64,000 nucleotides of DNA from Bauldia sp. (lineage in GTDB: Bacteria; Pseudomonadota; Alphaproteobacteria; Rhizobiales; Kaistiaceae), in contig JBBCGQ010000001.1 of assembly GCA_037200845.1 (NCBI GenBank), positions 1,240,001 through 1,304,000 of the forward strand, in the 5' to 3' direction. Both the position numbers and the translations under genes were made by a program. This document shows, piece after piece, positions 1 to 64,000 of the stretch (position 1 is its first letter; the number at the start of each line of letters is the position of its first letter). The notes beneath the pieces were generated by a model. That model saw only the letters and a list, made by a program, of their open reading frames with translations. It had not been told where the DNA came from and searched no databases.

Positions 1-1119
1 GCGGATGACGTTGGCAAGTTCGCGCACGTTGCCCGGCCAGCCGTAGTCCTGCAGCAGCCGCATCGCATCGTTGTCGAAGCCCGTGAACCGGCGACCTTCC
101 TCGGCCGCGAACCGGGCGAGGAACGCTTCCGCCAGCGGCGCGATGTCTTCGGCGCGCTCCCGGAGCGGCGCGAGATGGATGGGCAGGACGTGCAGCCGGT
201 AGAACAGATCGGCGCGCAGCCGCCCGGCGCCGACTTCGGTGAGCGGATCGCGGTTGGTCGCCGAGACGATGCGCACCGCCACGCGCGTCACCTCGCTGCC
301 GCCGACCCGCCGGAAGGTCCCGGTCTGCACGAAGCGCAGCAGCTTCGCCTGCAGCGCGAAATCCATCTCGGCCAGTTCGTCGAGAAACAGCGTGCCGCCG
401 TCGGCGAACTCCGCCGCCCCGATCCGGCCGTCGGCGGCGCCGGTGAAGGCGCCGCGCACATGGCCGAAAATCTCGCTTTCCATGAGGTCGCGCGGGATGG
501 CGCTGCAGTTGATCGCCACGAACGGTCGCTCGCCATCGCCGGCGTGCGCGTGGATCGCGTCGGCGACGAGTTCCTTGCCCGTGCCGCTTTCGCCGGTGAT
601 GAACACCGGCGCCTTCGACGGCGCCATGCGCCGGATCTGATCGTAGACCGCGAGCATGTGCGGCGAGCGGCCGACGAACCCGGCAAAGTCGGCGCGGATC
701 GTCTTTGGCGCTTCCGGCGTGCGCCGGTCGGCGAGGCTCGCCTCCAGCCGCTCGATCAGAATCTTCGCCCCGATCGGCTTCGGCAAGAAGTCGCGCGCCC
801 CGCTGCGCATCGCGGCGACCGCGTTGGCGAGCGAGACGTTGGCGCTGGTGGCGATGGTGGGCGCGTCGAGTTCGGTGAGGTGCGCGACGCCGCCGATCGT
901 GTCGACGTCGGCGATGACGATGGCGCCGGGCTCGGCCCGCACCGCGGCGCGTGCTTCCGCGGCGCTGGCGCAGGCGGTGGCGCGGAAGCGCCCGCCGCTC
1001 CGCTCGGCGATCATGCCGGCGAGGTTGCGGCGTTGCGCGGCGTCGGCATCGAGGATGACGACGTTGATCGGATGCGGCCGGACGCGATCCTGCGACGGCA
1101 GGGGAGCAACTGAAGCCAT
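1..1119 (-). CDS. Sigma-54-dependent response regulator, C-terminus cut by window edge
   Basis: Reads leftward from an ATG at 1119 and is still open at base 1, giving 373 residues. An N-terminal receiver-like domain (about 18-130) has a candidate phospho-acceptor Asp71 and a KP pair at 114-115. It is followed by an AAA+ sigma-54 interaction domain with Walker A GESGTGKE (176-183), the GAFTGA loop (223-228) that contacts sigma-54, Walker B GGTLFLDE (241-248) and, at the edge, WPGNVRELANVIR. The expected Fis-type DNA-binding helix-turn-helix lies outside the window. It should activate sigma-54 promoters when phosphorylated; the target and partner kinase are not visible. The acidic pocket near Asp24/Asp26 is not the usual consecutive pair, so the receiver may be atypical. 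It is divergent from the HAD gene. Confidence 0.93.
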   Translation of the reverse strand, partial: MASVAPLPSQDRVRPHPINVVILDADAAQRRNLAGMIAERSGGRFRATACASAAEARAAVRAEPGAIVIADVDTIGGVAHLTELDAPTIATSANVSLANAVAAMRSGARDFLPKPIGAKILIERLEASLADRRTPEAPKTIRADFAGFVGRSPHMLAVYDQIRRMAPSKAPVFITGESGTGKELVADAIHAHAGDGERPFVAINCSAIPRDLMESEIFGHVRGAFTGAADGRIGAAEFADGGTLFLDELAEMDFALQAKLLRFVQTGTFRRVGGSEVTRVAVRIVSATNRDPLTEVGAGRLRADLFYRLHVLPIHLAPLRERAEDIAPLAEAFLARFAAEEGRRFTGFDNDAMRLLQDYGWPGNVRELANVIR

Positions 1120-1284
1120 GAACCGAGCGACCCCGCCCTTCCGGCCAACTTTTCGCGATTGCTTTGCCGACTATCCGCCCGTCACGGTAAAGAAAGCGTG
1201 TCGCGGCGCACCGCCGCTCGTCCCGATTTGGCGCGCCGCCTGGTGTATCTTGACCGCGACGAGGCGATTCCCTACGGCGGTCCC

Positions 1285-2157
1285 ATGACAAACACAGCCA
1301 CCCCCGCTCTGGTCGGCGGTCTTGCCGAACTCGCGCCGACCTATCGCGCGCTGCTCTGCGACATCTGGGGTGTCGTGCACGACGGCGCCGCGGCCCATTC
1401 CCGCGCCGGCGAGGCGCTGGTGCGCTACCGCCGCGAAGGCGGCAAGGTCGTCCTCATTACCAACGCGCCGCGGCCGAAGGCCGACGTCGTCGAGCAGCTC
1501 GATCGCCTCGGCGTGCCGCGCGCCGCCTATGACGACATCGTCACCTCCGGCGAGTCGGCGCGCCACGTGCTGGCGGCGCGGCCCGGCATCCGCATCCATC
1601 ACGTCGGCCCCGAGCGCGACCTGCCAATCTACTTCGGCCTGCAGCTCGAGTTCGGCGACGAGGACGACTGCGAGATGATCTCGTGCACCGGCCTGTTCGA
1701 CGACGAGAGCGAGACGCCGGACGACTACCTCGACAGCATGACCGACTGGCAGGAGCGCGGCGTGCCGATGCTCTGCGTCAATCCCGACATCGTCGTCGAG
1801 CGCGGCAACCGGCTCGTCTGGTGCGCCGGCGCGCTCGCCGAGCGCTACCGCGAGATGAACGGCCAGACCATCGTCGTCGGCAAGCCCTACGCGCCGATCT
1901 ACGACACCGCGCTCGCCCGCCTCGGCGAGCTCGCCGGCAAGCCCATCGACAAGGCGTCGGTGCTGGCCATCGGCGACGGCATCGACACCGACGTGCGCGG
2001 CGCCGTCGGGCAGGGGATCGACGTGCTCTTCGCCACCGGCGGCATCCATGCCGGCGTCTTCGGCCCGAAGGACAATCCCGATCTCGCCAAGGTCCACGCC
2101 TTCCTCGCCACCGCCGGCCTCGGCGCCCGCGCACTGGTGACGCAGCTCGCCTGGTGA
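1285..2157 (+). CDS. HAD-superfamily class IIA hydrolase (TIGR01459-like)
   Basis: A 290-residue HAD phosphatase of the NagD/4-nitrophenylphosphatase group. The nucleophile motif is DIWGVVHDG (Asp26), motif II is ITNAPR (58-63) and the Mg-binding motif is GDGIDTD (230-236). The start is the ATG at 1285; longer readings to 1159 enter the non-coding space upstream. The cap position matches class IIA. This family is usually found beside ribF in Rhizobiales, as here, which hints at a role in phosphate ester or flavin-precursor dephosphorylation. That link is inference; the substrate is unknown. Confidence 0.9.
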   Translation: MTNTATPALVGGLAELAPTYRALLCDIWGVVHDGAAAHSRAGEALVRYRREGGKVVLITNAPRPKADVVEQLDRLGVPRAAYDDIVTSGESARHVLAARPGIRIHHVGPERDLPIYFGLQLEFGDEDDCEMISCTGLFDDESETPDDYLDSMTDWQERGVPMLCVNPDIVVERGNRLVWCAGALAERYREMNGQTIVVGKPYAPIYDTALARLGELAGKPIDKASVLAIGDGIDTDVRGAVGQGIDVLFATGGIHAGVFGPKDNPDLAKVHAFLATAGLGARALVTQLAW

Positions 2158-2237
2158 GCCGACGGTGAGCCCTTGACCCGGCACGCCGCGGGCGTCAGCT
2201 TCGCCCGCTCCCGAACCTGACGGAAATCGTCTTGCCC

Positions 2238-3236
2238 ATGCGCTCCGGCGCCCGCCCGAAGGCGCTCGTCCCATACCCGATCGACCAGGTCCCGCCGGCG
2301 CTTGCCGGCGGCGTCGTCGCGGTCGGCAACTTCGACGGTCTGCACGGCGGCCACCGCGCGCTGCTCGATCTGGCGCGCCAGGAGGCGACCCGCCGCGGCG
2401 TTCCCGCGCTGGTGCTCACCTTCGAGCCGCATCCGCGTACCGTCTTCCGCCCCAATTCACCGGTGTTCCGCCTGACGCCGCTCGCCGCCAAGGCGCGCCT
2501 GCTGGCCGCGCTGGGTGTCGATGGCCTCGTCGTCGCCGATTTCAACCCGGCGCTCGCCGCCATGCTCGCCGACGCCTTCATCCGCGAGATTCTGGTTGGC
2601 CGCCTCGGCATCGCCGGCGCCGTCGTCGGCTTCAACTTCCGCTTCGGCAACATGCGGCTGGGCAACGCCGCACTGCTGCAGGCGGCCGGCGCCCGCGACG
2701 GCTTCTCGGTCACCGTCGTCGATCAGGTCTGCGAGGTGAGCGGCGACCCGGTTTCATCCTCGGCCATCCGCGACGACCTCGCCCGCGGTGACGTCGCCCA
2801 GGCAAACGCCCACCTCGGCTACCGCTGGTTCGTCGTCGGCACCGTGATCCACGGCGACCACCGCGGCCGCGAGCTCGGCTACCCCACCGCCAACATCCGC
2901 CTCTCCGCCGATTGCCGCCTGCGCCACGGCATCTACGCTGTGCGCGTGCAGCGCGCCGACGGCACGATCCTCGACGGCGTCGCGAGCTACGGCCGCCGCC
3001 CGACCTTCGACGATGGCGCGCCGCTGCTCGAAGTCTTCCTGTTCAATTTTTCCGGCGACCTCTACGGCGAGGAGGTCGCGGTCTCCTTCATCAACTGGAT
3101 CCGGCCCGAGCTGAAATTTGCCTCGGTCGAGGCGTTGGTCGCGGCCATCGACCGCGACGTCGAGATCGCCAAGCTGTTGCTCGCCGACGCCGGTCCGGGA
3201 ACGCCGCTGGATAAGGCGCTGACCGGCCTGGCGTGA
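2238..3236 (+). CDS. ribF: Bifunctional riboflavin kinase / FAD synthetase
   Basis: Makes FMN from riboflavin and then FAD from FMN and ATP in the cytoplasm. The N-terminal adenylyltransferase domain carries GNFDGLHGGH (30-39, counting from the ATG at 2238) and the ISSSAIR-like element (SSSAIRD). The C-terminal kinase domain carries GRELGYPTANI (about 212-222). Length is 332 residues, normal for RibF. A TTG two codons upstream (2232) is an alternative start. The downstream lipoprotein starts about 130 bases after the stop. Confidence 0.96.
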   Translation: MRSGARPKALVPYPIDQVPPALAGGVVAVGNFDGLHGGHRALLDLARQEATRRGVPALVLTFEPHPRTVFRPNSPVFRLTPLAAKARLLAALGVDGLVVADFNPALAAMLADAFIREILVGRLGIAGAVVGFNFRFGNMRLGNAALLQAAGARDGFSVTVVDQVCEVSGDPVSSSAIRDDLARGDVAQANAHLGYRWFVVGTVIHGDHRGRELGYPTANIRLSADCRLRHGIYAVRVQRADGTILDGVASYGRRPTFDDGAPLLEVFLFNFSGDLYGEEVAVSFINWIRPELKFASVEALVAAIDRDVEIAKLLLADAGPGTPLDKALTGLA

Positions 3237-3365
3237 GGTTGTCGGGGGTTGGGGATTCGGATACCTATGGCGGCGGCTCGGCCGGATTTTCGCCCAGTTT
3301 GGGGCCGAAAGCTGCGCCGTTCAGCCCGCGGAGCGGGCATTTGTCTCTGGGGACCGGCGAATCGG

Positions 3366-3977
3366 ATGACGGGTTTGGCTAAGACATCGCGCCGCGTCCC
3401 GGTGCGCCTGGTTGCGATCGCCGCGGCCGGCGTCGCCCTCGCCGGTTGCAACTCCATGACCTACGGCACCGGCACCACGCCGGCGATGCAGACCGTCAAG
3501 GACCTCACCGGCCTTGCCACGGGCGGTGGCGCGGACAAAGAGGCGATCGACTACGCGCCGCGCCCCAAGATCGTTGCGCCGCCGGCGATCGCCGCCTTGC
3601 CGCCCCCGGGCGACGATTCGGTGACCGCCGCCAACTGGCCGAACGACCCCGATGAGCTGAAGGCCAAGGTGAAGGCCGATGCCGAGGCGCGCGCCGCCTC
3701 CGGCAAGGCCGGCGACATTCGCCTGCCGCAGGGCGTGGTGGCTTCCGCCGGCGCCACGGGCGAGCACACGCTGACCAAGGCCGAGCACGACGAGATGCTC
3801 CGCCAGATGGCCGCCGCCAAGGGCGGCATGTCGGTCGATGCCAACGGCAACCCGACCCGCAAATACCTGACCGATCCGCCGGTCGATTATCGCTTGCCCG
3901 ACCCGAACGCGCCGGTCACGGTCGCCGAGGAAGGCAAGCCGAAGCCGAAAAAGTGGAAGTGGTGGTGGCAGAACTAG
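3366..3977 (+). CDS. Putative lipoprotein of unknown function
   Basis: 203 residues starting at the ATG at 3366. A basic N-terminus and hydrophobic stretch end in a lipobox (VALAGC, Cys near residue 28), so it is probably a lipid-anchored envelope protein. The mature part is low in hydrophobics, Pro- and Lys-rich, and ends in a striking WKWWWQN tail. I do not recognise a domain. An in-frame extension to 3249 adds 39 residues without signal character, so I prefer the shorter start. It follows ribF on the same strand and converges with tadA. Confidence 0.75.
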   Translation: MTGLAKTSRRVPVRLVAIAAAGVALAGCNSMTYGTGTTPAMQTVKDLTGLATGGGADKEAIDYAPRPKIVAPPAIAALPPPGDDSVTAANWPNDPDELKAKVKADAEARAASGKAGDIRLPQGVVASAGATGEHTLTKAEHDEMLRQMAAAKGGMSVDANGNPTRKYLTDPPVDYRLPDPNAPVTVAEEGKPKPKKWKWWWQN

Positions 3978-3986
3978 GCTGACCGC

Positions 3987-4415
3987 CTAGCGCCGCGCCT
4001 TGAAAAACGCGGTCAGCATCGCTCCCGCCTCGCTTTCCCCGATCCCTCCATAGACCTCCGGCGCGTGGTGACACGTCGGCTGCGTGAAGAAGCGCGCGCC
4101 GCTTTCCACCGCACCGCCTTTCGGGTCCCGCGCCCCGAAATAGAGCCGCCGGATGCGCGCGAATGAGATCGCCGCGGCGCACATCGCGCAAGGCTCCAGC
4201 GTGACGTACAGGTCGGCGCCGGCCAGCCGCTGCGACCCAAGGGCGGCGGCGGCGCTCCGTATTGCCGCCATCTCGGCATGCGCCGTCGGGTCGTCGTCGG
4301 CGATGGTGCGGTTGCCGGCCCGCGCCACGACCGCGCCGTCGAGCACGATGGCGGCGCCGATCGGCACCTCGCCCCGCGCCTCCGCAGCCCGGGCCTCCTC
4401 CATCGCAATCGCCAT
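3987..4415 (-). CDS. tadA: tRNA-specific adenosine deaminase
   Basis: Converts A34 to inosine in the anticodon of tRNA-Arg(ACG). The 142-residue protein has the zinc deaminase signature: HAE at 46-48 (Glu as proton shuttle) and PCAMC at 75-79. The RGEVPIGA motif near residue 14 is typical of TadA. The start at 4415 (MAIAMEEA) matches the family's first helix. Upstream readings would run into the rluB promoter region. Divergent from rluB with a 55-base gap. Confidence 0.95.
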
Positions 4416-4470
4416 GCCGTCGACCGTCACCGCTACCGCCGCCCCCCTCGCTCTGCTAATCACCGCGCCA

Positions 4471-5364
4471 ATGGACCGTAAGAAAGAACCAACGCCCGAA
4501 GGCGAGCGCATCGCCAAGGTGCTCGCCCGCGCCGGCCTCTGCTCGCGCCGCGACGCCGAGCGCTGGATTGCCGAGGGCCGCATCGCGGTCAACGGCCGGG
4601 TGATCACCTCGCCGGCCCTCAACGTGACCCCGGGCGACCGCATCGCCGTCGATGGCGAGCCGCTGCCCGAGAAGGAACGGACGCGCCTCTGGCTCTACCA
4701 CAAGCCGCGCGGCCTGGTCACGACCGCCCGCGACCCGGAAGGCCGCCCGACCGTGTTCGCCGCGCTGCCCAAGGACCTGCCGCGCGTCGTCGCTGTCGGC
4801 CGCCTCGACATCAACACCGAGGGGCTGCTGCTGCTCACCAACGACGGCGGCCTCGCCCGCGTGCTGGAATTGCCGGCGACCGGCTGGCTGCGCCGCTATC
4901 GTGTCCGCGCCCACGGCACGGTCGCGCCGGCGGCGCTGGAGACGCTGGCGAACGGCGTCACCATCGACGGCATCATGTACGGCGCCGTCGAGGCGACCAT
5001 CGACCGCGTCCAGGGCAGCAACGTCTGGCTGACGCTGGGGCTGCGCGAAGGCAAGAACCGCGAGGTCAAGAAGCTGCTCGCCCACATCGGTCTCGACACC
5101 AACCGCCTCATCCGCGTCTCCTACGGCCCGTTCCAGATCGGCGACCTCAAGCCCGGCGAGGCGCGCGAGATCCGCGGCCGCATCCTGCGCGACCAGCTCG
5201 GCGTCAAACTGGCGGAGGAATCCGGCGCCGATTTCGAGGCGCCGGTGCGCCCGCCGCCGGCGCCGCCCAAGCCCGCCGCCGCCGCGCCGCCGCGCAAGGA
5301 CCGCGGCGAGCCGCGCTCGCACGTCGAACGCGCGAAGGGTCGCAGTGCGCATCGTCGCCGGTGA
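4471..5364 (+). CDS. rluB: 23S rRNA pseudouridine synthase, RluB/RsuA family
   Basis: 297 residues. An N-terminal S4 RNA-binding domain (about 12-60) is followed by the catalytic domain with [17 protein letters not shown]; Asp113 is the nucleophile of RsuA-type synthases. The basic, Pro/Ala-rich tail (from about residue 258) is low complexity and probably contacts RNA. RluB modifies U2605 in E. coli 23S rRNA; the exact target here is inferred from the family. The ATG at 4471 fits the S4 domain start. The 3' end overlaps rsmD by 20 bases, so the two are probably co-transcribed. Confidence 0.92.
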
Positions 5365-5911
5365 GTTCCGCGGCCGCCCGCTGGTCACGCCGGCGGGCAG
5401 GGACATCCGCCCGACCGCCGACCGCGTCCGCCAGACCGTCTTCGACATCCTGACGCATTCCTACGGCAACCCCGTCGCCGGCGCCCGCGTGCTCGACCTG
5501 TTCGCCGGCACCGGCGCCTTCGGCATCGAGGCGATATCGCGCGGCGCCGCCAGCGTCCTGTTCGTCGACGACGGCGCCGAGGCGAGGGGCCTCATCCGCA
5601 CCAACGTCGAGACGTTCGGCCTGACCGGCTGCACCCGCATCTTCCGCCGCGACGCCACCCGCCTGGGAGAGGCCGGCACGGTGCCGCCGTTCACGCTGGC
5701 CTTCGCCGATCCGCCCTACGGCCAGGGCCTCGGCGAGCGCGCGCTTGCCGCCGCGGTCGCGGGCGGCTGGCTCACCGCCGAGGCGACGGTGGTGCTGGAA
5801 GAGACCGTTGCCGCCAAAATCGCCGCAATCCCGGGCCTCGATCTCGTGGAAACCCGCGCCCTCGGGGACACCGCCATCCATTTCCTTGCCGTTCGGCCTC
5901 ATCGACCATAA
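5345..5911 (+). CDS. rsmD: 16S rRNA (guanine966-N2)-methyltransferase
   Basis: 188 residues with a GTG start inside the end of rluB. SAM-binding motif [13 protein letters not shown] starts at residue 51 and the N-methyltransferase catalytic motif DPPYG at 122-126. The N-terminus [13 protein letters not shown] is characteristic of RsmD. It methylates G966 of 16S rRNA in the assembled small subunit. Translational coupling to rluB is likely from the 20-base overlap. Confidence 0.96.
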
Positions 5912-5940
5912 ATCAGGGCACCCGCCCCGGAGTCCCCGCC

Positions 5941-7284
5941 ATGAGTGAAATCCTCGACCAGAGCGACCTGACCGAAAAGGCCCAGCGCCTCGTCGCCGCT
6001 GCCAAGCGCGCCGGCGCCGACTCCGCCGACGCGGTGTGCGTGCGCGGCATCTCGCTGTCGGTCGAGGTCCGCCTCGGCAAGGTCGAGGAGACCGGCCGCT
6101 CCGAGGGCAACGACTTCAACCTTCGCGTCTTCGTCGGCAAGCGTTCCGCCACTGTGTCGGCGAACGTCCTTACTGACCCGAACGAACTCGCCGTCCGTGC
6201 TGTCGCGATGGCCAAGGTCGCGCCGGAAGACAAATTCGCCGGGCTCCCACCGAAGGATCGCCTCGCCACCAGCTTCCCGGATCGCGATCTGCTCGACACC
6301 ACGATCCCGACCGCCAAGGAACTGACCGAGCTCGCATTGGCGGTCGAAGACGCCGCCCGCGCCGTGCCGGGCGTCACCAACTCCGGTGGCGGCTCCGCCG
6401 GCTGGTCGCTGGGCGGCTTGGTGCTCGCGACCTCCGATGGCTTCGCCGGCCAGTATCTCACCTCGCGCCACGGCTTCTCGGCCTCCGCGATCGCGGGCAC
6501 GGGCACCGGCATGGAGCGCGACTACGACTTCGACAACAAGGTCTACCGTGCCGATCTCGACGATCCGGAATCGATCGGCCGCAATGCCGGCCATCGCGCC
6601 GTCCGCCGCCTCAACCCGCGCCAGATGCCGTCCGGCCGCGCCACCGTCGTCTACGACGCGCGCATTGCCACCGGCCTCGTCGGCCATCTCGCCGGCGCCG
6701 TGAATGGCTCCAGCATCGCCCGCAAAACGAGCTTCCTGCGCGACAAGCTCGGCCAGCAGATTTTCGGTTCCTCGATCCGCATCAGCGACGACCCGACCCG
6801 CAAGCGCGGCTTGGGCTCTTCGTCGTTCGACGGCGAGGGCGTCGCCAACGCCCCGCTCGACATCGTCAAGGACGGCGTCCTCCAGACCTGGGTGCTCGAC
6901 TCGGCCACCGCTCGCGAACTCGGCCTTGAGACAAACGGCCGCGCCTCGCGCGGCGGCGGCAATCCGCATCCGGGCACGACCAACCTGACGCTCCACCCGG
7001 GCGAGCAGTCGCCGGAAGACATGATCCGCGAGATCGGCTCCGGCCTCTACGTCACCGAGCTGATCGGTCACGGCGCCTCGATCGTCACCGGCGACTACAG
7101 CCGCGGCGCCGCCGGCTTCCTGATCGAAAACGGCGAGATCGGCCCGCCGGTGAGCGAGATCACCATCGCCGGCAACCTCGGTGATATCTTCCGCGAGATG
7201 CGCCCGGCCAACGACCTGGTCTATCGCTTCGGCACCAACGCGCCGACCGTCGCCGTTCCGGGCCTCACCATCGCCGGCCGTTAA
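5941..7284 (+). CDS. pmbA: TldE/PmbA metalloprotease subunit
   Basis: 447 residues, full length for PmbA (TldE). It shows the family's C-terminal block (ELIGHGASIVTGDYSRGAAGFLIENGEI) and, as expected for the TldE partner, no HExxxH zinc motif; that motif is in TldD at 41950-43368. TldD and TldE form a heterodimeric protease that degrades unfolded peptides, involved in microcin B17 maturation and CcdA turnover in E. coli. It begins 29 bases after rsmD. Confidence 0.95.
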   Translation: MSEILDQSDLTEKAQRLVAAAKRAGADSADAVCVRGISLSVEVRLGKVEETGRSEGNDFNLRVFVGKRSATVSANVLTDPNELAVRAVAMAKVAPEDKFAGLPPKDRLATSFPDRDLLDTTIPTAKELTELALAVEDAARAVPGVTNSGGGSAGWSLGGLVLATSDGFAGQYLTSRHGFSASAIAGTGTGMERDYDFDNKVYRADLDDPESIGRNAGHRAVRRLNPRQMPSGRATVVYDARIATGLVGHLAGAVNGSSIARKTSFLRDKLGQQIFGSSIRISDDPTRKRGLGSSSFDGEGVANAPLDIVKDGVLQTWVLDSATARELGLETNGRASRGGGNPHPGTTNLTLHPGEQSPEDMIREIGSGLYVTELIGHGASIVTGDYSRGAAGFLIENGEIGPPVSEITIAGNLGDIFREMRPANDLVYRFGTNAPTVAVPGLTIAGR

Positions 7285-7339
7285 CGTCGGGCACGCCGAC
7301 GGCTTGCAGCGCCGGCCGGTTTCACCTCACATTGATCCC

Positions 7340-7594
7340 ATGACCAAGAAACCGGCCGGGCCGAACGACCAACTCCTCCATCTCGTCTTCGGCGGCGAGC
7401 TGGAGAACGTCGATGGCATCCGCTTCGCCGACCTCGCCCACCTCGACATCGTCGGCATCTTCCCGAATTACCGCGCCGCCCATCAGGCGTGGCAGGCGAA
7501 GGCGCAGCAGAGCGTCGATAACGCCCGCGTCCGCTACTTTATCGTCCACCTCCACCGATTGCTGGAGCCGGACGAGACCGCCCCGAATGGCTGA
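7340..7594 (+). CDS. DUF4170 domain protein
   Basis: 84 residues, a complete small alphaproteobacterial DUF4170 protein (HLVFGGELENVDGIRF and YFIVHLHRLLEP are the conserved ends). Function is unknown. The stop overlaps the ATG of the first DUF374 acyltransferase by 8 bases, so the two are translationally coupled. Its steady position ahead of Kdo/lipid A genes in Rhizobiales suggests an envelope role, which is inference. Confidence 0.88.
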   Translation: MTKKPAGPNDQLLHLVFGGELENVDGIRFADLAHLDIVGIFPNYRAAHQAWQAKAQQSVDNARVRYFIVHLHRLLEPDETAPNG

Positions 7595-8327
7595 CGCCGG
7601 AATCGTGCGCAGTGCCGTGCGCGGCGCCATCCGCCGCGCCCGCGACTGGGACTGGCCGTTCGTCGCCGCCGGCAAGACCGCCGCCGGCTACATGCGCCTC
7701 GTGCGCGCCACGACGCCGATCGTCTTCGAGCCCGGCAATCCGTTCGAGATCTACGCCGACCGCGCGCCCTTCATCCTCACCGGCTGGCATGGCCAGCACC
7801 TGATGGTGACGCTGCTCATGCGCCGCGGCGATCGTGCGCGCGCGCTCGTTTCGAAAAGCCGCGACGGCGACATCAGCGCCAACTTCATGGGCAGCTTCGG
7901 TATCGAGGCGATCCGCGGCTCCGGCGGCCGCGACCGCAAATACACGGTGGAGAAAGGCGGCGCCCGCGCCCTGCTGCAGATGAAGCGCAGCCTCGACGAC
8001 GGCGTCTCGATCGCCACCATCGCCGACATCTCCAACACCGTCGCCCGCCGCTGCGGCGACGGCGTCATCGCGCTTGCCCGCGCCTCGGGCCGCCCGATCG
8101 TGTGCATGGGCTTCGCCACCAGCCGCTGGTACGCGATGAACACGTGGGACAAGGCGACGATCCACCTGCCGTTCAGCCGCGGCGCTGCCGTCGTCGCCGA
8201 GCCGGTCGAGGTGCCGCGTGACGCCGACGCCACGCTGCTCGAGGAAAAGCGCCAGGAGGTCGAGCGCCGGATCAACGCCGCCGTCGATCGCGCCTACGAA
8301 ATCGTAGGTAAAAAACGCAAGTGGTAG
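7587..8327 (+). CDS. DUF374 lysophospholipid acyltransferase family protein (copy 1)
   Basis: 246 residues, DUF374 family. Conserved segments seen are GWHGQHLM near residue 69, SKSRDGD (about 91) and GSGGR (about 113). The family belongs to the glycerolipid/lipid A acyltransferase superfamily; donor and acceptor are not established. It sits in the lipid A/Kdo cluster and is followed by a second, divergent DUF374 gene. The start overlaps the DUF4170 stop. Confidence 0.9.
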   Translation: MADAGIVRSAVRGAIRRARDWDWPFVAAGKTAAGYMRLVRATTPIVFEPGNPFEIYADRAPFILTGWHGQHLMVTLLMRRGDRARALVSKSRDGDISANFMGSFGIEAIRGSGGRDRKYTVEKGGARALLQMKRSLDDGVSIATIADISNTVARRCGDGVIALARASGRPIVCMGFATSRWYAMNTWDKATIHLPFSRGAAVVAEPVEVPRDADATLLEEKRQEVERRINAAVDRAYEIVGKKRKW

Positions 8328-8339
8328 CCGGGGCGCGGC

Positions 8340-8360
8340 AAGGCCGAGGCTTGCGGCCTT
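8340..8360 (+). terminator. Weak hairpin after first DUF374 gene
   Basis: A 7-bp perfect stem (AAGGCCG / CGGCCTT) with a 7-base loop, 12 bases after the stop codon and followed by CGCCATTTTG. The T-run is short, so it may only pause or attenuate transcription before the second DUF374 gene. Confidence 0.35.
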
Positions 8361-8534
8361 CGCCATTTTGGGGCACCAAACCTAGGGGCGGCTTCGTGCG
8401 GGATTCCGTTCCGCTTTGGTTTGGCCATAAGCTCGTGAAAATCGCGGCGGATGGCCGATAGTTGAGGCGGATACGTTGGGACAGTTGGTGAAACGGGCGG
8501 CTCCCGCTGGCCTGAGCCCGATTTTCACCCACGG

Positions 8535-9362
8535 ATGGGGGTGGCCGCGATGGTTCCGTCCAATCCGCGCCGCAGCTCCCGGCCCTCGAAGCCGGAGTTG
8601 CCGGTGCCGGTGAACGAAGATGACGGAGAACCGCTGGCGCGCGGGCGGCGCGGCAATGTCAGCCTCGGCGCACGCTTCAAGTATTCCGAATTCGGCGAAA
8701 ACTTCCTGGCCAACGCTTTCGCCGTCGGGCTGCGCTTCGTCAACGCCACCAACCGGCTGACCTTCGATCCCGTCACCAGCGAAGAAATCTTCGCCCGCCA
8801 CTCGCCGTTCATCGCCACCGTCTGGCACGGCCAGGCTTTCATGCTGCCGTTCATGCGCCCGGCCGCAGAGCCCGCCGACGTCCTGGTCTCGCGCAACAGC
8901 GACGCCGACCTCATCGCCAACCTGCTGACGCGCCTGGGCTGCGGCATCATCCGCGGCTCCGGCGTCCACGATCCCGCCCGCATGTTCGAGAAGGGCGCCG
9001 TCGCCGGCTTCCGCGCCATGAAGACGTCGCTGGACGAAGGCCGCACCGTCGCCGCCACCGCCGATTTTCTGCGCCACGCCCGCCGCAAGGTCAGTCCCGG
9101 CATCGTCACGCTCGCCCGCGTCAGCGGCCGGCCGATAGTGCCGACGGCGTTCGCCTCCAGCCGCCGCTACGAGATGTCGTCGTGGGACAGCATCACCATC
9201 AGCCTGCCCTTCGGCCGCACCGCCTGCGTCTTCGCGCCCGCGATCACCGTGCCGGCCAACGCCGACGACGCGCTGCTCGAGGCGAAGCGCCTTGAGGTCG
9301 AGAATGCGCTGAACGCCGCCACCGAGCGCGCCTACGCCATCGTGGACAAGCGCCGTGGCTGA
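8535..9362 (+). CDS. DUF374 lysophospholipid acyltransferase family protein (copy 2)
   Basis: 275 residues, same family as the preceding gene: VWHGQAFM, SRNSDAD, GSGVHD, and a shared C-terminal part (SGRPIVPTAFASSRRYEMSSWD versus SGRPIVCMGFATSRWYAMNTWD in copy 1). The N-terminus is about 35 residues longer and charged. ATG at 8550 is an alternative start. The 3' end overlaps the GTG of waaA by 8 bases. Tandem copies may acylate different lipid A or phospholipid acceptors; this is inference. Confidence 0.9.
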   Translation: MGVAAMVPSNPRRSSRPSKPELPVPVNEDDGEPLARGRRGNVSLGARFKYSEFGENFLANAFAVGLRFVNATNRLTFDPVTSEEIFARHSPFIATVWHGQAFMLPFMRPAAEPADVLVSRNSDADLIANLLTRLGCGIIRGSGVHDPARMFEKGAVAGFRAMKTSLDEGRTVAATADFLRHARRKVSPGIVTLARVSGRPIVPTAFASSRRYEMSSWDSITISLPFGRTACVFAPAITVPANADDALLEAKRLEVENALNAATERAYAIVDKRRG

Positions 9363-10647
9363 TTGGCTGGCGCGCTTCGTCTTCGCCGCCTATCGCGCCA
9401 TCGGTCTTGCCGCCCGTCCGCTGGTGCCGCTGGCGCTGGCGATCCGCGCCGCCCGCGGCAAGGAAGTCCGCAGCCGCGCCGGCGAGCGCTACGGCCGCAG
9501 CAGCATCAAGCGTCCCGACGGCCGCGTCATCTGGGTCCACGCCGCGAGCGTCGGCGAAACCAACGCCGTCATGCCGCTGATCCAGCGCCTGTCTACCGCC
9601 GGCTTCCGCGTGCTGTTCACCTCGACCACCGTGACCTCGGCCAACATCGCCGCGCAGCGCCTGCCGCCGACCGCCATCCACCAGTTCGGCCCGCTCGACA
9701 TCGCGCCCTATGTCGATCGGTTCCTCAACCACTGGCGGCCCGAGTTCGTGATCTTCGTCGAGTCCGAGCTGTGGCCGACCATCATTACGCGGCTGGAGGA
9801 AAACGTCGTGCCGCTGGTGGTCGTCAACGGCCGCCTGTCCGAGCGCTCCTATCGCGGCTGGCGGCGGGTGAGCGCCATCGCGCACTATCTCTTCCAGCGC
9901 ATCGGCCTCGTGCTGGCGCAATCGGAAGAAGACGGCGCCCGTTTCCGTTCGCTCGGCGCCGAGAAAGTGCTGGTCACCGGCAACCTCAAGTTCGATTCCC
10001 CGCCGCTCACCGCCGATGCGGACGAATTCGACCGCCTGCAATCGGCCATCGCCCAGCGCCCGGTCTGGGTCGCGGCCTCGACCCATGACGGCGAGGAGGC
10101 GATGGTCGCCGACGCCCATCGCCTGATCCGCGAGCGCATCCCCGACGTCCTCACCGTGCTCGTCCCGCGCCATCCCGAGCGCGGCGGCGCCGTCCGCGAG
10201 GTGCTCGCCGGCCGTCGCCTGTCGGTCGCGCAGAGAAGCCGCGGCGAGCCGCTGCTGCGCGAGATCGACGTCTACCTCGCCGATACCTTGGGCGAGCTCG
10301 GCCTGTTCTATCGCGCCGCCCCGGTCGCCTTCCTCGGCGGCTCGCTGGTGCCGAAGGGCGGCCAGAATCCGATCGAGCCGGCGAAGCTCGTCACCGCCGT
10401 GCTCCACGGGCCGCACGTCTTCAACTTCGCCGACATCTACGCCGTCCTCGACAAGGCCGCCCCGACACCGGCGCTGTCGGATGCCGGAAGCCTCGCCGGC
10501 GCCGTCGTCGCGCTGCTCAACGCCCCGCGCACCGCCGCCGATCTCGCCGCCGCGGCGGCCAAGGCGCTGACGCCGCTCACCGGCGCCCTCGATGCCACGA
10601 TGCTGGCGCTCCGTCCCTACATGGCCGGCAAGTACTATTCTCCATGA
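9355..10647 (+). CDS. waaA: 3-deoxy-D-manno-octulosonic acid (Kdo) transferase
   Basis: 430 residues, GT30 family. It transfers Kdo from CMP-Kdo to lipid IVA at the inner face of the inner membrane. Seen: an N-terminal membrane segment (about 8-30), the HAASVGE motif with the catalytic Glu (about residue 67), ESELWP (140s) and GNLKFD (about 215). GTG start at 9355 overlaps the upstream acyltransferase; the TGA overlaps the lpxK ATG (ATGA). The missing base-rich extension suggests a plain Kdo transferase without fused kinase. Confidence 0.96.
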   Translation: MADWLARFVFAAYRAIGLAARPLVPLALAIRAARGKEVRSRAGERYGRSSIKRPDGRVIWVHAASVGETNAVMPLIQRLSTAGFRVLFTSTTVTSANIAAQRLPPTAIHQFGPLDIAPYVDRFLNHWRPEFVIFVESELWPTIITRLEENVVPLVVVNGRLSERSYRGWRRVSAIAHYLFQRIGLVLAQSEEDGARFRSLGAEKVLVTGNLKFDSPPLTADADEFDRLQSAIAQRPVWVAASTHDGEEAMVADAHRLIRERIPDVLTVLVPRHPERGGAVREVLAGRRLSVAQRSRGEPLLREIDVYLADTLGELGLFYRAAPVAFLGGSLVPKGGQNPIEPAKLVTAVLHGPHVFNFADIYAVLDKAAPTPALSDAGSLAGAVVALLNAPRTAADLAAAAAKALTPLTGALDATMLALRPYMAGKYYSP

Positions 10648-11678
10648 GGCGTTCCGCCCCCGACTTCTGGTGGCGGCCCGAACCGACCGCCGCCGCGCTG
10701 GCGCTATGGCCGGCCGCCCGCATCTGGGGTGCCGCCGCCGCCTGGCGGATGAACAAAGCCGGCGGCTACCGCCCGCCGGTCGCCGTCGTCTGCATCGGCA
10801 ACTTCGTCGTCGGCGGCGCCGGCAAGACGCCCACCGCCATCGCGCTCGCCCGCATGGCACGGGGCAGGGGCCTCCGCCCCGGCCTGCTCGCCTCCGGCTA
10901 CGGCGGCGCCGCCACCGCGCCGATCCTGATCGACCCGGCCGCCCACACCGCCGACCAGGTCGGCGACGAGGCGCTGCTCCTCGCCGCCGTCGCGCCGACC
11001 GTGGTGTCGCGCGACCGCGCCGCCGGCGCCAAGCGCCTGGTCGAGGAAAACGTCGACATCATCATCATGGACGACGGCTTCCAGAATCCATCGCTGGTCC
11101 ACGATCTGGCGATCGTCGCCGTCGATGCCGCCATGGGCATCGGCAACGGCCGCGTCATTCCCGCCGGGCCGCTGCGCGCGCCGCTGAAGCCGCAGATCCG
11201 CCGCGCCGATGCGCTGCTCGTCATCGGCGAGGGCGAGGCCGCCGATCCGCTGGTCCGCGCTGCCGCCCGGGCCGGCACCGCGACGCTCCGCGCCCGCATC
11301 CGCCCGACGCGCGTCAAGGAATGGCGCAAGGACCCGATCCTCGCCTTCGCCGGCATCGGCCACCCGGAAAAATTCTTCGCCACCCTGAAGGAGGCGCACG
11401 CCCCCGTCGCCCGCACCCTGAGCTTCCCGGACCACTACAGCTACGGCGAGGTCGACGCCGTGAAACTGCTCGAGATCGCCGACGCCGAGAAGCTCCGGCT
11501 CGTCACCACCGAGAAGGACATGGTCCGCTTAGGCGGCAAAACCGGAGCGCTGGCGAAACTGCGCGAGCGCATCGAGCCGTTCCACGTCATCCTGGAGTTC
11601 GACAATCCGGTGGCGGTCAGCGAGATGCTCGACGAGGCCGTGCGCAAGGCATCGCTGGCGCAGCCGCGGGATGCCTGA
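10644..11678 (+). CDS. lpxK: Tetraacyldisaccharide 4'-kinase
   Basis: 344 residues. It phosphorylates the 4' position of the lipid A disaccharide, the step before WaaA acts. Walker A GGAGKT is at 57-62 and the family's DDGFQN motif at 143-148. A hydrophobic N-terminus anchors it to the inner membrane. It overlaps waaA by 4 bases (ATGA). A bipartite inverted repeat follows 12 bases after the stop. Confidence 0.96.
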   Translation: MRRSAPDFWWRPEPTAAALALWPAARIWGAAAAWRMNKAGGYRPPVAVVCIGNFVVGGAGKTPTAIALARMARGRGLRPGLLASGYGGAATAPILIDPAAHTADQVGDEALLLAAVAPTVVSRDRAAGAKRLVEENVDIIIMDDGFQNPSLVHDLAIVAVDAAMGIGNGRVIPAGPLRAPLKPQIRRADALLVIGEGEAADPLVRAAARAGTATLRARIRPTRVKEWRKDPILAFAGIGHPEKFFATLKEAHAPVARTLSFPDHYSYGEVDAVKLLEIADAEKLRLVTTEKDMVRLGGKTGALAKLRERIEPFHVILEFDNPVAVSEMLDEAVRKASLAQPRDA

Positions 11679-11690
11679 TCCAACTCCGCT

Positions 11691-11801
11691 GTCGTCCCCG
11701 CGCAGGCGGGGACCCAGTAAACGCTGACAGTGAGTGGGCAGCGGCGGCGCGGATACTTCGACGTCGGTGTCTACTGGGTCCCAGCCTTCGCGGGGATGGC
11801 A
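11691..11801. repeat. Intergenic inverted repeat, family A copy 1
   Basis: Left arm at 11691-11719 (contains GTCCCCGCGCAGGCGGGGAC then CCAGTA) and right arm at 11772-11801 (TACTGGGTCCCAGCC then CGCGGGGATG), inverted and separated by about 52 bases. Lies between the convergent lpxK and DUF2093 genes, where it could end transcription from both sides. Related copies occur at 13868, 16635, 47283, 53508 and 56234. Confidence 0.8.
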
Positions 11802-11824
11802 CCCGGGGAAGGCGACCGCCGCGG

Positions 11825-12046
11825 CTAGATGCTGCCCAGTTCCTGAAACCGCCGGAGCGCCACCGAAGCGTCGGCATAGGCCTCCTGCCGCTTCACGCTC
11901 CAGTACTTGAGATCGTCGAGCGGGATCTCGACTCCGGTCACCGCGCAGCGCACATAGGCGCCGGGCACCAGAACCTGGAAATCGCCGTCGAGATAGCGGA
12001 TGCGCGCCTCGCCGCCCCGCCCATGCCTGTCCATCCGGTTCATCAT
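11825..12046 (-). CDS. DUF2093 domain protein
   Basis: 73 residues (72 if the second ATG is used). The central RYLDGDFQVLVPGAYVRCAV, IPLDDLKYWSV and QEAYADA segments match DUF2093, a small protein of unknown function found almost only in alphaproteobacteria, usually between lpxK and mutL as here. It lies 18 bases downstream of the mutL stop on the same strand, so it probably shares the mutL transcript. Confidence 0.9.
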   Translation of the reverse strand: MMNRMDRHGRGGEARIRYLDGDFQVLVPGAYVRCAVTGVEIPLDDLKYWSVKRQEAYADASVALRRFQELGSI

Positions 12047-12064
12047 CGAAACCTACCAGAAAAA

Positions 12065-13816
12065 TCAGCGCCGCCCGAACAGCCTTTCGATATCGGCGAG
12101 CTTCAGTTCGATATAGGTCGGCCGGCCGTGATTGCATACGTTGGAATTTGGCGTCGCCTCCATTTCGCGGAGCAGGGCGTCCATCTCCGCCGGCTTCAGC
12201 ACCCGGCCGGCCCGGACCGAGCCGTGGCAGGCCATGGTCGAGGCCACCCGGTCCAGCCGCTCCTTGACGGTGGCGCTCCGCTCCCACTCGGCGATCTCGT
12301 CGGCGAGGTCGCGCACCAGCGCGCCGGCGTCGATGGCGCCCAGCATTGACGGCGTCTCGCGGACCGCCACGGCGCCCGGCCCGAACGGCTCGACCACCAG
12401 CCCGACCTCGGCGAGTTCCGCCGCGCGCTCGCCGATCCGCTCGGCGTCGGCCGGGTCGAGATCGACCACCTCGGGGATGAGCAAAATCTGCCGCGCCACG
12501 CCGCGCTCGGTCAGCGACCGCTTGAGCCGCTCGTAGACCAGCCGCTCGTGCGCCGCATGCTGATCGACGATGACGATGCCGTCCTCGGTCTGCGCGACGA
12601 TGTACGTCTCGTGCACCTGCGCCCGCGCCGCGCCGAGCGGCCGCGCCACCAGCGCCGGATCGGGCGCCGGAGTTGCGACTGCCGACGGCGCGAATGCCGC
12701 GAACGCCTCCTGCGCCGCCTCGGCAAAGCCGGCGACCGCCGCGTTTCCCTCGGAACGCCAGTTGTAGGTCATCGGCCGTTGCGGCCGCGGCGGACCCGGC
12801 CGGAATGCCGCGATGGTCGCGCCCGCGGCTTCCGTCGACGACCGCACGCCGGAAACGCCGAGCGCCTCGCGCAAGCCGCCGACGATCAACCCGCGCACCA
12901 GACCCGGATCGCGGAAACGCACCTCCGCCTTGGTCGGATGCACGTTCACGTCCACTTGGCCCGGATCGAGCGAGACGAACAGCGCCGCCACCGGATGCCG
13001 CTCGCGCTTCATCACGTCGGCGTAGGCAGCACGCAGCGCGCCGAGCAACTGCTTGTCCTTCACCGGTCGTCCGTTGACGAAGAAATACTGCGACAGCCCG
13101 TTGCCGCGGCTGAAGGTCGGCAACCCGATATAGCCCGACAGCCGCACGCCCTCGCGCACGGCATCGACCGCGATCGCATTCTTCGCAAAATCATCGCCCA
13201 TCACTTGCGCAATGCGCGTCAGCAGGGAGTCCGTTGCCGCATATTCAGCGCCGCCCGACAGCGCGAAGCGCACCTGCGGATGAGCCAGCGCCAGCCGCTT
13301 GACGACGTCGGCAACCGCCGTCGCCTCCGCCCTCTCCGACTTCAGAAACTTGAGCCGCGCCGGCGTCGCGAAGAAAAGGTCGCGCACCTCGACCCGCGTG
13401 CCTTCGCCGAGCGCCGCCGGTTTCACGCCGGACGCAACGCCGCCCTCGACCGAGATCGCGAAGGCCTCGCCGGCATCCTTCCGCCGCGACGTGACGGTGA
13501 GCCGCGCCGCGGCGCCGATCGCCGCAAGCGCCTCGCCGCGGAAACCGAGCGAACGGATGTCGTCCAGCCCGCCGTCGAGCTTCGACGTGCAGTGCCGCTC
13601 GACCGCCAGCGTCAGGTCATCGCGCCCGATGCCGCTGCCGTCGTCGCTGACGCGCACCAGCGCAACGCCGCCCGCCGCCGTCACGACCTCGATGCGCGAG
13701 GCGCCGGCATCGAGCGCGTTCTCGACCAGTTCCTTGACCACGGACGCCGGCCGCTCGACCACCTCGCCGGCGGCGATGCGGTTGACCATGTCCTCGGAGA
13801 GACGGCGGATCGGCAT
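12065..13816 (-). CDS. mutL: DNA mismatch repair protein MutL
   Basis: 583 residues. The N-terminal GHKL ATPase has ENALDAG (32-38), DDGSGI (58-63) and GFRGEAL (91-97). The C-terminal domain keeps [12 protein letters not shown] (about 417-428), matching the DQHAx2Ex4E endonuclease motif, so this MutL is probably a nicking type, as expected in organisms without MutH. Start chosen at [19 protein letters not shown], the universal N-terminus; readings further upstream to 13870 are spurious. Confidence 0.97.
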
Positions 13817-13867
13817 GGCGCGATTCTGTCGGATTCGGCGGGCCGAATAAAGGCCGCCAAGCCCGTC

Positions 13868-13896
13868 CATCCCCGCGAAAGCGGGAACCCAGGTAT
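13868..13896. repeat. Family A half repeat upstream of mutL
   Basis: A single hairpin arm containing ATCCCCGCGAAAGCGGGAAC and CCAGGTA, related to the left arms of the other family A copies. No second inverted arm is visible nearby. Lies between mutL and the small membrane protein gene. Confidence 0.6.
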
Positions 13897-13946
13897 CCGA
13901 AATCAGCCAGCCCGGACGCCGCCAAAGCGTCGCCCAGGCGGGATGC

Positions 13947-14297
13947 CTAGCTGGCGGCGCTCAGCTTGTTGGCGCACGCGAGCCCGACGCCCATCAGCGG
14001 CTTGTCCTGCCCCGGCACCGTCGCAAAGCCGGCGGTTTCGAGCGCCATCGACTGCTGGTAGGGCGATTGCGCCTTGAGCTCGGCAAGCTTTCCCGCCGCG
14101 TCCGGCTGGCCGTTGAACTGGTGGACGCAGATGTCGGCGAGCGCCACGATCACGGCCTCGTCCGACGTCGTCTTCGCCATCGCCGCCGCGCTGCCCTTGG
14201 TCACCCAGCCGCCGACCGTGAAGCCGGCGAGCGCCACGATCACCGCGCCGGCAACCGCGCCGAGCAGGGCCGGCCGCAGCGATTCTGAAACTGCCAT
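13947..14297 (-). CDS. Small membrane-anchored protein of unknown function
   Basis: 116 residues. Residues 9-31 form one hydrophobic segment ([20 protein letters not shown]), followed by a soluble part with two Cys (in ICVHQFN and LACANKL). No domain recognised. Upstream of the ATG at 14297 is GGAGGAATT, a strong ribosome binding site, which supports it as a real gene. It lies between purD and mutL on the same strand. Confidence 0.75.
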
Positions 14298-14373
14298 TTG
14301 GAATTCCTCCCGGCGGCAGGAGAAATCCCGCCGCGTTGCACCCTAGCACGCCTGTAGCTGCACCCGTGCACGA

Positions 14374-15630
14374 CTACGCGAGCGCGCGCTTGCCGATGTC
14401 GCTGCGGAAAAATCCATCCGCCCAGTCGATGGCTTCGACGGCCGCATACGCACGCGCCTGAGCTTCCGCGATCGTGGCGCCGCGCGCTGTCACATTCAGC
14501 ACACGTCCGCCAGCCGCGACGAGCGTGCCGCCGGCCATCGCCGTGCCCGCCTGGAACACCTTCACGCCGGGCATCGCGTTCGCCGTGTCGATCCCGGAAA
14601 TCACGCCGCCCTTGGCGTACGCGCCAGGATACCCGCGCGCCGCCATCACCACCGTCAGCGCTGCGTCGCTGCTCCACCGAGGGGCGGCGCCCGCCAGCCG
14701 CCCCTCGGCCGTGGCGACCAGCAGCGCCAGCAAGTCGCCGTCGAGCCGCAGCATCATCGCCTGCGTCTCCGGATCGCCGAAGCGCACGTTGTACTCGATC
14801 AGCTTTGGCCCCTCCGCCGTGAGCATGAGGCCGGCATAGAGTACGCCGCGAAACGGCGTCCCGCGCCTCGCCATCGCCGCCACCGTCGGCTTCACGATGG
14901 TGTCCATCGTCCGCGCGATCAGTGCCTCGGTCATGATCGGGGCAGGGGAATAGGCCCCCATGCCGCCGGTGTTCGGCCCGGTGTCGCCGTCGCCGACGCG
15001 CTTGTGGTCCTGCGCCGTGGTCAGCGGCACGACGTTCACGCCGTCGGTCAGTGCGAAGAAACTCGCCTCCTCGCCGGCGAGGAATTCCTCCACGACGACC
15101 TCCGCGCCATGGACGCCGGCGAAGCACGCATCGATCGCGGCGATTGCCTCGTTAATCGTCGCCGCGACGGTGACGCCCTTGCCGGCAGCGAGCCCGTCTG
15201 CCTTGACGACGATCGGCGCGCCCTGTGCGCGGACATATTCCCGCGACGGCCCGGCCGACGTGAACCGGCGATACGCCGCCGTCGGCATCCCGGCTTCGTC
15301 GCACAGCGCCTTGGTAAAGCCCTTGGAGCCTTCCAGCCGCGCCGCTGCCTTCGACGGGCCGAACACGCCGATGCCTGCAGCCGTGAGATCGTCGGCAAGG
15401 CCCGCGACCAGCGGCCCCTCCGGCCCGACCACGACGAACGTGATTCCGTTGGCGCGACACGCCGCGATCACCGCCGCATGGTCGGCAACATCGAGGGCAA
15501 GAATCTCCGCGTGCTCCGCGATCCCGGGATTGCCCGGCGCCGCATAGAGCCGCGTCAAAGTCGGCGACTGCGCCAGCTTCCACGCCAGCGCGTGCTCCCG
15601 CCCGCCCGATCCGATGAGAAGAACCTTCAT
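14374..15630 (-). CDS. purD: Phosphoribosylamine-glycine ligase
   Basis: 418 residues, normal for PurD. It makes GAR from phosphoribosylamine, glycine and ATP in purine synthesis. The ATP-grasp fold shows [13 protein letters not shown] at the N-terminus, [20 protein letters not shown] and the metal-binding [12 protein letters not shown]. Start at 15630 (MKVLLIG) is the family N-terminus. Divergent from ubiA with 43 bases between the starts. Confidence 0.97.
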
Positions 15631-15673
15631 GTGTCGCTTTAATGCGCGACCTTGTTCGACTAAAGCAACGTCG

Positions 15674-16609
15674 GTGGACGATAAAAACAACATCATCCCC
15701 GACGCCGTCCGCGGCCACTGGGTCGAGCGCGTGCTGTCGCCGCCGGCGCGGCCTTACGCGCGGCTGGCGCGGCTGGAGCGGCCGATCGGCTGGTGGCTGC
15801 TGCTCATCCCGTGCTGGTGGTCGTCGGCGCTCGCTTCCGATTCGCTGGGCCTCGCGCCCAATCCGCGTCATCTCGCGCTGTTTGTCGTCGGCGCCATCGC
15901 CATGCGCGGCGCCGGCTGCACCTACAACGACATCGTCGACCGTGACCTCGACGCGGCGGTGGCACGCACGCGCACGCGGCCGATTCCCAGCGGCCAGGTC
16001 AGCGTGCAGGCCGCCTGGCTGTTTCTCGTGCTGGAGGCGCTGGTCGGGCTGTTCGTCCTCACCCAGTTCAACCCCTTCACCATTGTTCTGGGCGCGGCGT
16101 CGCTGGTCACCGTCGCGGTCTATCCGTTCCTGAAGCGGATCACGTGGTGGCCGCAGGTCGGTCTCGGTCTCGCCTTTTCGTGGGGCGCGCTGATGGGCTG
16201 GTCGGCGATCTACGGCAGCCTCGGCTGGGCGCCCGTGCTGCTCTACGCCGGCGCCATCCTGTGGACCATCGGCTACGACACGATATACGCCCATCAGGAC
16301 AAGGAAGATGACGCGCTGATCGGCGTCCGCTCGACCGCGCGGCTGTTCGGCGAAAACTCGGTGCCGATCATCCGCCTGTTCTTCGCCGGCGCGACGATTC
16401 TGTTCGTCGCGGCTTTCGTGGTTGCCGGCGCCGGCATCATCGCCTTCGCGGGCCTGACGCTCGGCGGCATCCACCTCGTCTGGCAGACGCGTACGCTGAA
16501 GATCGACGACCCGGAATCGTGCCTGATGGTGTTCCGCTCGAACCGCGACTACGGGCTGATCATATTCGCCGGGCTGGCGGCGGATGCCTTGCAGCGGGGA
16601 CTGACCTAG
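15674..16609 (+). CDS. ubiA: 4-hydroxybenzoate polyprenyltransferase
   Basis: 311 residues from the GTG at 15674. Integral membrane prenyltransferase of ubiquinone synthesis. First Asp-rich motif NDIVDRDLD (85-93) and second motif [13 protein letters not shown] (about 199-211) bind Mg-diphosphate; several hydrophobic helices lie around them. An ATG at 15629 would overlap the purD start antisense and adds residues without family similarity, so the GTG is preferred. Convergent with the DUF6101-like gene. Confidence 0.93.
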
Positions 16610-16634
16610 CCTCCCCACCGCGGCATCACCCAAC

Positions 16635-16766
16635 TCCGCTTTCCCCGCGAAAGCGGGGATCCAGGTGTCAAAGCGAGTGCGCGCGTCGAGCTGAGGCTGC
16701 GGCGTTCTTCTTGGGGAAAATGAACAGGGTTGAAACCTGGATCCCCGCTTTCGCGGGGAAAGCGGA
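16635..16766. repeat. 32-bp perfect inverted repeat, family A copy 3
   Basis: Arms at 16635-16666 and 16735-16766 are exact reverse complements over 32 bases, separated by 68 bases. Each arm itself contains the small hairpin CCCCGCGAAAGCGGGG followed by ATCCAGGT. It lies between convergent ubiA and the DUF6101-like gene and could act as a bidirectional terminator or be a non-autonomous mobile repeat. Confidence 0.9.
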
Positions 16767-16799
16767 AGGGGTGCGAGGTCTCGCTCGCCAAGCGGGAAG

Positions 16800-17339
16800 C
16801 TAGTCCCGCCCGAAAATCTCATCCCCGAACACGACGCGCACCGCGTCGAGCCGGCCGACCTTGCGCCGCGTCAGGAATCGCGGGCGCCGCTTGGCGAAAA
16901 ACGAATGCCGGCGGCGCGGCTTGGGCGGGCCCATGTGGACGCCGCCGGTGTCGCGCAGCGGCTCGCCGACCGAGCCGTCCTGCCCGATGATGAGCAGCGG
17001 CAGATGGAGCGCGCGGCCCCAGGCCTGCCAGTCGCTGGAGATGGAATTGGGATCGTCGTTGATGGCGAGCGGGAGCGTCAGCTCCGCATCGTTGTGCAGC
17101 AGCTCGACGAAGCCGCGCACCGTGCCGTCGTTGCCGATCGGCTCCATGCGCACCGCAACGCCGCGGTACTCGCCGAGCGGCACGGCAACGGCCGTGCCCG
17201 CGCGCCGCACGATCGTGCGGTCGGCTGCGATGACGAACGTCGCCGCCGCGCTCCCGCCGATGGGCGAGCCGCGGGCCGGCAACGTGTGCGGGTCGAGCCG
17301 GTATGCCCGGCCCGACCCGACGGTTGCTCCGCCGGCCAC
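16800..17339 (-). CDS. DUF6101-like protein
   Basis: 179 residues from a GTG at 17339, the only start before an in-frame stop. Resembles the rhizobial DUF6101 family: YRLDPHTLP near the N-terminus, a VAVRMEP strand, DWQAWGRALHLPLLI centrally and a very basic C-terminal tail (KPRRRHSFFAKRRPRFLTRRK). Function unknown; the basic tail could contact membrane or nucleic acid. It lies 153 bases downstream of the FAD dehydrogenase gene on the same strand. Confidence 0.75.
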   Translation of the reverse strand: MAGGATVGSGRAYRLDPHTLPARGSPIGGSAAATFVIAADRTIVRRAGTAVAVPLGEYRGVAVRMEPIGNDGTVRGFVELLHNDAELTLPLAINDDPNSISSDWQAWGRALHLPLLIIGQDGSVGEPLRDTGGVHMGPPKPRRRHSFFAKRRPRFLTRRKVGRLDAVRVVFGDEIFGRD

Positions 17340-17492
17340 TGTCTGACGCCTCTAAACGCTCCCACGGGCCCGTTTGTTTTGGACCTCGTTTGTGAGCGTC
17401 ACTATGCCATTGGAAAGACAGCGTCGGCTTAAGCGGTTGGGTTAAATTTGAGTGATTTCCGAGAGGGTTAGCACCCCGCCACCAAACAAGGT

Positions 17493-18911
17493 TTAGAGGA
17501 CCTTGCCGGGATTCATGATGCCGTTCGGGTCAAGCGCCGCCTTGATCCGCCGCATGGTGGCAAGCTCCACCGGGCTCTTCACCAGCGGCAGCAGGTCGCG
17601 CTTCAGTCGCCCGATGCCATGCTCGGCCGAGATCGTGCCGCCGAGCTCGGTCACGATCGCATGGATGGTCGTGTTCATGTCGGCCCAGCGGTCGAGATAC
17701 GCCTTTTTGTCCGTGCCTTGCGGTTGGCTGATGTTGAGATGGATGTTGCCGTCGCCGACGTGGCCGAAGGGGAAGGGGCGGCATCCGGGGATCAGCGCCT
17801 TCGCCGCCGCGTCCGCCCGCGCCAGCAGCTCCGGCACCTTGCCGACCGGCACCGCGACGTCATGCTTGATCGACCCGCCGAGATGCTTCTGCACCTCGGA
17901 CAGCGCGTGGCGGATGCGCCAGAACGAATCCGACTGCTCGATCGATTGCGCCCGCACGCCATCCTCGACCACGCCGGCATCCATGCCGGCGGCGAAGATC
18001 GTCTCGATGGTCGACTCCGCGTCTTCCTGCGAGCGGCCGGACGAAACCTCGAGCAGCAGGTACCACGCGTGCGGCGTGCCGAGCGGATCGCGCGTGCCGG
18101 GGATGAACTGGAGCACCGTCTCGACGGCGAGGCGCGGCATCAGCTCCGCCGCCGTCAGCGACTGCGCCGCGACGGCGCGCGCGATGTTGAACAGCGCCAG
18201 CGCCGCCTCGGGACTGGCGACGCCGACAATCGCCACGTTCACCCCGCGCGGCCGCGGAAACAGTTTCAGCACCGCGCCGGTGATGATGCCGAGCGTGCCC
18301 TCGGCGCCGATGAAGATATCCTTGAGGTCGTAGCCCGTGTTGTCCTTGCGCAGAGTCCGGAGCCCGTTCCAGATCTCGCCGTCGGGCAGCACCGCTTCGA
18401 TGCCCAGCACCAGATCGCGCGTCGATCCATAGGACAGGACAGCCGTGCCGCCGGCGTTGGTGGAGAGATTGCCGCCGATCTGGCACGAGCCTTCCGAGGC
18501 GAGCGACAGCGGGAACAGCCGGTCCGCAGCCTCGGCCGCCGCCTGCGCATCGGCGAGGATCACGCCCGCATCGACGGTCATGGTGTTGTTGGCCGGATCG
18601 ACGGCGCGCACCTTGTTGAGCCGCGACAGGGAAACCATGATCTCGTTGCCGGCTGCCGACGGCGACTGCCCGCCGACGACGCCGGTGTTGCCGCCCTGCG
18701 GCACGATCGCGGTAAACGTCTCGTTGGCGAGTTTCAGGATCGCGGAAACTTCGGCCACCGACCCGGGCCGGAGCACCAGCGCGGTGCGCCCGCCGAATTT
18801 GTCGCGCGGCTCGATCAGGTAGGGCGCGATCGCCGCCTGGTCGCGGAGCGCGTAAGGCGCGCCGACAATGGCCGCGAACTGGTCAAGGAGGGGGGTGGCC
18901 GGCGCGTTCAT
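17493..18911 (-). CDS. FAD-binding oxidoreductase, D-2-hydroxyacid dehydrogenase type
   Basis: 472 residues of the VAO/PCMH flavoprotein family. FAD domain shows VPQGGNTGVVGGQSP (about 69-83) and GGNLSTNAGGTAVLSYGSTRDLVLG; the C-terminal FAD-oxidase domain has GHVGDGNIHLN (metal/substrate histidines) and SAEHGIGRLKRD. This pattern fits D-lactate or D-2-hydroxyglutarate dehydrogenases (Dld/D2HGDH group), which oxidise D-2-hydroxyacids and pass electrons to a quinone or ETF. Which substrate is used cannot be read from sequence. Confidence 0.92.
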   Translation of the reverse strand: MNAPATPLLDQFAAIVGAPYALRDQAAIAPYLIEPRDKFGGRTALVLRPGSVAEVSAILKLANETFTAIVPQGGNTGVVGGQSPSAAGNEIMVSLSRLNKVRAVDPANNTMTVDAGVILADAQAAAEAADRLFPLSLASEGSCQIGGNLSTNAGGTAVLSYGSTRDLVLGIEAVLPDGEIWNGLRTLRKDNTGYDLKDIFIGAEGTLGIITGAVLKLFPRPRGVNVAIVGVASPEAALALFNIARAVAAQSLTAAELMPRLAVETVLQFIPGTRDPLGTPHAWYLLLEVSSGRSQEDAESTIETIFAAGMDAGVVEDGVRAQSIEQSDSFWRIRHALSEVQKHLGGSIKHDVAVPVGKVPELLARADAAAKALIPGCRPFPFGHVGDGNIHLNISQPQGTDKKAYLDRWADMNTTIHAIVTELGGTISAEHGIGRLKRDLLPLVKSPVELATMRRIKAALDPNGIMNPGKVL

Positions 18912-19014
18912 CGCCGGAACTTAGGTCACCGGACGGCGAGCGTCGAGACGCGCGCCGCCCGGCTTATCGAGCGGGCAAGTAGGGGGAAGCCTTCCGCCCG
19001 CGCCGAGGGAGAGG

Positions 19015-19422
19015 TTAGTCGGCCTTGGCGACGTGCCAGACACCGCCAACGCCGTCGCCGGTCACGTCGCCCGGCGCCGCGTCCTTGACGTAGTAGTAGA
19101 GCGGCAGGCCGTCGTAGGCCCAGAGCTTGATCGGCTTGCCGTCGGCGTCGGTGCCGTCGACGATCGTCCAGTCGCCGTCCGCCTTGGCGTCGGCCGCGGC
19201 CAGGAACGGCGGCCAGGCGGCAATGCACTTGCCGGTGCAGGCCGAGGTCATGGCGCCCTTGGTGTCCTTGTCGAAGATGTAGAGGGTCATGCCCTTTTCG
19301 CCGACCCAGACCTTGCCGGCCGTCGTATCCGCCGTCTGGGCGGGATCGGCTGCGAAGGCGCCGCTGATGGCGGCGCCGGTGAGGAAGAGGGCGGCCGAGA
19401 GGCCGAGAATCATGCGTTTCAT
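19015..19422 (-). CDS. COG4315-type secreted repeat protein
   Basis: 135 residues. A clear signal peptide (KRMILGLSAALFLTGAAISGAFA, cleavage after AFA, about residue 24). The mature part has the tandem secreted repeat of unknown function: MTLYIFDKDTKG, a CTGKC pair, AAWPPFLA, then a second half LWAYDGLPLYYYVKDAAPGDVTGDG. The conserved Cys pair and Trp suggest a periplasmic redox or metal role, but none is proven. Its 5' leader can fold (see the hairpin entry at 19425). Confidence 0.88.
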   Translation of the reverse strand: MKRMILGLSAALFLTGAAISGAFAADPAQTADTTAGKVWVGEKGMTLYIFDKDTKGAMTSACTGKCIAAWPPFLAAADAKADGDWTIVDGTDADGKPIKLWAYDGLPLYYYVKDAAPGDVTGDGVGGVWHVAKAD

Positions 19423-19424
19423 GG

Positions 19425-19498
19425 GGGAGTCGCTCCCTGTTGCGGGTGTTTCACTGGGCGGGCCGGCGGGGCGCCGGCCTCCCGCATCGTGAACACCC
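19425..19498 (-). promoter_or_regulatory. Structured 5' leader of the COG4315-type gene
   Basis: Read on the minus strand, GGGAG-CGA-CTCCC (19437-19425) folds the likely ribosome binding site into a hairpin just before the ATG. Further upstream GGCCGGC/GCCGGCC (19461-19479) forms a strong stem. Around it two exclusive pairings are possible: 19441-19446 with 19481-19486, or 19444-19450 with 19492-19498. No known riboswitch is recognised. Confidence 0.4.
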
Positions 19499-19609
19499 CA
19501 TTGGCGGATTTATTCTTGTCCCCCGTAAGGCCGCTCTGTGGCGCCGTTCGCTTGAAGCGGGGGAGGGGCTATGCGATAGAGCGCCCGCCTAAGTTGGAGA
19601 GCCTCAAAA

Positions 19610-20428
19610 ATGGCGGATGGTGCGGGATTGCTGGCGGGCAAGCGCGGCCTGATCTTTGGCCTCGCCAACAATCATTCGATTGCCTGGGGCATCGCCAAGG
19701 CCTGCGCCGCGCAAGGCGCGGAGCTCGCCTTCACCTACCAGGGCGACCAGCTCAAGAAGCGCGTCGAGCCGCTGGCGGCCGAAATCGGCGGCCGCGTCGT
19801 CGGCCATTGCGACGTGTCCGACTTCGCCACCATCGACGCGGTCTTTGCCGAGACGGCGAAGCATTGGGACAAGCTCGATTTCGTCGTCCACGCCGTCGCC
19901 TTCTCCGACAAGAAGGAGCTGACCGGCCGCTACCTCGACACCAGCCCGGCGAACTTCGCCATGACCATGAACATCTCGTGCTACTCGCTGGCTGCGATCG
20001 CCCAGCGCGCCGAGAAGCTGATGACCGACGGCGGATCTATCGTGACGCTCACCTACTACGGCGCCGAGAAGGTCATGCCCAACTATAACGTCATGGGCGT
20101 CGCCAAGGCGGCACTGGAGGCCAGCGTCCGCTACCTCGCCGTCGATCTCGGCAAGCAGAAGATCCGCGTCAACGCCATCTCCGCCGGCCCGATCAAGACG
20201 CTGGCCGCCTCCGGCATCGACGACTTCCGCTACATCCTCAAGTGGAACGAGTACAACGCGCCGCTCCGCCGCACGGTCACCCCGGACGAGGTCGGTTCGA
20301 CCGCGCTCTACCTCGTCTCCGACCTGTCGCGTGCCGTCACCGGCGAGGTCCTGCACGTCGACGCCGGCTACCACGTCGTCGGCATGAAGGCGGTGGACGC
20401 GCCGGATATTTCGACCGTGAAGGACTGA
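19610..20428 (+). CDS. fabI: Enoyl-[acyl-carrier-protein] reductase (NADH)
   Basis: 272 residues. Catalyses the last reduction of fatty acid elongation. SDR-like Rossmann start GLANNHSIAWGIA (17-29) and the FabI YX6K pair Tyr159 and Lys166 (in NYNVMGVAKAAL). Ending DAPDISTVKD is typical of rhizobial FabI. The next conserved genes (phosphatase, aroC, ribB) follow, but an AT-richer HTH gene has been inserted right after the stop. Confidence 0.96.
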   Translation: MADGAGLLAGKRGLIFGLANNHSIAWGIAKACAAQGAELAFTYQGDQLKKRVEPLAAEIGGRVVGHCDVSDFATIDAVFAETAKHWDKLDFVVHAVAFSDKKELTGRYLDTSPANFAMTMNISCYSLAAIAQRAEKLMTDGGSIVTLTYYGAEKVMPNYNVMGVAKAALEASVRYLAVDLGKQKIRVNAISAGPIKTLAASGIDDFRYILKWNEYNAPLRRTVTPDEVGSTALYLVSDLSRAVTGEVLHVDAGYHVVGMKAVDAPDISTVKD

Positions 20429-20444
20429 TTGACCGTTCGCATGG

Positions 20445-20469
20445 TGATATTTATTGTAGTAAAATATCA
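20445..20469. promoter_or_regulatory. Palindromic candidate operator for the HTH gene
   Basis: TGATATTT (20445-20452) and AAATATCA (20462-20469) form a perfect 8-bp inverted repeat around a 9-base centre, in an AT-rich patch between fabI and the HTH gene. Its position 16 bases before the ATG fits autorepression by the encoded XRE-type protein. A 14-codon frame (20441-20485) covers it and its TGA overlaps the HTH start (TGATG). Confidence 0.5.
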
Positions 20470-20484
20470 TCAAGGACGGCAGTG

Positions 20485-20826
20485 ATGAAACCTCGTTTCA
20501 TTAGAACGGACTGCGGCGATGAGCTGGTTCTGATAACTCGTGAAACGTACAGCCGCCTCCTAAGTTTTCAGCATCAGATTCAAACTCGACAAAATGCTGA
20601 GTGGAATGATTTCGAAGACAGACTAAACGGCGGTGAAAGTGTGCTTCGAATTTACCGCCGACGCGCGGGCCTAACCCAGCCAGAACTCGCGAAAAAGTCC
20701 GGTTTGAGTCAGTCGTATATTTCCGCGATCGAACGCGAGAAACAGATGCCTACGGCTAAGGCGATCAAGGCGCTGCAACGTGCCTTGGGCGTAGACCACC
20801 TGCCTCTTCCAGACATACGTTTGTAG
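20485..20826 (+). CDS. XRE-family HTH protein, antitoxin-like, no visible toxin
   Basis: 113 residues. The N-terminus (CGDELVLITRETYSRLLSF) resembles the short Phd-like segment of type II antitoxins, and residues 53-104 are an XRE helix-turn-helix (LTQPELAKKSGLSQSYISAIE). This layout is common in antitoxins of RelE-type systems. No toxin gene is present on either side: fabI ends 56 bases upstream and the phosphatase starts 2 bases downstream. Base composition is clearly poorer in G+C and codon use (AAA, AAT, TTA, CGA) is unlike neighbours, which points to horizontal gain. Confidence 0.85.
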   Translation: MKPRFIRTDCGDELVLITRETYSRLLSFQHQIQTRQNAEWNDFEDRLNGGESVLRIYRRRAGLTQPELAKKSGLSQSYISAIEREKQMPTAKAIKALQRALGVDHLPLPDIRL

Positions 20827-20828
20827 CC

Positions 20829-21416
20829 ATGACTCCCGTCCCGACCCTCGTCTTCGTGCGCCACGGCGAGACCGACTGGAACGTCGAAGGCCGGCTGCAG
20901 GGCCAGCGCGACATTCCGCTGAACGCCCGGGGACGCGGCCAGGCGAAGCGCAACGGCGAGACCATCCGCGAATTGATCCCGGAAGCGGCGACGTTCGATT
21001 TCATCTCCAGCCCGTTGTCGCGCACCCGCGAGACGATGGAGATTCTCCGCGCGGCCATGGGTCTCGACCCGGCGGCCTACGAGGTCGACTCGCGCCTGCT
21101 CGAGATCACGTTCGGCGAACTGGAAGGCTTCACCTACCGCGACATCGAGGAGCGCCAGCCCGGCTGGTCGCGCGCCCGCCACGCCGACAAGTGGAACTAC
21201 CTGCCGCCCGGCGGCGAGAGCTACCACATGCTCTCCGTGCGCATCATCGGCTGGGTCGAGACGCTGGAGCGCCCGGCCGTGGTCGTCGCACACGGCGGCG
21301 TCGGCCGCGTGCTCCGCGCCCACCTGCTCGGCCTCGACAAGCTCGCCACCGTCTCCGAAGACTTCCCGCAGGACCGCATATTCCTGTGGCGCGACGGCAC
21401 CGGCGAGTGGTTGTAG
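20829..21416 (+). CDS. Histidine phosphatase family protein
   Basis: 195 residues, phosphoglycerate mutase-like fold. The catalytic RHG motif is at 11-13 (FVRHGETDWN), with SSPLSRTRETMEI and the second catalytic His in VVVAHGGVGRVL (about 155). Probably a cofactor-independent-of-bisphosphoglycerate phosphatase of the GpmB/CobC type rather than a glycolytic mutase; the substrate is not known. Located in the conserved fabI-phosphatase-aroC order. Confidence 0.92.
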   Translation: MTPVPTLVFVRHGETDWNVEGRLQGQRDIPLNARGRGQAKRNGETIRELIPEAATFDFISSPLSRTRETMEILRAAMGLDPAAYEVDSRLLEITFGELEGFTYRDIEERQPGWSRARHADKWNYLPPGGESYHMLSVRIIGWVETLERPAVVVAHGGVGRVLRAHLLGLDKLATVSEDFPQDRIFLWRDGTGEWL

Positions 21417-21545
21417 CCGGCAAGCAGTTCCCGCCGTCGCCCCCGCCCTCGCGGGACGACAAACCGGGGGCTGACCGGGAAATTTGACGCCCCCAATCCC
21501 GCCGCCTAGAACACAGCCCGAACCGGCGGCGGCGAAAAAATTTCC

Positions 21546-22631
21546 ATGTCCCACAATACCTTCGGCCATCTTTTCCGCGTCACCACCTGGGGCGAAAGCC
21601 ACGGGCCGGCGATCGGCTGCGTCGTTGACGGCTGCCCGCCGCGGATCGCCATTAGCGAGGCCGAGATTCAGGAATACATGGACAAGCGCCGCCCCGGCCA
21701 GTCGCGCTTCACCACGCAGCGGCGCGAGCCGGACGAGGTGAAGATTCTATCTGGCGTCTTCGAGGAGGGCGGGCAACTGCTCACCACCGGAACGCCGATC
21801 GCGCTGGAAATCCAGAACGTCGACGCCCGCTCCAAGGACTACGGCGACATCGCCGACAAGTACCGCCCCGGCCACGCCGATTTCAGCTACCAGCAGAAAT
21901 ACGGCATCCGCGACTGGCGCGGCTCAGGGCGGGCCTCCGCGCGCGAGACGGCAAGTCGCGTCGCCGCCGGCGCGATAGCGCGGAAAGTTATCCCCGGCGT
22001 GACGATCCGCGGCGCGCTCATCCAGATCGGCCCGCACAAGATCGATCGCGCCAACTGGAACTGGGGCGAGGTCGATAACAACCCGTTCTTCTCGCCCGAC
22101 TTCAAGGCCGCCGCCGTCTGGACGGAATATCTCGACGACGTGCGCAAGCGCGGTTCCTCGGTCGGCGCCGTCATCGAGGTCGTGGCCGAAGGTGTGTCGC
22201 CCGGCTGGGGCGCGCCGGTCTACGCCAAGCTCGACCAGGAGATCGCCTCGGCGATGATGTCGATCAACGCGGTCAAGGGCGTCGAGATCGGCGAGGGCTT
22301 CGCTGCCGCCGCGCTGTACGGCGAGGAGAACGCCGACGAGATGCGTATGGGCAACGACGGCAAGCCGACGTTCCTGTCCAACCACGCCGGCGGCATCCTC
22401 GGCGGCATCTCGACCGGCCAGCCGGTCGTCGTCCGCTTCGCCGTCAAGCCGACGTCGTCGATCCTCAATCCGCGCCGCACCGTCAACCAGCAGGGCGCCG
22501 AGGTCGACGTCTCGACCAAGGGCCGCCACGATCCCTGCGTCGGCATCCGCGCCGTGCCGATCGGCGAGGCGATGCTGGCGATCGTGCTCGCCGACCAGTT
22601 CCTCCGCCATCGCGGGCAGGTGGGCGAGTGA
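21546..22631 (+). CDS. aroC: Chorismate synthase
   Basis: 361 residues, full length. It converts EPSP to chorismate using reduced FMN, the last shikimate step. Signatures: [14 protein letters not shown] near the N-terminus, [29 protein letters not shown] and the C-terminal [22 protein letters not shown] at 21546. A family B repeat separates it from ribB. Confidence 0.98.
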
Positions 22632-22668
22632 TGATCTTCGCGTCCCGCGTTTGGGTTTACCTCGTCCC

Positions 22669-22755
22669 AGCCTCCCCCTTTCAGGGGCAGGGGCTCGACG
22701 ATCGCCGCCGCTTCACTCCTCCCCCTGAAAGGGGCAGGGCGGCAGGGGGTCCAAC
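22669..22755. repeat. Intergenic inverted repeat, family B copy 1
   Basis: Inverted arms containing CCTCCCCCTTTCAGGGGCAG and CTCCTCCCCCTGAAAGGGGC flank a short spacer between aroC and ribB. A second copy is at 43464-43575 next to tldD. Confidence 0.8.
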
Positions 22756-22806
22756 GCCGCGTTGCGTTGCTCTGGAAATCTCGTCCATCGCCTCCATGTC
22801 CGCCGC

Positions 22807-23898
22807 ATGACCGACCACGAGCGCGTCGCCGCCGCCATTGCCGCATTCCGCTCCGGCGAGATCGTCGTCGTCACCGACGATGACGACCGCGAGAACGAGG
22901 GCGACCTGATCCTGGCCGCCGTCCACGCGACGCCGGAGAAGCTCGGCTTCATCGTCCGCCACACCACCGGCATCGTCTGCGCGCCGATGCCGCGCGCCAC
23001 CGCCCATCGCCTCCAGCTTCCGCCGATGGTCGCCGAGAACGAGGCGCCGCTCGGCACCGCCTTCACCGTCTCGGTCGATTTCCGCCACGGCCTGACCACC
23101 GGCATCTCGGCCGAGGAGCGCTGCAACACGGTGCGCGCGCTCGCCAATCCGAATTCCGGCCCGGCCGAATTCGTCCGCCCCGGTCACATTTTCCCGTTGA
23201 TCGCGCAGGACGGCGGCGTCCTCATGCGCTCCGGCCATACAGAGGCGGCGGTCGACTTGTGTCGCATGGCGCAGCTCGAGCCGGTCGGCGTGCTGGCCGA
23301 GCTGGTCAACGACAACGGCTCGGTCATGCGCGGCGCCCAGGTCGCCGCCTTCGCCCAGCAGCACAATCTGCAGCGCGTCTCGGTCGCCGACCTGATCGCG
23401 TGGCGCCAGCGCAGCGAAAAGCTCATTGAGCGTGTCGGCGAATTCGCTGTGCAGACCGCCGCGGGTCCGGCGCATGCGTACGCCTACCGCACGCCCTTCG
23501 ACGCCACCCAGCATCTCGCCATCGTCTTCGGCGACATCGGCGAGGGCAGGGGCGTCCCGGTTCGTCTGCACCGCGAGGCCGTGGTCGAAGATGTGTTCGG
23601 CACCCACACCGCGCTTGATGCGATGATCGCCCGCCTGGCCGGGAACGGCCGCGGTGTCGTCGTCTATCTCCGCGAAAATTCGGTGGGCGTCGCCGAGGCC
23701 AGCCGCCGCGCTCGCGATGCGGTGAAGGGCGCCGACTCGTCGGCCGCCCGCGGCGAGGAATGGCGCGAGGTCGGCGTCGGCGCGCAGATCCTGCGCGACC
23801 TCGGCGTCAAGTCGATAAAGCTGATCGCCAGCCGCGAGCGCCGCTACGTCGGGCTCGACGGTTTCGGCATCGAGATCGATTCGACCGAGATCGCCTGA
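22807..23898 (+). CDS. ribB: 3,4-dihydroxy-2-butanone 4-phosphate synthase with degenerate GTP cyclohydrolase II domain
   Basis: 363 residues. The N-terminal DHBP synthase is complete: DDDDRENEGDL (about 22-32), TTGIVCAPM, GHIFPL and RSGHTEAAVDL. It makes the four-carbon riboflavin precursor from ribulose 5-phosphate. The C-terminal part aligns with GTP cyclohydrolase II, but the stretch that normally carries the three zinc Cys reads VRLHREAVVEDVFGTHTALD with no Cys, so the second activity is almost surely lost. This is the RibBX-type arrangement known in proteobacteria. The end overlaps the convergent YbhN-like gene by 55 bases. Confidence 0.94.
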   Translation: MTDHERVAAAIAAFRSGEIVVVTDDDDRENEGDLILAAVHATPEKLGFIVRHTTGIVCAPMPRATAHRLQLPPMVAENEAPLGTAFTVSVDFRHGLTTGISAEERCNTVRALANPNSGPAEFVRPGHIFPLIAQDGGVLMRSGHTEAAVDLCRMAQLEPVGVLAELVNDNGSVMRGAQVAAFAQQHNLQRVSVADLIAWRQRSEKLIERVGEFAVQTAAGPAHAYAYRTPFDATQHLAIVFGDIGEGRGVPVRLHREAVVEDVFGTHTALDAMIARLAGNGRGVVVYLRENSVGVAEASRRARDAVKGADSSAARGEEWREVGVGAQILRDLGVKSIKLIASRERRYVGLDGFGIEIDSTEIA

Positions 23899-24842
23899 CC
23901 TTCCTCGGCCTGGCGTCTCAGCATCATCTGGTGGCGCTCGAAGAACAGCACCGCGATCAGCGAGATCGCCAGCGGCAGCACGAGATAGAACAGGCGGAAA
24001 ACGATCAGCGCCGCCAGCACGTTGGCCGCCGGCATGTCCTTGAGGCCGGACACGAACAGCAGCTCGAGCACGCCGATGCCGCCCGGCGCGTGCGAGAAGA
24101 TCGCCAGCGAGAACGAGGCGAGGAAGATGCCGAGCACGATGATGAAGCCGGGGTTGCCGGCTTCCGGCAGGCAGAAATAGATGATTGAGGCCGCGCCGAT
24201 CAGCTCCATCGGCCCGATGACGAGCTGGCGCAGCACGATCCCCGGCCGCGGGTAGAAGATCGAGAAGCCCCACAGCACCAGCGGCTTCATCTTGAGCAGC
24301 GAGCCGGTGACGTAGAGCGCCACGGCGATCAGCATGCCGTAGCCGGCGAGCCGCGCCAGCGGCTCGGGCAGGTTGATGAAGCGCTGCGCCAGCTCCGGAT
24401 GGATGGTGAGCAGGAAGCCGCCGAGGATGGTGACGCCGAGCCCGAAGGTAAAGGCGCAGAAGCCGACCAGCACGCCGATCTCGCCGACGCTCAGCCCCTT
24501 GGTCGAATAGATGCGGTAGCGCACCACCGCGCCCGACAGCACGGCGGCGCCGATGTTGTGCGACAGCGCATACGACACGAACGAGGCCAGCGCGATGAAC
24601 GGCCACGACAGGTGCCGGTTGATGTGCTGGAGGGCGATGCGGTCGTAGCCGGCGAGCGCCGAATAGGCGAGCGCCACGCCGCCGATCGCGCCCAGCCAGT
24701 GCAGCGCGCTGACGTGGCGGAGGCTGGTCCAGACGTCGGCCCACGATAGCGACCACAATTCGCGGACGAGCAGGAAAACGCAGAGCGCGGCGACCGCGAG
24801 GCCAACCAGCGGCCACAGCACGTGACTGAATCTGGAGTTCAT
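23844..24842 (-). CDS. YbhN-like / lysylphosphatidylglycerol synthase TM-region family membrane protein
   Basis: 332 residues with about eight hydrophobic segments. Conserved pieces VVRYRIYSTKGLS (about 105-117) and SHAPGGIGVLELLFV (about 250-264) mark the LPG_synthase_TM (UPF0104) family. These proteins resemble the flippase domain of MprF, but there is no synthase domain here; substrate unknown. It sits 40 bases after the rlmD-like gene in the leftward dxs run. Confidence 0.9.
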   Translation of the reverse strand: MNSRFSHVLWPLVGLAVAALCVFLLVRELWSLSWADVWTSLRHVSALHWLGAIGGVALAYSALAGYDRIALQHINRHLSWPFIALASFVSYALSHNIGAAVLSGAVVRYRIYSTKGLSVGEIGVLVGFCAFTFGLGVTILGGFLLTIHPELAQRFINLPEPLARLAGYGMLIAVALYVTGSLLKMKPLVLWGFSIFYPRPGIVLRQLVIGPMELIGAASIIYFCLPEAGNPGFIIVLGIFLASFSLAIFSHAPGGIGVLELLFVSGLKDMPAANVLAALIVFRLFYLVLPLAISLIAVLFFERHQMMLRRQAEEGQAISVESISMPKPSSPT

Positions 24843-24882
24843 GGCCGCGACACTCGCATATCGCCGGAGGCCGCGCGACCGC

Positions 24883-26109
24883 TCATCGTGTGAATGTCGC
24901 CACAGCTTCGATCTCGGCCGAGAACAGGAACTGGTCGACCGGCACGACGCGCGTCAGGCGGTAGCCGCCGTCGATCAGGATGCGCGCATCGCGCGCCAGC
25001 GTCGCCGGATTGCATGAGACGGCGACGATCCGGGCGACCTTGGATTTCGCCAGCGTCTCGGACTGCGCCTTGGCGCCCGCCGCCGGCGGGTCGAAGACCA
25101 CGGCGTCGAACTTGTCGAGTTCCACCGGCGCCAGCGGGTTGCCGAAAAGATCGCGCCGCCGCGCGGTGACTTTCTTCACGCCCTTCGCCCGGTTCGCCGC
25201 CGCCGTGATCGCGGCCACCAGCGTCGCCTCGCCCTCGAACGCGGTGACCGCCGCGCGCTTGGCGAGGCGGAACGTGAACGTGCCGATGCCGGCGAAAAGA
25301 TCGGCCGCCGCCGCCGCGTCGCCGACGTGCGCCACGACGACATCGGACAGCGCCTGCTCGGCCGCCTTCGCGGCCTGCGTAAAGCCGCCCGGCACCGGCA
25401 GCAGCATCGCCGGCCCGGCCGCGAATTCCGGTGCGCGGTTGCGGAATACCTCGACGCCGTCGATCGTCAGCCGCGCGATATCCGCGTCGCGGCCGAAGTC
25501 GCCGAGCTTGGTCATCATCGTCTGGTCGGGCTTGCCGGCCCCGGCGAGCGCGATGTCGAGGCCGTTGTCGGCGAGGAACACCGTCATCCGCGCCGGCTTC
25601 CAGCGCGACAGCGCCACGCCCGCGATCGCCTTCAGGGCAGGGAGCTTCGCCACGATCGTCGGCGCCAGCACGACGCACGTGTCGATATCGACGATGGTCT
25701 CCGACCCGCGCGCGTGGAACCCGAGCACGACGCCCTTGGCCGAGCACACCGCCGAGAAGATCGCCCGCCGCCGGCTGCCAACGCCGATCGGTACGATCGG
25801 CGCCACCTCCGTCTCGACGCCGCGCTGCGCCAGCGCCGCCACCACCTGCTCGCGCTTCCACGCGAGATACGCCGGCCGTGCCATGTGCTCCAGCGCACAA
25901 ATCCCGCAGCGCGTGAAGTTGGGGCAGGCCGGCGCCACCCGGTCGGCGCTCGGTGTCACGATGCCAACGAGCGTCCCGCGCTCGCCGTCGCGCTCGATCT
26001 CGACTTCCTCGCCGGGCAGCGTGTAGGGCACGAAGACGCGCCCGCCGCCGGCTTCGGCGATGCCGTCGCCGCCGTGGCCGAGGGCCGTGATCGTGACGGT
26101 CTCAGCCAC
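24883..26109 (-). CDS. 23S rRNA uridine C5-methyltransferase-like protein (RlmD/TrmA family)
   Basis: 408 residues from a GTG at 26109. N-terminal TRAM-like domain, then an iron-sulfur motif CPNFTRCGIC (Cys62, Cys68, Cys71), a SAM motif DLFAGIGTFTF, FDPPAAGAKAQ and catalytic Cys366 in SCNPATLARDA. The family methylates C5 of uridine in rRNA or tRNA; the exact site (U1939-like) is inferred. The start lies 8 bases inside the end of tlyA, so the two are coupled. Confidence 0.93.
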   Translation of the reverse strand: MAETVTITALGHGGDGIAEAGGGRVFVPYTLPGEEVEIERDGERGTLVGIVTPSADRVAPACPNFTRCGICALEHMARPAYLAWKREQVVAALAQRGVETEVAPIVPIGVGSRRRAIFSAVCSAKGVVLGFHARGSETIVDIDTCVVLAPTIVAKLPALKAIAGVALSRWKPARMTVFLADNGLDIALAGAGKPDQTMMTKLGDFGRDADIARLTIDGVEVFRNRAPEFAAGPAMLLPVPGGFTQAAKAAEQALSDVVVAHVGDAAAAADLFAGIGTFTFRLAKRAAVTAFEGEATLVAAITAAANRAKGVKKVTARRRDLFGNPLAPVELDKFDAVVFDPPAAGAKAQSETLAKSKVARIVAVSCNPATLARDARILIDGGYRLTRVVPVDQFLFSAEIEAVATFTR

Positions 26110-26836
26110 GCTCGGCGCCGAGCAGGAACTCGCGGTTGCCGTCGCCGCCTTCGATCGGCGAGAGGATGACGCCGGCGGTCCGCCAGCCCATCTCGACCTC
26201 GAGCCAGACGGCGAGATCGGCGGCGGTGCGCTCGCCGAGTTGCGCGTCGCGCACGATGCCGCCCTTGCCGACCGCGTCGCGCCCGGCCTCGAACTGCGGC
26301 TTGACCAGGAACACGCCCCACGCGCCGGGCGCCGCCAGCTTCAGCGCCGGCGGCAGCACGAGGCGGAGCGAAATGAAACTCACGTCGGCGACGATCACCT
26401 GCGGCGCCTCGCCGACATCGTCAGCGGTGAGGTCGCGCGCATTCAGCCCCTCGCGCGACACCACGCGCGGATCGGCCGCCAACGTAGGATCGAGCTGCCC
26501 ATGCCCGACATCGACGGCGAACACCTGCCGCGCGCCGCGTTCCAACAGCACCTGCGTGAAGCCGCCGGTCGATGCGCCAATATCCAGCGCGACCTTGCCG
26601 TTCGGCGAGAAGCCGAAACGATCCAGCCCCGCGATCAGCTTCAGCGCCGCCCGCGAGACGTAGGCCACCGCCGGATCGTCGATGCCGATCTCGGCGCCGT
26701 CGTCGACCGTCTGCGCCGGCTTCGCCGCGACCTGCCCGGCAACGGTAACGTGCCCGCGCAGGATCGCGTCGCGCGCCCGTGCTCGCGTCGGCGCCAGTCC
26801 GCGCTCGACCAGCGCCATGTCGAGACGTTTGCTCAT
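26102..26836 (-). CDS. tlyA: TlyA family rRNA 2'-O-methyltransferase
   Basis: 244 residues. N-terminal S4 domain (KRLDMALVERGLAPTRARARDAI) then an FtsJ-type methyltransferase with DIGASTGGFTQVLLERGA and the catalytic Lys in FLVKPQFEAGR. TlyA methylates cytidine 2'-OH in 16S and/or 23S rRNA; the family was first named haemolysin A. In Rhizobiales tlyA commonly follows dxs; here four genes lie between them. Start at 26836 is 4 bases from the small membrane protein stop. Confidence 0.95.
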   Translation of the reverse strand: MSKRLDMALVERGLAPTRARARDAILRGHVTVAGQVAAKPAQTVDDGAEIGIDDPAVAYVSRAALKLIAGLDRFGFSPNGKVALDIGASTGGFTQVLLERGARQVFAVDVGHGQLDPTLAADPRVVSREGLNARDLTADDVGEAPQVIVADVSFISLRLVLPPALKLAAPGAWGVFLVKPQFEAGRDAVGKGGIVRDAQLGERTAADLAVWLEVEMGWRTAGVILSPIEGGDGNREFLLGAERG

Positions 26837-26840
26837 CGCC

Positions 26841-26999
26841 TCAGATGAAGCACCCGATGAACGCCGACGCCAGCGTATCGAAATAGACCAGCGCGCCGAA
26901 CTTCGCCCACAGCACGACGCCGAGCGCGACGAGCACCAGCCCGCCGATCGCGAGGCCGGTCTTGGGGAACCCCGACCTGCGCGCGGCAACCTGGTTCAT
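26841..26999 (-). CDS. 52-residue single-pass membrane protein coupled to SCO
   Basis: The ATG at 26999 overlaps the SCO stop (ATGA), and the frame runs 52 codons to a TGA at 26841, 4 bases before tlyA. Residues 15-40 (GLAIGGLVLVALGVVLWAKFGALVYF) form one transmembrane helix; the N-terminus is basic (RRSGFPK), predicting it faces the cytoplasm. A Cys lies two residues from the end. I recognise no family. Tight coupling on both sides argues that it is real and possibly a copper- or oxidase-assembly accessory, which is inference. Confidence 0.7.
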   Translation of the reverse strand: MNQVAARRSGFPKTGLAIGGLVLVALGVVLWAKFGALVYFDTLASAFIGCFI

Positions 27000-27586
27000 C
27001 CGACCAGCCGTTTCAATTTGGCGAGCGCCACTTCCGGCTTCTCCTGGTAATCGACGGTGCCGACGAACTGCGCCTTGTCATTCAAGAGATAGACGCCGGC
27101 GGTGTGGTCCATCGTGTAGGGCGCGCCGTCCTTGCCGTCCACCTTGCGCGAATAGACGCGGAATTCCTTGAGCATCGCGTCGATCGCGGGCCGCGGGCCG
27201 GTGAGGCCCTTGATGCGCGGGTCGAACGCCTGCAGATAGGACGCCATCGCTGCCTGCGTGTCGCGCTCCGGATCGACGGTGACGAAATAAACCTTGAGCC
27301 TGTCGCCGCCGGCGCCGAGGTCCTGCAGCCACAGCGTCATGTCGGCGAGCGTCGTCGGGCACACGTCGGGGCAGAAGGTGTAGCCGAAGAACAGCGCCGA
27401 CGGGTGCCCCTGCAGCGCCGCCTCGGTCACCGTCGCGCCGGTCTGGTCGGTCAGCGTGAACGGCCCGCCGATGTCGGCCGTGGCGAGCGCCCCGCCGCGC
27501 GGCGCGAGCACCGCCCACGCAATGGCGGCGGCGGCCACTATGACGACCGCCCAGAGCAGATACCGCACCGCCTTCAGCGCATTCAT
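26996..27586 (-). CDS. SCO family copper-binding thioredoxin-fold protein
   Basis: 196 residues. N-terminal membrane anchor (residues 9-28), then a thioredoxin fold with the copper motif FCPDVCP (Cys72, Cys76) and the third ligand His161 in MDHTAG. SCO/SenC proteins deliver or reduce copper for the CuA site of cytochrome oxidase subunit II, so it probably serves coxB at 44661. One base separates its ATG from the PCuAC stop. Confidence 0.95.
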   Translation of the reverse strand: MNALKAVRYLLWAVVIVAAAAIAWAVLAPRGGALATADIGGPFTLTDQTGATVTEAALQGHPSALFFGYTFCPDVCPTTLADMTLWLQDLGAGGDRLKVYFVTVDPERDTQAAMASYLQAFDPRIKGLTGPRPAIDAMLKEFRVYSRKVDGKDGAPYTMDHTAGVYLLNDKAQFVGTVDYQEKPEVALAKLKRLVG

Positions 27587-27587
27587 G

Positions 27588-28040
27588 TCACGGTCCCCTG
27601 GCGCCGATCGGCAGGATCGGGAACGCCGTCTCGATCTTGCCGGCCTTGGCGAACGTCAGCGTCACCGGCAGCGTCTCGCCCTGCTTCAGCGCCGCCGTCA
27701 GCCCCATGAACATGATGTGGAATCCGTCGGGAGCAAGGGTTACCGTCTGCCCGGCCGGTATCGGCAGGCCGCCGTCCAGCCCGTGCATGGTCATGACGCC
27801 GTCCTTCATTTCCATCACGTGCATGTCCGCCATGCCGGCGACCGGCGAGGCGACCGACACCAGCGTATCCGCTTCGCTGCCGGTGTTGGTGATGGTGAGG
27901 TATCCGCCGGCGCTGGGCGCCCCCGGCGGCGTCGCCCGCGTCCACATCGCATCGAGCGTCAGGCTGCCGACCGTGACCGGCGCGGCAAGCGCCGGCGCCG
28001 CGATCAGCACAAGCGCGATCAGTGCGCCGCCGAGTCTCAT
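27588..28040 (-). CDS. PCu(A)C-type periplasmic copper chaperone
   Basis: 150 residues. Signal peptide about 1-20 (cleavage after ALAA). Copper motif of the DUF461/PCuAC family: His74, Met85, His108 and Met110 (in ADMHVMEM, GVMTM and FHIMFMG). It binds Cu(I) in the periplasm and works with SCO to load cytochrome oxidase. The start overlaps the MFS gene end by 4 bases. Confidence 0.95.
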   Translation of the reverse strand: MRLGGALIALVLIAAPALAAPVTVGSLTLDAMWTRATPPGAPSAGGYLTITNTGSEADTLVSVASPVAGMADMHVMEMKDGVMTMHGLDGGLPIPAGQTVTLAPDGFHIMFMGLTAALKQGETLPVTLTFAKAGKIETAFPILPIGARGP

Positions 28041-29323
28041 GCTGCCTTCCCTTCCGCCCCGGGCTCGACCGAGGCCGACGGCGTCGCGACATTGGGGTCG
28101 TTCGGATCGAGCGGCTCCGGCCCGATCGTGCTGCCGCCCGGCACCGCGGCGCCACGGCGTATCTCCGTCTTCATCTCCGGCTGCTCCGGCGGGCGCTGCC
28201 GCAGCCGGACGAAGACATAGGCGCCGAGCACCACGTAGATCACCGCCGTGTACTGGAACAGCGCCGCGCCGCCGAAATGCCCCATCATCGTCGAGGCAAC
28301 CAGCGGCCCGACGATGGAGCCGAGCGCGCTGGCGAGGAAAAGGCTCGCCGCCGTCTCCACCATCGTGCCCTTGGCGACGCGGTCGTAGGCATGCGCCGCG
28401 GCGATGGAATAGATCGGCGCGATCGCGAAGCCGTAGGGCACGGCGATGATGTACCAGCCAAGCGTCGTCAGCGGCACGAACGCCAGGATCAGCGCGAAGA
28501 ACGTCGCCATGCCGAGCAGCACGGCAAGGACGAAGCGCCGGTCCATGCGGTCCGATGCGCGCCCCACCGGCCACTGCGCGAACGTGCCGGCCAGCGTCGC
28601 GATGGTGAGGAACACCGCCGCCTGCGACGACGACATCCCGTGCCCGACCGCGGCGACGGCGCCGAGCGACCAGTATGCGCCGTTGGCCAGCCCCGAGCCG
28701 AACACGCCGACCAGCCCGACCGGCGCGGCGCGATAAACCGCCTGCGGCCGGAAGCGCACCAGCGCCACCGGCGCCGGCTGCTGCTGCCGCGTCAGCGCCA
28801 GCGGGATCGACGCGATCGCCATCGCGAACGTCGCCACCGCGAACAGCGTGAACGTCATCGGCGAGGCCTGCGTCACCAGGAATTGCCCGAGCGCGAGCGC
28901 CGCGTAGTTGACCATGATGTAGATCGACATGATCAGGCCGCGGTTCTGGTTGGAGGCGCGGTCGTTGAGCCAGCTTTCGATGATCATGTAGAGCCCGGCG
29001 AGCGAGGCGCCGATGATCAGGCGCAGCACCAGCCACGGGCCAAAGGCGACCCACAAGGGATGCGCCACCATCGCCGCCGCGAGCCCGGCGGCCAGCGCCA
29101 TGAAGGCGCGGATGTGCCCGGCGCGCAGGATCAGGTAGGGCGTCGCGATGCAGCCGATGAGGAAGCCGACGTAGTACGCCGAGCCGATGGCGCCGATCTG
29201 GAACGAGCTCCACCCCTCGGCCTCGGCGCGCAGCGGCACCAGCGTGAGCTGCAGCCCGTGCCCGACGATCAGGAAGAACAGCCCGAGCAGCAGCGAGAAG
29301 ATCGGGCGCAGCGTCGTGTACAT
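28037..29323 (-). CDS. YcaD-like major facilitator superfamily transporter
   Basis: 428 residues with about 12 hydrophobic segments and the loop motif GRASDRMDRR (about 255). N-terminal half resembles YcaD (VPLRAEAEGWSSFQIGAIGSAYYVG). A hydrophilic 50-residue acidic C-terminal tail is unusual. The ATG at 29323 follows the dxs stop by 22 bases. It precedes PCuAC and SCO in an overlapping set, so transport of copper or a copper ligand is possible, as for CcoA-type MFS proteins, but not shown. Confidence 0.9.
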   Translation of the reverse strand: MYTTLRPIFSLLLGLFFLIVGHGLQLTLVPLRAEAEGWSSFQIGAIGSAYYVGFLIGCIATPYLILRAGHIRAFMALAAGLAAAMVAHPLWVAFGPWLVLRLIIGASLAGLYMIIESWLNDRASNQNRGLIMSIYIMVNYAALALGQFLVTQASPMTFTLFAVATFAMAIASIPLALTRQQQPAPVALVRFRPQAVYRAAPVGLVGVFGSGLANGAYWSLGAVAAVGHGMSSSQAAVFLTIATLAGTFAQWPVGRASDRMDRRFVLAVLLGMATFFALILAFVPLTTLGWYIIAVPYGFAIAPIYSIAAAHAYDRVAKGTMVETAASLFLASALGSIVGPLVASTMMGHFGGAALFQYTAVIYVVLGAYVFVRLRQRPPEQPEMKTEIRRGAAVPGGSTIGPEPLDPNDPNVATPSASVEPGAEGKAA

Positions 29324-29345
29324 CGTCGCCTTGAGAAAAGGAGAG

Positions 29346-31274
29346 CTAAGCGAGGCGGGAAGCGGCCGGCGCGAGTGTCCGGCCGAGCGCGGCGAACACT
29401 GCTCCGACGATCCCGGCGGAATCGAGGCCGGCGGCGGCAACCATCGCCTCCGGCTTGTTCTGGTCGACGAAACGGTCGGGCATCGCCAGCGTGCGAATCT
29501 TGAGGCCGCGATCGAGCGCGCCGGTCCTGGCGAGATGCGCCAGCACATGCGAGCCGAAGCCGCCGACGGCGCCTTCCTCGACGGTGATCAGCACCTCGTG
29601 GTTGGCGACCAGCCGGTCGATAAGCGCCGTGTCCAGCGGCTTAGCGAAGCGGGCGTCGGCGACCGTGGTCGGCAGGCCGAACGTGTCGAGTTCCTCCGCC
29701 GCCTTCAGCGCATCGGCAAGCCGCGTGCCGTACGAGAGGATCGCGACCTTGCCGCCCTCGCGCAGGATGCGGCCTTTGCCGACGTCGAGCGCCACGCCGA
29801 CCTCCGGCATGTCGACACCGACGCCGTCGCCGCGCGGATAGCGGAACGACGACGGCCGGTCGTCGATCGCGACCGCCGTCGCCACCATGTGCACCAGCTC
29901 CGCTTCGTCCGCCGGCGCCATGACGACGAAGCCGGGCAGGGCGGCGAGATACGTCGTGTCGAACGATCCCGCGTGCGTCGGCCCGTCGGCGCCGACAAAG
30001 CCGGCGCGGTCGATGGCGAAGCGCACCGGCAGCGACTGGATCGCGACGTCATGCACGACCTGATCGTAGGCGCGCTGCAGGAAGGTCGAGTAGATCGCCG
30101 CGAACGGCTTGTAGCCCTCGGACGCCAGGCCCGCCGCGAACGTCACCGCATGCTGCTCGGCAATGCCGACATCGAACGTCCGCGCCGGGAATCGTTCGCC
30201 GAAAAGATCGAGACCTGTCCCGGCGGGCATGGCCGCGGTGATGGCGACGATCCTGTCGTCCTTCTCCGCTTCCTTGATCAGCGCGTTGGCGAACACCCGG
30301 GTGTAGGCCGGCGCATTGGTCGCGGCCTTCGCCTGTTTGCCGGTGACGACGTCGAACTTCGCCACGCCGTGATACTTGTCGTCGGACTGCTCGGCCGGCG
30401 CGTAGCCCTTGCCCTTCTGCGTCACGACGTGGACGAGGATCGGCCCGTTGCGCGTGTCGCGCACGTTCTTCAGCACCGGCAGCAGGTGATCGAGATTGTG
30501 GCCGTCGATCGGCCCGACGTAGTAGAAGCCGAGTTCCTCGAACATCGTGCCGCCGGTCCAGTAGCTGCGCACGAATTCCTCGGTCAGCCGCGCCTTGTCG
30601 CGGAAGAAGCGCGGCAGCCGGCTGGCGATCCGCTTCATCATCTGGCGGAAGCTGCGATACGTGCGCCCCGAAACCAGCCGTGCGAGATGCGCCGACATGG
30701 CGCCGACCGGTGGCGCGATCGACATGTCGTTGTCGTTGAGGATGACGATCAGCCGCGACTTGAGGTGCCCGGCGTTGTTCATCGCCTCATAGGCCATGCC
30801 CGCCGACATCGCGCCGTCGCCGATCACGGCGATGACGTTATTCTCGCCGTGGCTCAGATCGCGCGCCACCGCCATGCCGAGCGCCGCCGAAATCGAGGTT
30901 GACGAGTGCGCCGCGCCGAACGGGTCGTACTCGCTCTCCGCCCGCCGGGTGAAACCGGAAAGGCCACCGGGCGCGCGGAGCGTCCGGATGCGCGGGCGCC
31001 GCCCGGTCAGGATCTTGTGCGGATAGGCCTGATGGCCGACGTCCCAGACCAGCCGGTCGCGCGGCGTATCGAAGACATAGTGGAGCGCTACGGTCAGCTC
31101 GACGACGCCCAGTCCGGCGCCGAGGTGGCCGCCGGTCACCGAGACGGCGGAGACGGTCTCGCGCCGCAACTCGTCGGCGACCTGCTTCAGGTCGGATTCC
31201 GGCAGCCGCCTGAGGTCATCCGGCGTCTTGATCCGGTCGAGCAATGGGGTCGCGAGTTCGCCGGTCAACGTCAC
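29346..31274 (-). CDS. dxs: 1-deoxy-D-xylulose-5-phosphate synthase
   Basis: 642 residues from the GTG at 31274 ([15 protein letters not shown], the usual Dxs beginning). Condenses pyruvate and glyceraldehyde 3-phosphate with TPP, the first MEP-pathway step. Seen: [16 protein letters not shown], the TPP motif [18 protein letters not shown] and [15 protein letters not shown] of the pyrimidine domain. A longer reading to 31334 is basic and unlikely. Heads a leftward run to the YbhN-like gene. Confidence 0.96.
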
Positions 31275-31340
31275 AGAATCCGCCGGAAAGCGAGGGCCAG
31301 GGCGCACCCTTACACCTTCGCCCGGGCGACGCAAACGCGC

Positions 31341-32258
31341 TTATTCCGGTAGGGGAATGAAGTCTTTCTCGTCGCCGAAAACCTTGTCGAACCGCCCGGC
31401 CTTCCAGTCGGCCTTGGCCTGGTCGATGCGCTCTTTGGTCGAGGAGACGAAGTTCCACCAGATGTGCCGCGGCCCGTCCATCGGCTCGCCGCCGAGCAGG
31501 ATCAGCCGGGCAGGGGTCACCGCGCGGATGGTCATGCCTTCACCCGGCTTGAACACGATCAGCCGGTCCGGCGTGAACGTATCGCCGCCGATCTCCACCG
31601 TGCCTTCCGAAAGATACGCCGCGCGTTCCTCGTGCGCGGCGTCGAGCGGCAGCGTGGCGCCGGCTTCGAGCACGACGTCGGCAAAGAACATCTCGCTGAA
31701 CGTCGACACCGGCGCCCGCTCACCATAGAGCGACCCGACCGCCAGCCGCACGGTCGCGCCGTCGCCGACGATCGTCGGCAGCGCGTCCTTGCCGTGATGG
31801 AAGAACGTCGGCGCCGCTTCCTCGCTCACCTTCGGCAGCGCCACCCAGGTCTGGAAGCCGTGCACCCGTACCGGCTTGCCGATGTTCTCCTTCGGCGCGC
31901 GTTCCGAATGCGCGATGCCCTTGCCGGCGGTCATCCAGTTCACGTCGCCCGGCACGATGATCTGCTCGCTGCCGACCGAGTCGCGATGCATGATCGAACC
32001 TTCCAGCAGGTAGCTCACCGTGGCGAGCCCGATATGCGGATGCGGCCGCACGTCGAACTTCTCGCCCGAGATCGCCTCGCCGGGGCCGAACGCATCGAGA
32101 AAGATGAACGGCCCGACCATCTGCCGCTGCGCCGCCGGCAGCGCCCGCTTGACCATGAACGCGCCGATATCGCGCAGCCGCGGCACGATGATCGTCTCGA
32201 TGGCATCGGCCGCGGCGACTTCGCCGAGCATGGGATCGGGCAGGGGCAAACGGCGCAT
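31341..32258 (-). CDS. Pirin family protein
   Basis: 305 residues, bicupin. The N-terminal cupin keeps the metal ligands: DVRPHPHIGLATVSYLLEG (two His), HRDSVG and a later HSE. A C-terminal pirin domain follows (GPRHIWWNFVSS). Pirins are Fe-dependent proteins; some oxidise quercetin, others regulate. Role here unknown. It ends 67 bases before the dxs start, on the same strand. Confidence 0.93.
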   Translation of the reverse strand: MRRLPLPDPMLGEVAAADAIETIIVPRLRDIGAFMVKRALPAAQRQMVGPFIFLDAFGPGEAISGEKFDVRPHPHIGLATVSYLLEGSIMHRDSVGSEQIIVPGDVNWMTAGKGIAHSERAPKENIGKPVRVHGFQTWVALPKVSEEAAPTFFHHGKDALPTIVGDGATVRLAVGSLYGERAPVSTFSEMFFADVVLEAGATLPLDAAHEERAAYLSEGTVEIGGDTFTPDRLIVFKPGEGMTIRAVTPARLILLGGEPMDGPRHIWWNFVSSTKERIDQAKADWKAGRFDKVFGDEKDFIPLPE

Positions 32259-32333
32259 GGCTGGGTCCCTCAGTTATTCGCCCAAAGATATAGGCAGCGG
32301 CCGGCCGCAACGACACCCCGATACGTGTCGCTG

Positions 32334-33209
32334 TCAGAACGCCTGAAAATGATCCGAAAGCACGAACCCCATGGCCTTTTCCAGCAACAGCCGGTGGCTG
32401 TCCGGCCGCCGGTCTACGGTCCGCGCCAGTATCTCGGCCAGCCGCGCGTGCGCCCATGCCAGATCGCGCCCGACGAAGAACGAATGCCGCAGGACCGCGA
32501 GGACCAGCGTCGATGCCGTGTCGTCGGCCGATCCCGCCGACCGTCCCGTGGTCGAGGAGACGATGCTGGCCGGGTCGATCGTCGTGACGAACGGGAACAT
32601 GCAAGCGGCGCGCAGGCGTCCGTTATTGACCTCGTCGCGGAGGACGAAGTCGATCGGCTGGATCGGCCCCTTGTCCCAGCCGACCTTCAGCCGGTCGAGC
32701 AGCCGCTCCGCGCTCTTCGGGTTGACCACGTACGAACTGGTGCAGGCGAAGCGGACTGCCGTGAGGTCGATGATCTGCAGGCGGCGGATATCGAAGTTGG
32801 CGCCGCCACCCGTTGCCTTGTCGAACAGCGCCTTGAATGCCTTGAGGGCGCGCACGTCCTGTGACACGAGAGTCTCGGTGAACATGATGTCGAAGCTGCC
32901 GAGCGCGCTGGACTGGATGCAGAAGTCGATCGCCGGAGCGGTCGCCGGCGACAACACCGCATCGTCCTCGAGCACGTGGAGCGGGCCGCCGCTTTCGGCT
33001 GCCAATCCGATCGCCGCGATATGCGAACGGAAAACGCCGCGCTCGCCGGGCGTCGCCCCGGGTCGCGGCGGCAGCGTCGCGCCATCGACCGCGGGAAGGC
33101 GCCGGTAGAGCCCGCTCAGCCCGAGCGCCGCGAACTGCTGCTCCATTCTGGCGCGGCGGTCCGCCGACCTGTCGAGGTTGATGTAGATGCCGTCGTAGAG
33201 GTGGGGCAT
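32334..33209 (-). CDS. Glycosyltransferase family 25 protein
   Basis: 291 residues. YINLDRSADRRARM (9-22) and LEDDAVLS (80-87, metal-binding EDD) match GT25, the LOS/LPS galactosyltransferase-like family. No membrane segment is evident. It probably adds a sugar to a surface glycan, but sugar and acceptor are unknown. Flanked by pirin and xseB on the same strand. Confidence 0.85.
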   Translation of the reverse strand: MPHLYDGIYINLDRSADRRARMEQQFAALGLSGLYRRLPAVDGATLPPRPGATPGERGVFRSHIAAIGLAAESGGPLHVLEDDAVLSPATAPAIDFCIQSSALGSFDIMFTETLVSQDVRALKAFKALFDKATGGGANFDIRRLQIIDLTAVRFACTSSYVVNPKSAERLLDRLKVGWDKGPIQPIDFVLRDEVNNGRLRAACMFPFVTTIDPASIVSSTTGRSAGSADDTASTLVLAVLRHSFFVGRDLAWAHARLAEILARTVDRRPDSHRLLLEKAMGFVLSDHFQAF

Positions 33210-33235
33210 CGATGCGTTCCGTCGGCCCGCGCGGG

Positions 33236-33487
33236 CTACTCGACGTCCAGAGGCTCGGTCCCGGCCGGCTTGCCGCCCGGCGACAGCCGGATCTTCTCCA
33301 CTCGCGCCTCGGCTTCCTTGAGCAGCGCCGCGCAGCGCTGCTTCAGTGCCTCGCCGCGCTCGTAGATCGCGATGGATTCGGCAAGCGGCACGTCGCCGCG
33401 CTCTAGCCGCGAGACGATCTGCTCGAGCTCGGCCAGCGCCTTTTCGAAGGTCAGTTCCTCGATCACCGCCAGCTTCGTCTCGGCCAT
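33236..33487 (-). CDS. xseB: Exodeoxyribonuclease VII small subunit
   Basis: 83 residues, helical, with the XseB core [37 protein letters not shown]. Partner of XseA in degrading single-stranded DNA. Start fixed by an AAGGA ribosome binding site five bases ahead of the ATG at 33487; the GTG at 33499 would place this inside the gene. It follows the amidohydrolase gene by 8 bases. Confidence 0.95.
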
Positions 33488-33495
33488 GTTGTCCT

Positions 33496-34422
33496 TCACG
33501 CCTTCATCAGCGTCGCGACGTGCGCCGCGACGGAATCCGCAAGTCCCGTAAGATCATAGCCGCCTTCCAGCAAACTGACGATCCGCCCGGCGCAATGCTT
33601 GTCGGCGAGGCCCATGATCGCCTCGGTCGCCCAGCCGAAATCTTCCTCGCGCAGGTTCACCCCGGCGAGCGGATCGCGCCAGTGCGCGTCGAACCCGGCG
33701 GAAATAATTATCAGGTCCGGCGCGAATTTCTCGACCGCCGGGAACACCCGCTCGTTCATCGCCTCGCGGAACTCCTCGCCCTCGTCGCCCTCCGACAGCG
33801 GCGCGTTGAAGACGTTGCCGGCGCCGGTTTCGGATGCCGCGCCGGTGCCCGGATAGAGCGGCATCTGGTGCGTCGAGGCGTAGAGGATGGAGGGATCGTC
33901 CCAGACGATCGCCTGCGTGCCGTTGCCGTGGTGCACGTCCCAGTCGATGATCGCGACGCGGCCGACGCCGTGCTGCTTCTGCGCATGGCGCGCCGCAATC
34001 GCCGCGTTGTTGAACAGGCAGAAGCCCATCGGCCGGTCGGCCTCGGCGTGGTGACCGGGCGGGCGCGCCGCGGCGAAGGCGTTGGTGGCGCCGCCGCCGA
34101 TCACGGTATCGACCGCCAGGCAGGCACCGCCGACGGCATAGCGCGCTACCGCGAAACTTTCCGGGCTGAGGTAGGAGTCAGCCTCGATCTGCACGACGCC
34201 GCTTTCCGGCAGCGCCCGTTCCAGTTCCTCGACATAACCGCCGTCATGGGCGAGTAGCACGCGATCGAGGCCCGCCTCCGGCGCCGACGTGCGCACCAGC
34301 GCGTCGAAGCGCGCATCGGCGAGCGCCTCGCTCACCGCCGCGATACGCTCCGGCCGCTCCGGATGCCCTTTGGGCACGAGATGGCGCAGGAATACCGGGT
34401 CCTGGATGAGCAGAGTGGCCAA
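33496..34422 (-). CDS. Histone deacetylase family amidohydrolase
   Basis: 308 residues from a TTG at 34422. Zinc amidohydrolase fold with [19 protein letters not shown] (catalytic His pair), [11 protein letters not shown] (zinc Asp/His) and [13 protein letters not shown]. Bacterial members deacetylate acetylpolyamines or acetoin-utilisation proteins; substrate not determined. Commonly next to xseB in alphaproteobacteria, as here. Confidence 0.94.
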
Positions 34423-34469
34423 ACTGAAACGCCTCGCTTGCCGCGGATCGCCGCCCGCCGGCGCGCAGT

Positions 34470-35219
34470 CTAGCGCCGCTTGTCGAGATAAGCTTGCAAA
34501 GCGTCGCGCGCCGCCGGCGACTTCAACAGTTCCGTGAAGGCCGCCGCCTCCTGGTCGATGCGCTGCGCGATGTCGCGCCGCTCGCCGCGCATCAGCCGCC
34601 GCGCCGCCCGCACCGCCTCCGGCGGCTTGGCCGCCAGCGTCCGCGCCGCCTCGCGCCCGGCACTTTCCACGTCTCCCGGCGGCACCACGCGGTTGACCAG
34701 CCCGGCCTCGCGCGCCTGCTGGATGTCAAACTGGTCGCCCATCACCAGCATGGCGAAGGCGCGGTGGTAGCCCATCAGCCGTGCCGCCAGCAGCGACGAT
34801 CCGCCGTCGGGAGGCAGTCCGATATCGACGAACGGCGCGGCAAAGCTCGCCCATTCCGAGGCGACGACATAGTCGCAGAGGAACAGCAGCGTCGTCCCGA
34901 ACCCGAACACGGGCCCGTCGACCGCGGCGATCACCGGCTTGTCGATGGTCGCCAGAGTCTTGGAAAGGCGGATCACGCCTTCGCTGATCATGCCCTCCTC
35001 GGTGAAAATCTGGAGCTCGACCGGGTCGTGGCCGGCGGTGAAGATGCCCGGCCCGCCGGTGATCAGGATGGCGCGGACGCGCGAGGAGCTCTCGCCGAAA
35101 TGGATCGCGTCGGCCGCAGCCTCGAGCATCGCCGAGGTCAGCATGTTCTCGTGTTCGACGCGGTCGAAGCGGATGGTCTGCACGCCGTCATGAACTTCGG
35201 CGCTGAGCTGGTCGATCAT
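34470..35219 (-). CDS. Enoyl-CoA hydratase/isomerase family protein
   Basis: 249 residues, crotonase fold. Oxyanion hole residues lie in FTAGHDPVEL and GPVFGFGTTLLFLCDYVVAS. At the position of one catalytic Glu the sequence reads VDIGLPPDGGSSLLAARLMG, where hydratases usually have ELGL-PE, so it is more likely an isomerase or a different crotonase. Possibly in fatty acid degradation. Divergent from tsaC/sua5 across a palindrome-bearing region. Confidence 0.9.
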   Translation of the reverse strand: MIDQLSAEVHDGVQTIRFDRVEHENMLTSAMLEAAADAIHFGESSSRVRAILITGGPGIFTAGHDPVELQIFTEEGMISEGVIRLSKTLATIDKPVIAAVDGPVFGFGTTLLFLCDYVVASEWASFAAPFVDIGLPPDGGSSLLAARLMGYHRAFAMLVMGDQFDIQQAREAGLVNRVVPPGDVESAGREAARTLAAKPPEAVRAARRLMRGERRDIAQRIDQEAAAFTELLKSPAARDALQAYLDKRR

Positions 35220-35275
35220 TCCGGCACGTTCCCCCGGGAGCCCGTGAGCACTCGGTCCCCGTATGTACCCGTAAC

Positions 35276-35292
35276 CTTCGGTTTAACCGAAG
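35276..35292. promoter_or_regulatory. Perfect palindrome in divergent promoter region
   Basis: CTTCGGTTTAACCGAAG is an 8-bp perfect inverted repeat around a single T, located between the divergent enoyl-CoA hydratase gene (starts 35219) and sua5 (starts 35419). It is flanked by AT-rich bases in a GC-rich region. Typical of a dimeric repressor operator; the regulator is not identified. Confidence 0.5.
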
Positions 35293-35418
35293 ATATTTTC
35301 CTCGCGCCGCCTTTGGTAAGCCCTACGCCCGGTATGTGACAACCCGTCATCGCGCATCATGCTTTCCGGCCGCGCCCGGCGCTTGACGCCGACGGCACCC
35401 CGGCCCATTGGGACGCCG

Positions 35419-36372
35419 ATGAACGCCGCCCGCATCCTTCCCGCCTCCGACCCGACCGCGATTCCCGCCGCCGTCGAGGCGTTGCGCGCCGGCGCGCTGG
35501 TCGCGATGCCGACGGAGACGGTCTACGGCCTTGCCGCCGACGCCGCCAATCCGCGCGCCGTCGCCGGTATCTTCGCCGCCAAGGGCCGGCCGCGGTTCAA
35601 TCCGCTGATCGTGCACGTCGCGAATCTGGACGCCGCCCGCGCCATCGCGATTCTGTCGCCGGAAGCCGAGCGCCTCGCCGTCGCGTTCTGGCCGGGCCCG
35701 CTGACGCTGGTCCTGCCCAAGCGCGACGATAGCCCGATCGCGGAACTCGCAACCGCCGGCCTGCCGACGATCGCGATCCGCATCCCGTCCCATCCCGTCG
35801 CCCGCGCTTTGCTGGTGGCGTTCGGCGGTCCGCTGGCGGCGCCCAGCGCCAACCGCTCGGGCCATGTCAGCGCCACCGCCGCCGCCCACGTCGCGGCCGA
35901 TCTCGGCAGCGACGTCGCTCTGATCCTCGACGCCGGCCCCGCGACGGTCGGCATCGAGTCCACCATCGTCGGCCTGGCGGGCAGGCCGACGCTGCTCCGC
36001 GCCGGTGGGGTCGATCGCGCACAGATCGAAGCCGCGCTCGGCGCGACACTCGCCGCCCCGACACCCGGTGCCATCGACGCGCCGGGGATGCTCGCCTCGC
36101 ACTACGCCCCGGCCGCCACGCTCCGCCTCAACGCGACCTCGATCCGCCCGGGCGAAACGCTGCTCGCCTTCGGCCAGCCGCTGCCGGGCGCCATCGCGAC
36201 GGTGAATCTCAGCGCAACAAGAGACCTGAAGGAAGCCGCGGCGAATCTTTTCGCCGCGCTGCGCACGCTCGACGGCTTGGCCCCGGTGATAGCCGTGGCC
36301 CCGATCCCCAACCACGGCCTCGGCGAGGCGATCAACGACCGCCTGGCCCGCGCCGCCGCGCCGCGTTCGTGA
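35419..36372 (+). CDS. L-threonylcarbamoyladenylate synthase, Sua5 type
   Basis: 317 residues. The N-terminal YrdC/TsaC domain (about 10-200) has the signatures PTETVYGLAADA, KGRPRFNPLIVHV and APSANRSGHVS. The C-terminal Sua5 extension (SHYAPAATLRL, about 235-317) makes it the longer Sua5 type. It forms threonylcarbamoyl-AMP for the t6A37 modification of ANN-decoding tRNAs. Start at 35419 (MNAARILPA); a longer reading to 35359 is not supported. Confidence 0.95.
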   Translation: MNAARILPASDPTAIPAAVEALRAGALVAMPTETVYGLAADAANPRAVAGIFAAKGRPRFNPLIVHVANLDAARAIAILSPEAERLAVAFWPGPLTLVLPKRDDSPIAELATAGLPTIAIRIPSHPVARALLVAFGGPLAAPSANRSGHVSATAAAHVAADLGSDVALILDAGPATVGIESTIVGLAGRPTLLRAGGVDRAQIEAALGATLAAPTPGAIDAPGMLASHYAPAATLRLNATSIRPGETLLAFGQPLPGAIATVNLSATRDLKEAAANLFAALRTLDGLAPVIAVAPIPNHGLGEAINDRLARAAAPRS

Positions 36373-36428
36373 CATCCGCTCCGCCGCCGGAATGACGAGA
36401 TGAGAGGGCGGTTTGCCTGTTGTTGAAC

Positions 36429-36480
36429 CCTCCCCTTGCGGGAGGGTCAAAATCGCGAGCGCGATTTTGGGGAGGGGTGT
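36429..36480. repeat. Family C repeat with two hairpins
   Basis: CCCTCCC-CTTGC-GGGAGGG (36429-36447) is followed by AAAATCGCG-AG-CGCGATTTT (36450-36469, 9-bp perfect stem) and a GGGGAGGGGTG tail. Lies between convergent sua5 and the DnaJ gene and may terminate both. Similar elements lie at 50042 and 51266. Confidence 0.75.
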
Positions 36481-36523
36481 CTCTCAGCGAGCAGAGCGCT
36501 AACGCGCCGGAACCGAAGCGGGC

Positions 36524-37465
36524 CTACCCCGCGTCTTCCTCATCCCGCGCCTGATACCGGTGCGCCCCGCGCCACTTCTGCATCAGCGCCTCAAGGTCGG
36601 CGTCGCCGCCCTCGGGCAGCACAATGCGCAGGCTGACCAGCAGGTCGCCATGGTCGCCGCCGGTACGCGGCAGGCCCTTGCCCTTGAGCCTGAGCGCCCG
36701 CCCGCCGGAAGAATTCGGCGGCACGGTCAGCGTCACCGGCCCGTCGAGGGTGGGCACGCGCACCTTGGCGCCGAGCACCGCCTCGTCGAGCGTCACCGAA
36801 ACATCGCGGCGCAGCGTATCGCCCTCGACCCGGAAGACCGGGTGCGGCACGAATTCGACCGTGACCAGCGCGTCGGCCGGCGGCGAGCCGCGGCCCTGTC
36901 CCTTGAGCCGGATCGTTTGGCCGGAACGCGTGCCGGCGGGGATCGCCACCTCGACCGTGCGTCCGGTCGGCAGGTCGACGCGCACCTTGTCGCCGTGCAT
37001 CACCTGCTCGAGCGTCACCGCGACCGTTGCGGTCACGTCCTGCGCCGGCTGCGTATGCGTCCGCTGCCGGGCTCGGCCGAAGCCGCCGAGGATGTCGGAC
37101 AGTATGTCGTCGCCGCCGAACGGGTCGGCGCCTTCGCCGCCGGTCTGCCAGCGGAACGTGCGCCCGCCGGCGCCCGGAGGCGCGCCACGCTGGCCGAATC
37201 CCTCGAAGCCGCCGAAACCGGGCCCCGGCGCCTGCTGGAAGCGTGGCTTGCCGTCGGCGCCGATCTCGCCCTTGTCGAACTGCTTCCGCTTGGCCTTGTC
37301 GCCGATGATCTCATAGGCGGCGTTCGCCTCGTTGAAGCGTTCCTTCGACTTGGGGTCGCTGTTCGTATCGGGGTGGTGCTTCTTGGCGAGCTTCCGGAAG
37401 GCCGACTTGATTTCAGCTTCGCTGGCCGTCCGGCTTACGCCGAGCACTTCGTAGGGATCGCGCAT
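36524..37465 (-). CDS. CbpA-like DnaJ co-chaperone
   Basis: 313 residues. N-terminal J domain with HPD at 31-33, a Gly/Phe-rich linker (about 75-135), then the DnaJ C-terminal substrate-binding domain starting near 140. There is no Cys-rich zinc-finger, so this is a CbpA-type (type B) J protein, not DnaJ itself. It stimulates DnaK ATPase. Adjacent to an RT0821-type lipoprotein gene and pdxH, a common Rhizobiales order. Confidence 0.94.
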
Positions 37466-37543
37466 GGTGACAAGACTAGCAGGGGTTGGTGCCCCGCAAT
37501 ATGGGAAGCGTCACACCTTGGCGAAAGGGGCCCTAACGCTGGC

Positions 37544-37996
37544 CTAAAGCAGGGTCGCGTCGTCCGCCACTATGCCGCGGAGCTGCAGCCGCCCGCCCGG
37601 CATGGCGCAGGCGCCGCCGCGATACCGGCGGATGCCGTGCAGGTCGTTGATCGTGGCCGCAAACATCCGGCAGCCGTCGCGGCTGTCGGCGGCAACCACG
37701 ATCGACCCGACCGAGCCGGTAAGCGCGTTGCTCCAGTCGATGCGCGCGGCTGCCTTGGGCGCGCCTTCGACGGTACGGCGGATGGTTTCCCAGTCCGTCG
37801 GATCGAGCTGGTCGGTGATGGTGGCGGAAGCCAGGATCGGCTGGACGACGGCGCCGGCCGAAGCCATGCGGCCGGTGGTGCCCCGTTCGCCGAAGGGGAG
37901 GCCAATCCCGGCGCAGCCACCGAGCGAAAGCGCGACCAGGGCGATCGCCGCCCCACGCGCTAGCCTCACGCCTGTTGTGTGCGCGCGACCGGGCAT
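37544..37996 (-). CDS. RT0821/Lpp0805-type surface lipoprotein
   Basis: 150 residues. Lipobox in ALSLGGCAG (Cys near residue 28) after a hydrophobic stretch. The soluble part (TDWETIRRTVEG, IDWSNALTGSVGSI, CRMFAATINDLHGIRRYRGGACAM) fits the RT0821/Lpp0805 family of 17-kDa-like surface antigens. A GGAG ten bases ahead of the ATG at 37996 decides the start; the GTG at 38011 contains that site. Divergent from pdxH. Confidence 0.82.
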   Translation of the reverse strand: MPGRAHTTGVRLARGAAIALVALSLGGCAGIGLPFGERGTTGRMASAGAVVQPILASATITDQLDPTDWETIRRTVEGAPKAAARIDWSNALTGSVGSIVVAADSRDGCRMFAATINDLHGIRRYRGGACAMPGGRLQLRGIVADDATLL

Positions 37997-38052
37997 TATA
38001 GGTAACTCCACTCAGCACTCCCCTTGGTGCCGACAATGGGTGGCTTTCCTTA

Positions 38053-38646
38053 ATGAACGGTGACTTCACTCAAAGCACGGATCCGATTCGTCTGTTTGGC
38101 GAGTGGCTTGAGCAGGCCGCAGCGTCCGAGCCGAACGACGCCAACGCCATGGCGCTGGCCTCGGTCGATGCCGACGGCCTGCCCGACGTGCGCATGGTCC
38201 TGATGAAGGGCTACGACGCCAAGGGCCTCGTTTTCTTCACGAATTTCGAAAGCACCAAGGCGCGCGAGCTGCTCGCCCAGAAGAAGGCCGCCGCCGTCTT
38301 CCACTGGAAGAGCCTGCGCCGTCAGGTACGGGCGAGGGGCCCTGTGACCGAGGTCACCGCTGCCGAGGCCGACGCCTATTTCGCCACCCGCTCGCGCGGC
38401 AGCCAGTTAGGTGCGTGGGCGAGCCAGCAATCGCGCCCCCTCGAATCGCGCGCCAAGCTGGAAGCCGCGGCGGCCGAATACGCCGCCAGATACCCGGGCC
38501 AGGTCCCGCGCCCGCCGCATTGGCGCGGCTTCCGCATCGGCCTCCAGGAAATCGAGTTCTGGCAGGACGGCAACTACCGCCTGCATGATCGCGTTGTCTT
38601 CCGGCGAATGGGCGATAGTTGGGACAGGCAGCGCCTCTATCCCTAG
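38053..38646 (+). CDS. pdxH: Pyridoxamine 5'-phosphate oxidase
   Basis: 197 residues. FMN enzyme making pyridoxal 5'-phosphate. Signatures: [36 protein letters not shown] and the C-terminal [22 protein letters not shown] with RLHDRVVF and RLYP at the end. Normal length for the family. Confidence 0.97.
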
Positions 38647-38669
38647 AGCCGCCTACCGGAGTTAGCTCC

Positions 38670-39665
38670 ATGAAGATGCGCAAGCTCGGCACCGCCGGTC
38701 CCGCGGTGTCGGCGATCGGCCTCGGCTGCATGGGCATGTCCGATGCCTACGGCCCTGCCGACCGCGCCGAATCGATCGCCACAATCCACGCCGCCATCGA
38801 CGCCGGGGTGAATCTCATCGATACCGGCGACTTCTACGCCAACGGCCACAACGAGATGCTCATCGCCGAGGCGCTGAAAGGCCGCCGCCGAGAAGACGTC
38901 CTGATCAGCGTCAAGTTCGGCGCCATGCGCGATCCGCGCGGCGCCTTCGTCGGCTACGATTCGCGACCCGCCGCCGTGAAAAATTTCCTGAACTATTCGC
39001 TGCGCCGCCTGAACGTCGACTACATCGACGTCTATCGCCCGGCCCGTCTCGACCCGAACGTGCCGATCGAAGACACGGTCGGCGCCGTCGCCGACATGAT
39101 CAAGGCCGGCTACGTCCGCCATGTCGGCTTGTCCGAGGTCGGTGTCGACACCATCCGCCGCGCCGCCGCCGTTCACCCGATCGTCGATCTGCAGATCGAA
39201 TATTCGCTCCTGGCGCGTGGCATCGAGAAGGCGATCCTGCCCGCCTGCCGCGACCTCGGCATCGGCATCACCGCCTACGGCGTCCTGACGCGCGGCCTGC
39301 TTTCCGGCAACTGGTCGCGCGACAAGGCCGTGGCGAGCGGCGACAGCCGTGTCCATCATCCGCGCTTCGGCGGCGAGCATCTCGCCCGCAACATGGCGCT
39401 GGCGGATACGCTGCGCGAAGTAGCGGCCGGCCACAAAATGACACCGGCCCAGGCGGCAATTGCGTGGGTGCTGTCGCGCGGGGACGACATCATCCCGGTG
39501 ATCGGCTCGCGCACCCGCGCCCAGATCGCATCGGCGCTGGCGACGCTGGACTTTGCCCTGACCGCGGCCGATCTCGCCCGCATCGACGCCGCCATTCCTG
39601 AAGGCGCCGGCTCGGGCGAACGCTACCCGGCGCAGGCGATGGCGACGCTCGACAGCGAACGCTAG
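38670..39665 (+). CDS. Aldo/keto reductase lacking the canonical catalytic His
   Basis: 331 residues, AKR fold. Catalytic Asp and Tyr are in DTGDFYANG (about 51-59), Lys in SVKFGAM (about 88). Where most AKRs have a catalytic His (YQIHRID), this reads YRPARLD. NADPH-binding segment IPVIGSRT is present. The function may be reduction of a non-standard substrate or impaired catalysis; this variant occurs in rhizobial relatives. The stop overlaps that of the antiporter gene as a shared CTAG. Confidence 0.9.
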
Positions 39666-41512
39666 CCCGGCGGCACCGGCTCGTCTTCCGGACTGTCTGC
39701 CACCACCGCGGTTTCCTCGTTGAGCGGCCGCGCCTCGCGCTTCGGCGGCACGAGTGGCGTCGGCTGCGGCTCGTTGCGGACCGGGCCGGTCGGCAGGAAG
39801 CTGCCGCCTGCGGCAACTCCGCCCGCGATCTGCAATTGCAGCCGCTCGGCGTCCCGGGTTCGGACCGCTTCGATCGTTTCGGCCACCTCGGCGGCGGGGA
39901 TGCCCAGCGCCACCAGTGCCGCCTCGCCGAACTTCATCGCCGATTCGAACGTCTCGCGGATCTCGTAGTCGACGCCCGCCGCGATCAGGTCGAGCGTGTG
40001 GCCGCGGTCGAACGAGCGCGCCAGCACCTTGGCGATCGGAAACTCCGACTTGACGATGGCGACGATCTTGTCGGCCGCCTCGCGGTCGTCGACGCAGATC
40101 GCGACGATCTTGGCGTCGGTGGCGCCGGCGGCGCGGAGCACGTCGAGCCGCGTACCGTCGCCGTAGTAAATCTTGAAGCCGAACCGCGCCGCGGCCCTGA
40201 TCATGTCGGTATCGGCGTCGATGATCGACACGTCGATGCCGCGCGACAGCAGCGCCTGCGACACCACCTGGCCGAAGCGGCCGAAGCCGATGATCAGCAC
40301 CGTCCCGGTCAGCCCGTCGGCGAGGTCGACGCCATCGAACGATTGCTGCGGCTTCGGCAGGACCCACTTGAGGACGAGCGGCGCCAGCGGCGTCAGCGCC
40401 ATCGACACGATGACCGCGGCGTTGAGCCGTGCCGCCATCACCGCGTCGAGCAGCGCGGTGCCGAGCGCCGTGGAATAGATGACGAAGGCGAATTCGCCGC
40501 CCTGCGCGAGATAGAGCGCGAGGCGGAGGGAATCGGGGTGCGCGATACGGAAGACGCGCGCCACGCCGTAGACGCCGACGATCTTGATCGCCATGAACAG
40601 CACGACCATGCCGAGGATCAGCGGCCAGTCGCGCGCGATCAGCGTCAGGTCGATCGACATGCCGACGCCGAGGAAGAACAGGCCGAGCAGCAGGCCGCGG
40701 AACGGCTCGATGTCGGCTTCCAGCTCGTGGCGGAAGGTCGATTCCGAAAGGATGACGCCGGCGATGAAGGCGCCCATCGCCATCGACAGGCCGCCGGCCT
40801 GCAGCGCCAGCGCCGCGCCGAGCACGACTAGCAGCGCCGCCGCGGTCATGATCTCGCGGGCGCGGGAATTGGCGAGGAAGCGGAAGATCGGGTTGAGCAG
40901 ATAGCGGCCGACGGCGATGACGCCGACGATGGCGACGACCGCAATCAGCACCTTGGGGACGTTGGAGCCGCTCTCCTCCTTGATCGGCGCCAGCACCGCC
41001 AGCACGGCGAGGATCGGCACGATGGCGAGATCCTGGAACAGCAGCACGGAGAAGATGCGCTGCCCGTGCGGCTCGGTCGACTCGCCGCGCTCCTCCAGGA
41101 TCGACAGCACGATCGCCGTCGACGACATGGCGAGGCCGGAGGCCGCGACGAACGCCACCGCGGGCGGTGCGCCGAAAAGCCAGATGCCGCCCGCCATCAG
41201 CAGCGCGCCGCACACCAGAACCTGGGCGAGCCCCAGCCCGAAGATATCGCGCCGGAGCGACCACAGGCGCGACGGCTTCAATTCCAGCCCGATGACGAAC
41301 AGCAGCAGCACGACGCCGAACTCGGCGACGCCGAGAATGGCTTCCGGATCGCGGAAGAGCCCCAGGACGGACGGCCCGATGACCAGCCCGGCGACCAGGT
41401 AGCCGATGACCGAGCCCAGCCCCAGCCGCTTGAAGATCGGCACCGCCACAACGGCCGAGCCCAGCAGCGCCACCGCGCTGATCAGTTCCGAGCTTTGCGT
41501 ATCAACCGCCAT
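39662..41512 (-). CDS. Kef-type CPA2 monovalent cation:proton antiporter
   Basis: 616 residues. About 12 membrane helices (1-380), then an RCK_N NAD-binding domain (about 400-520) with [18 protein letters not shown] and DADTD, and a disordered Pro-rich tail. Fits KefB/KefC potassium efflux systems gated by glutathione adducts or a related Na/K antiporter. No KefF/KefG partner gene lies nearby. Convergent with the aldo/keto reductase. Confidence 0.93.
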
Positions 41513-41649
41513 CGCCGCCCCACTGCACGCTTCGTTTTGCAGACGATCGCAAGAAAAGCGCCAACCTTCAGTTTACCGTTCTTGCGGGTTTTCGTTGCCC
41601 TCGCCAGCCCACGCAACAACATTTTCGCTATCGAGGATCGGTCCACGAA

Positions 41650-41946
41650 ATGCGCAAGCGCAGACTGCCATTTGTCGGGCAAGTAACCGTCGCCGCGGGT
41701 TTGGCGTTCGCGGGAACGCTAGGCTTTGCAGCCACAGGCACATCCTTGTCTGACCTTCATACGCTGCTGCCTACGCCCAACTGCATGATCAAGGGCAACA
41801 TCAGCATGGACACCGGCGAGCGCATCTATCATGTCCCCGGACAGGAGTACTACGGCGCCACGCGGATCGACGTCACCGCCGGCGAGCGCTGGTTCTGCTC
41901 TGAGGCGGAAGCCCTCGCAGCCGGCTGGCGTCGGTCCAAAGTCTGA
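41650..41946 (+). CDS. Exported sunset-domain protein
   Basis: 98 residues. Signal peptide-like N-terminus (hydrophobic 10-28, FAATG). The C-terminal half CMIKGNIS, GERIYHVPGQEYYGATRID and GERWFCSEAEALAAGWRRS matches the small sunset domain often found at the end of rhizobial nuclease-like or surface proteins. Two Cys could form a disulfide. Here it stands alone. Function unknown. Lies 137 bases from the divergent antiporter start. Confidence 0.85.
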   Translation: MRKRRLPFVGQVTVAAGLAFAGTLGFAATGTSLSDLHTLLPTPNCMIKGNISMDTGERIYHVPGQEYYGATRIDVTAGERWFCSEAEALAAGWRRSKV

Positions 41947-41949
41947 CGG

Positions 41950-43368
<1,419 letters not shown>

Positions 43369-43463
43369 GGCGGATACTCGGGGGTCGTGGAGGTGGCTCA
43401 GCGGCAGAGATAGGGCGCGGAAAGGGGGGACCGCAATTGGGGTCGGCGTTCGCATCGACCCCC

Positions 43464-43575
43464 TTCCGCCCTCCCCCTTTCAGGGGGAGGAGTCTGTCTG
43501 CGGCTGACTTTGGCGGCTTTTCGCCTATGCGACACCGCTCAACCACCTCCCCCTGAAAGGGGGAGGGCGGGAGGC
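43464..43575. repeat. Intergenic inverted repeat, family B copy 2
   Basis: Arms CCCTCCCCCTTTCAGGGGGA (from 43470) and TCCCCCTGAAAGGGGGAGGG (to 43567) are inverted around about 58 bases containing TTTGGCGGCTTTTCGCC. Between IalB-like gene and tldD, both transcribed leftward. Confidence 0.8.
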
Positions 43576-43610
43576 GATCGGACCAAGCATCAAGCGCCGA
43601 CGGCCAAGCC

Positions 43611-44330
43611 CTACGGCAGCGCGTCGTACCCCGGCCCGAAACCATTCAGCGAGATCGGGATGCCGATGCCCTCTTCCGGCGTCTGGAAGATGATGAACGT
43701 CGCCGTGGAACCGGAGCGGAGCGCGGTCAGCAGCTTGTCCTCCAGAATCACCTCCGCGACGCACCCGTTCGGCAGGCAGCGGACGAACCCGGCGCGGCCC
43801 ATGTCGGTGGCGTCGATCTTGAGGCCGAGGCCGGAGGGCAGCAGCACGCCGAGCGGCGCCAGGATGCGCATGATCCGCGCCTTCTTGTCCGCCGTCTTGA
43901 GGATGATCACCGTCAGGCCGACGTTGTCGCGGTCCTCGGCGGTGACGAATTGCATCAGCACGCACTGCTCGCCCTGCGCGCCGGCCGGCGTATCGCAGCG
44001 CACCTGCCAGTCGCCGTGCGTCGAGCGCACCGGGGGCTCGCCCTGTCCGGGCGGTGCGACGGAAACGACGGCCTTCGGCACGTCGGTCTGCCCGGTGGAC
44101 GGCGTCGTGTCGTCGAGCGACTGCGCGCCGTTGGTGGAGGCCGGCGGTGTCGTGTCCGCTCCGGTGGCCGCCGCCTGCTGGCTGCTCGATCCGCCCGGCC
44201 GGTCGAAATAGCCGAGGGCGAAGAGCACGACCGCGATGCCGACGGCAACCGCCAGGATCGCGGCGACGATGGCCAGGATCGGAACGATCGACCGGCGCCG
44301 CCTCGGAGTTTCGTCGTCGTACATTCCCAT
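43611..44330 (-). CDS. Invasion-associated locus B (IalB) family protein
   Basis: 239 residues. Residues 14-39 are a membrane helix after a basic RRRRS stretch, and there is no obvious signal cleavage site, so it is likely an anchored protein. The C-terminal IalB domain (from about 120) has HGDWQVRCDTP, EQCVLMQF and the Cys pair in RCLPNGCVAEV. IalB was described as an erythrocyte-invasion factor in Bartonella, but the family is widespread in free-living alphaproteobacteria. Confidence 0.9.
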   Translation of the reverse strand: MGMYDDETPRRRRSIVPILAIVAAILAVAVGIAVVLFALGYFDRPGGSSSQQAAATGADTTPPASTNGAQSLDDTTPSTGQTDVPKAVVSVAPPGQGEPPVRSTHGDWQVRCDTPAGAQGEQCVLMQFVTAEDRDNVGLTVIILKTADKKARIMRILAPLGVLLPSGLGLKIDATDMGRAGFVRCLPNGCVAEVILEDKLLTALRSGSTATFIIFQTPEEGIGIPISLNGFGPGYDALP

Positions 44331-44660
44331 GCGGCAGCTCGCTCGGCCCGTTTCAAAAAGTGCTGCAAGGGAATAGCGCCGAATCGCGCGCCGCAGAAGT
44401 CCCCCCGCGCCAACAATCGACGGCGGCGGAGAATTCCGGCGCCCCCGGAGAACCCGCACCAATCAAGGCAAACGCGCGATTTGCCGCATAAAAGGCGGGG
44501 GAAGGGCGTTGCGGCTCAAAACCGCTTGTGGTTTCTCTCTGGCACGGTTCCAAAGACTGGCAATCGTCGCATGCTGGCCGGGGTGTAAGCCCTTATGCTA
44601 CCGGTCGTTTGCGAAACCGACGCTTCGCCCGAATCGGCGGCGACCGGACAAGGGAGCGGA
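44331..44660. other. 330-base divergent intergenic region upstream of coxB
   Basis: Separates the leftward IalB-like gene from the rightward cox operon. I see no coding frame of note, no strong palindrome and no RNA gene. The operon promoter must lie here; AGGGAG ahead of the coxB ATG is the ribosome binding site. Confidence 0.5.
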
Positions 44661-47247
<2,587 letters not shown>

Positions 47248-47282
47248 GGATTTGTGCAAGCCGCTTTCAACACACGCAAGAT

Positions 47283-47362
47283 GTCGTCCCCGCGCAGGCG
47301 GGGACCCAGTAATCGCCGCTCCGTCGGCGTGTACTGGACGCCCGCGTTCGCGGGCGTGACAG
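47283..47362. repeat. Family A repeat inside the cox operon
   Basis: Left arm GTCCCCGCGCAGGCGGGGAC with CCAGTA (47283-47311) and right arm GTACTGGACGCCCGCG with CGCGGGCGTGAC (47331-47359). It sits between coxA and ctaB, where it could lower readthrough and so set the ratio of structural to assembly proteins. Confidence 0.75.
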
Positions 47363-47375
47363 CGGAGCGTGCGTG

Positions 47376-48308
47376 ATGGCGCTGAACGAGACATCCGACG
47401 ACGCCACGCTCGAGGCCGACATCGGCCTCGGCAACGTCCGTGACTACGTCGCGCTGCTCAAGCCGCGCGTCATGTCGCTGGTCGTCTTCACGGCGCTGGT
47501 CGGCATGGCCATCGCGCCCGGCCACGTCAACCCGATCATCGGCGCCGCCGCGCTCGCGGCAATCGCGGTCGGGGCAGGGGCCGCCGGCGCCCTCAACATG
47601 TGGTTCGATGCCGATATCGACCGCCTGATGCGCCGCACCGCGCCGCGCCCGATCCCCGCCGGCCGCCTGCAGCCCGGCGACGCGCTGGGCTTCGGCCTGA
47701 CGCTGGCGGTCGCCTCGGTCACCTTCCTCGGCCTCGCCACGAACACGCTTGCCGCGGCGCTGCTCGCCTTCACAATCTTCTTCTACGTCGTCGTCTACAC
47801 GATGTGGCTGAAGCGGCTGACGCCGCAGAACATCGTCATCGGCGGCGCCGCCGGCGCGCTGCCGCCGGTCATCGGCTGGGCGGTGGTCACCAACTCCGTC
47901 TCGATCGAGCCGCTGATTCTTTTCCTGATCATCTTCCTGTGGACGCCGCCGCACTTCTGGGCGCTGTCGCTCTATCGCAGCGACGACTACGCCAAGGCCG
48001 GCGTGCCGATGCTGCCGGTCGTCTCCGGCGCCGCGACCACCAAGCTGCAGATCCTGATCTACTCGGTCGTGCTGACGCTCACCGCCGCGATCGTCCCGCC
48101 GCTGCTCCATTTCGCCACGCCGGCTTACGGCGTCGTCGCGGCATTGCTCGGCGCGCTGTTCGTCTACCTCGCCTGGACCGTCTACCGCATGCCGGAGACG
48201 GACATCGAGATGAAGCCGGCCCGCCGCCTGTTCGCCTATTCGATGCTCTACCTGTTCCTCCTCTTCGCCATCCTTCTGGTCGAGGACGGCTTCGGGAGGC
48301 TCGCGTGA
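47376..48308 (+). CDS. ctaB: Protohaem IX farnesyltransferase
   Basis: 310 residues, UbiA-superfamily membrane enzyme making haem O for haem A. Aspartate motifs [15 protein letters not shown] (about 75-89) and [15 protein letters not shown] (about 200-214). Starts at ATG 47376; its TGA overlaps the GTG of coxF. The cox operon genes ctaB, coxF, ctaG follow with overlaps of 1-4 bases. Confidence 0.96.
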
Positions 48309-48469
48309 CCGAAGTCGCGGAAGAGGGCGTCCGCCTGACCGCCGCGCAGTTGAAGCGCCGCCGCGCCCGCTCGGTCGCGATCGCGCTGGCGCTGTTCGCC
48401 TTCGTCGCGATCTTCTACGTCGTCACCATCGCCAAGATCGGCGGCAACATCGCCGCGGGTGGCGGCTGA
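48305..48469 (+). CDS. CoxF-type small cytochrome oxidase assembly protein
   Basis: 54 residues from a GTG at 48305 that overlaps the ctaB stop; its TGA overlaps the ctaG ATG (TGATG). Charged N-terminus (LKRRRARS) then one helix ([20 protein letters not shown], about 25-44). Position and size match the small CoxF gene of rhizobial cox operons. Function not established. Confidence 0.85.
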
Positions 48470-49083
48470 TGACCGAGGCCCCCAAAACCCCGGAGCCCCG
48501 CCGCCGCGTGAACTTCGGCGTCACCGCCGCCGCCTGCGCGGTGTTTGTGGTGGCGATGGTCGGCGCGTCCTTCGCCGCCGTGCCGCTCTACCGCATCTTC
48601 TGCCAGGCGACCGGCTACAACGGCACCGTCCAGCGCGCCGAGAAGGCGCCGGACAAGATCGTCGATCAGTACGTCACCGTCCGCTTCGACGCCAACGTCG
48701 GCAACGGCCTCGGCTGGAGCTTCCGCCCCGACCAGCGCTCGGTTCGTTTGAAGCTCGGCGAGATAGGCACGATGAACTTCCGCGCCGAAAACATCATGGA
48801 CACAACATCGACCGGCTCGGCGGTGTTCAACGTCTCGCCGGACGTCGCCGGCGCCTACTTCAACAAGCTCGCCTGCTTCTGCTTCACCGAGCAGACGCTC
48901 GACCCGCATAAGCCGCAGGAACTGCCGGTCACCTTCTTCGTCGATCCGGCGATGTTGCACGACCTCGACATGAGCAACATCGACACGATCACGCTGTCCT
49001 ATACGTTCTACCCCGCCGCACCCGCGGCGCCGAAGCCCGTCGCGAGCAACGCCGCGCCGGTATCCGCCACCAACCCGCTATGA
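48469..49083 (+). CDS. ctaG: Cytochrome c oxidase assembly protein CtaG/Cox11
   Basis: 204 residues. One N-terminal membrane helix (about 16-38) and a periplasmic domain with the Cu-binding CFCF (in KLACFCFTEQTL). It inserts CuB into subunit I. PLYRIFCQATGYNGT is the family hallmark. Coupled to coxF by TGATG and to coxC 18 bases downstream. Confidence 0.97.
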   Translation: MTEAPKTPEPRRRVNFGVTAAACAVFVVAMVGASFAAVPLYRIFCQATGYNGTVQRAEKAPDKIVDQYVTVRFDANVGNGLGWSFRPDQRSVRLKLGEIGTMNFRAENIMDTTSTGSAVFNVSPDVAGAYFNKLACFCFTEQTLDPHKPQELPVTFFVDPAMLHDLDMSNIDTITLSYTFYPAAPAAPKPVASNAAPVSATNPL

Positions 49084-49101
49084 TGACCCGGAGCCAGTCC
49101 G

Positions 49102-49944
49102 ATGGCTGACACGCACGCCACCAAGCAGCATCCCTACCACCTGGTCGACCCCAGCCCATGGCCGGTGATCGGCGCCATCTCGGCGTTCGTGATGGCGCTC
49201 GGCCTGATCAACTACATGCACGGCGGCTCGGTCTGGCTGGTGCTGCCGGGCTTCCTCGGCGTGCTCTACACGATGCTGGCGTGGTGGAGCGACGTCATCA
49301 AGGAATCGAACGAGGGCTTCCACACCCGCGTCGTCCAGATCGGCCTGCGCTACGGCATGATCCTGTTCATCGCCTCCGAGGTGATGTTCTTCGTCGCCTG
49401 GTTCTGGGCCTTCTTCGACTCGAGCCTGACCGTCGATGACGCCATCCAGGTGACCAAGGTCACTTTCACCGGCGGCCACTGGCCGCCCACCGGCATCGAG
49501 GTGTTCGACCCGTGGCACCTGCCGCTCCTCAACACGCTGATCCTGCTGACCTCGGGCACGACGGTCACCTGGGCTCACCATTCGCTGATTCACGGCGACC
49601 GCAAGGGCCTCATCTGGGGCCTGACTATCACCGTCATCCTCGGCCTCATCTTCACCAGCGTGCAGGCCTACGAATATTCGCACGCCGCCTTCTCCTTCGG
49701 CGGCAGCATCTACGGCGCCACGTTTTTCATGGCGACGGGCTTCCACGGCTTCCACGTCATCGTCGGCACGATCTTCCTGATCGTCTGCCTGGTGCGCGCC
49801 TATCGCGGCGAGTTCACGCCGCAGCAGCACTTCGGCTTCGAGGCCGCCGCGTGGTACTGGCACTTCGTCGACGTGGTCTGGCTGTTCCTCTTCTTCTCGA
49901 TCTACATCTGGGGCGGCTGGGGCGCGGTCATCCACAAGGGGTGA
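49102..49944 (+). CDS. coxC: Cytochrome c oxidase subunit III
   Basis: 280 residues, seven helices. Signatures [39 protein letters not shown] and [18 protein letters not shown] complete aa3 subunit III. Followed by a family C repeat before the DUF983 gene. Confidence 0.98.
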
Positions 49945-50041
49945 GGAACGGTCCGGGCGAAACATGCCGGTGGCATGTTTCGAGTGACGAACGCACGAGC
50001 GTAAGCGAGGGCCGGAAGGCGCCTCGGCAAATTCTGCTTAT

Positions 50042-50099
50042 CCCTCCCCATTCCGGGGAGGGGGGACCGCGCGAAGCGTGGTGGGTGGGGAACCACGTC
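50042..50099. repeat. Family C repeat between coxC and DUF983
   Basis: CCCTCCCCATTCCGGGGAGG followed by GGGACCGCGCGAAGCGTGGTG and GGGTGGGGAACCACG. Same pattern of a short CCTCCCC hairpin plus GTGGGTGGGG tail as the copy at 51266-51425. Confidence 0.7.
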
Positions 50100-50128
50100 C
50101 GTCGGGCGCGCCCTATATAAGTGAAACG

Positions 50129-50512
50129 ATGCACCCCGAAGACAAAGCCATCTACCCGCCGTTGCCCGCCTCGATCGGCTGGAGCGGCCGCTGCCCGCGC
50201 TGCGGCGAAGGCCGCCTGTTCGAAGGCTTCCTGACGGTCGCGCCGCGCTGCTCCAACTGCGGCCTCGATTTCTCCTTCGCCGACTCCGGCGACGGACCCG
50301 CCGTCTTCATCATGATGATCGTCGGCTTCATCGTCGTCGGCCTGGCGCTATTCGTCGAGTTTACCTTCCACCCGCCGTACTGGCTGCACGCCGTGCTGTG
50401 GGTCCCGCTGATCCTCGGGCTGTCGATTGGCCTGCTCCGCCCGCTCAAGGGCCTGATGATCGCGCAGCAATACAAGCACAAGGCCGAGCTCGGTCAGCTC
50501 GACCAAGGATGA
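50129..50512 (+). CDS. DUF983 zinc-ribbon membrane protein
   Basis: 127 residues. A zinc ribbon CPRCGEGRLFEGFLTVAPRC with a second pair CSNCG (about 21-45), then two hydrophobic segments (about 58-105). DUF983 proteins sit between coxC and surf1 in Rhizobiales and are assumed to act in oxidase biogenesis, without direct proof. The stop overlaps the surf1 start. Confidence 0.92.
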   Translation: MHPEDKAIYPPLPASIGWSGRCPRCGEGRLFEGFLTVAPRCSNCGLDFSFADSGDGPAVFIMMIVGFIVVGLALFVEFTFHPPYWLHAVLWVPLILGLSIGLLRPLKGLMIAQQYKHKAELGQLDQG

Positions 50513-51259
50513 ACCGCGCCCGCCTTGCGCAAACTCATCGCCCCCGCGATCGCCACGTCATCGCCTGCGCCATCCTGATCGGCCTCGGCGTCTGGCAGGT
50601 CGAGCGCCTCGCCTGGAAGGAAAATCTGATCGCGCAAGTCTCGGCGCGCATGACCGCCGCGCCGGTCGCGGCGCCCGGCCCCGTGTCGTGGCCGACCCTC
50701 GACATCGACGCGCTCGAATACCAGCCGGTCACCGTCAGCGGAAAATTCGACAACGCCCACGAGGCTCATGTCATCTACACGCTGACCTCGCCCAAGGGCC
50801 CGGTCGGCGGCGTCGGCTACGAGGTGATGACGCCGCTCACGACCGACGCCGGCTGGACCGTCTACGTCAACCGCGGCTTCGTGCCGAACGAGAAGCGCGA
50901 TCCCGCGACCCGCGCCGCAGGCCAGATCGAAGGCGAGACGGCGGTGACCGGCTTTTGCGCCGCCCGGCCGACCGCGCCTGGTTCATGCCCGGCGACGACG
51001 TCGCCAAGAACGAATGGTTCTCGCGCGATCCCGCGCTGTTCGCCGCCGCCGCGGCGCTCCCGCCGCCGGCGCCGTATATCATCGACGCGAACTACGATCC
51101 GTCTTTGCCGGGCGGTATTCCGCAAGGCGGGGGAAACGATCGTCGACTTCCCGAACAGTCATCTCGGGTTACGCGATTACGTGGTTCGGGCTGGCGGCGT
51201 GCTGCGCGGGCGTGTTCATCGCGTTCGCCGTTGGAAGGCTGCGTCAGCGCGAAAGCTGA
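50509..51259 (+). pseudogene. surf1: surf1 (oxidase assembly) with three frameshifts
   Basis: SURF1 is a membrane protein assisting haem a insertion. The coding frame begins at ATG 50509: hydrophobic CAILIGLGVWQVERLAWKE, then VGYEVMTPLTTDAGWTVYVNRGFVP. It breaks near 50951-50956 (TTTT run, one base lost), resumes as RRPADRAWFMPGDDVAKNEW and DANYDPSLPGGIPQGG, breaks near 51126-51132 (G5 run, one extra), gives ETIVDFPNSHLG, breaks near 51165-51169 (one extra) and ends GYAITWFGLAACCAGVFIAF to TGA 51259. A further break near the start is possible, since another frame reads LRKLIAPAIAT. Either a pseudogene or sequence errors. Confidence 0.85.
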
Positions 51260-51265
51260 CAAAAC

Positions 51266-51420
51266 GCGATCCCCCACCCGAAATCGCCTCGCGATTTCGA
51301 CCTCCCCCGCAAGGGGGAGGTAGGAGTGTGCGGCGCCGCCGGCGAACACAAACTCCGCTTTCCCTCCCCCTTGCGGGGAGGGTGGCCGGCGAAGCCGGAC
51401 GGGTGGGGGACCGCCTTCGA
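51266..51420. repeat. Family C tandem repeat after surf1
   Basis: Contains GAAATCGCCTCGCGATTTC (51280-51298), CCTCCCCCGCAAGGGGGAGG (51301-51320), then CCCTCCCCCTTGCGGGGAGG (51363-51382) and GCCGGCGAAGCCGGACGGG. Lies between surf1 and the convergent YqgE gene and extends to its stop. Confidence 0.8.
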
Positions 51421-51425
51421 TGGCG

Positions 51426-52046
51426 CTACGCGTGACCGGCTTCGCCCGAGAGCCGCCCGAGATCGACACCCATCGTCGATAGCGCCCGCCCGTATTTCGT
51501 CTCGAGGTCCGGATCGAAGATCAGCTCGGGGAGCGCTGGGCAATGCAGCCACCCGTTCGCCTGGATCTCGCTGTCGAGCTGCCCCGGCGACCATCCGGCG
51601 TAGCCGAGCGCCAGCATCGCGCGCTCCGGCCCGTTGCCCGCCGCTATCGCCTTCAGGATCTCCAGCGTCGCCGTCAGCGACACGCGCTCGTCGATCGGCA
51701 GCGTCGAATTCTCGACGTAGTAGTCCGACGAGTGCAGCACGAACCCGCGCCCGGTCTCGACCGGCCCGCCGCGGTGCACCTGCATCCGCCCCGCCGGCCC
51801 CGGCAGGCGTATCTCGGGCCCCTCGGGGATGATGTCGAGCTGCACCAGCAGATCGCGGAACGTGATCTTCTGCGCCAGCTGGTTGATCGTGATGCCCATC
51901 GCGCCCTCAGCCGAATGGGCGCACACGTAGACGACGGTGCGCGCGAACGGCCCCTCGCTGATCGAGGGCATGGCAATGAGGAACTGGCCGTCGAGATAGC
52001 CCCGACCGGACGTGCCTCGCGCACTGACGAGAGGAAGCCTGGCCAT
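51426..52046 (-). CDS. YqgE/AlgH family protein
   Basis: 206 residues, UPF0301. Conserved [37 protein letters not shown], and [21 protein letters not shown]. No catalytic site is known for this family. Intact, in contrast to the frameshifted genes on both sides. Divergent from the DsbD-domain gene. Confidence 0.94.
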
Positions 52047-52183
52047 TGCCGGAAAAAGCTACCACGCCGGAGTCAAAAGGAAAGTGCGCCGCAGTCGCAG
52101 CGCACGCCGGGAAGCTGCGCGGTCACGAACAAATGAGCCATGGTTGTTGTTCCACCAGCGCCGCTGCCGCTATGTTCCGCGCC

Positions 52184-52995
52184 ATGAAATCCGCCGTCAT
52201 CCTCGCCGCGCTGTTAACGCTGCCCAGCATCGCCGCCCATGCCGCCGTCGGCGACTGGGTCAAGGGCCAGCGCGCCGAGGTGCGGCTGCTCGCCTCCGGC
52301 ATCGGCGCGGACGGCAAGCTCGCCGCCGGCGTCGAGATCGCACTGCCCGACGGCTGGACGACCTACTGGCGCAACCCGGGCGATGCCGGCATCGCGCCGC
52401 TGTTCGATTTCAGGGCGTCGCAGAACGTTGGCGCGACGGAAATCGCCTATCCTGTTCCGACGCGCCAGGATGACGGTGCCGACACGGTGACCAACGTCTA
52501 CGTCGGCAGCGTCGTCTTCCCGGTGTCGATAGCGATCCCCGATCCGTCCCGGCCGATCGATGTCGGCCTCACGCTGCACCTCGGCGTCTGTCAGCAGGTC
52601 TGCGTGCCGGAGGACGTCTCGGTGACGCTCGCCGTTCCGGCCGGCGAAAGGGACGCGGCGGCGGACAAGGAAATCTCCGCCGCCCGAGCCCGCGTTCCCG
52701 GCGCCACGCAGCCCGGCGCATTTGCGCTGGATACCGTGACGCGCAACGGCGGCACCGACCGCGGCCCATCTTCCGCTTCACCGGCACGGTGCCGGATGCG
52801 GAGAACGCCGTCGTTTTCGTCGAAGGTCCGGATGACTGGGCGCCCTACACGCCCGAGTTTGTCCCGGGCGACAAGCCCGCGTGGGATGTCGCGTTCTCCC
52901 GCACCGGCGCCAAGACGCCGATCGCCGGCGCGAAATTCCGGCTGACTATCCAGTCCGGCGCCAAGGCGATAGACCAGACTCTCACCCTCAACTAG
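52184..52995 (+). pseudogene. DsbD-domain periplasmic protein, one frameshift
   Basis: Signal peptide (MKSAVILAALLTLPSIAAHAA) then a DsbD-type N-terminal domain: PDGWTTYWRNPGDAG, DTVTNVYVGSVVFPV and LGVCQQVCVPEDV with a CxxxC pair. The frame breaks near 52755-52767 (one base missing) and continues as PIFRFTGTVPDAENAVVFVEG to TLTLN and TAG at 52995. The span of 812 bases is one short of a 270-residue gene. Predicted to handle periplasmic thiol-disulfide exchange if intact. Confidence 0.82.
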
Positions 52996-53012
52996 CAACA
53001 GGCAGCAGCGAC

Positions 53013-53495
53013 ATGATCAAGGTGGGCGATCGCCTTCCGGAAGGCACGTTCCGGGTAAAGCAGGACGACGACTCGGTGAAGGAAGTGCCGGTCTCCGATC
53101 TCTTCAAGGGCCAGAAGGTGGTGTTCGTCGGCGTCCCCGGCGCCTTCACCTCGACCTGCCACAAGGCGCACATCCCGCAGTTCGTCACCCACGCCGGCGA
53201 GCTGAAAGCCAAGGGCGTCGACCGCATCGTCGTCATGGCCGTCAACGACCATCACGTCATGAAGACCTGGAGCGAGTCGCTCGGCGGCCACGGCAAGATC
53301 GACTTCGTCGCCGACGGCGACGCCGTCTACGCCGGCGCGCTGGGCCTCGCCATCAAGATCCCCGGCATGGGCACCCGCGTCCGCCGGTTCTCGGCGCTGG
53401 TGGAAGACGGCGTCGTCAAGACGCTGAACTTCGAGCCGGACGGCGGCAAGGGCATCCAGACGACGGGCGCGGCGACGATTCTGGGGCAGCTTTAA
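53013..53495 (+). CDS. Peroxiredoxin, Prx5 type
   Basis: 160 residues. Peroxidatic Cys in VPGAFTSTCHKAHIPQF (Cys near 48, PxxxTxxC). Prx5/AhpE-like proteins reduce H2O2 and alkyl hydroperoxides. Sequence is intact and typical in length. It begins 17 bases after the DsbD-domain gene. Confidence 0.95.
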   Translation: MIKVGDRLPEGTFRVKQDDDSVKEVPVSDLFKGQKVVFVGVPGAFTSTCHKAHIPQFVTHAGELKAKGVDRIVVMAVNDHHVMKTWSESLGGHGKIDFVADGDAVYAGALGLAIKIPGMGTRVRRFSALVEDGVVKTLNFEPDGGKGIQTTGAATILGQL

Positions 53496-53507
53496 AATCC
53501 ACTGACT

Positions 53508-53586
53508 GTCGTCCCCGCGAAGGCGGGGACCCAGTACACATTGACCGTTCGTTGCTTACCGGATGCCCGCCTGCCCGGCATGACAG
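53508..53586. repeat. Family A copy after the peroxiredoxin gene
   Basis: Left arm GTCCCCGCGAAGGCGGGGAC with CCAGTA (53508-53536); right side CCGGATGCCCGCCTGCCCGGCATGACAG (53559-53586) is only partly inverted. Directly upstream of the 120-bp MITE-like element. Confidence 0.7.
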
Positions 53587-53620
53587 CAGCGTGTAGTTCA
53601 ACGACGCCATCAGCCCCCCG

Positions 53621-53740
53621 CTGTCATCCTTCGGCGGCGCGCAGCGCCGACCGGAGGACCAGCTTCAGCATATCGCTCCAATAATGATTATGCCGCGATA
53701 GGTCCTCCGGTCGCGGCTCCGCCGCGCCGAAGGATGACAG
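53621..53740. mobile_element. 120-bp MITE-like inverted-repeat element
   Basis: Two 40-base arms (53621-53660 and 53701-53740) are inverted: outer parts CTGTCATCCTTCGGCG and inner parts CGACCGGAGGACC match exactly, with 11 central bases that differ. The 40-base spacer is AT-richer (CCAATAATGATTATGCC). No coding capacity. Lies just 3' of rnhA, so the frameshifted rnhA frame runs into it. Resembles short dispersed repeats of Rhizobiales; mobility is inferred. Confidence 0.65.
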
Positions 53741-54278
53741 TGGTGGGGAGGTGGCGGCGGAGCCGCCATCGCCCGGGCGGCAGCGCGGGTGGCGAGGCCG
53801 ACAGCGGCACAGAGCAGAAGCTACTTCCGCTTCGCCGGCTTGAACGGCGCCATCCCTCGTTTGCCAGCACGTCCGCCCGCTCGTTGCCGTGCGTGCCCGC
53901 ATGCCCTTTCACCCAGTGCCACTTCACGTCATGCTTGGCCGCCAAAGCATCGAGCTTCTGCCACAGGTCGACATTCTTCACCGGCTTACGATCGCTCGTC
54001 TTCCAGCCGTTCCTTTTCCAGCCCGCCACCCAGCCCATGACGCCGCCGCGCACGTATTGCGAGTCGGTGTAGAAATCGACCGCCGTCGGGCCCTTGAGCG
54101 CCGACAGCGCCTCGATCGCCGCGGTCAGCTCCATGCGGTTGTTGGTGGTCAGCGCCTCGCCGCCCTTGAGGTCCTTCTCGTGCCCGTCCCACATCAGCAC
54201 GGCGCCCCAGCCGCCCGGCCCGGGATTGCCCGAGCAGGCGCCGTCGCTCCAGATCTCGACGCGCTTCTTATCGCTCAC
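53688..54278 (-). CDS. rnhA: Ribonuclease HI with frameshifted C-terminus
   Basis: Degrades the RNA strand of RNA-DNA hybrids. Catalytic Asp12, Glu50, Asp72 and Asp136 are all present, plus WVKGHAG. Near 53853-53858 one base is missing: the expected end [10 protein letters not shown] would stop at 53821, but the present frame runs on to 53688 with 53 odd residues, including part of the MITE-like element. The catalytic core is intact, so the product may still work. Overlaps thrB by 4 bases. Confidence 0.9.
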
Positions 54279-55240
54279 GCCGTCAGCCCGTAGGCGCTGG
54301 CGTCCGTCACGCTGCGGTGGAAGCGGAGCTTGCGGTAATATTCGAGCGGATCCTTGGGCACGACCAGCGCGCCCTCGGGCACCTCGAGCCAGTCGTAGAG
54401 CCGCGTCAGCAGGAAGCGCAGCGCCGATCCGCGCGCCAGAAGCGGCAGCGCCGCGATTTCATCGGCGTCGAATTTACGCACCGCCTGATAGCCGCCGAGG
54501 AGCGCCCGCGCCTTGGTCACGTTCAGCGATCCGTCCACCTCGAAGCACCACGCGTTGAGGCAGATCGCGACGTCGTACGCGAGCATGTCGTTGCACGCGA
54601 AATAGAAGTCGATGATCCCCGACAGCTTGCCGGCGAGGAAGAAGACGTTGTCGCGGAAGAGGTCAGCGTGGATCACGCCGCTCGGCAGTCCGCTCGGCCA
54701 ATGCGTCTCGAGGAAGCCGAGTTCGTCGCTGATCTCCGCGCCAAGCCCCATCTGCACGGTATCGGCGCGCCCGGTGCACATCTCGAACAGCGGCCGCCAG
54801 CCTTCGACCGAAAGCGCATTCTTCCGCTTCAGCGCGAATCCGTCGCCGGCAAGATGCAGCCGCGCCAGCGCCTCGCCGACGGCGCCGCAATGCTGCGCGG
54901 TCGGCCGCCGCACGCCGAGCCCGGAAAGAAACGTCACGATCGCGGCCGGCCGTCCGGCAAGCATGCCGAGCGCCATGCCGCTCCTGTCGCGGACGGGCAG
55001 GGGACACGAGATGCCGCGCCCGGCGAGATACTCCATCAGCCCGATGAAGAACGGCAGGTCGGCCGGGTCGACCCGCTTCTCATAGAGCGTGAGGATGAAC
55101 TGCCCCTGCTCGGTCGAGAGAAGATAGTTCGAGTTCTCGACGCCCTCGGCGATCCCCTTCAGCGACAGCACGGCGCCGAGGTCGTACTTCGCCATGAAGG
55201 CGTCGAACGCCTCGTCGGGGATTTCGGTGTAGACGGCCAT
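54275..55240 (-). CDS. thrB: Homoserine kinase, type II (protein-kinase fold)
   Basis: 321 residues. APH/protein-kinase-like ThrB of alphaproteobacteria: [33 protein letters not shown] (catalytic loop) and GIIDFYFA (metal-binding Asp). Makes O-phosphohomoserine, the substrate of ThrC (62165-63571). Its 3' end overlaps rnhA. Divergent from the DMT transporter gene. Confidence 0.96.
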
Positions 55241-55326
55241 TGCCAGGACACTCCGGCGCGTTTGATCCCACGCCGCGCCGTGCTAGGCAACGCCCGTCCA
55301 AACGCCGTCCCCGAAAGTTTGCCGCA

Positions 55327-56220
55327 ATGACCGCCCCCGCATGGGCCTGGGTCGTATTCACGCTCATCGCCGCGACCGCCCAGACCTTCCGCAACGCCAC
55401 CCAGCGCAGCCTGACCGAGACGCTGGGCACCGCCGGCGCGACCCATATCCGCTTCCTGTTCGGCCTGCCGTTCGGGCTGCTGGCGCTGGCGATCGTCGCC
55501 GTGTTCGCCGGGCCGTTGCCGGCGCTGACCATGGCGACCGTGACGTGGACCGCGCTCGGCGCCGTCAGCCAGATCGTTGCCACCGCGCTGATGCTGGCAG
55601 CGATGCGCGAGCGCTCGTTCGTGGTCACCACGGCCTACACCAAGACCGAGCCGGTGCAGGTCGCGCTGTTCGCGGTCGTCTTCCTCGGCGAGCAGGTGAC
55701 GCCGGTGCTTGCCGCCGCGATCCTCGTCGCCACCGCCGGTGTGCTGGCGCTGTCGTGGCCGTCAAAGGCCGGCGGGGAAATCTTCTCGTGGCGCCCGGCG
55801 ATCCTCGGCATCGTCTCGGGCGGCCTGTTCGCGTTCGCCGCGGTCGCGTTCCGCGGCGGCATCGGCGCGCTCAACGCCGACTACATCCCGGCGGCGACCG
55901 TCACGCTCGCGTTGTCGCTGGCAATCCAGACCGTGCTGCTGTCGGCGTGGCTCTGGTTCCGCGATCCGGACGTGCTGCGAGGCGTGCTCCGCGCCTGGCG
56001 CCCATCGCTGCCGGCCGGCTTCCTCGGCGCCTTCGCTTCGGAGATGTGGTTCCTGGCGTTCGCCATCCAGTCGCCGGCGCGCGTCCGCACGCTGGGGCTG
56101 GTCGAGATCCTGATCGCCGGCGCCATCTCGCGCCGCCTGTTCACGCAGAAGCTGAGTGGCCGCGACCTCGCCGGCATGGCGCTGGTCATCGTCGGCATCG
56201 CGTTGCTGTTCGATAGCTGA
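55327..56220 (+). CDS. EamA/DMT family transporter
   Basis: 297 residues, about ten hydrophobic segments in two related halves, typical of EamA-type drug/metabolite transporters. MTAPAWAWVVFTLIAATAQTFRNATQRS opens the protein; a longer reading to 55240 overlaps the thrB start and is rejected. Substrate unknown. Confidence 0.92.
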   Translation: MTAPAWAWVVFTLIAATAQTFRNATQRSLTETLGTAGATHIRFLFGLPFGLLALAIVAVFAGPLPALTMATVTWTALGAVSQIVATALMLAAMRERSFVVTTAYTKTEPVQVALFAVVFLGEQVTPVLAAAILVATAGVLALSWPSKAGGEIFSWRPAILGIVSGGLFAFAAVAFRGGIGALNADYIPAATVTLALSLAIQTVLLSAWLWFRDPDVLRGVLRAWRPSLPAGFLGAFASEMWFLAFAIQSPARVRTLGLVEILIAGAISRRLFTQKLSGRDLAGMALVIVGIALLFDS

Positions 56221-56233
56221 CGCCTGCTCCGCT

Positions 56234-56259
56234 CGTCTCCGCGAAAGCGGGACCCGGGA
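56234..56259. repeat. Family A half repeat between EamA and ispH
   Basis: CGTCTCCGCGAAAGCGGGAC followed by CCGGGA, a single hairpin arm of family A. Lies between convergent EamA and ispH genes. Confidence 0.5.
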
Positions 56260-56277
56260 CGATCCCCACGCGCTGAA

Positions 56278-57240
56278 CTATGCCGCAGTCGGCTCCCGCA
56301 ACGCCCGCGGCAGGTTGAAGGTCACCGACTCCTCGGCGGCGGTGACCGCCTCGACCTTGACGTCGAAGCGCGCCGCAAACGCGTCGATCACTTCCTCGAC
56401 CAGCACCTCCGGCGCCGACGCCCCGGCGGTGATGCCGACGCGCCGGATATTGCCCAGCCGCGTCCAGTCGATCTCCGATGCCCGCTGCACCAGCAGCGAT
56501 ACTGGGCATCCGGCCCGTTCCGCCACTTCGCGCAGCCGCTGCGAGTTGGACGAGTTCGGCGCGCCGATCACGATCATCGCATCGATGCTCGAGGCGATAC
56601 GCTTCACCGCTTCCTGCCGGTTGGTCGTGGCGTAGCAGATGTCTTCCTTGTGCGGCGCCACCATCTCCGGGAAGCGGGCCGACAGGATCGCGACGATCGC
56701 GGCGGTGTCGTCGACCGACAGCGTCGTCTGCGTGATGAACGCCAGTTGCTTCGCCGACTTCGGCTGGAAGGCGCGTGCATCCGCCTCGGTCTCGATCAGC
56801 GTGATCGCGCCCTCCGGCAACTGCCCCATGGTGCCGGCGACCTCCGGATGCCCGGCGTGCCCGATCAGCACGATCTCGCGTCCGCGCTTGAAATGAATCT
56901 CCGCCTCGCGGTGCACCTTGGTGACCAGCGGGCAGGTCGCATCGAGATGGAAGAGATTGCGCAGCCGCGCCTCGTCCGGCACCGCCTTGGCGACGCCGTG
57001 CGCCGAGAAGATCACCGGCTGCGTCGTCTCCGGGATCTCGGCGAGATGCTCGACGAACACCGCGCCCTTCGCCTTCAGCCCATCGACGACATAGCGGTTG
57101 TGCACGATCTCGTGGCGCACATAGACCGGCGCGCCGTATTTCTCGAGCGCCAGCTCGACGATCTGGATGGCGCGGTCGACGCCGGCGCAGAATCCGCGCG
57201 GGCTACAGAGCAGGACGTCGAGATGCGGCTTGGCGGCCAT
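56278..57240 (-). CDS. ispH: 4-hydroxy-3-methylbut-2-enyl diphosphate reductase
   Basis: 320 residues. Last MEP-pathway enzyme, with an Fe-S cluster held by Cys12/Cys18-region ([16 protein letters not shown]), DATCPLV and IGAPNSSNS-adjacent Cys (AERAGCPV). [12 protein letters not shown] and SAHGV are conserved. Start at ATG 57240 ([16 protein letters not shown]); the TTG at 57276 is an alternative. Confidence 0.96.
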
Positions 57241-57278
57241 GGCGGCTGAATTGGGCTCCAGCCCCGTCGCTGTCAAGG

Positions 57279-60182
57279 TTAGGCCCCGATCGCCTCGTCC
57301 TCGTCGACGTCGGCCTTGCGGAAGATCAGGCGGCTGGCCTCGGCCGCCGTCATCGGTTGGCCGTAGAGGAAGCCCTGCACGAACTCGCAGCCGAGCTCGA
57401 GCAGCTCGTCGGCATCCGCCTCCGACTCCGCCCCCTCCGCCACGACGTCCATGCCGAGATCGTGCGCCAGCGTGATGATCGAGCGCAGGATGACGCGGCG
57501 GTCGCCGAGCCCCTGGCCGCGCACGAAGGTCTGGTCGATCTTGATCGTGTCGAACGGGAAGCGCTGCAGGTAGGACAGCGACGAATACCCGGTGCCGAAA
57601 TCGTCGAGTGATAGCCCGGCGCCGAGTTCGCGGACGCGCGACAACACCTGTGCCGCGTATTCCGGATTCTCCATCACCAGGCTTTCGGTCACCTCCAGCT
57701 TCAGCGATCCGCGCTTGAGGTTGGAGCGCACCAGCACGGCCTTCACGTCGTTGATCAGGTCGTGTCGCAGAAGCTGGCGGCTGGAGACGTTGACCGATGC
57801 GAACAGCGACGTGTTGCGCCCGAGGCCCTCCTGCCAGTCGGCGAGCTGCTTCGCTGCGCGATCGAGCACGAACAGGCCGAGCGGGATGATCAGCCCCGTG
57901 CGCTCGGCGAGCGGCACGAAATCCGAGGGCGGGATGCGCCCGAGCTTCGGATGATCCCAGCGCACCAGCGCTTCGAAGCCGGCGATTGTCTTGTCCTCCA
58001 GCCGCACGATGGGCTGGTAGAGCACCTTGATCTCCTCGCGCCCGAGCGCGCGGCGGAGATCCGATTCCAGCGTGGCGAGGTCGCTGCCGTGCTGGCGAAG
58101 GGCAGGGCGGAACGCCTCGATGCGGTCGCCGCCCAGCCGCTTGGCGTGATACGTCCCCATCTCAGCATCGCGGATCACCTCCTCCGGCTCGTTCTGCTTG
58201 CCGTCGTGCATGGCGATGCCGATCGAGGCGGTGAGGAAAATTTCCTTCTCGCCGAGCGTGATCGGCGCGCGCAGCGTCCGGCGCACGGATTCGGCGAAGG
58301 CCGCGATCCGCTCCGGCTGGTTTTCCGAGATGAGCAGGAACGCGAACTGGTCGCCGGAAAGCCGGGCGAGGGTGTCCTGCTGCTTGAGCAGGCGGGCGAG
58401 GCGCCGCGCGATGGTGAGCAGGATCGAATCGCCAACCGCGATGCCGAAGCCGTCGTTCACCTGCTTGAACCGGTCGATGTCGAGAATGAACACCGACGGC
58501 CGCGTCGTGTTCTCGGCGGTGGCGCGCGTGATCGCCGAGCCGAGGCGGTCGAGGAATAGTTGACGGTTGGGCAGGCCGGTGAGGTTGTCGTGCACCGCGT
58601 CGTGCAGCAGCCGCTCCTCGGCGTTCCGCTCCTCGGTCACGTCGAGCAGCGTGCCAACGCAGCGCAGCACCTCGCCGTCGGTGCCGAGCATCGGCCGCGC
58701 GCGGAGATGGAACCAGCGATAGTGCCCGTCCTCGGCGCGCAGGCGGAAGTCCTGCGCGATGCGCCCGCGGCGAAGCTCCACGGCCGTATCCAGCGTCGTC
58801 TTGAAGCGGTCGCGGTCGCCGGGGTGCAGTATCTCCAGCCAGTCGCGCGCCGGTCCCTCCAGCGTCCCGCGCTTGCGGCCCAGCAGATCCTCGGCTTCGG
58901 GGCCGGTGTAGATGCGGTCGCGGGCCACGTCCCAGTCCCAGACCACGTCGCCGGCGCCGGTCAGCGCCAGCGCCTTCCGCTCCGTCTCGCCGAGCGGCCC
59001 GTGCGTGATGACGCCGCCGGCGAAGGCATGCTGCAGCACCGTGAATCCGATGAGGAGCACGATCAGCACCAGCCCGCCGGCAAGCGCCGGCTGCACCACG
59101 TCGTTGGCGAGGCTGCCGGTAACCGTCAGCCACGCCGCGAAGGTCCACACCAGCAGCAGCACCCACGTCGGGATCAGCATGATCGCGCGGTCGTACTTAT
59201 GGGTGGCGAGATAGACGATGACCGCGAAGCCGAGGATGCCCGTCAGGCCGATGGAGAAGCGCGCGATGCCGGCAGCGACCGACGGCTCGATCACGGCGAC
59301 ACCGAGCAGCACGGCAAGCCCGATCAGCCAGCCGATGGTCACGTCGCGATAGCGCACATGCCAGCGGTTGAGGTTGAGGTAGGTGTACGTGAAGATGACC
59401 AGCGACGCGGCGAGGAACACCTCGGCGCCGCCGCGCCACGACTGGTCGGCGCCCGGCGCGATGTTGATGACGCGGTTCCAGAAGCCGAAATCGACGCAGA
59501 GGTAGACGAGCACTGCCCAGGCGAGCGCCGCGGTCGCCGGGAACATGGCGGTGCCGCGCACTACGAACACGATGGTCATGAACAGCGCGAGCAGGCCGCC
59601 GATGCCGAGCACGATGCCGCGATAGAGCGTGTAGCTGTTGACCGAGTCCTTGTAGGCGTCGCTGTCCCAGAGATAGAGCTGCGGCAATTCGGGCGTGCGC
59701 AGTTCCGCGACGAAGGTGACGACCGCGCCGGGGTCGAGCGTGATGCGGAAGACGTCGGCGTCCTGGCTGTCCTGCTTGTCCGGCGCGAAGCCCTGCGAGG
59801 GCGTGATTGCCGCGATGCGCGCCGCGCCGAGGTCGGGCCAGAACAGTCCGGAGCCGGAGAGGCGGAAGTGCGGCGCCACCAGCAGCCGGTCGATCTGCTG
59901 GTCGCCGCCGTTGGTCAGCGCGAACACCGCCCAGTTGGAAGCCCCGCCCGGGTTTTCCCGCGCCCGCACTTCGATGCGCCGCACGATGCCGTCGGAGCCC
60001 GGTGCCGTCGAAATCTGGATGCGGTCGTCCGGCTGGCGGAAGAGCTGCACCGCCTTCGTCAGGTCGAGCGTCTTCCCGTCCAGCGGAACCGATGCCGCCT
60101 CGAGCGCAAAGGCCGGGAGACTCGAGACGCCGAACGCCAGAAGAAGGAGCAGAAAAGCCGCGATCCGACGCGCGAACGACAA
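57279..60182 (-). CDS. Membrane PAS-GGDEF-EAL protein with degenerate GGDEF
   Basis: 967 residues from a TTG at 60182. Signal peptide ([26 protein letters not shown]), a periplasmic 7TMR-DISM-like sensor domain (about 30-200), seven hydrophobic helices (about 215-395), a PAS domain (about 405-525), GGDEF-like and EAL domains. The GGDEF signature reads SGDQF (about 609), so cyclase activity is probably lost. The EAL part is complete: [33 protein letters not shown]. It likely hydrolyses cyclic-di-GMP in response to a periplasmic signal, with the GGDEF domain as a regulatory GTP site. Confidence 0.92.
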
Positions 60183-60187
60183 ACGAT

Positions 60188-60192
60188 CCTCC
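60188..60192 (-). promoter_or_regulatory. Ribosome binding site selecting a TTG start
   Basis: GGAGG on the minus strand lies five bases ahead of the TTG at 60182. No ATG or GTG exists nearby with such a site, and the following residues form the signal peptide, so this fixes the start of the PAS-GGDEF-EAL gene. Confidence 0.7.
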
Positions 60193-60291
60193 GGATCCCT
60201 CGGGCGATTCGAAACTCTACTATGCGGATGGCCGGGGCGCGACAGGGCAATCGTTAGCCATGCAGCAAACCCTGGGGAGAGCGGACGCAGC

Positions 60292-60879
60292 TCAGGTCCG
60301 GGGGTCGTCGCGCACCAGCCCATAAAGCACGTGATCCTGCCAGCGCCCGTCGATGCAGAGGTATTTGCGGGCGTAGCCCTCGCGCTGGAATCCGACCTTT
60401 TCGAGGAGGCGGATGGACGCGGCGTTGTGCGGCAGGCAGGCCGCCTCGACACGGTTAAGATGCAGCGTCTCGAAGGCGAAGTTGACCACCGCGCGCACCG
60501 CCGAGGTCATCAGCCCCTTGCCGGCGTACGGCTTGCCCATCCAGTAGCCGAGCGTCACCGTCTGCGCGACGCCGCGCTGCACTTGGCCCATGGTCAGCCC
60601 GCCGACCAGCGTCTCGCCGTCGGCGGCAAACACGAAAAACGGGTATCCGGTGCCGTTGCGAATCTCGCGCTGGTAGCGCCGGAGCCGCCGGCGGAAGGCG
60701 AGCTTGGTGAGGTCGTCGCTCGGCCACACGGGCTCCCACGGCGCCAGGAACGCGCGGCTCTCCTCCCTGAGCTTCGCCCATTGGGGGAAGTCGGCGATGC
60801 CCGGCGTGCGCAGCACGACGCGGTCGCCGCGCAGCGTCGGGTGCGTGGCGTTGTTGGTGATGGAGCGGAGGAACGCCAT
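60292..60879 (-). CDS. GNAT family N-acetyltransferase (RimJ/RimL type)
   Basis: 195 residues. Acetyl-CoA site [18 protein letters not shown] (Q/RxxGxG/A-like) and C-terminal [29 protein letters not shown] are the RimJ-type hallmarks, so a ribosomal-protein or other N-terminal amine acceptor is plausible. Starts 2 bases after the M16 peptidase stop, so the genes are likely co-transcribed. Confidence 0.93.
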
Positions 60880-60881
60880 CG

Positions 60882-62159
60882 CTACACCGTCGCGTGCGCA
60901 CCGAACCGGCGCGCGATCGCGTCATGATCCATCATGCCGCCGAGCGCGCCGACCGCCGCGACCGTCGGGCGCGAGCCGGTAAAGATATCGCCGGCAAGCT
61001 TGCGCACGTCGGCGACGCTGATCGCGTTCACCTTGGCGACGAGTTCCGTGGTCGGGATATGCCGGCCGAACAGCAATATCTGCCGCGCCAGTTGCCCGGC
61101 CCGGCCGGTGGGCGACTCCAGCGTCATCAGCAGGCCGGCGCGGAGCTGCGCCCGCGCCCGGTCGAGTTCCCGCTGGTCGATATCGTGTGCCGCCCGCTCC
61201 AGCTCGCCGAGCATCACCGGCAGCAGCTCGGCGACGTCGTCCGGCCCGGTCGCGGCGTGCACGCCGAACATGCCGGTGTCCGAGAAGCCCCAGTGGAAGG
61301 CGTAGATCGAGTAGCAGAGGCCGCGCTTCTCGCGCACTTCCTGGAACAGGCGCGACGACATCCCGCCGCCGATCACCGCCGCCAGAAGCTGCGCCGTGTA
61401 GTAGGAATCCGCGGTGTACGGCCGGCCTTCGAAGCCGACCATCACCTGCGTTTCCTGCAGATGGTCGCGCGTCTCGCGGAGGTCGCCGCCGCGATAGGTC
61501 GCCTTCGGCGGCTTGGGGCCGGCAAGAGGAGAAAGATCGGCGAGCTTCTCGGTGGCAAGCTTCACCAGCAGGTCGTGATCGACCGCGCCGGCCGCGGCGA
61601 GCACCATGTTCGGCCCGCGATAGTGCCGCCCGAGATATTCGTCGAGCATCGCCGGTCGCGTCGCTTCCACTGTCTCCGGCGTGCCGAGGATCGAGCGCCC
61701 GATCGGCTGGTTGGGGAAGGCGGCTTCGGTGAACAGGTCGTAGACCTTGTCGTCCGGCGTATCCTGCGCCGCGCCGATCTCCTGCACGATGACGTGCTGC
61801 TCGCGCTCCAACTCGCCTGGATCGAAGACCGAGTTGCGCAGGATGTCGGCGAGGATGTCGACCGCCAGGCCGACGTCGTCCTTGAGGATGCGGGCGTAGT
61901 ACGAGGTCGTCTCGACGCTGGTCGCGGCGTTCACCTCGCCGCCGACCGCCTCGATCTCCTCGGCAATCTCGATGGCCGAGCGCTTGCGCGTGCCCTTGAA
62001 GGCCATGTGCTCGAGCAGATGCGAAAGCCCGTGCTCGTTGTCGCGTTCGCCGCGCGATCCGGTGCCGACCCATATCCCGAGCGCGGTGCTCTCCAGATGG
62101 TCCATGGGATGGGAAACGACGCTGAGACCAGAAGGCAGACGCGACAGGCGAACGGTCAT
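60882..62159 (-). CDS. M16 family zinc peptidase (processing-peptidase-like)
   Basis: 425 residues. Inverted zinc motif HLLEH at 47-51 with the distal Glu in ELEREQHVIVQEIGAAQDTPDD. Length and N-terminus (VRLSRLPSGLSVVSHPMDHLESTALGIWVGTGSRGE) match the alphaproteobacterial relatives of mitochondrial processing peptidase beta. It begins 5 bases after thrC, a common Rhizobiales pair. Natural substrate unknown. Confidence 0.95.
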   Translation of the reverse strand: MTVRLSRLPSGLSVVSHPMDHLESTALGIWVGTGSRGERDNEHGLSHLLEHMAFKGTRKRSAIEIAEEIEAVGGEVNAATSVETTSYYARILKDDVGLAVDILADILRNSVFDPGELEREQHVIVQEIGAAQDTPDDKVYDLFTEAAFPNQPIGRSILGTPETVEATRPAMLDEYLGRHYRGPNMVLAAAGAVDHDLLVKLATEKLADLSPLAGPKPPKATYRGGDLRETRDHLQETQVMVGFEGRPYTADSYYTAQLLAAVIGGGMSSRLFQEVREKRGLCYSIYAFHWGFSDTGMFGVHAATGPDDVAELLPVMLGELERAAHDIDQRELDRARAQLRAGLLMTLESPTGRAGQLARQILLFGRHIPTTELVAKVNAISVADVRKLAGDIFTGSRPTVAAVGALGGMMDHDAIARRFGAHATV

Positions 62160-62164
62160 CGGCT

Positions 62165-63571
62165 CTATACTTTCTCGGCAGTCGCGCGGCTCGCCGCACG
62201 GATATGGTCTTCGACCGCTTGGCCGGAGTTGGCAAGTGTCACGTAGCGCTCCGCCTTCGCCATGACAGGGGCAAAGCCCACGGGAAGCGCCGGTTCTACG
62301 CCGGCTGCCGCCTTTACTGCGTCGGCAAATTTTGCCGCGTGCGCGGTGGCAAGCGTCACCATCGGCACGTGCGGCAGCGCGAACCGCCGCGCCACGGCGA
62401 GGCCTACGGCGGTGTGCGGATCGGGCAGGAAACCGCTGGCATTCAGCGTCCGCGCGATGGTCTCGGCGACCTCGGCCTCGTCCGCACTGCCGGCGGCAAA
62501 ATCTGCCCGGATCAGGCCGAGGGCATGCGGCGCGATCGCGAACGAGCCGGAGGCGGCAAGGTCCGCCATCAGGGCGCGGACCGCGGCGGCGTCCCGCCCA
62601 TAAGCCTCGAACAGCAGCCGCTCGAAATTCGACGACACCTGAATGTCCATCGACGGCGAGGTCGTCGCATTGACGCCGCGCACCTCGTAGCGCCCGGTCG
62701 CGATCGTCCGCGCCAGGATATCGTTGACGTTGGTGGCGATCACCAGCGTCTCGATCGGCAGCCCCATCTTCTTGGCGACGTAGCCGGCGAAGATATCGCC
62801 GAAGTTGCCGGTCGGCACCGTGAAGGACACGCGCTTCTCCGGCGCGCCAAGTGCTGCCGCGGCGGTGAAGTAGTAGACGATCTGTCCGAGTATCCGCGCC
62901 CAGTTGATCGAGTTGACGCCCGACAGCGACACCGCCTCGCGGAAGTCGCGCTTGTTGAACAGCGCCTTGAGGATCGCCTGGCAGTCGTCGAACGTGCCCT
63001 TGATCGCGATCGGGTGGACGTTGGCGGCCCCCGTCGTCGTCATCTGCCGCTGCTGGAAGGGCGAAACGCGTCCCTCCGGGAAAAGAATGAACACGTCGAT
63101 GTTGGCGTGCCCGCGGAACGCCTCGATCGCCGCCGCGCCGGTATCGCCCGATGTCGCTCCCACGATGGTGATGCGGTTGCCGCGCTTGGCCAGCACATGG
63201 TCCATAAGCTGCGCCAGGAGCTGCATCGCCACGTCCTTGAAGGCGAGCGTCGGGCCGTGGAACAGCTCCAGCACATACGAATTGGGCGCGATCTCGCGAA
63301 GCGGCGCCACCGCCTTGTCGCCGAAGCCGGCATAGGCGGTGCGGATCATCCGCCGCAGGTCGGCTTCGCCGATGTCGGCGCCGACGAACGGCTGGACGAT
63401 GTCGAAAGCGACGTCGGGGTAGGACCGCCCGGCAAAGCCCGCGATTGCGGCGCGCGAAATCTGCGGCCACGAGGCCGGCACGTAGAGCCCGCCGTCGGTG
63501 GCAAGCCCGGCCATCAATACGTCGGAAAAGGAAAGCGTGGGCGCCTGCCCGCGGGTGCTTACGTATTCCAT
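62165..63571 (-). CDS. thrC: Threonine synthase
   Basis: 468 residues. PLP enzyme converting O-phosphohomoserine to threonine. The PLP Lys is Lys112 in HGPTLAFKDVAMQ; SGDTGAAAIEAF and VPTGNFGDIFAGYVAKKMG are the other family blocks. Start at 63571 (MEYVSTRGQAPTLSF) fits the class; readings to 63688 are not supported. Heads the thrC-M16-GNAT run. Confidence 0.96.
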   Translation of the reverse strand: MEYVSTRGQAPTLSFSDVLMAGLATDGGLYVPASWPQISRAAIAGFAGRSYPDVAFDIVQPFVGADIGEADLRRMIRTAYAGFGDKAVAPLREIAPNSYVLELFHGPTLAFKDVAMQLLAQLMDHVLAKRGNRITIVGATSGDTGAAAIEAFRGHANIDVFILFPEGRVSPFQQRQMTTTGAANVHPIAIKGTFDDCQAILKALFNKRDFREAVSLSGVNSINWARILGQIVYYFTAAAALGAPEKRVSFTVPTGNFGDIFAGYVAKKMGLPIETLVIATNVNDILARTIATGRYEVRGVNATTSPSMDIQVSSNFERLLFEAYGRDAAAVRALMADLAASGSFAIAPHALGLIRADFAAGSADEAEVAETIARTLNASGFLPDPHTAVGLAVARRFALPHVPMVTLATAHAAKFADAVKAAAGVEPALPVGFAPVMAKAERYVTLANSGQAVEDHIRAASRATAEKV

Positions 63572-63734
63572 GAGCGCAAACAACGCCTTCCGCCGCGCCT
63601 TAGACTTGTCCGACCCTAGCCACCGCCGCGCCTCGAATGCAAGCACGCCGGGCAGGGGATTGCCGCCGACTGCCGTCGCTTTAGGCAATCGCCGCTGCTA
63701 TAGAAAGGCCGCAATACTCTGGGGAATTGCCTTC

Positions 63735-64000
63735 ATGCCCTCCGTCGATTCTCGCCTGCTCCTCGCCGCCCTCGGCCTCGCCTTCCTGGCCGGCTGCCAG
63801 TCGGGCGGCCCGGGCCGGCCGTCCGCCGCGGCCGTGGTCATAAGCGGCGGCACGATAAATTCGACCGCCGCCCCGGGCTCCGACCAGGCGAATTTCGAGG
63901 CTTACCTCAGCCAGGGCTATTGCCCGCCGGTCCAGATACGCACCGGCACGGAGACGCTGGCGATCTACGAGAAGGGCCACGAGGACGACCAGAACTTCGC
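63735..64000 (+). CDS. Putative lipoprotein, 3' end beyond window
   Basis: Open from the ATG at 63735 to the window edge (88 complete codons). Lipobox LAGC near residue 26 after a hydrophobic stretch (LLLAALGLAFLAG). The mature start is Gly/Pro/Ala-rich, later AYLSQGYCPPVQIRTGTE with a second Cys. No domain recognised in the visible part. Divergent from thrC. Confidence 0.75.
   Translation, partial: MPSVDSRLLLAALGLAFLAGCQSGGPGRPSAAAVVISGGTINSTAAPGSDQANFEAYLSQGYCPPVQIRTGTETLAIYEKGHEDDQNF

Follow-up and report, generated by a model that had tools for sequence, protein, structure and literature searches.

Six one-base breaks of the reading frame were found by profile alignment within 3.3 kb, in three genes (surf1, a DsbD_N-domain gene and rnhA) and on both strands. 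We hold it to be highly likely that they are insertion and deletion errors left in low-quality patches of the consensus, and that they do not reflect gene decay. The genome is a single contig of 3,152,584 bases, of which the window (the whole 64-kb stretch that was analysed) comprises bases 1,240,001-1,304,000.

Frame breaks between surf1 and rnhA

The genes of the stretch are arranged in the order cox3, a DUF983 gene, surf1, yqgE (minus strand), the DsbD_N-domain gene, a peroxiredoxin gene, rnhA (minus strand) and thrB (minus strand); the names cox3, DUF983 and thrB are presumptive, being given from reading the sequence. Among the best 80 matches listed for cox3, the best named ones were from Hyphomicrobiales MAGs, a Parvibaculum MAG and rhizobia. 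The comparison set consisted of 27 relatives of the same family, none of the same genus. The surf1, DsbD_N-domain and rnhA genes lie within a few kb on one contig in 25 of them, and in the other two (G007 and G012) rnhA is on a separate contig.

Frame breaks were determined by a frame-aware alignment of the DNA with protein profiles of up to 27 family relatives, in which a one-base change of frame costs 12 bits; since the alignment allows one-base breaks only, larger breaks are not callable as such. The loci of 32 relatives were fetched around cox3, the profiles were built from the 27 of the same family, and each relative was left out of its own profile when aligned. Two rows whose tblastn match was interrupted by a stop (cox3 in L105 and DUF983 in L124) and one truncated by a contig end (the DsbD_N-domain gene in L109) were excluded. 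The resulting features are collected in Table 1.

Table 1. Positions in the window of the genes and one-base frame breaks of the surf1-rnhA stretch
Feature	Position	Strand	Family	Observation
surf1	50509..51259	+	SURF1 family, PF02104	Spread over several frames; four breaks
surf1 break 1	50545..50560, ends near 50559	+		One-base loss of frame; profile alignment
surf1 break 2	50951..50956, near 50954	+		Loss; profile alignment and joined HSPs from 19 relatives' loci
surf1 break 3	51126..51133, near 51129	+		Gain, at a five-base homopolymer; profile alignment
surf1 break 4	51163..51169, near 51166	+		Gain; profile alignment and joined HSPs from 6 relatives' loci
yqgE	51426..52046	-	PF02622	Intact; no frame break by profile alignment
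DsbD_N-domain gene	52184..52995	+	PF11412 (E=1.4e-16)	Single frame break
DsbD_N-domain gene break	52755..52767, near 52764	+		Loss; profile alignment, codon-frame scan and joined HSPs from 7 relatives' loci
Peroxiredoxin gene	53013..53495	+	Redoxin, PF08534	Intact; no frame break
rnhA	53821..54278	-	RNase_H, PF00075	Broken near the 3' end; continuous frame extends to 53688
rnhA break	53853..53860, near 53857	-		Loss; profile alignment

All five breaks that an earlier note had listed from the sequence were recovered within a few bases by profile alignment (breaks 2 to 4 of surf1 and those of the other two genes), but that list was not complete, as surf1 has a fourth, break 1. It had gone unseen because both frames are open at this site; the shifted frame scored 30.9 bits over 15 columns, compared with -19.3 for the unshifted one. 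Two starts are conceivable for surf1, ATG at 50509 and TTG at 50525, the second of which is in frame with the family sequence; the TTG calls for no extra break, and the ATG requires a fifth. The first piece of surf1 (50509-50955) matched PF02104 with E=1.6e-30 and 107.4 bits against a cut-off of 23.4, which places it in the SURF1 family. In all 27 relatives surf1 is one open frame, and its best PF02104 match is free of stops and reaches profile position 205. In rnhA, positions 2-139 of the 141 of RNase_H lie before or at the break. Given that the domain is nearly whole up to that point, the enzyme might be functional even if the break were real.

No frame break was found by profile alignment in cox3, the DUF983 gene, thrB or ispH, and the earlier statement that YqgE and the peroxiredoxin are intact was borne out in the same way. 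The peroxiredoxin was more diverged than its neighbours, with a profile score of 307 against a median of 468 and a minimum of 292 in the relatives. The comparison with relatives that the earlier note had recommended for the three broken genes was carried out for the same nine genes, and none of the 228 alignments covering them in the relatives contained a frame break. An Rfam scan of the window returned no matches, and a promoter and terminator scan yielded nothing useful.

Search for breaks in the rest of the window and genome

The window and 60 further 20-kb stretches (1.264 Mb in total, 40% of the genome) were scanned by a hidden Markov model of the codon frame, with the genome itself as training data, and the 32 relatives' loci served as a control (440 kb, all from the cox3 neighbourhood and so not a random genome sample). 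Of 400 single breaks planted as a test, the scan recovered 159 (about 40%), and of the six breaks of the surf1-rnhA patch it recovered two. Frame switches for which no stop in the preceding frame could account numbered 57 in the 1.264 Mb and six in the relatives' 440 kb; the 57 are for the most part candidate calls, and some are ordinary gene overlaps, such as that at window position 28086, which was rejected as a break since it reads as two ordinary overlapping genes. The calls were clustered: 41 pairs lay within 3 kb of each other, compared with a simulated mean of 7.1 and a maximum of 19 in 2000 trials, and 18 such pairs remained when the window and the worst stretch were left out, against a simulated maximum of 13.

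In the remainder of the window, where the earlier note had reported no such breaks, none was established and the call at 28086 was the only one flagged, but this holds at the modest sensitivity of the scan given above. Over the 22.2 kb of the window that the relatives' proteins span, the other apparent joins were rejected: that near 45577 came from antisense open reading frames, those at 60.2-60.9 kb coincide with gene boundaries, and those near 48499 (three loci) and 55273 (one locus) fall at gene starts in the list of open reading frames.

Elsewhere in the genome, patches spanning about 1-9 kb were found in unrelated genes. The densest (L246:11338-19959, genome about 302-311 kb) holds 10 frame-switch calls over 8.4 kb, and among the genes that it crosses are pieces that match an IMS-type polymerase in Pfam and an error-prone DNA polymerase and HtpX in NCBIfam, the NCBIfam matches falling under the whole-protein cut-offs because only pieces are present. 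Profile alignment confirmed seven breaks in the error-prone polymerase gene and none in 14 relatives (14 of 24 were kept; the other 10 were dropped, their locus beginning inside the gene). Likewise, edd, encoding phosphogluconate dehydratase (L257:10814-13046, minus strand, genome about 1121-1123 kb), has TIGR01196 matches in separate frames and three profile-confirmed breaks, with none in 21 relatives. About 70 kb upstream of surf1, two different frames hold the parts of glcE (L143:245-1400, genome about 1.2209 Mb): positions 8-196 of one GlcE model lie in one and 212-348 in the other. The broken genes, namely surf1, the DsbD_N-domain gene, rnhA, edd, the error-prone polymerase gene, the htpX-like gene and glcE, have no function in common.

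Several further observations were made in these regions. One piece of the error-prone polymerase (L246:15077-16501) contains at residues about 363-416 an extra in-frame segment that resembles a translated dispersed repeat, and many of the relatives' matches end at about 362 and restart at 397-417. An ABC transporter ATP-binding gene and the sequence following it carry four scan calls within 0.7 kb (L277:3208-3918, genome about 2.681 Mb). A small protein that looks secreted seems to be spread over three frames within about 370 bases at L152:7050-7700 (genome about 2.587 Mb). What appears to be a truncated MFS-type transporter, named by its look, occupies two frames at L135:13100-14300 (genome about 193.6 kb), and it is perhaps a true remnant gene.

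Nature of the breaks and rival readings

The 16 profile-confirmed breaks in surf1, the DsbD_N-domain gene, rnhA, edd and the polymerase gene comprise nine losses and seven gains. The remark in the earlier note that several breaks lie at homopolymers was borne out in this set, which includes two genes outside the window: runs of at least three equal bases were present at 11 of the 16, compared with 35% of random positions, in what is a small sample. Two candidate causes for the location of the patches were rejected. As regards extreme G+C, five of six patches lie at the 52nd-79th percentile of 3-kb tiles, the L152 patch being at the 99th. As regards dispersed repeats, 25% of the 57 calls have one no more than 1.5 kb away, versus 19% of random positions; there are four such places in or within 1 kb of the surf1-rnhA patch and none at the L246 patch. 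Short intergenic repeats in or beside the surf1-rnhA patch (50040-50090, 51269-51324, 51360-51417 and 53701-53751) each match 2-5 times elsewhere in the 1.26 Mb sampled, and a short dispersed repeat at 36420-36491 of the window does so up to 35 times.

Substitutions were assessed at conserved columns, defined as the same in at least 95% of relatives and counted away from the breaks. Altered columns amounted to 3/176 in surf1, the DsbD_N-domain gene and rnhA taken together, compared with 16/679 in six intact neighbours. For edd and the polymerase gene the result was less clear-cut: 12/336 and 10/315 (together 22/651) come close to the highest values seen in the relatives, and the changes are scattered and mostly conservative. 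When the five broken genes were pooled, 25/827 columns were altered, against 19.5 expected at the neighbours' rate (calculated by hand). No stop was met in the read-through of any of the five genes. Thus the stops and conserved-residue loss that would accompany indels in a pseudogene were not seen, although a very recent decay by indels only would escape this test. Four signs of consensus error, by comparison, were found: the breaks are absent in relatives, indels dominate, genes are struck irrespective of function and also elsewhere, and homopolymers are over-represented.

The earlier note had offered two readings, a local sequence or assembly error and a recent decay of oxidase-assembly and redox genes. 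A decay specific to those functions was rejected, given that rnhA, edd, the error-prone polymerase gene, the htpX-like gene and glcE are also broken. A wider real decay, in which a recent series of one-base indels inactivated surf1 and the DsbD_N-domain gene, altered the tail of rnhA and struck edd, the error-prone polymerase gene and others, appears improbable to us. It would account for breaks that are present in the sequence as given, the single PF02104 match in the genome leaves surf1 with no intact copy shown there, and the L135 locus does resemble a truncated transporter gene. Yet real indels would be expected to come with substitutions. In the excerpted results of PMC5854121, wild-type Vibrio mutation-accumulation lines gave 219 substitutions to 60 indels and 138 to 22. 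At the neighbours' rate about 4 altered columns would be expected in the three genes, and six indels at the Vibrio ratio would add about 4-8, making about 8-12 (by hand), whereas three were seen. The lack of stop codons and of a common function likewise speaks against decay, and four breaks in one 750-base gene exceed what decay needs.

Real bursts of one-base indels in short stretches, whether from local mutagenesis or from a mismatch-repair mutator, would fit the clustering of the breaks and their bias to short homopolymers, and in the available part of PMC5854121 the indels of mutS-deleted Vibrio lines were mostly of one base (93.6% and 85.7%). According to the same excerpt, however, substitutions in a mutS line of V. 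fischeri numbered 4,313 against 382 indels, an excess with no parallel here, and a general mutator would leave its breaks scattered genome-wide instead of gathered in patches; we therefore consider this origin very improbable. That the patches are real and record bursts of several indels within a few kb, with hardly any substitutions, in the manner of clustered mutation showers but made of indels, strikes us as very improbable too. One of the broken genes is the error-prone polymerase gene itself.

Collectively, the occurrence of patches in unrelated genes, the near-normal conservation and the absence of breaks in relatives lead to residual consensus errors as the preferred reading, and it is the assembly-error reading of the earlier note that these findings and the homopolymer excess favour. 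A badly resolved stretch at about 50.5-53.9 kb of the window would, in this single-contig assembly, have kept one-base errors in its consensus, possibly through low read depth or failed polishing, and the cells themselves would carry intact surf1, DsbD_N-domain and rnhA genes; both the source of the errors, in sequencing or in consensus building, and the state of the genes in the cells are judged from sequence comparison. Several points weigh against consensus errors: the column changes of edd and the polymerase gene lie high in the relatives' range, gains nearly equal losses, neither G+C nor repeats explain the patch sites, and the relatives' 440 kb also contain six unexplained switches.

Consequences and comparison with known systems

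The patch is very probably an assembly artefact and as such an ordinary finding, whose value lies mainly in the warning that it gives. Despite a completeness score of 99.54% (contamination 0), plain gene calling could score surf1, the DsbD_N-domain gene, edd and the error-prone polymerase gene as absent or pseudogenised. The breaks are not usable as evidence for a loss of SURF1, the DsbD_N protein, Edd or the error-prone polymerase from the organism, and for a species known from one assembly, claims of gene loss require reads or a frame-aware check against relatives.

The broken genes resemble bacterial pseudogenes in that their frames are interrupted and the family sequence resumes in another frame. 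They differ from them in that stops and a functional theme are lacking, conserved residues are not lost in excess from the three genes, and patches are present elsewhere. Gene-fragmenting indel errors of long-read bacterial assemblies are reportedly also the concern of Homopolish (PMC8011154). Long-read assemblies carry such errors, which give rise to false pseudogenes, according to the part of the Kastor report available (PMC12007338). The nanopore example in that part shows mostly false deletions, whereas gains nearly match losses here; unlike the errors described in it, moreover, the present breaks are gathered into patches about 1-9 kb long. With those long-read errors, as far as the same part of PMC12007338 describes them, the present breaks share these features: they are one-base indels, often beside homopolymers, and they split unrelated genes that are intact in relatives.
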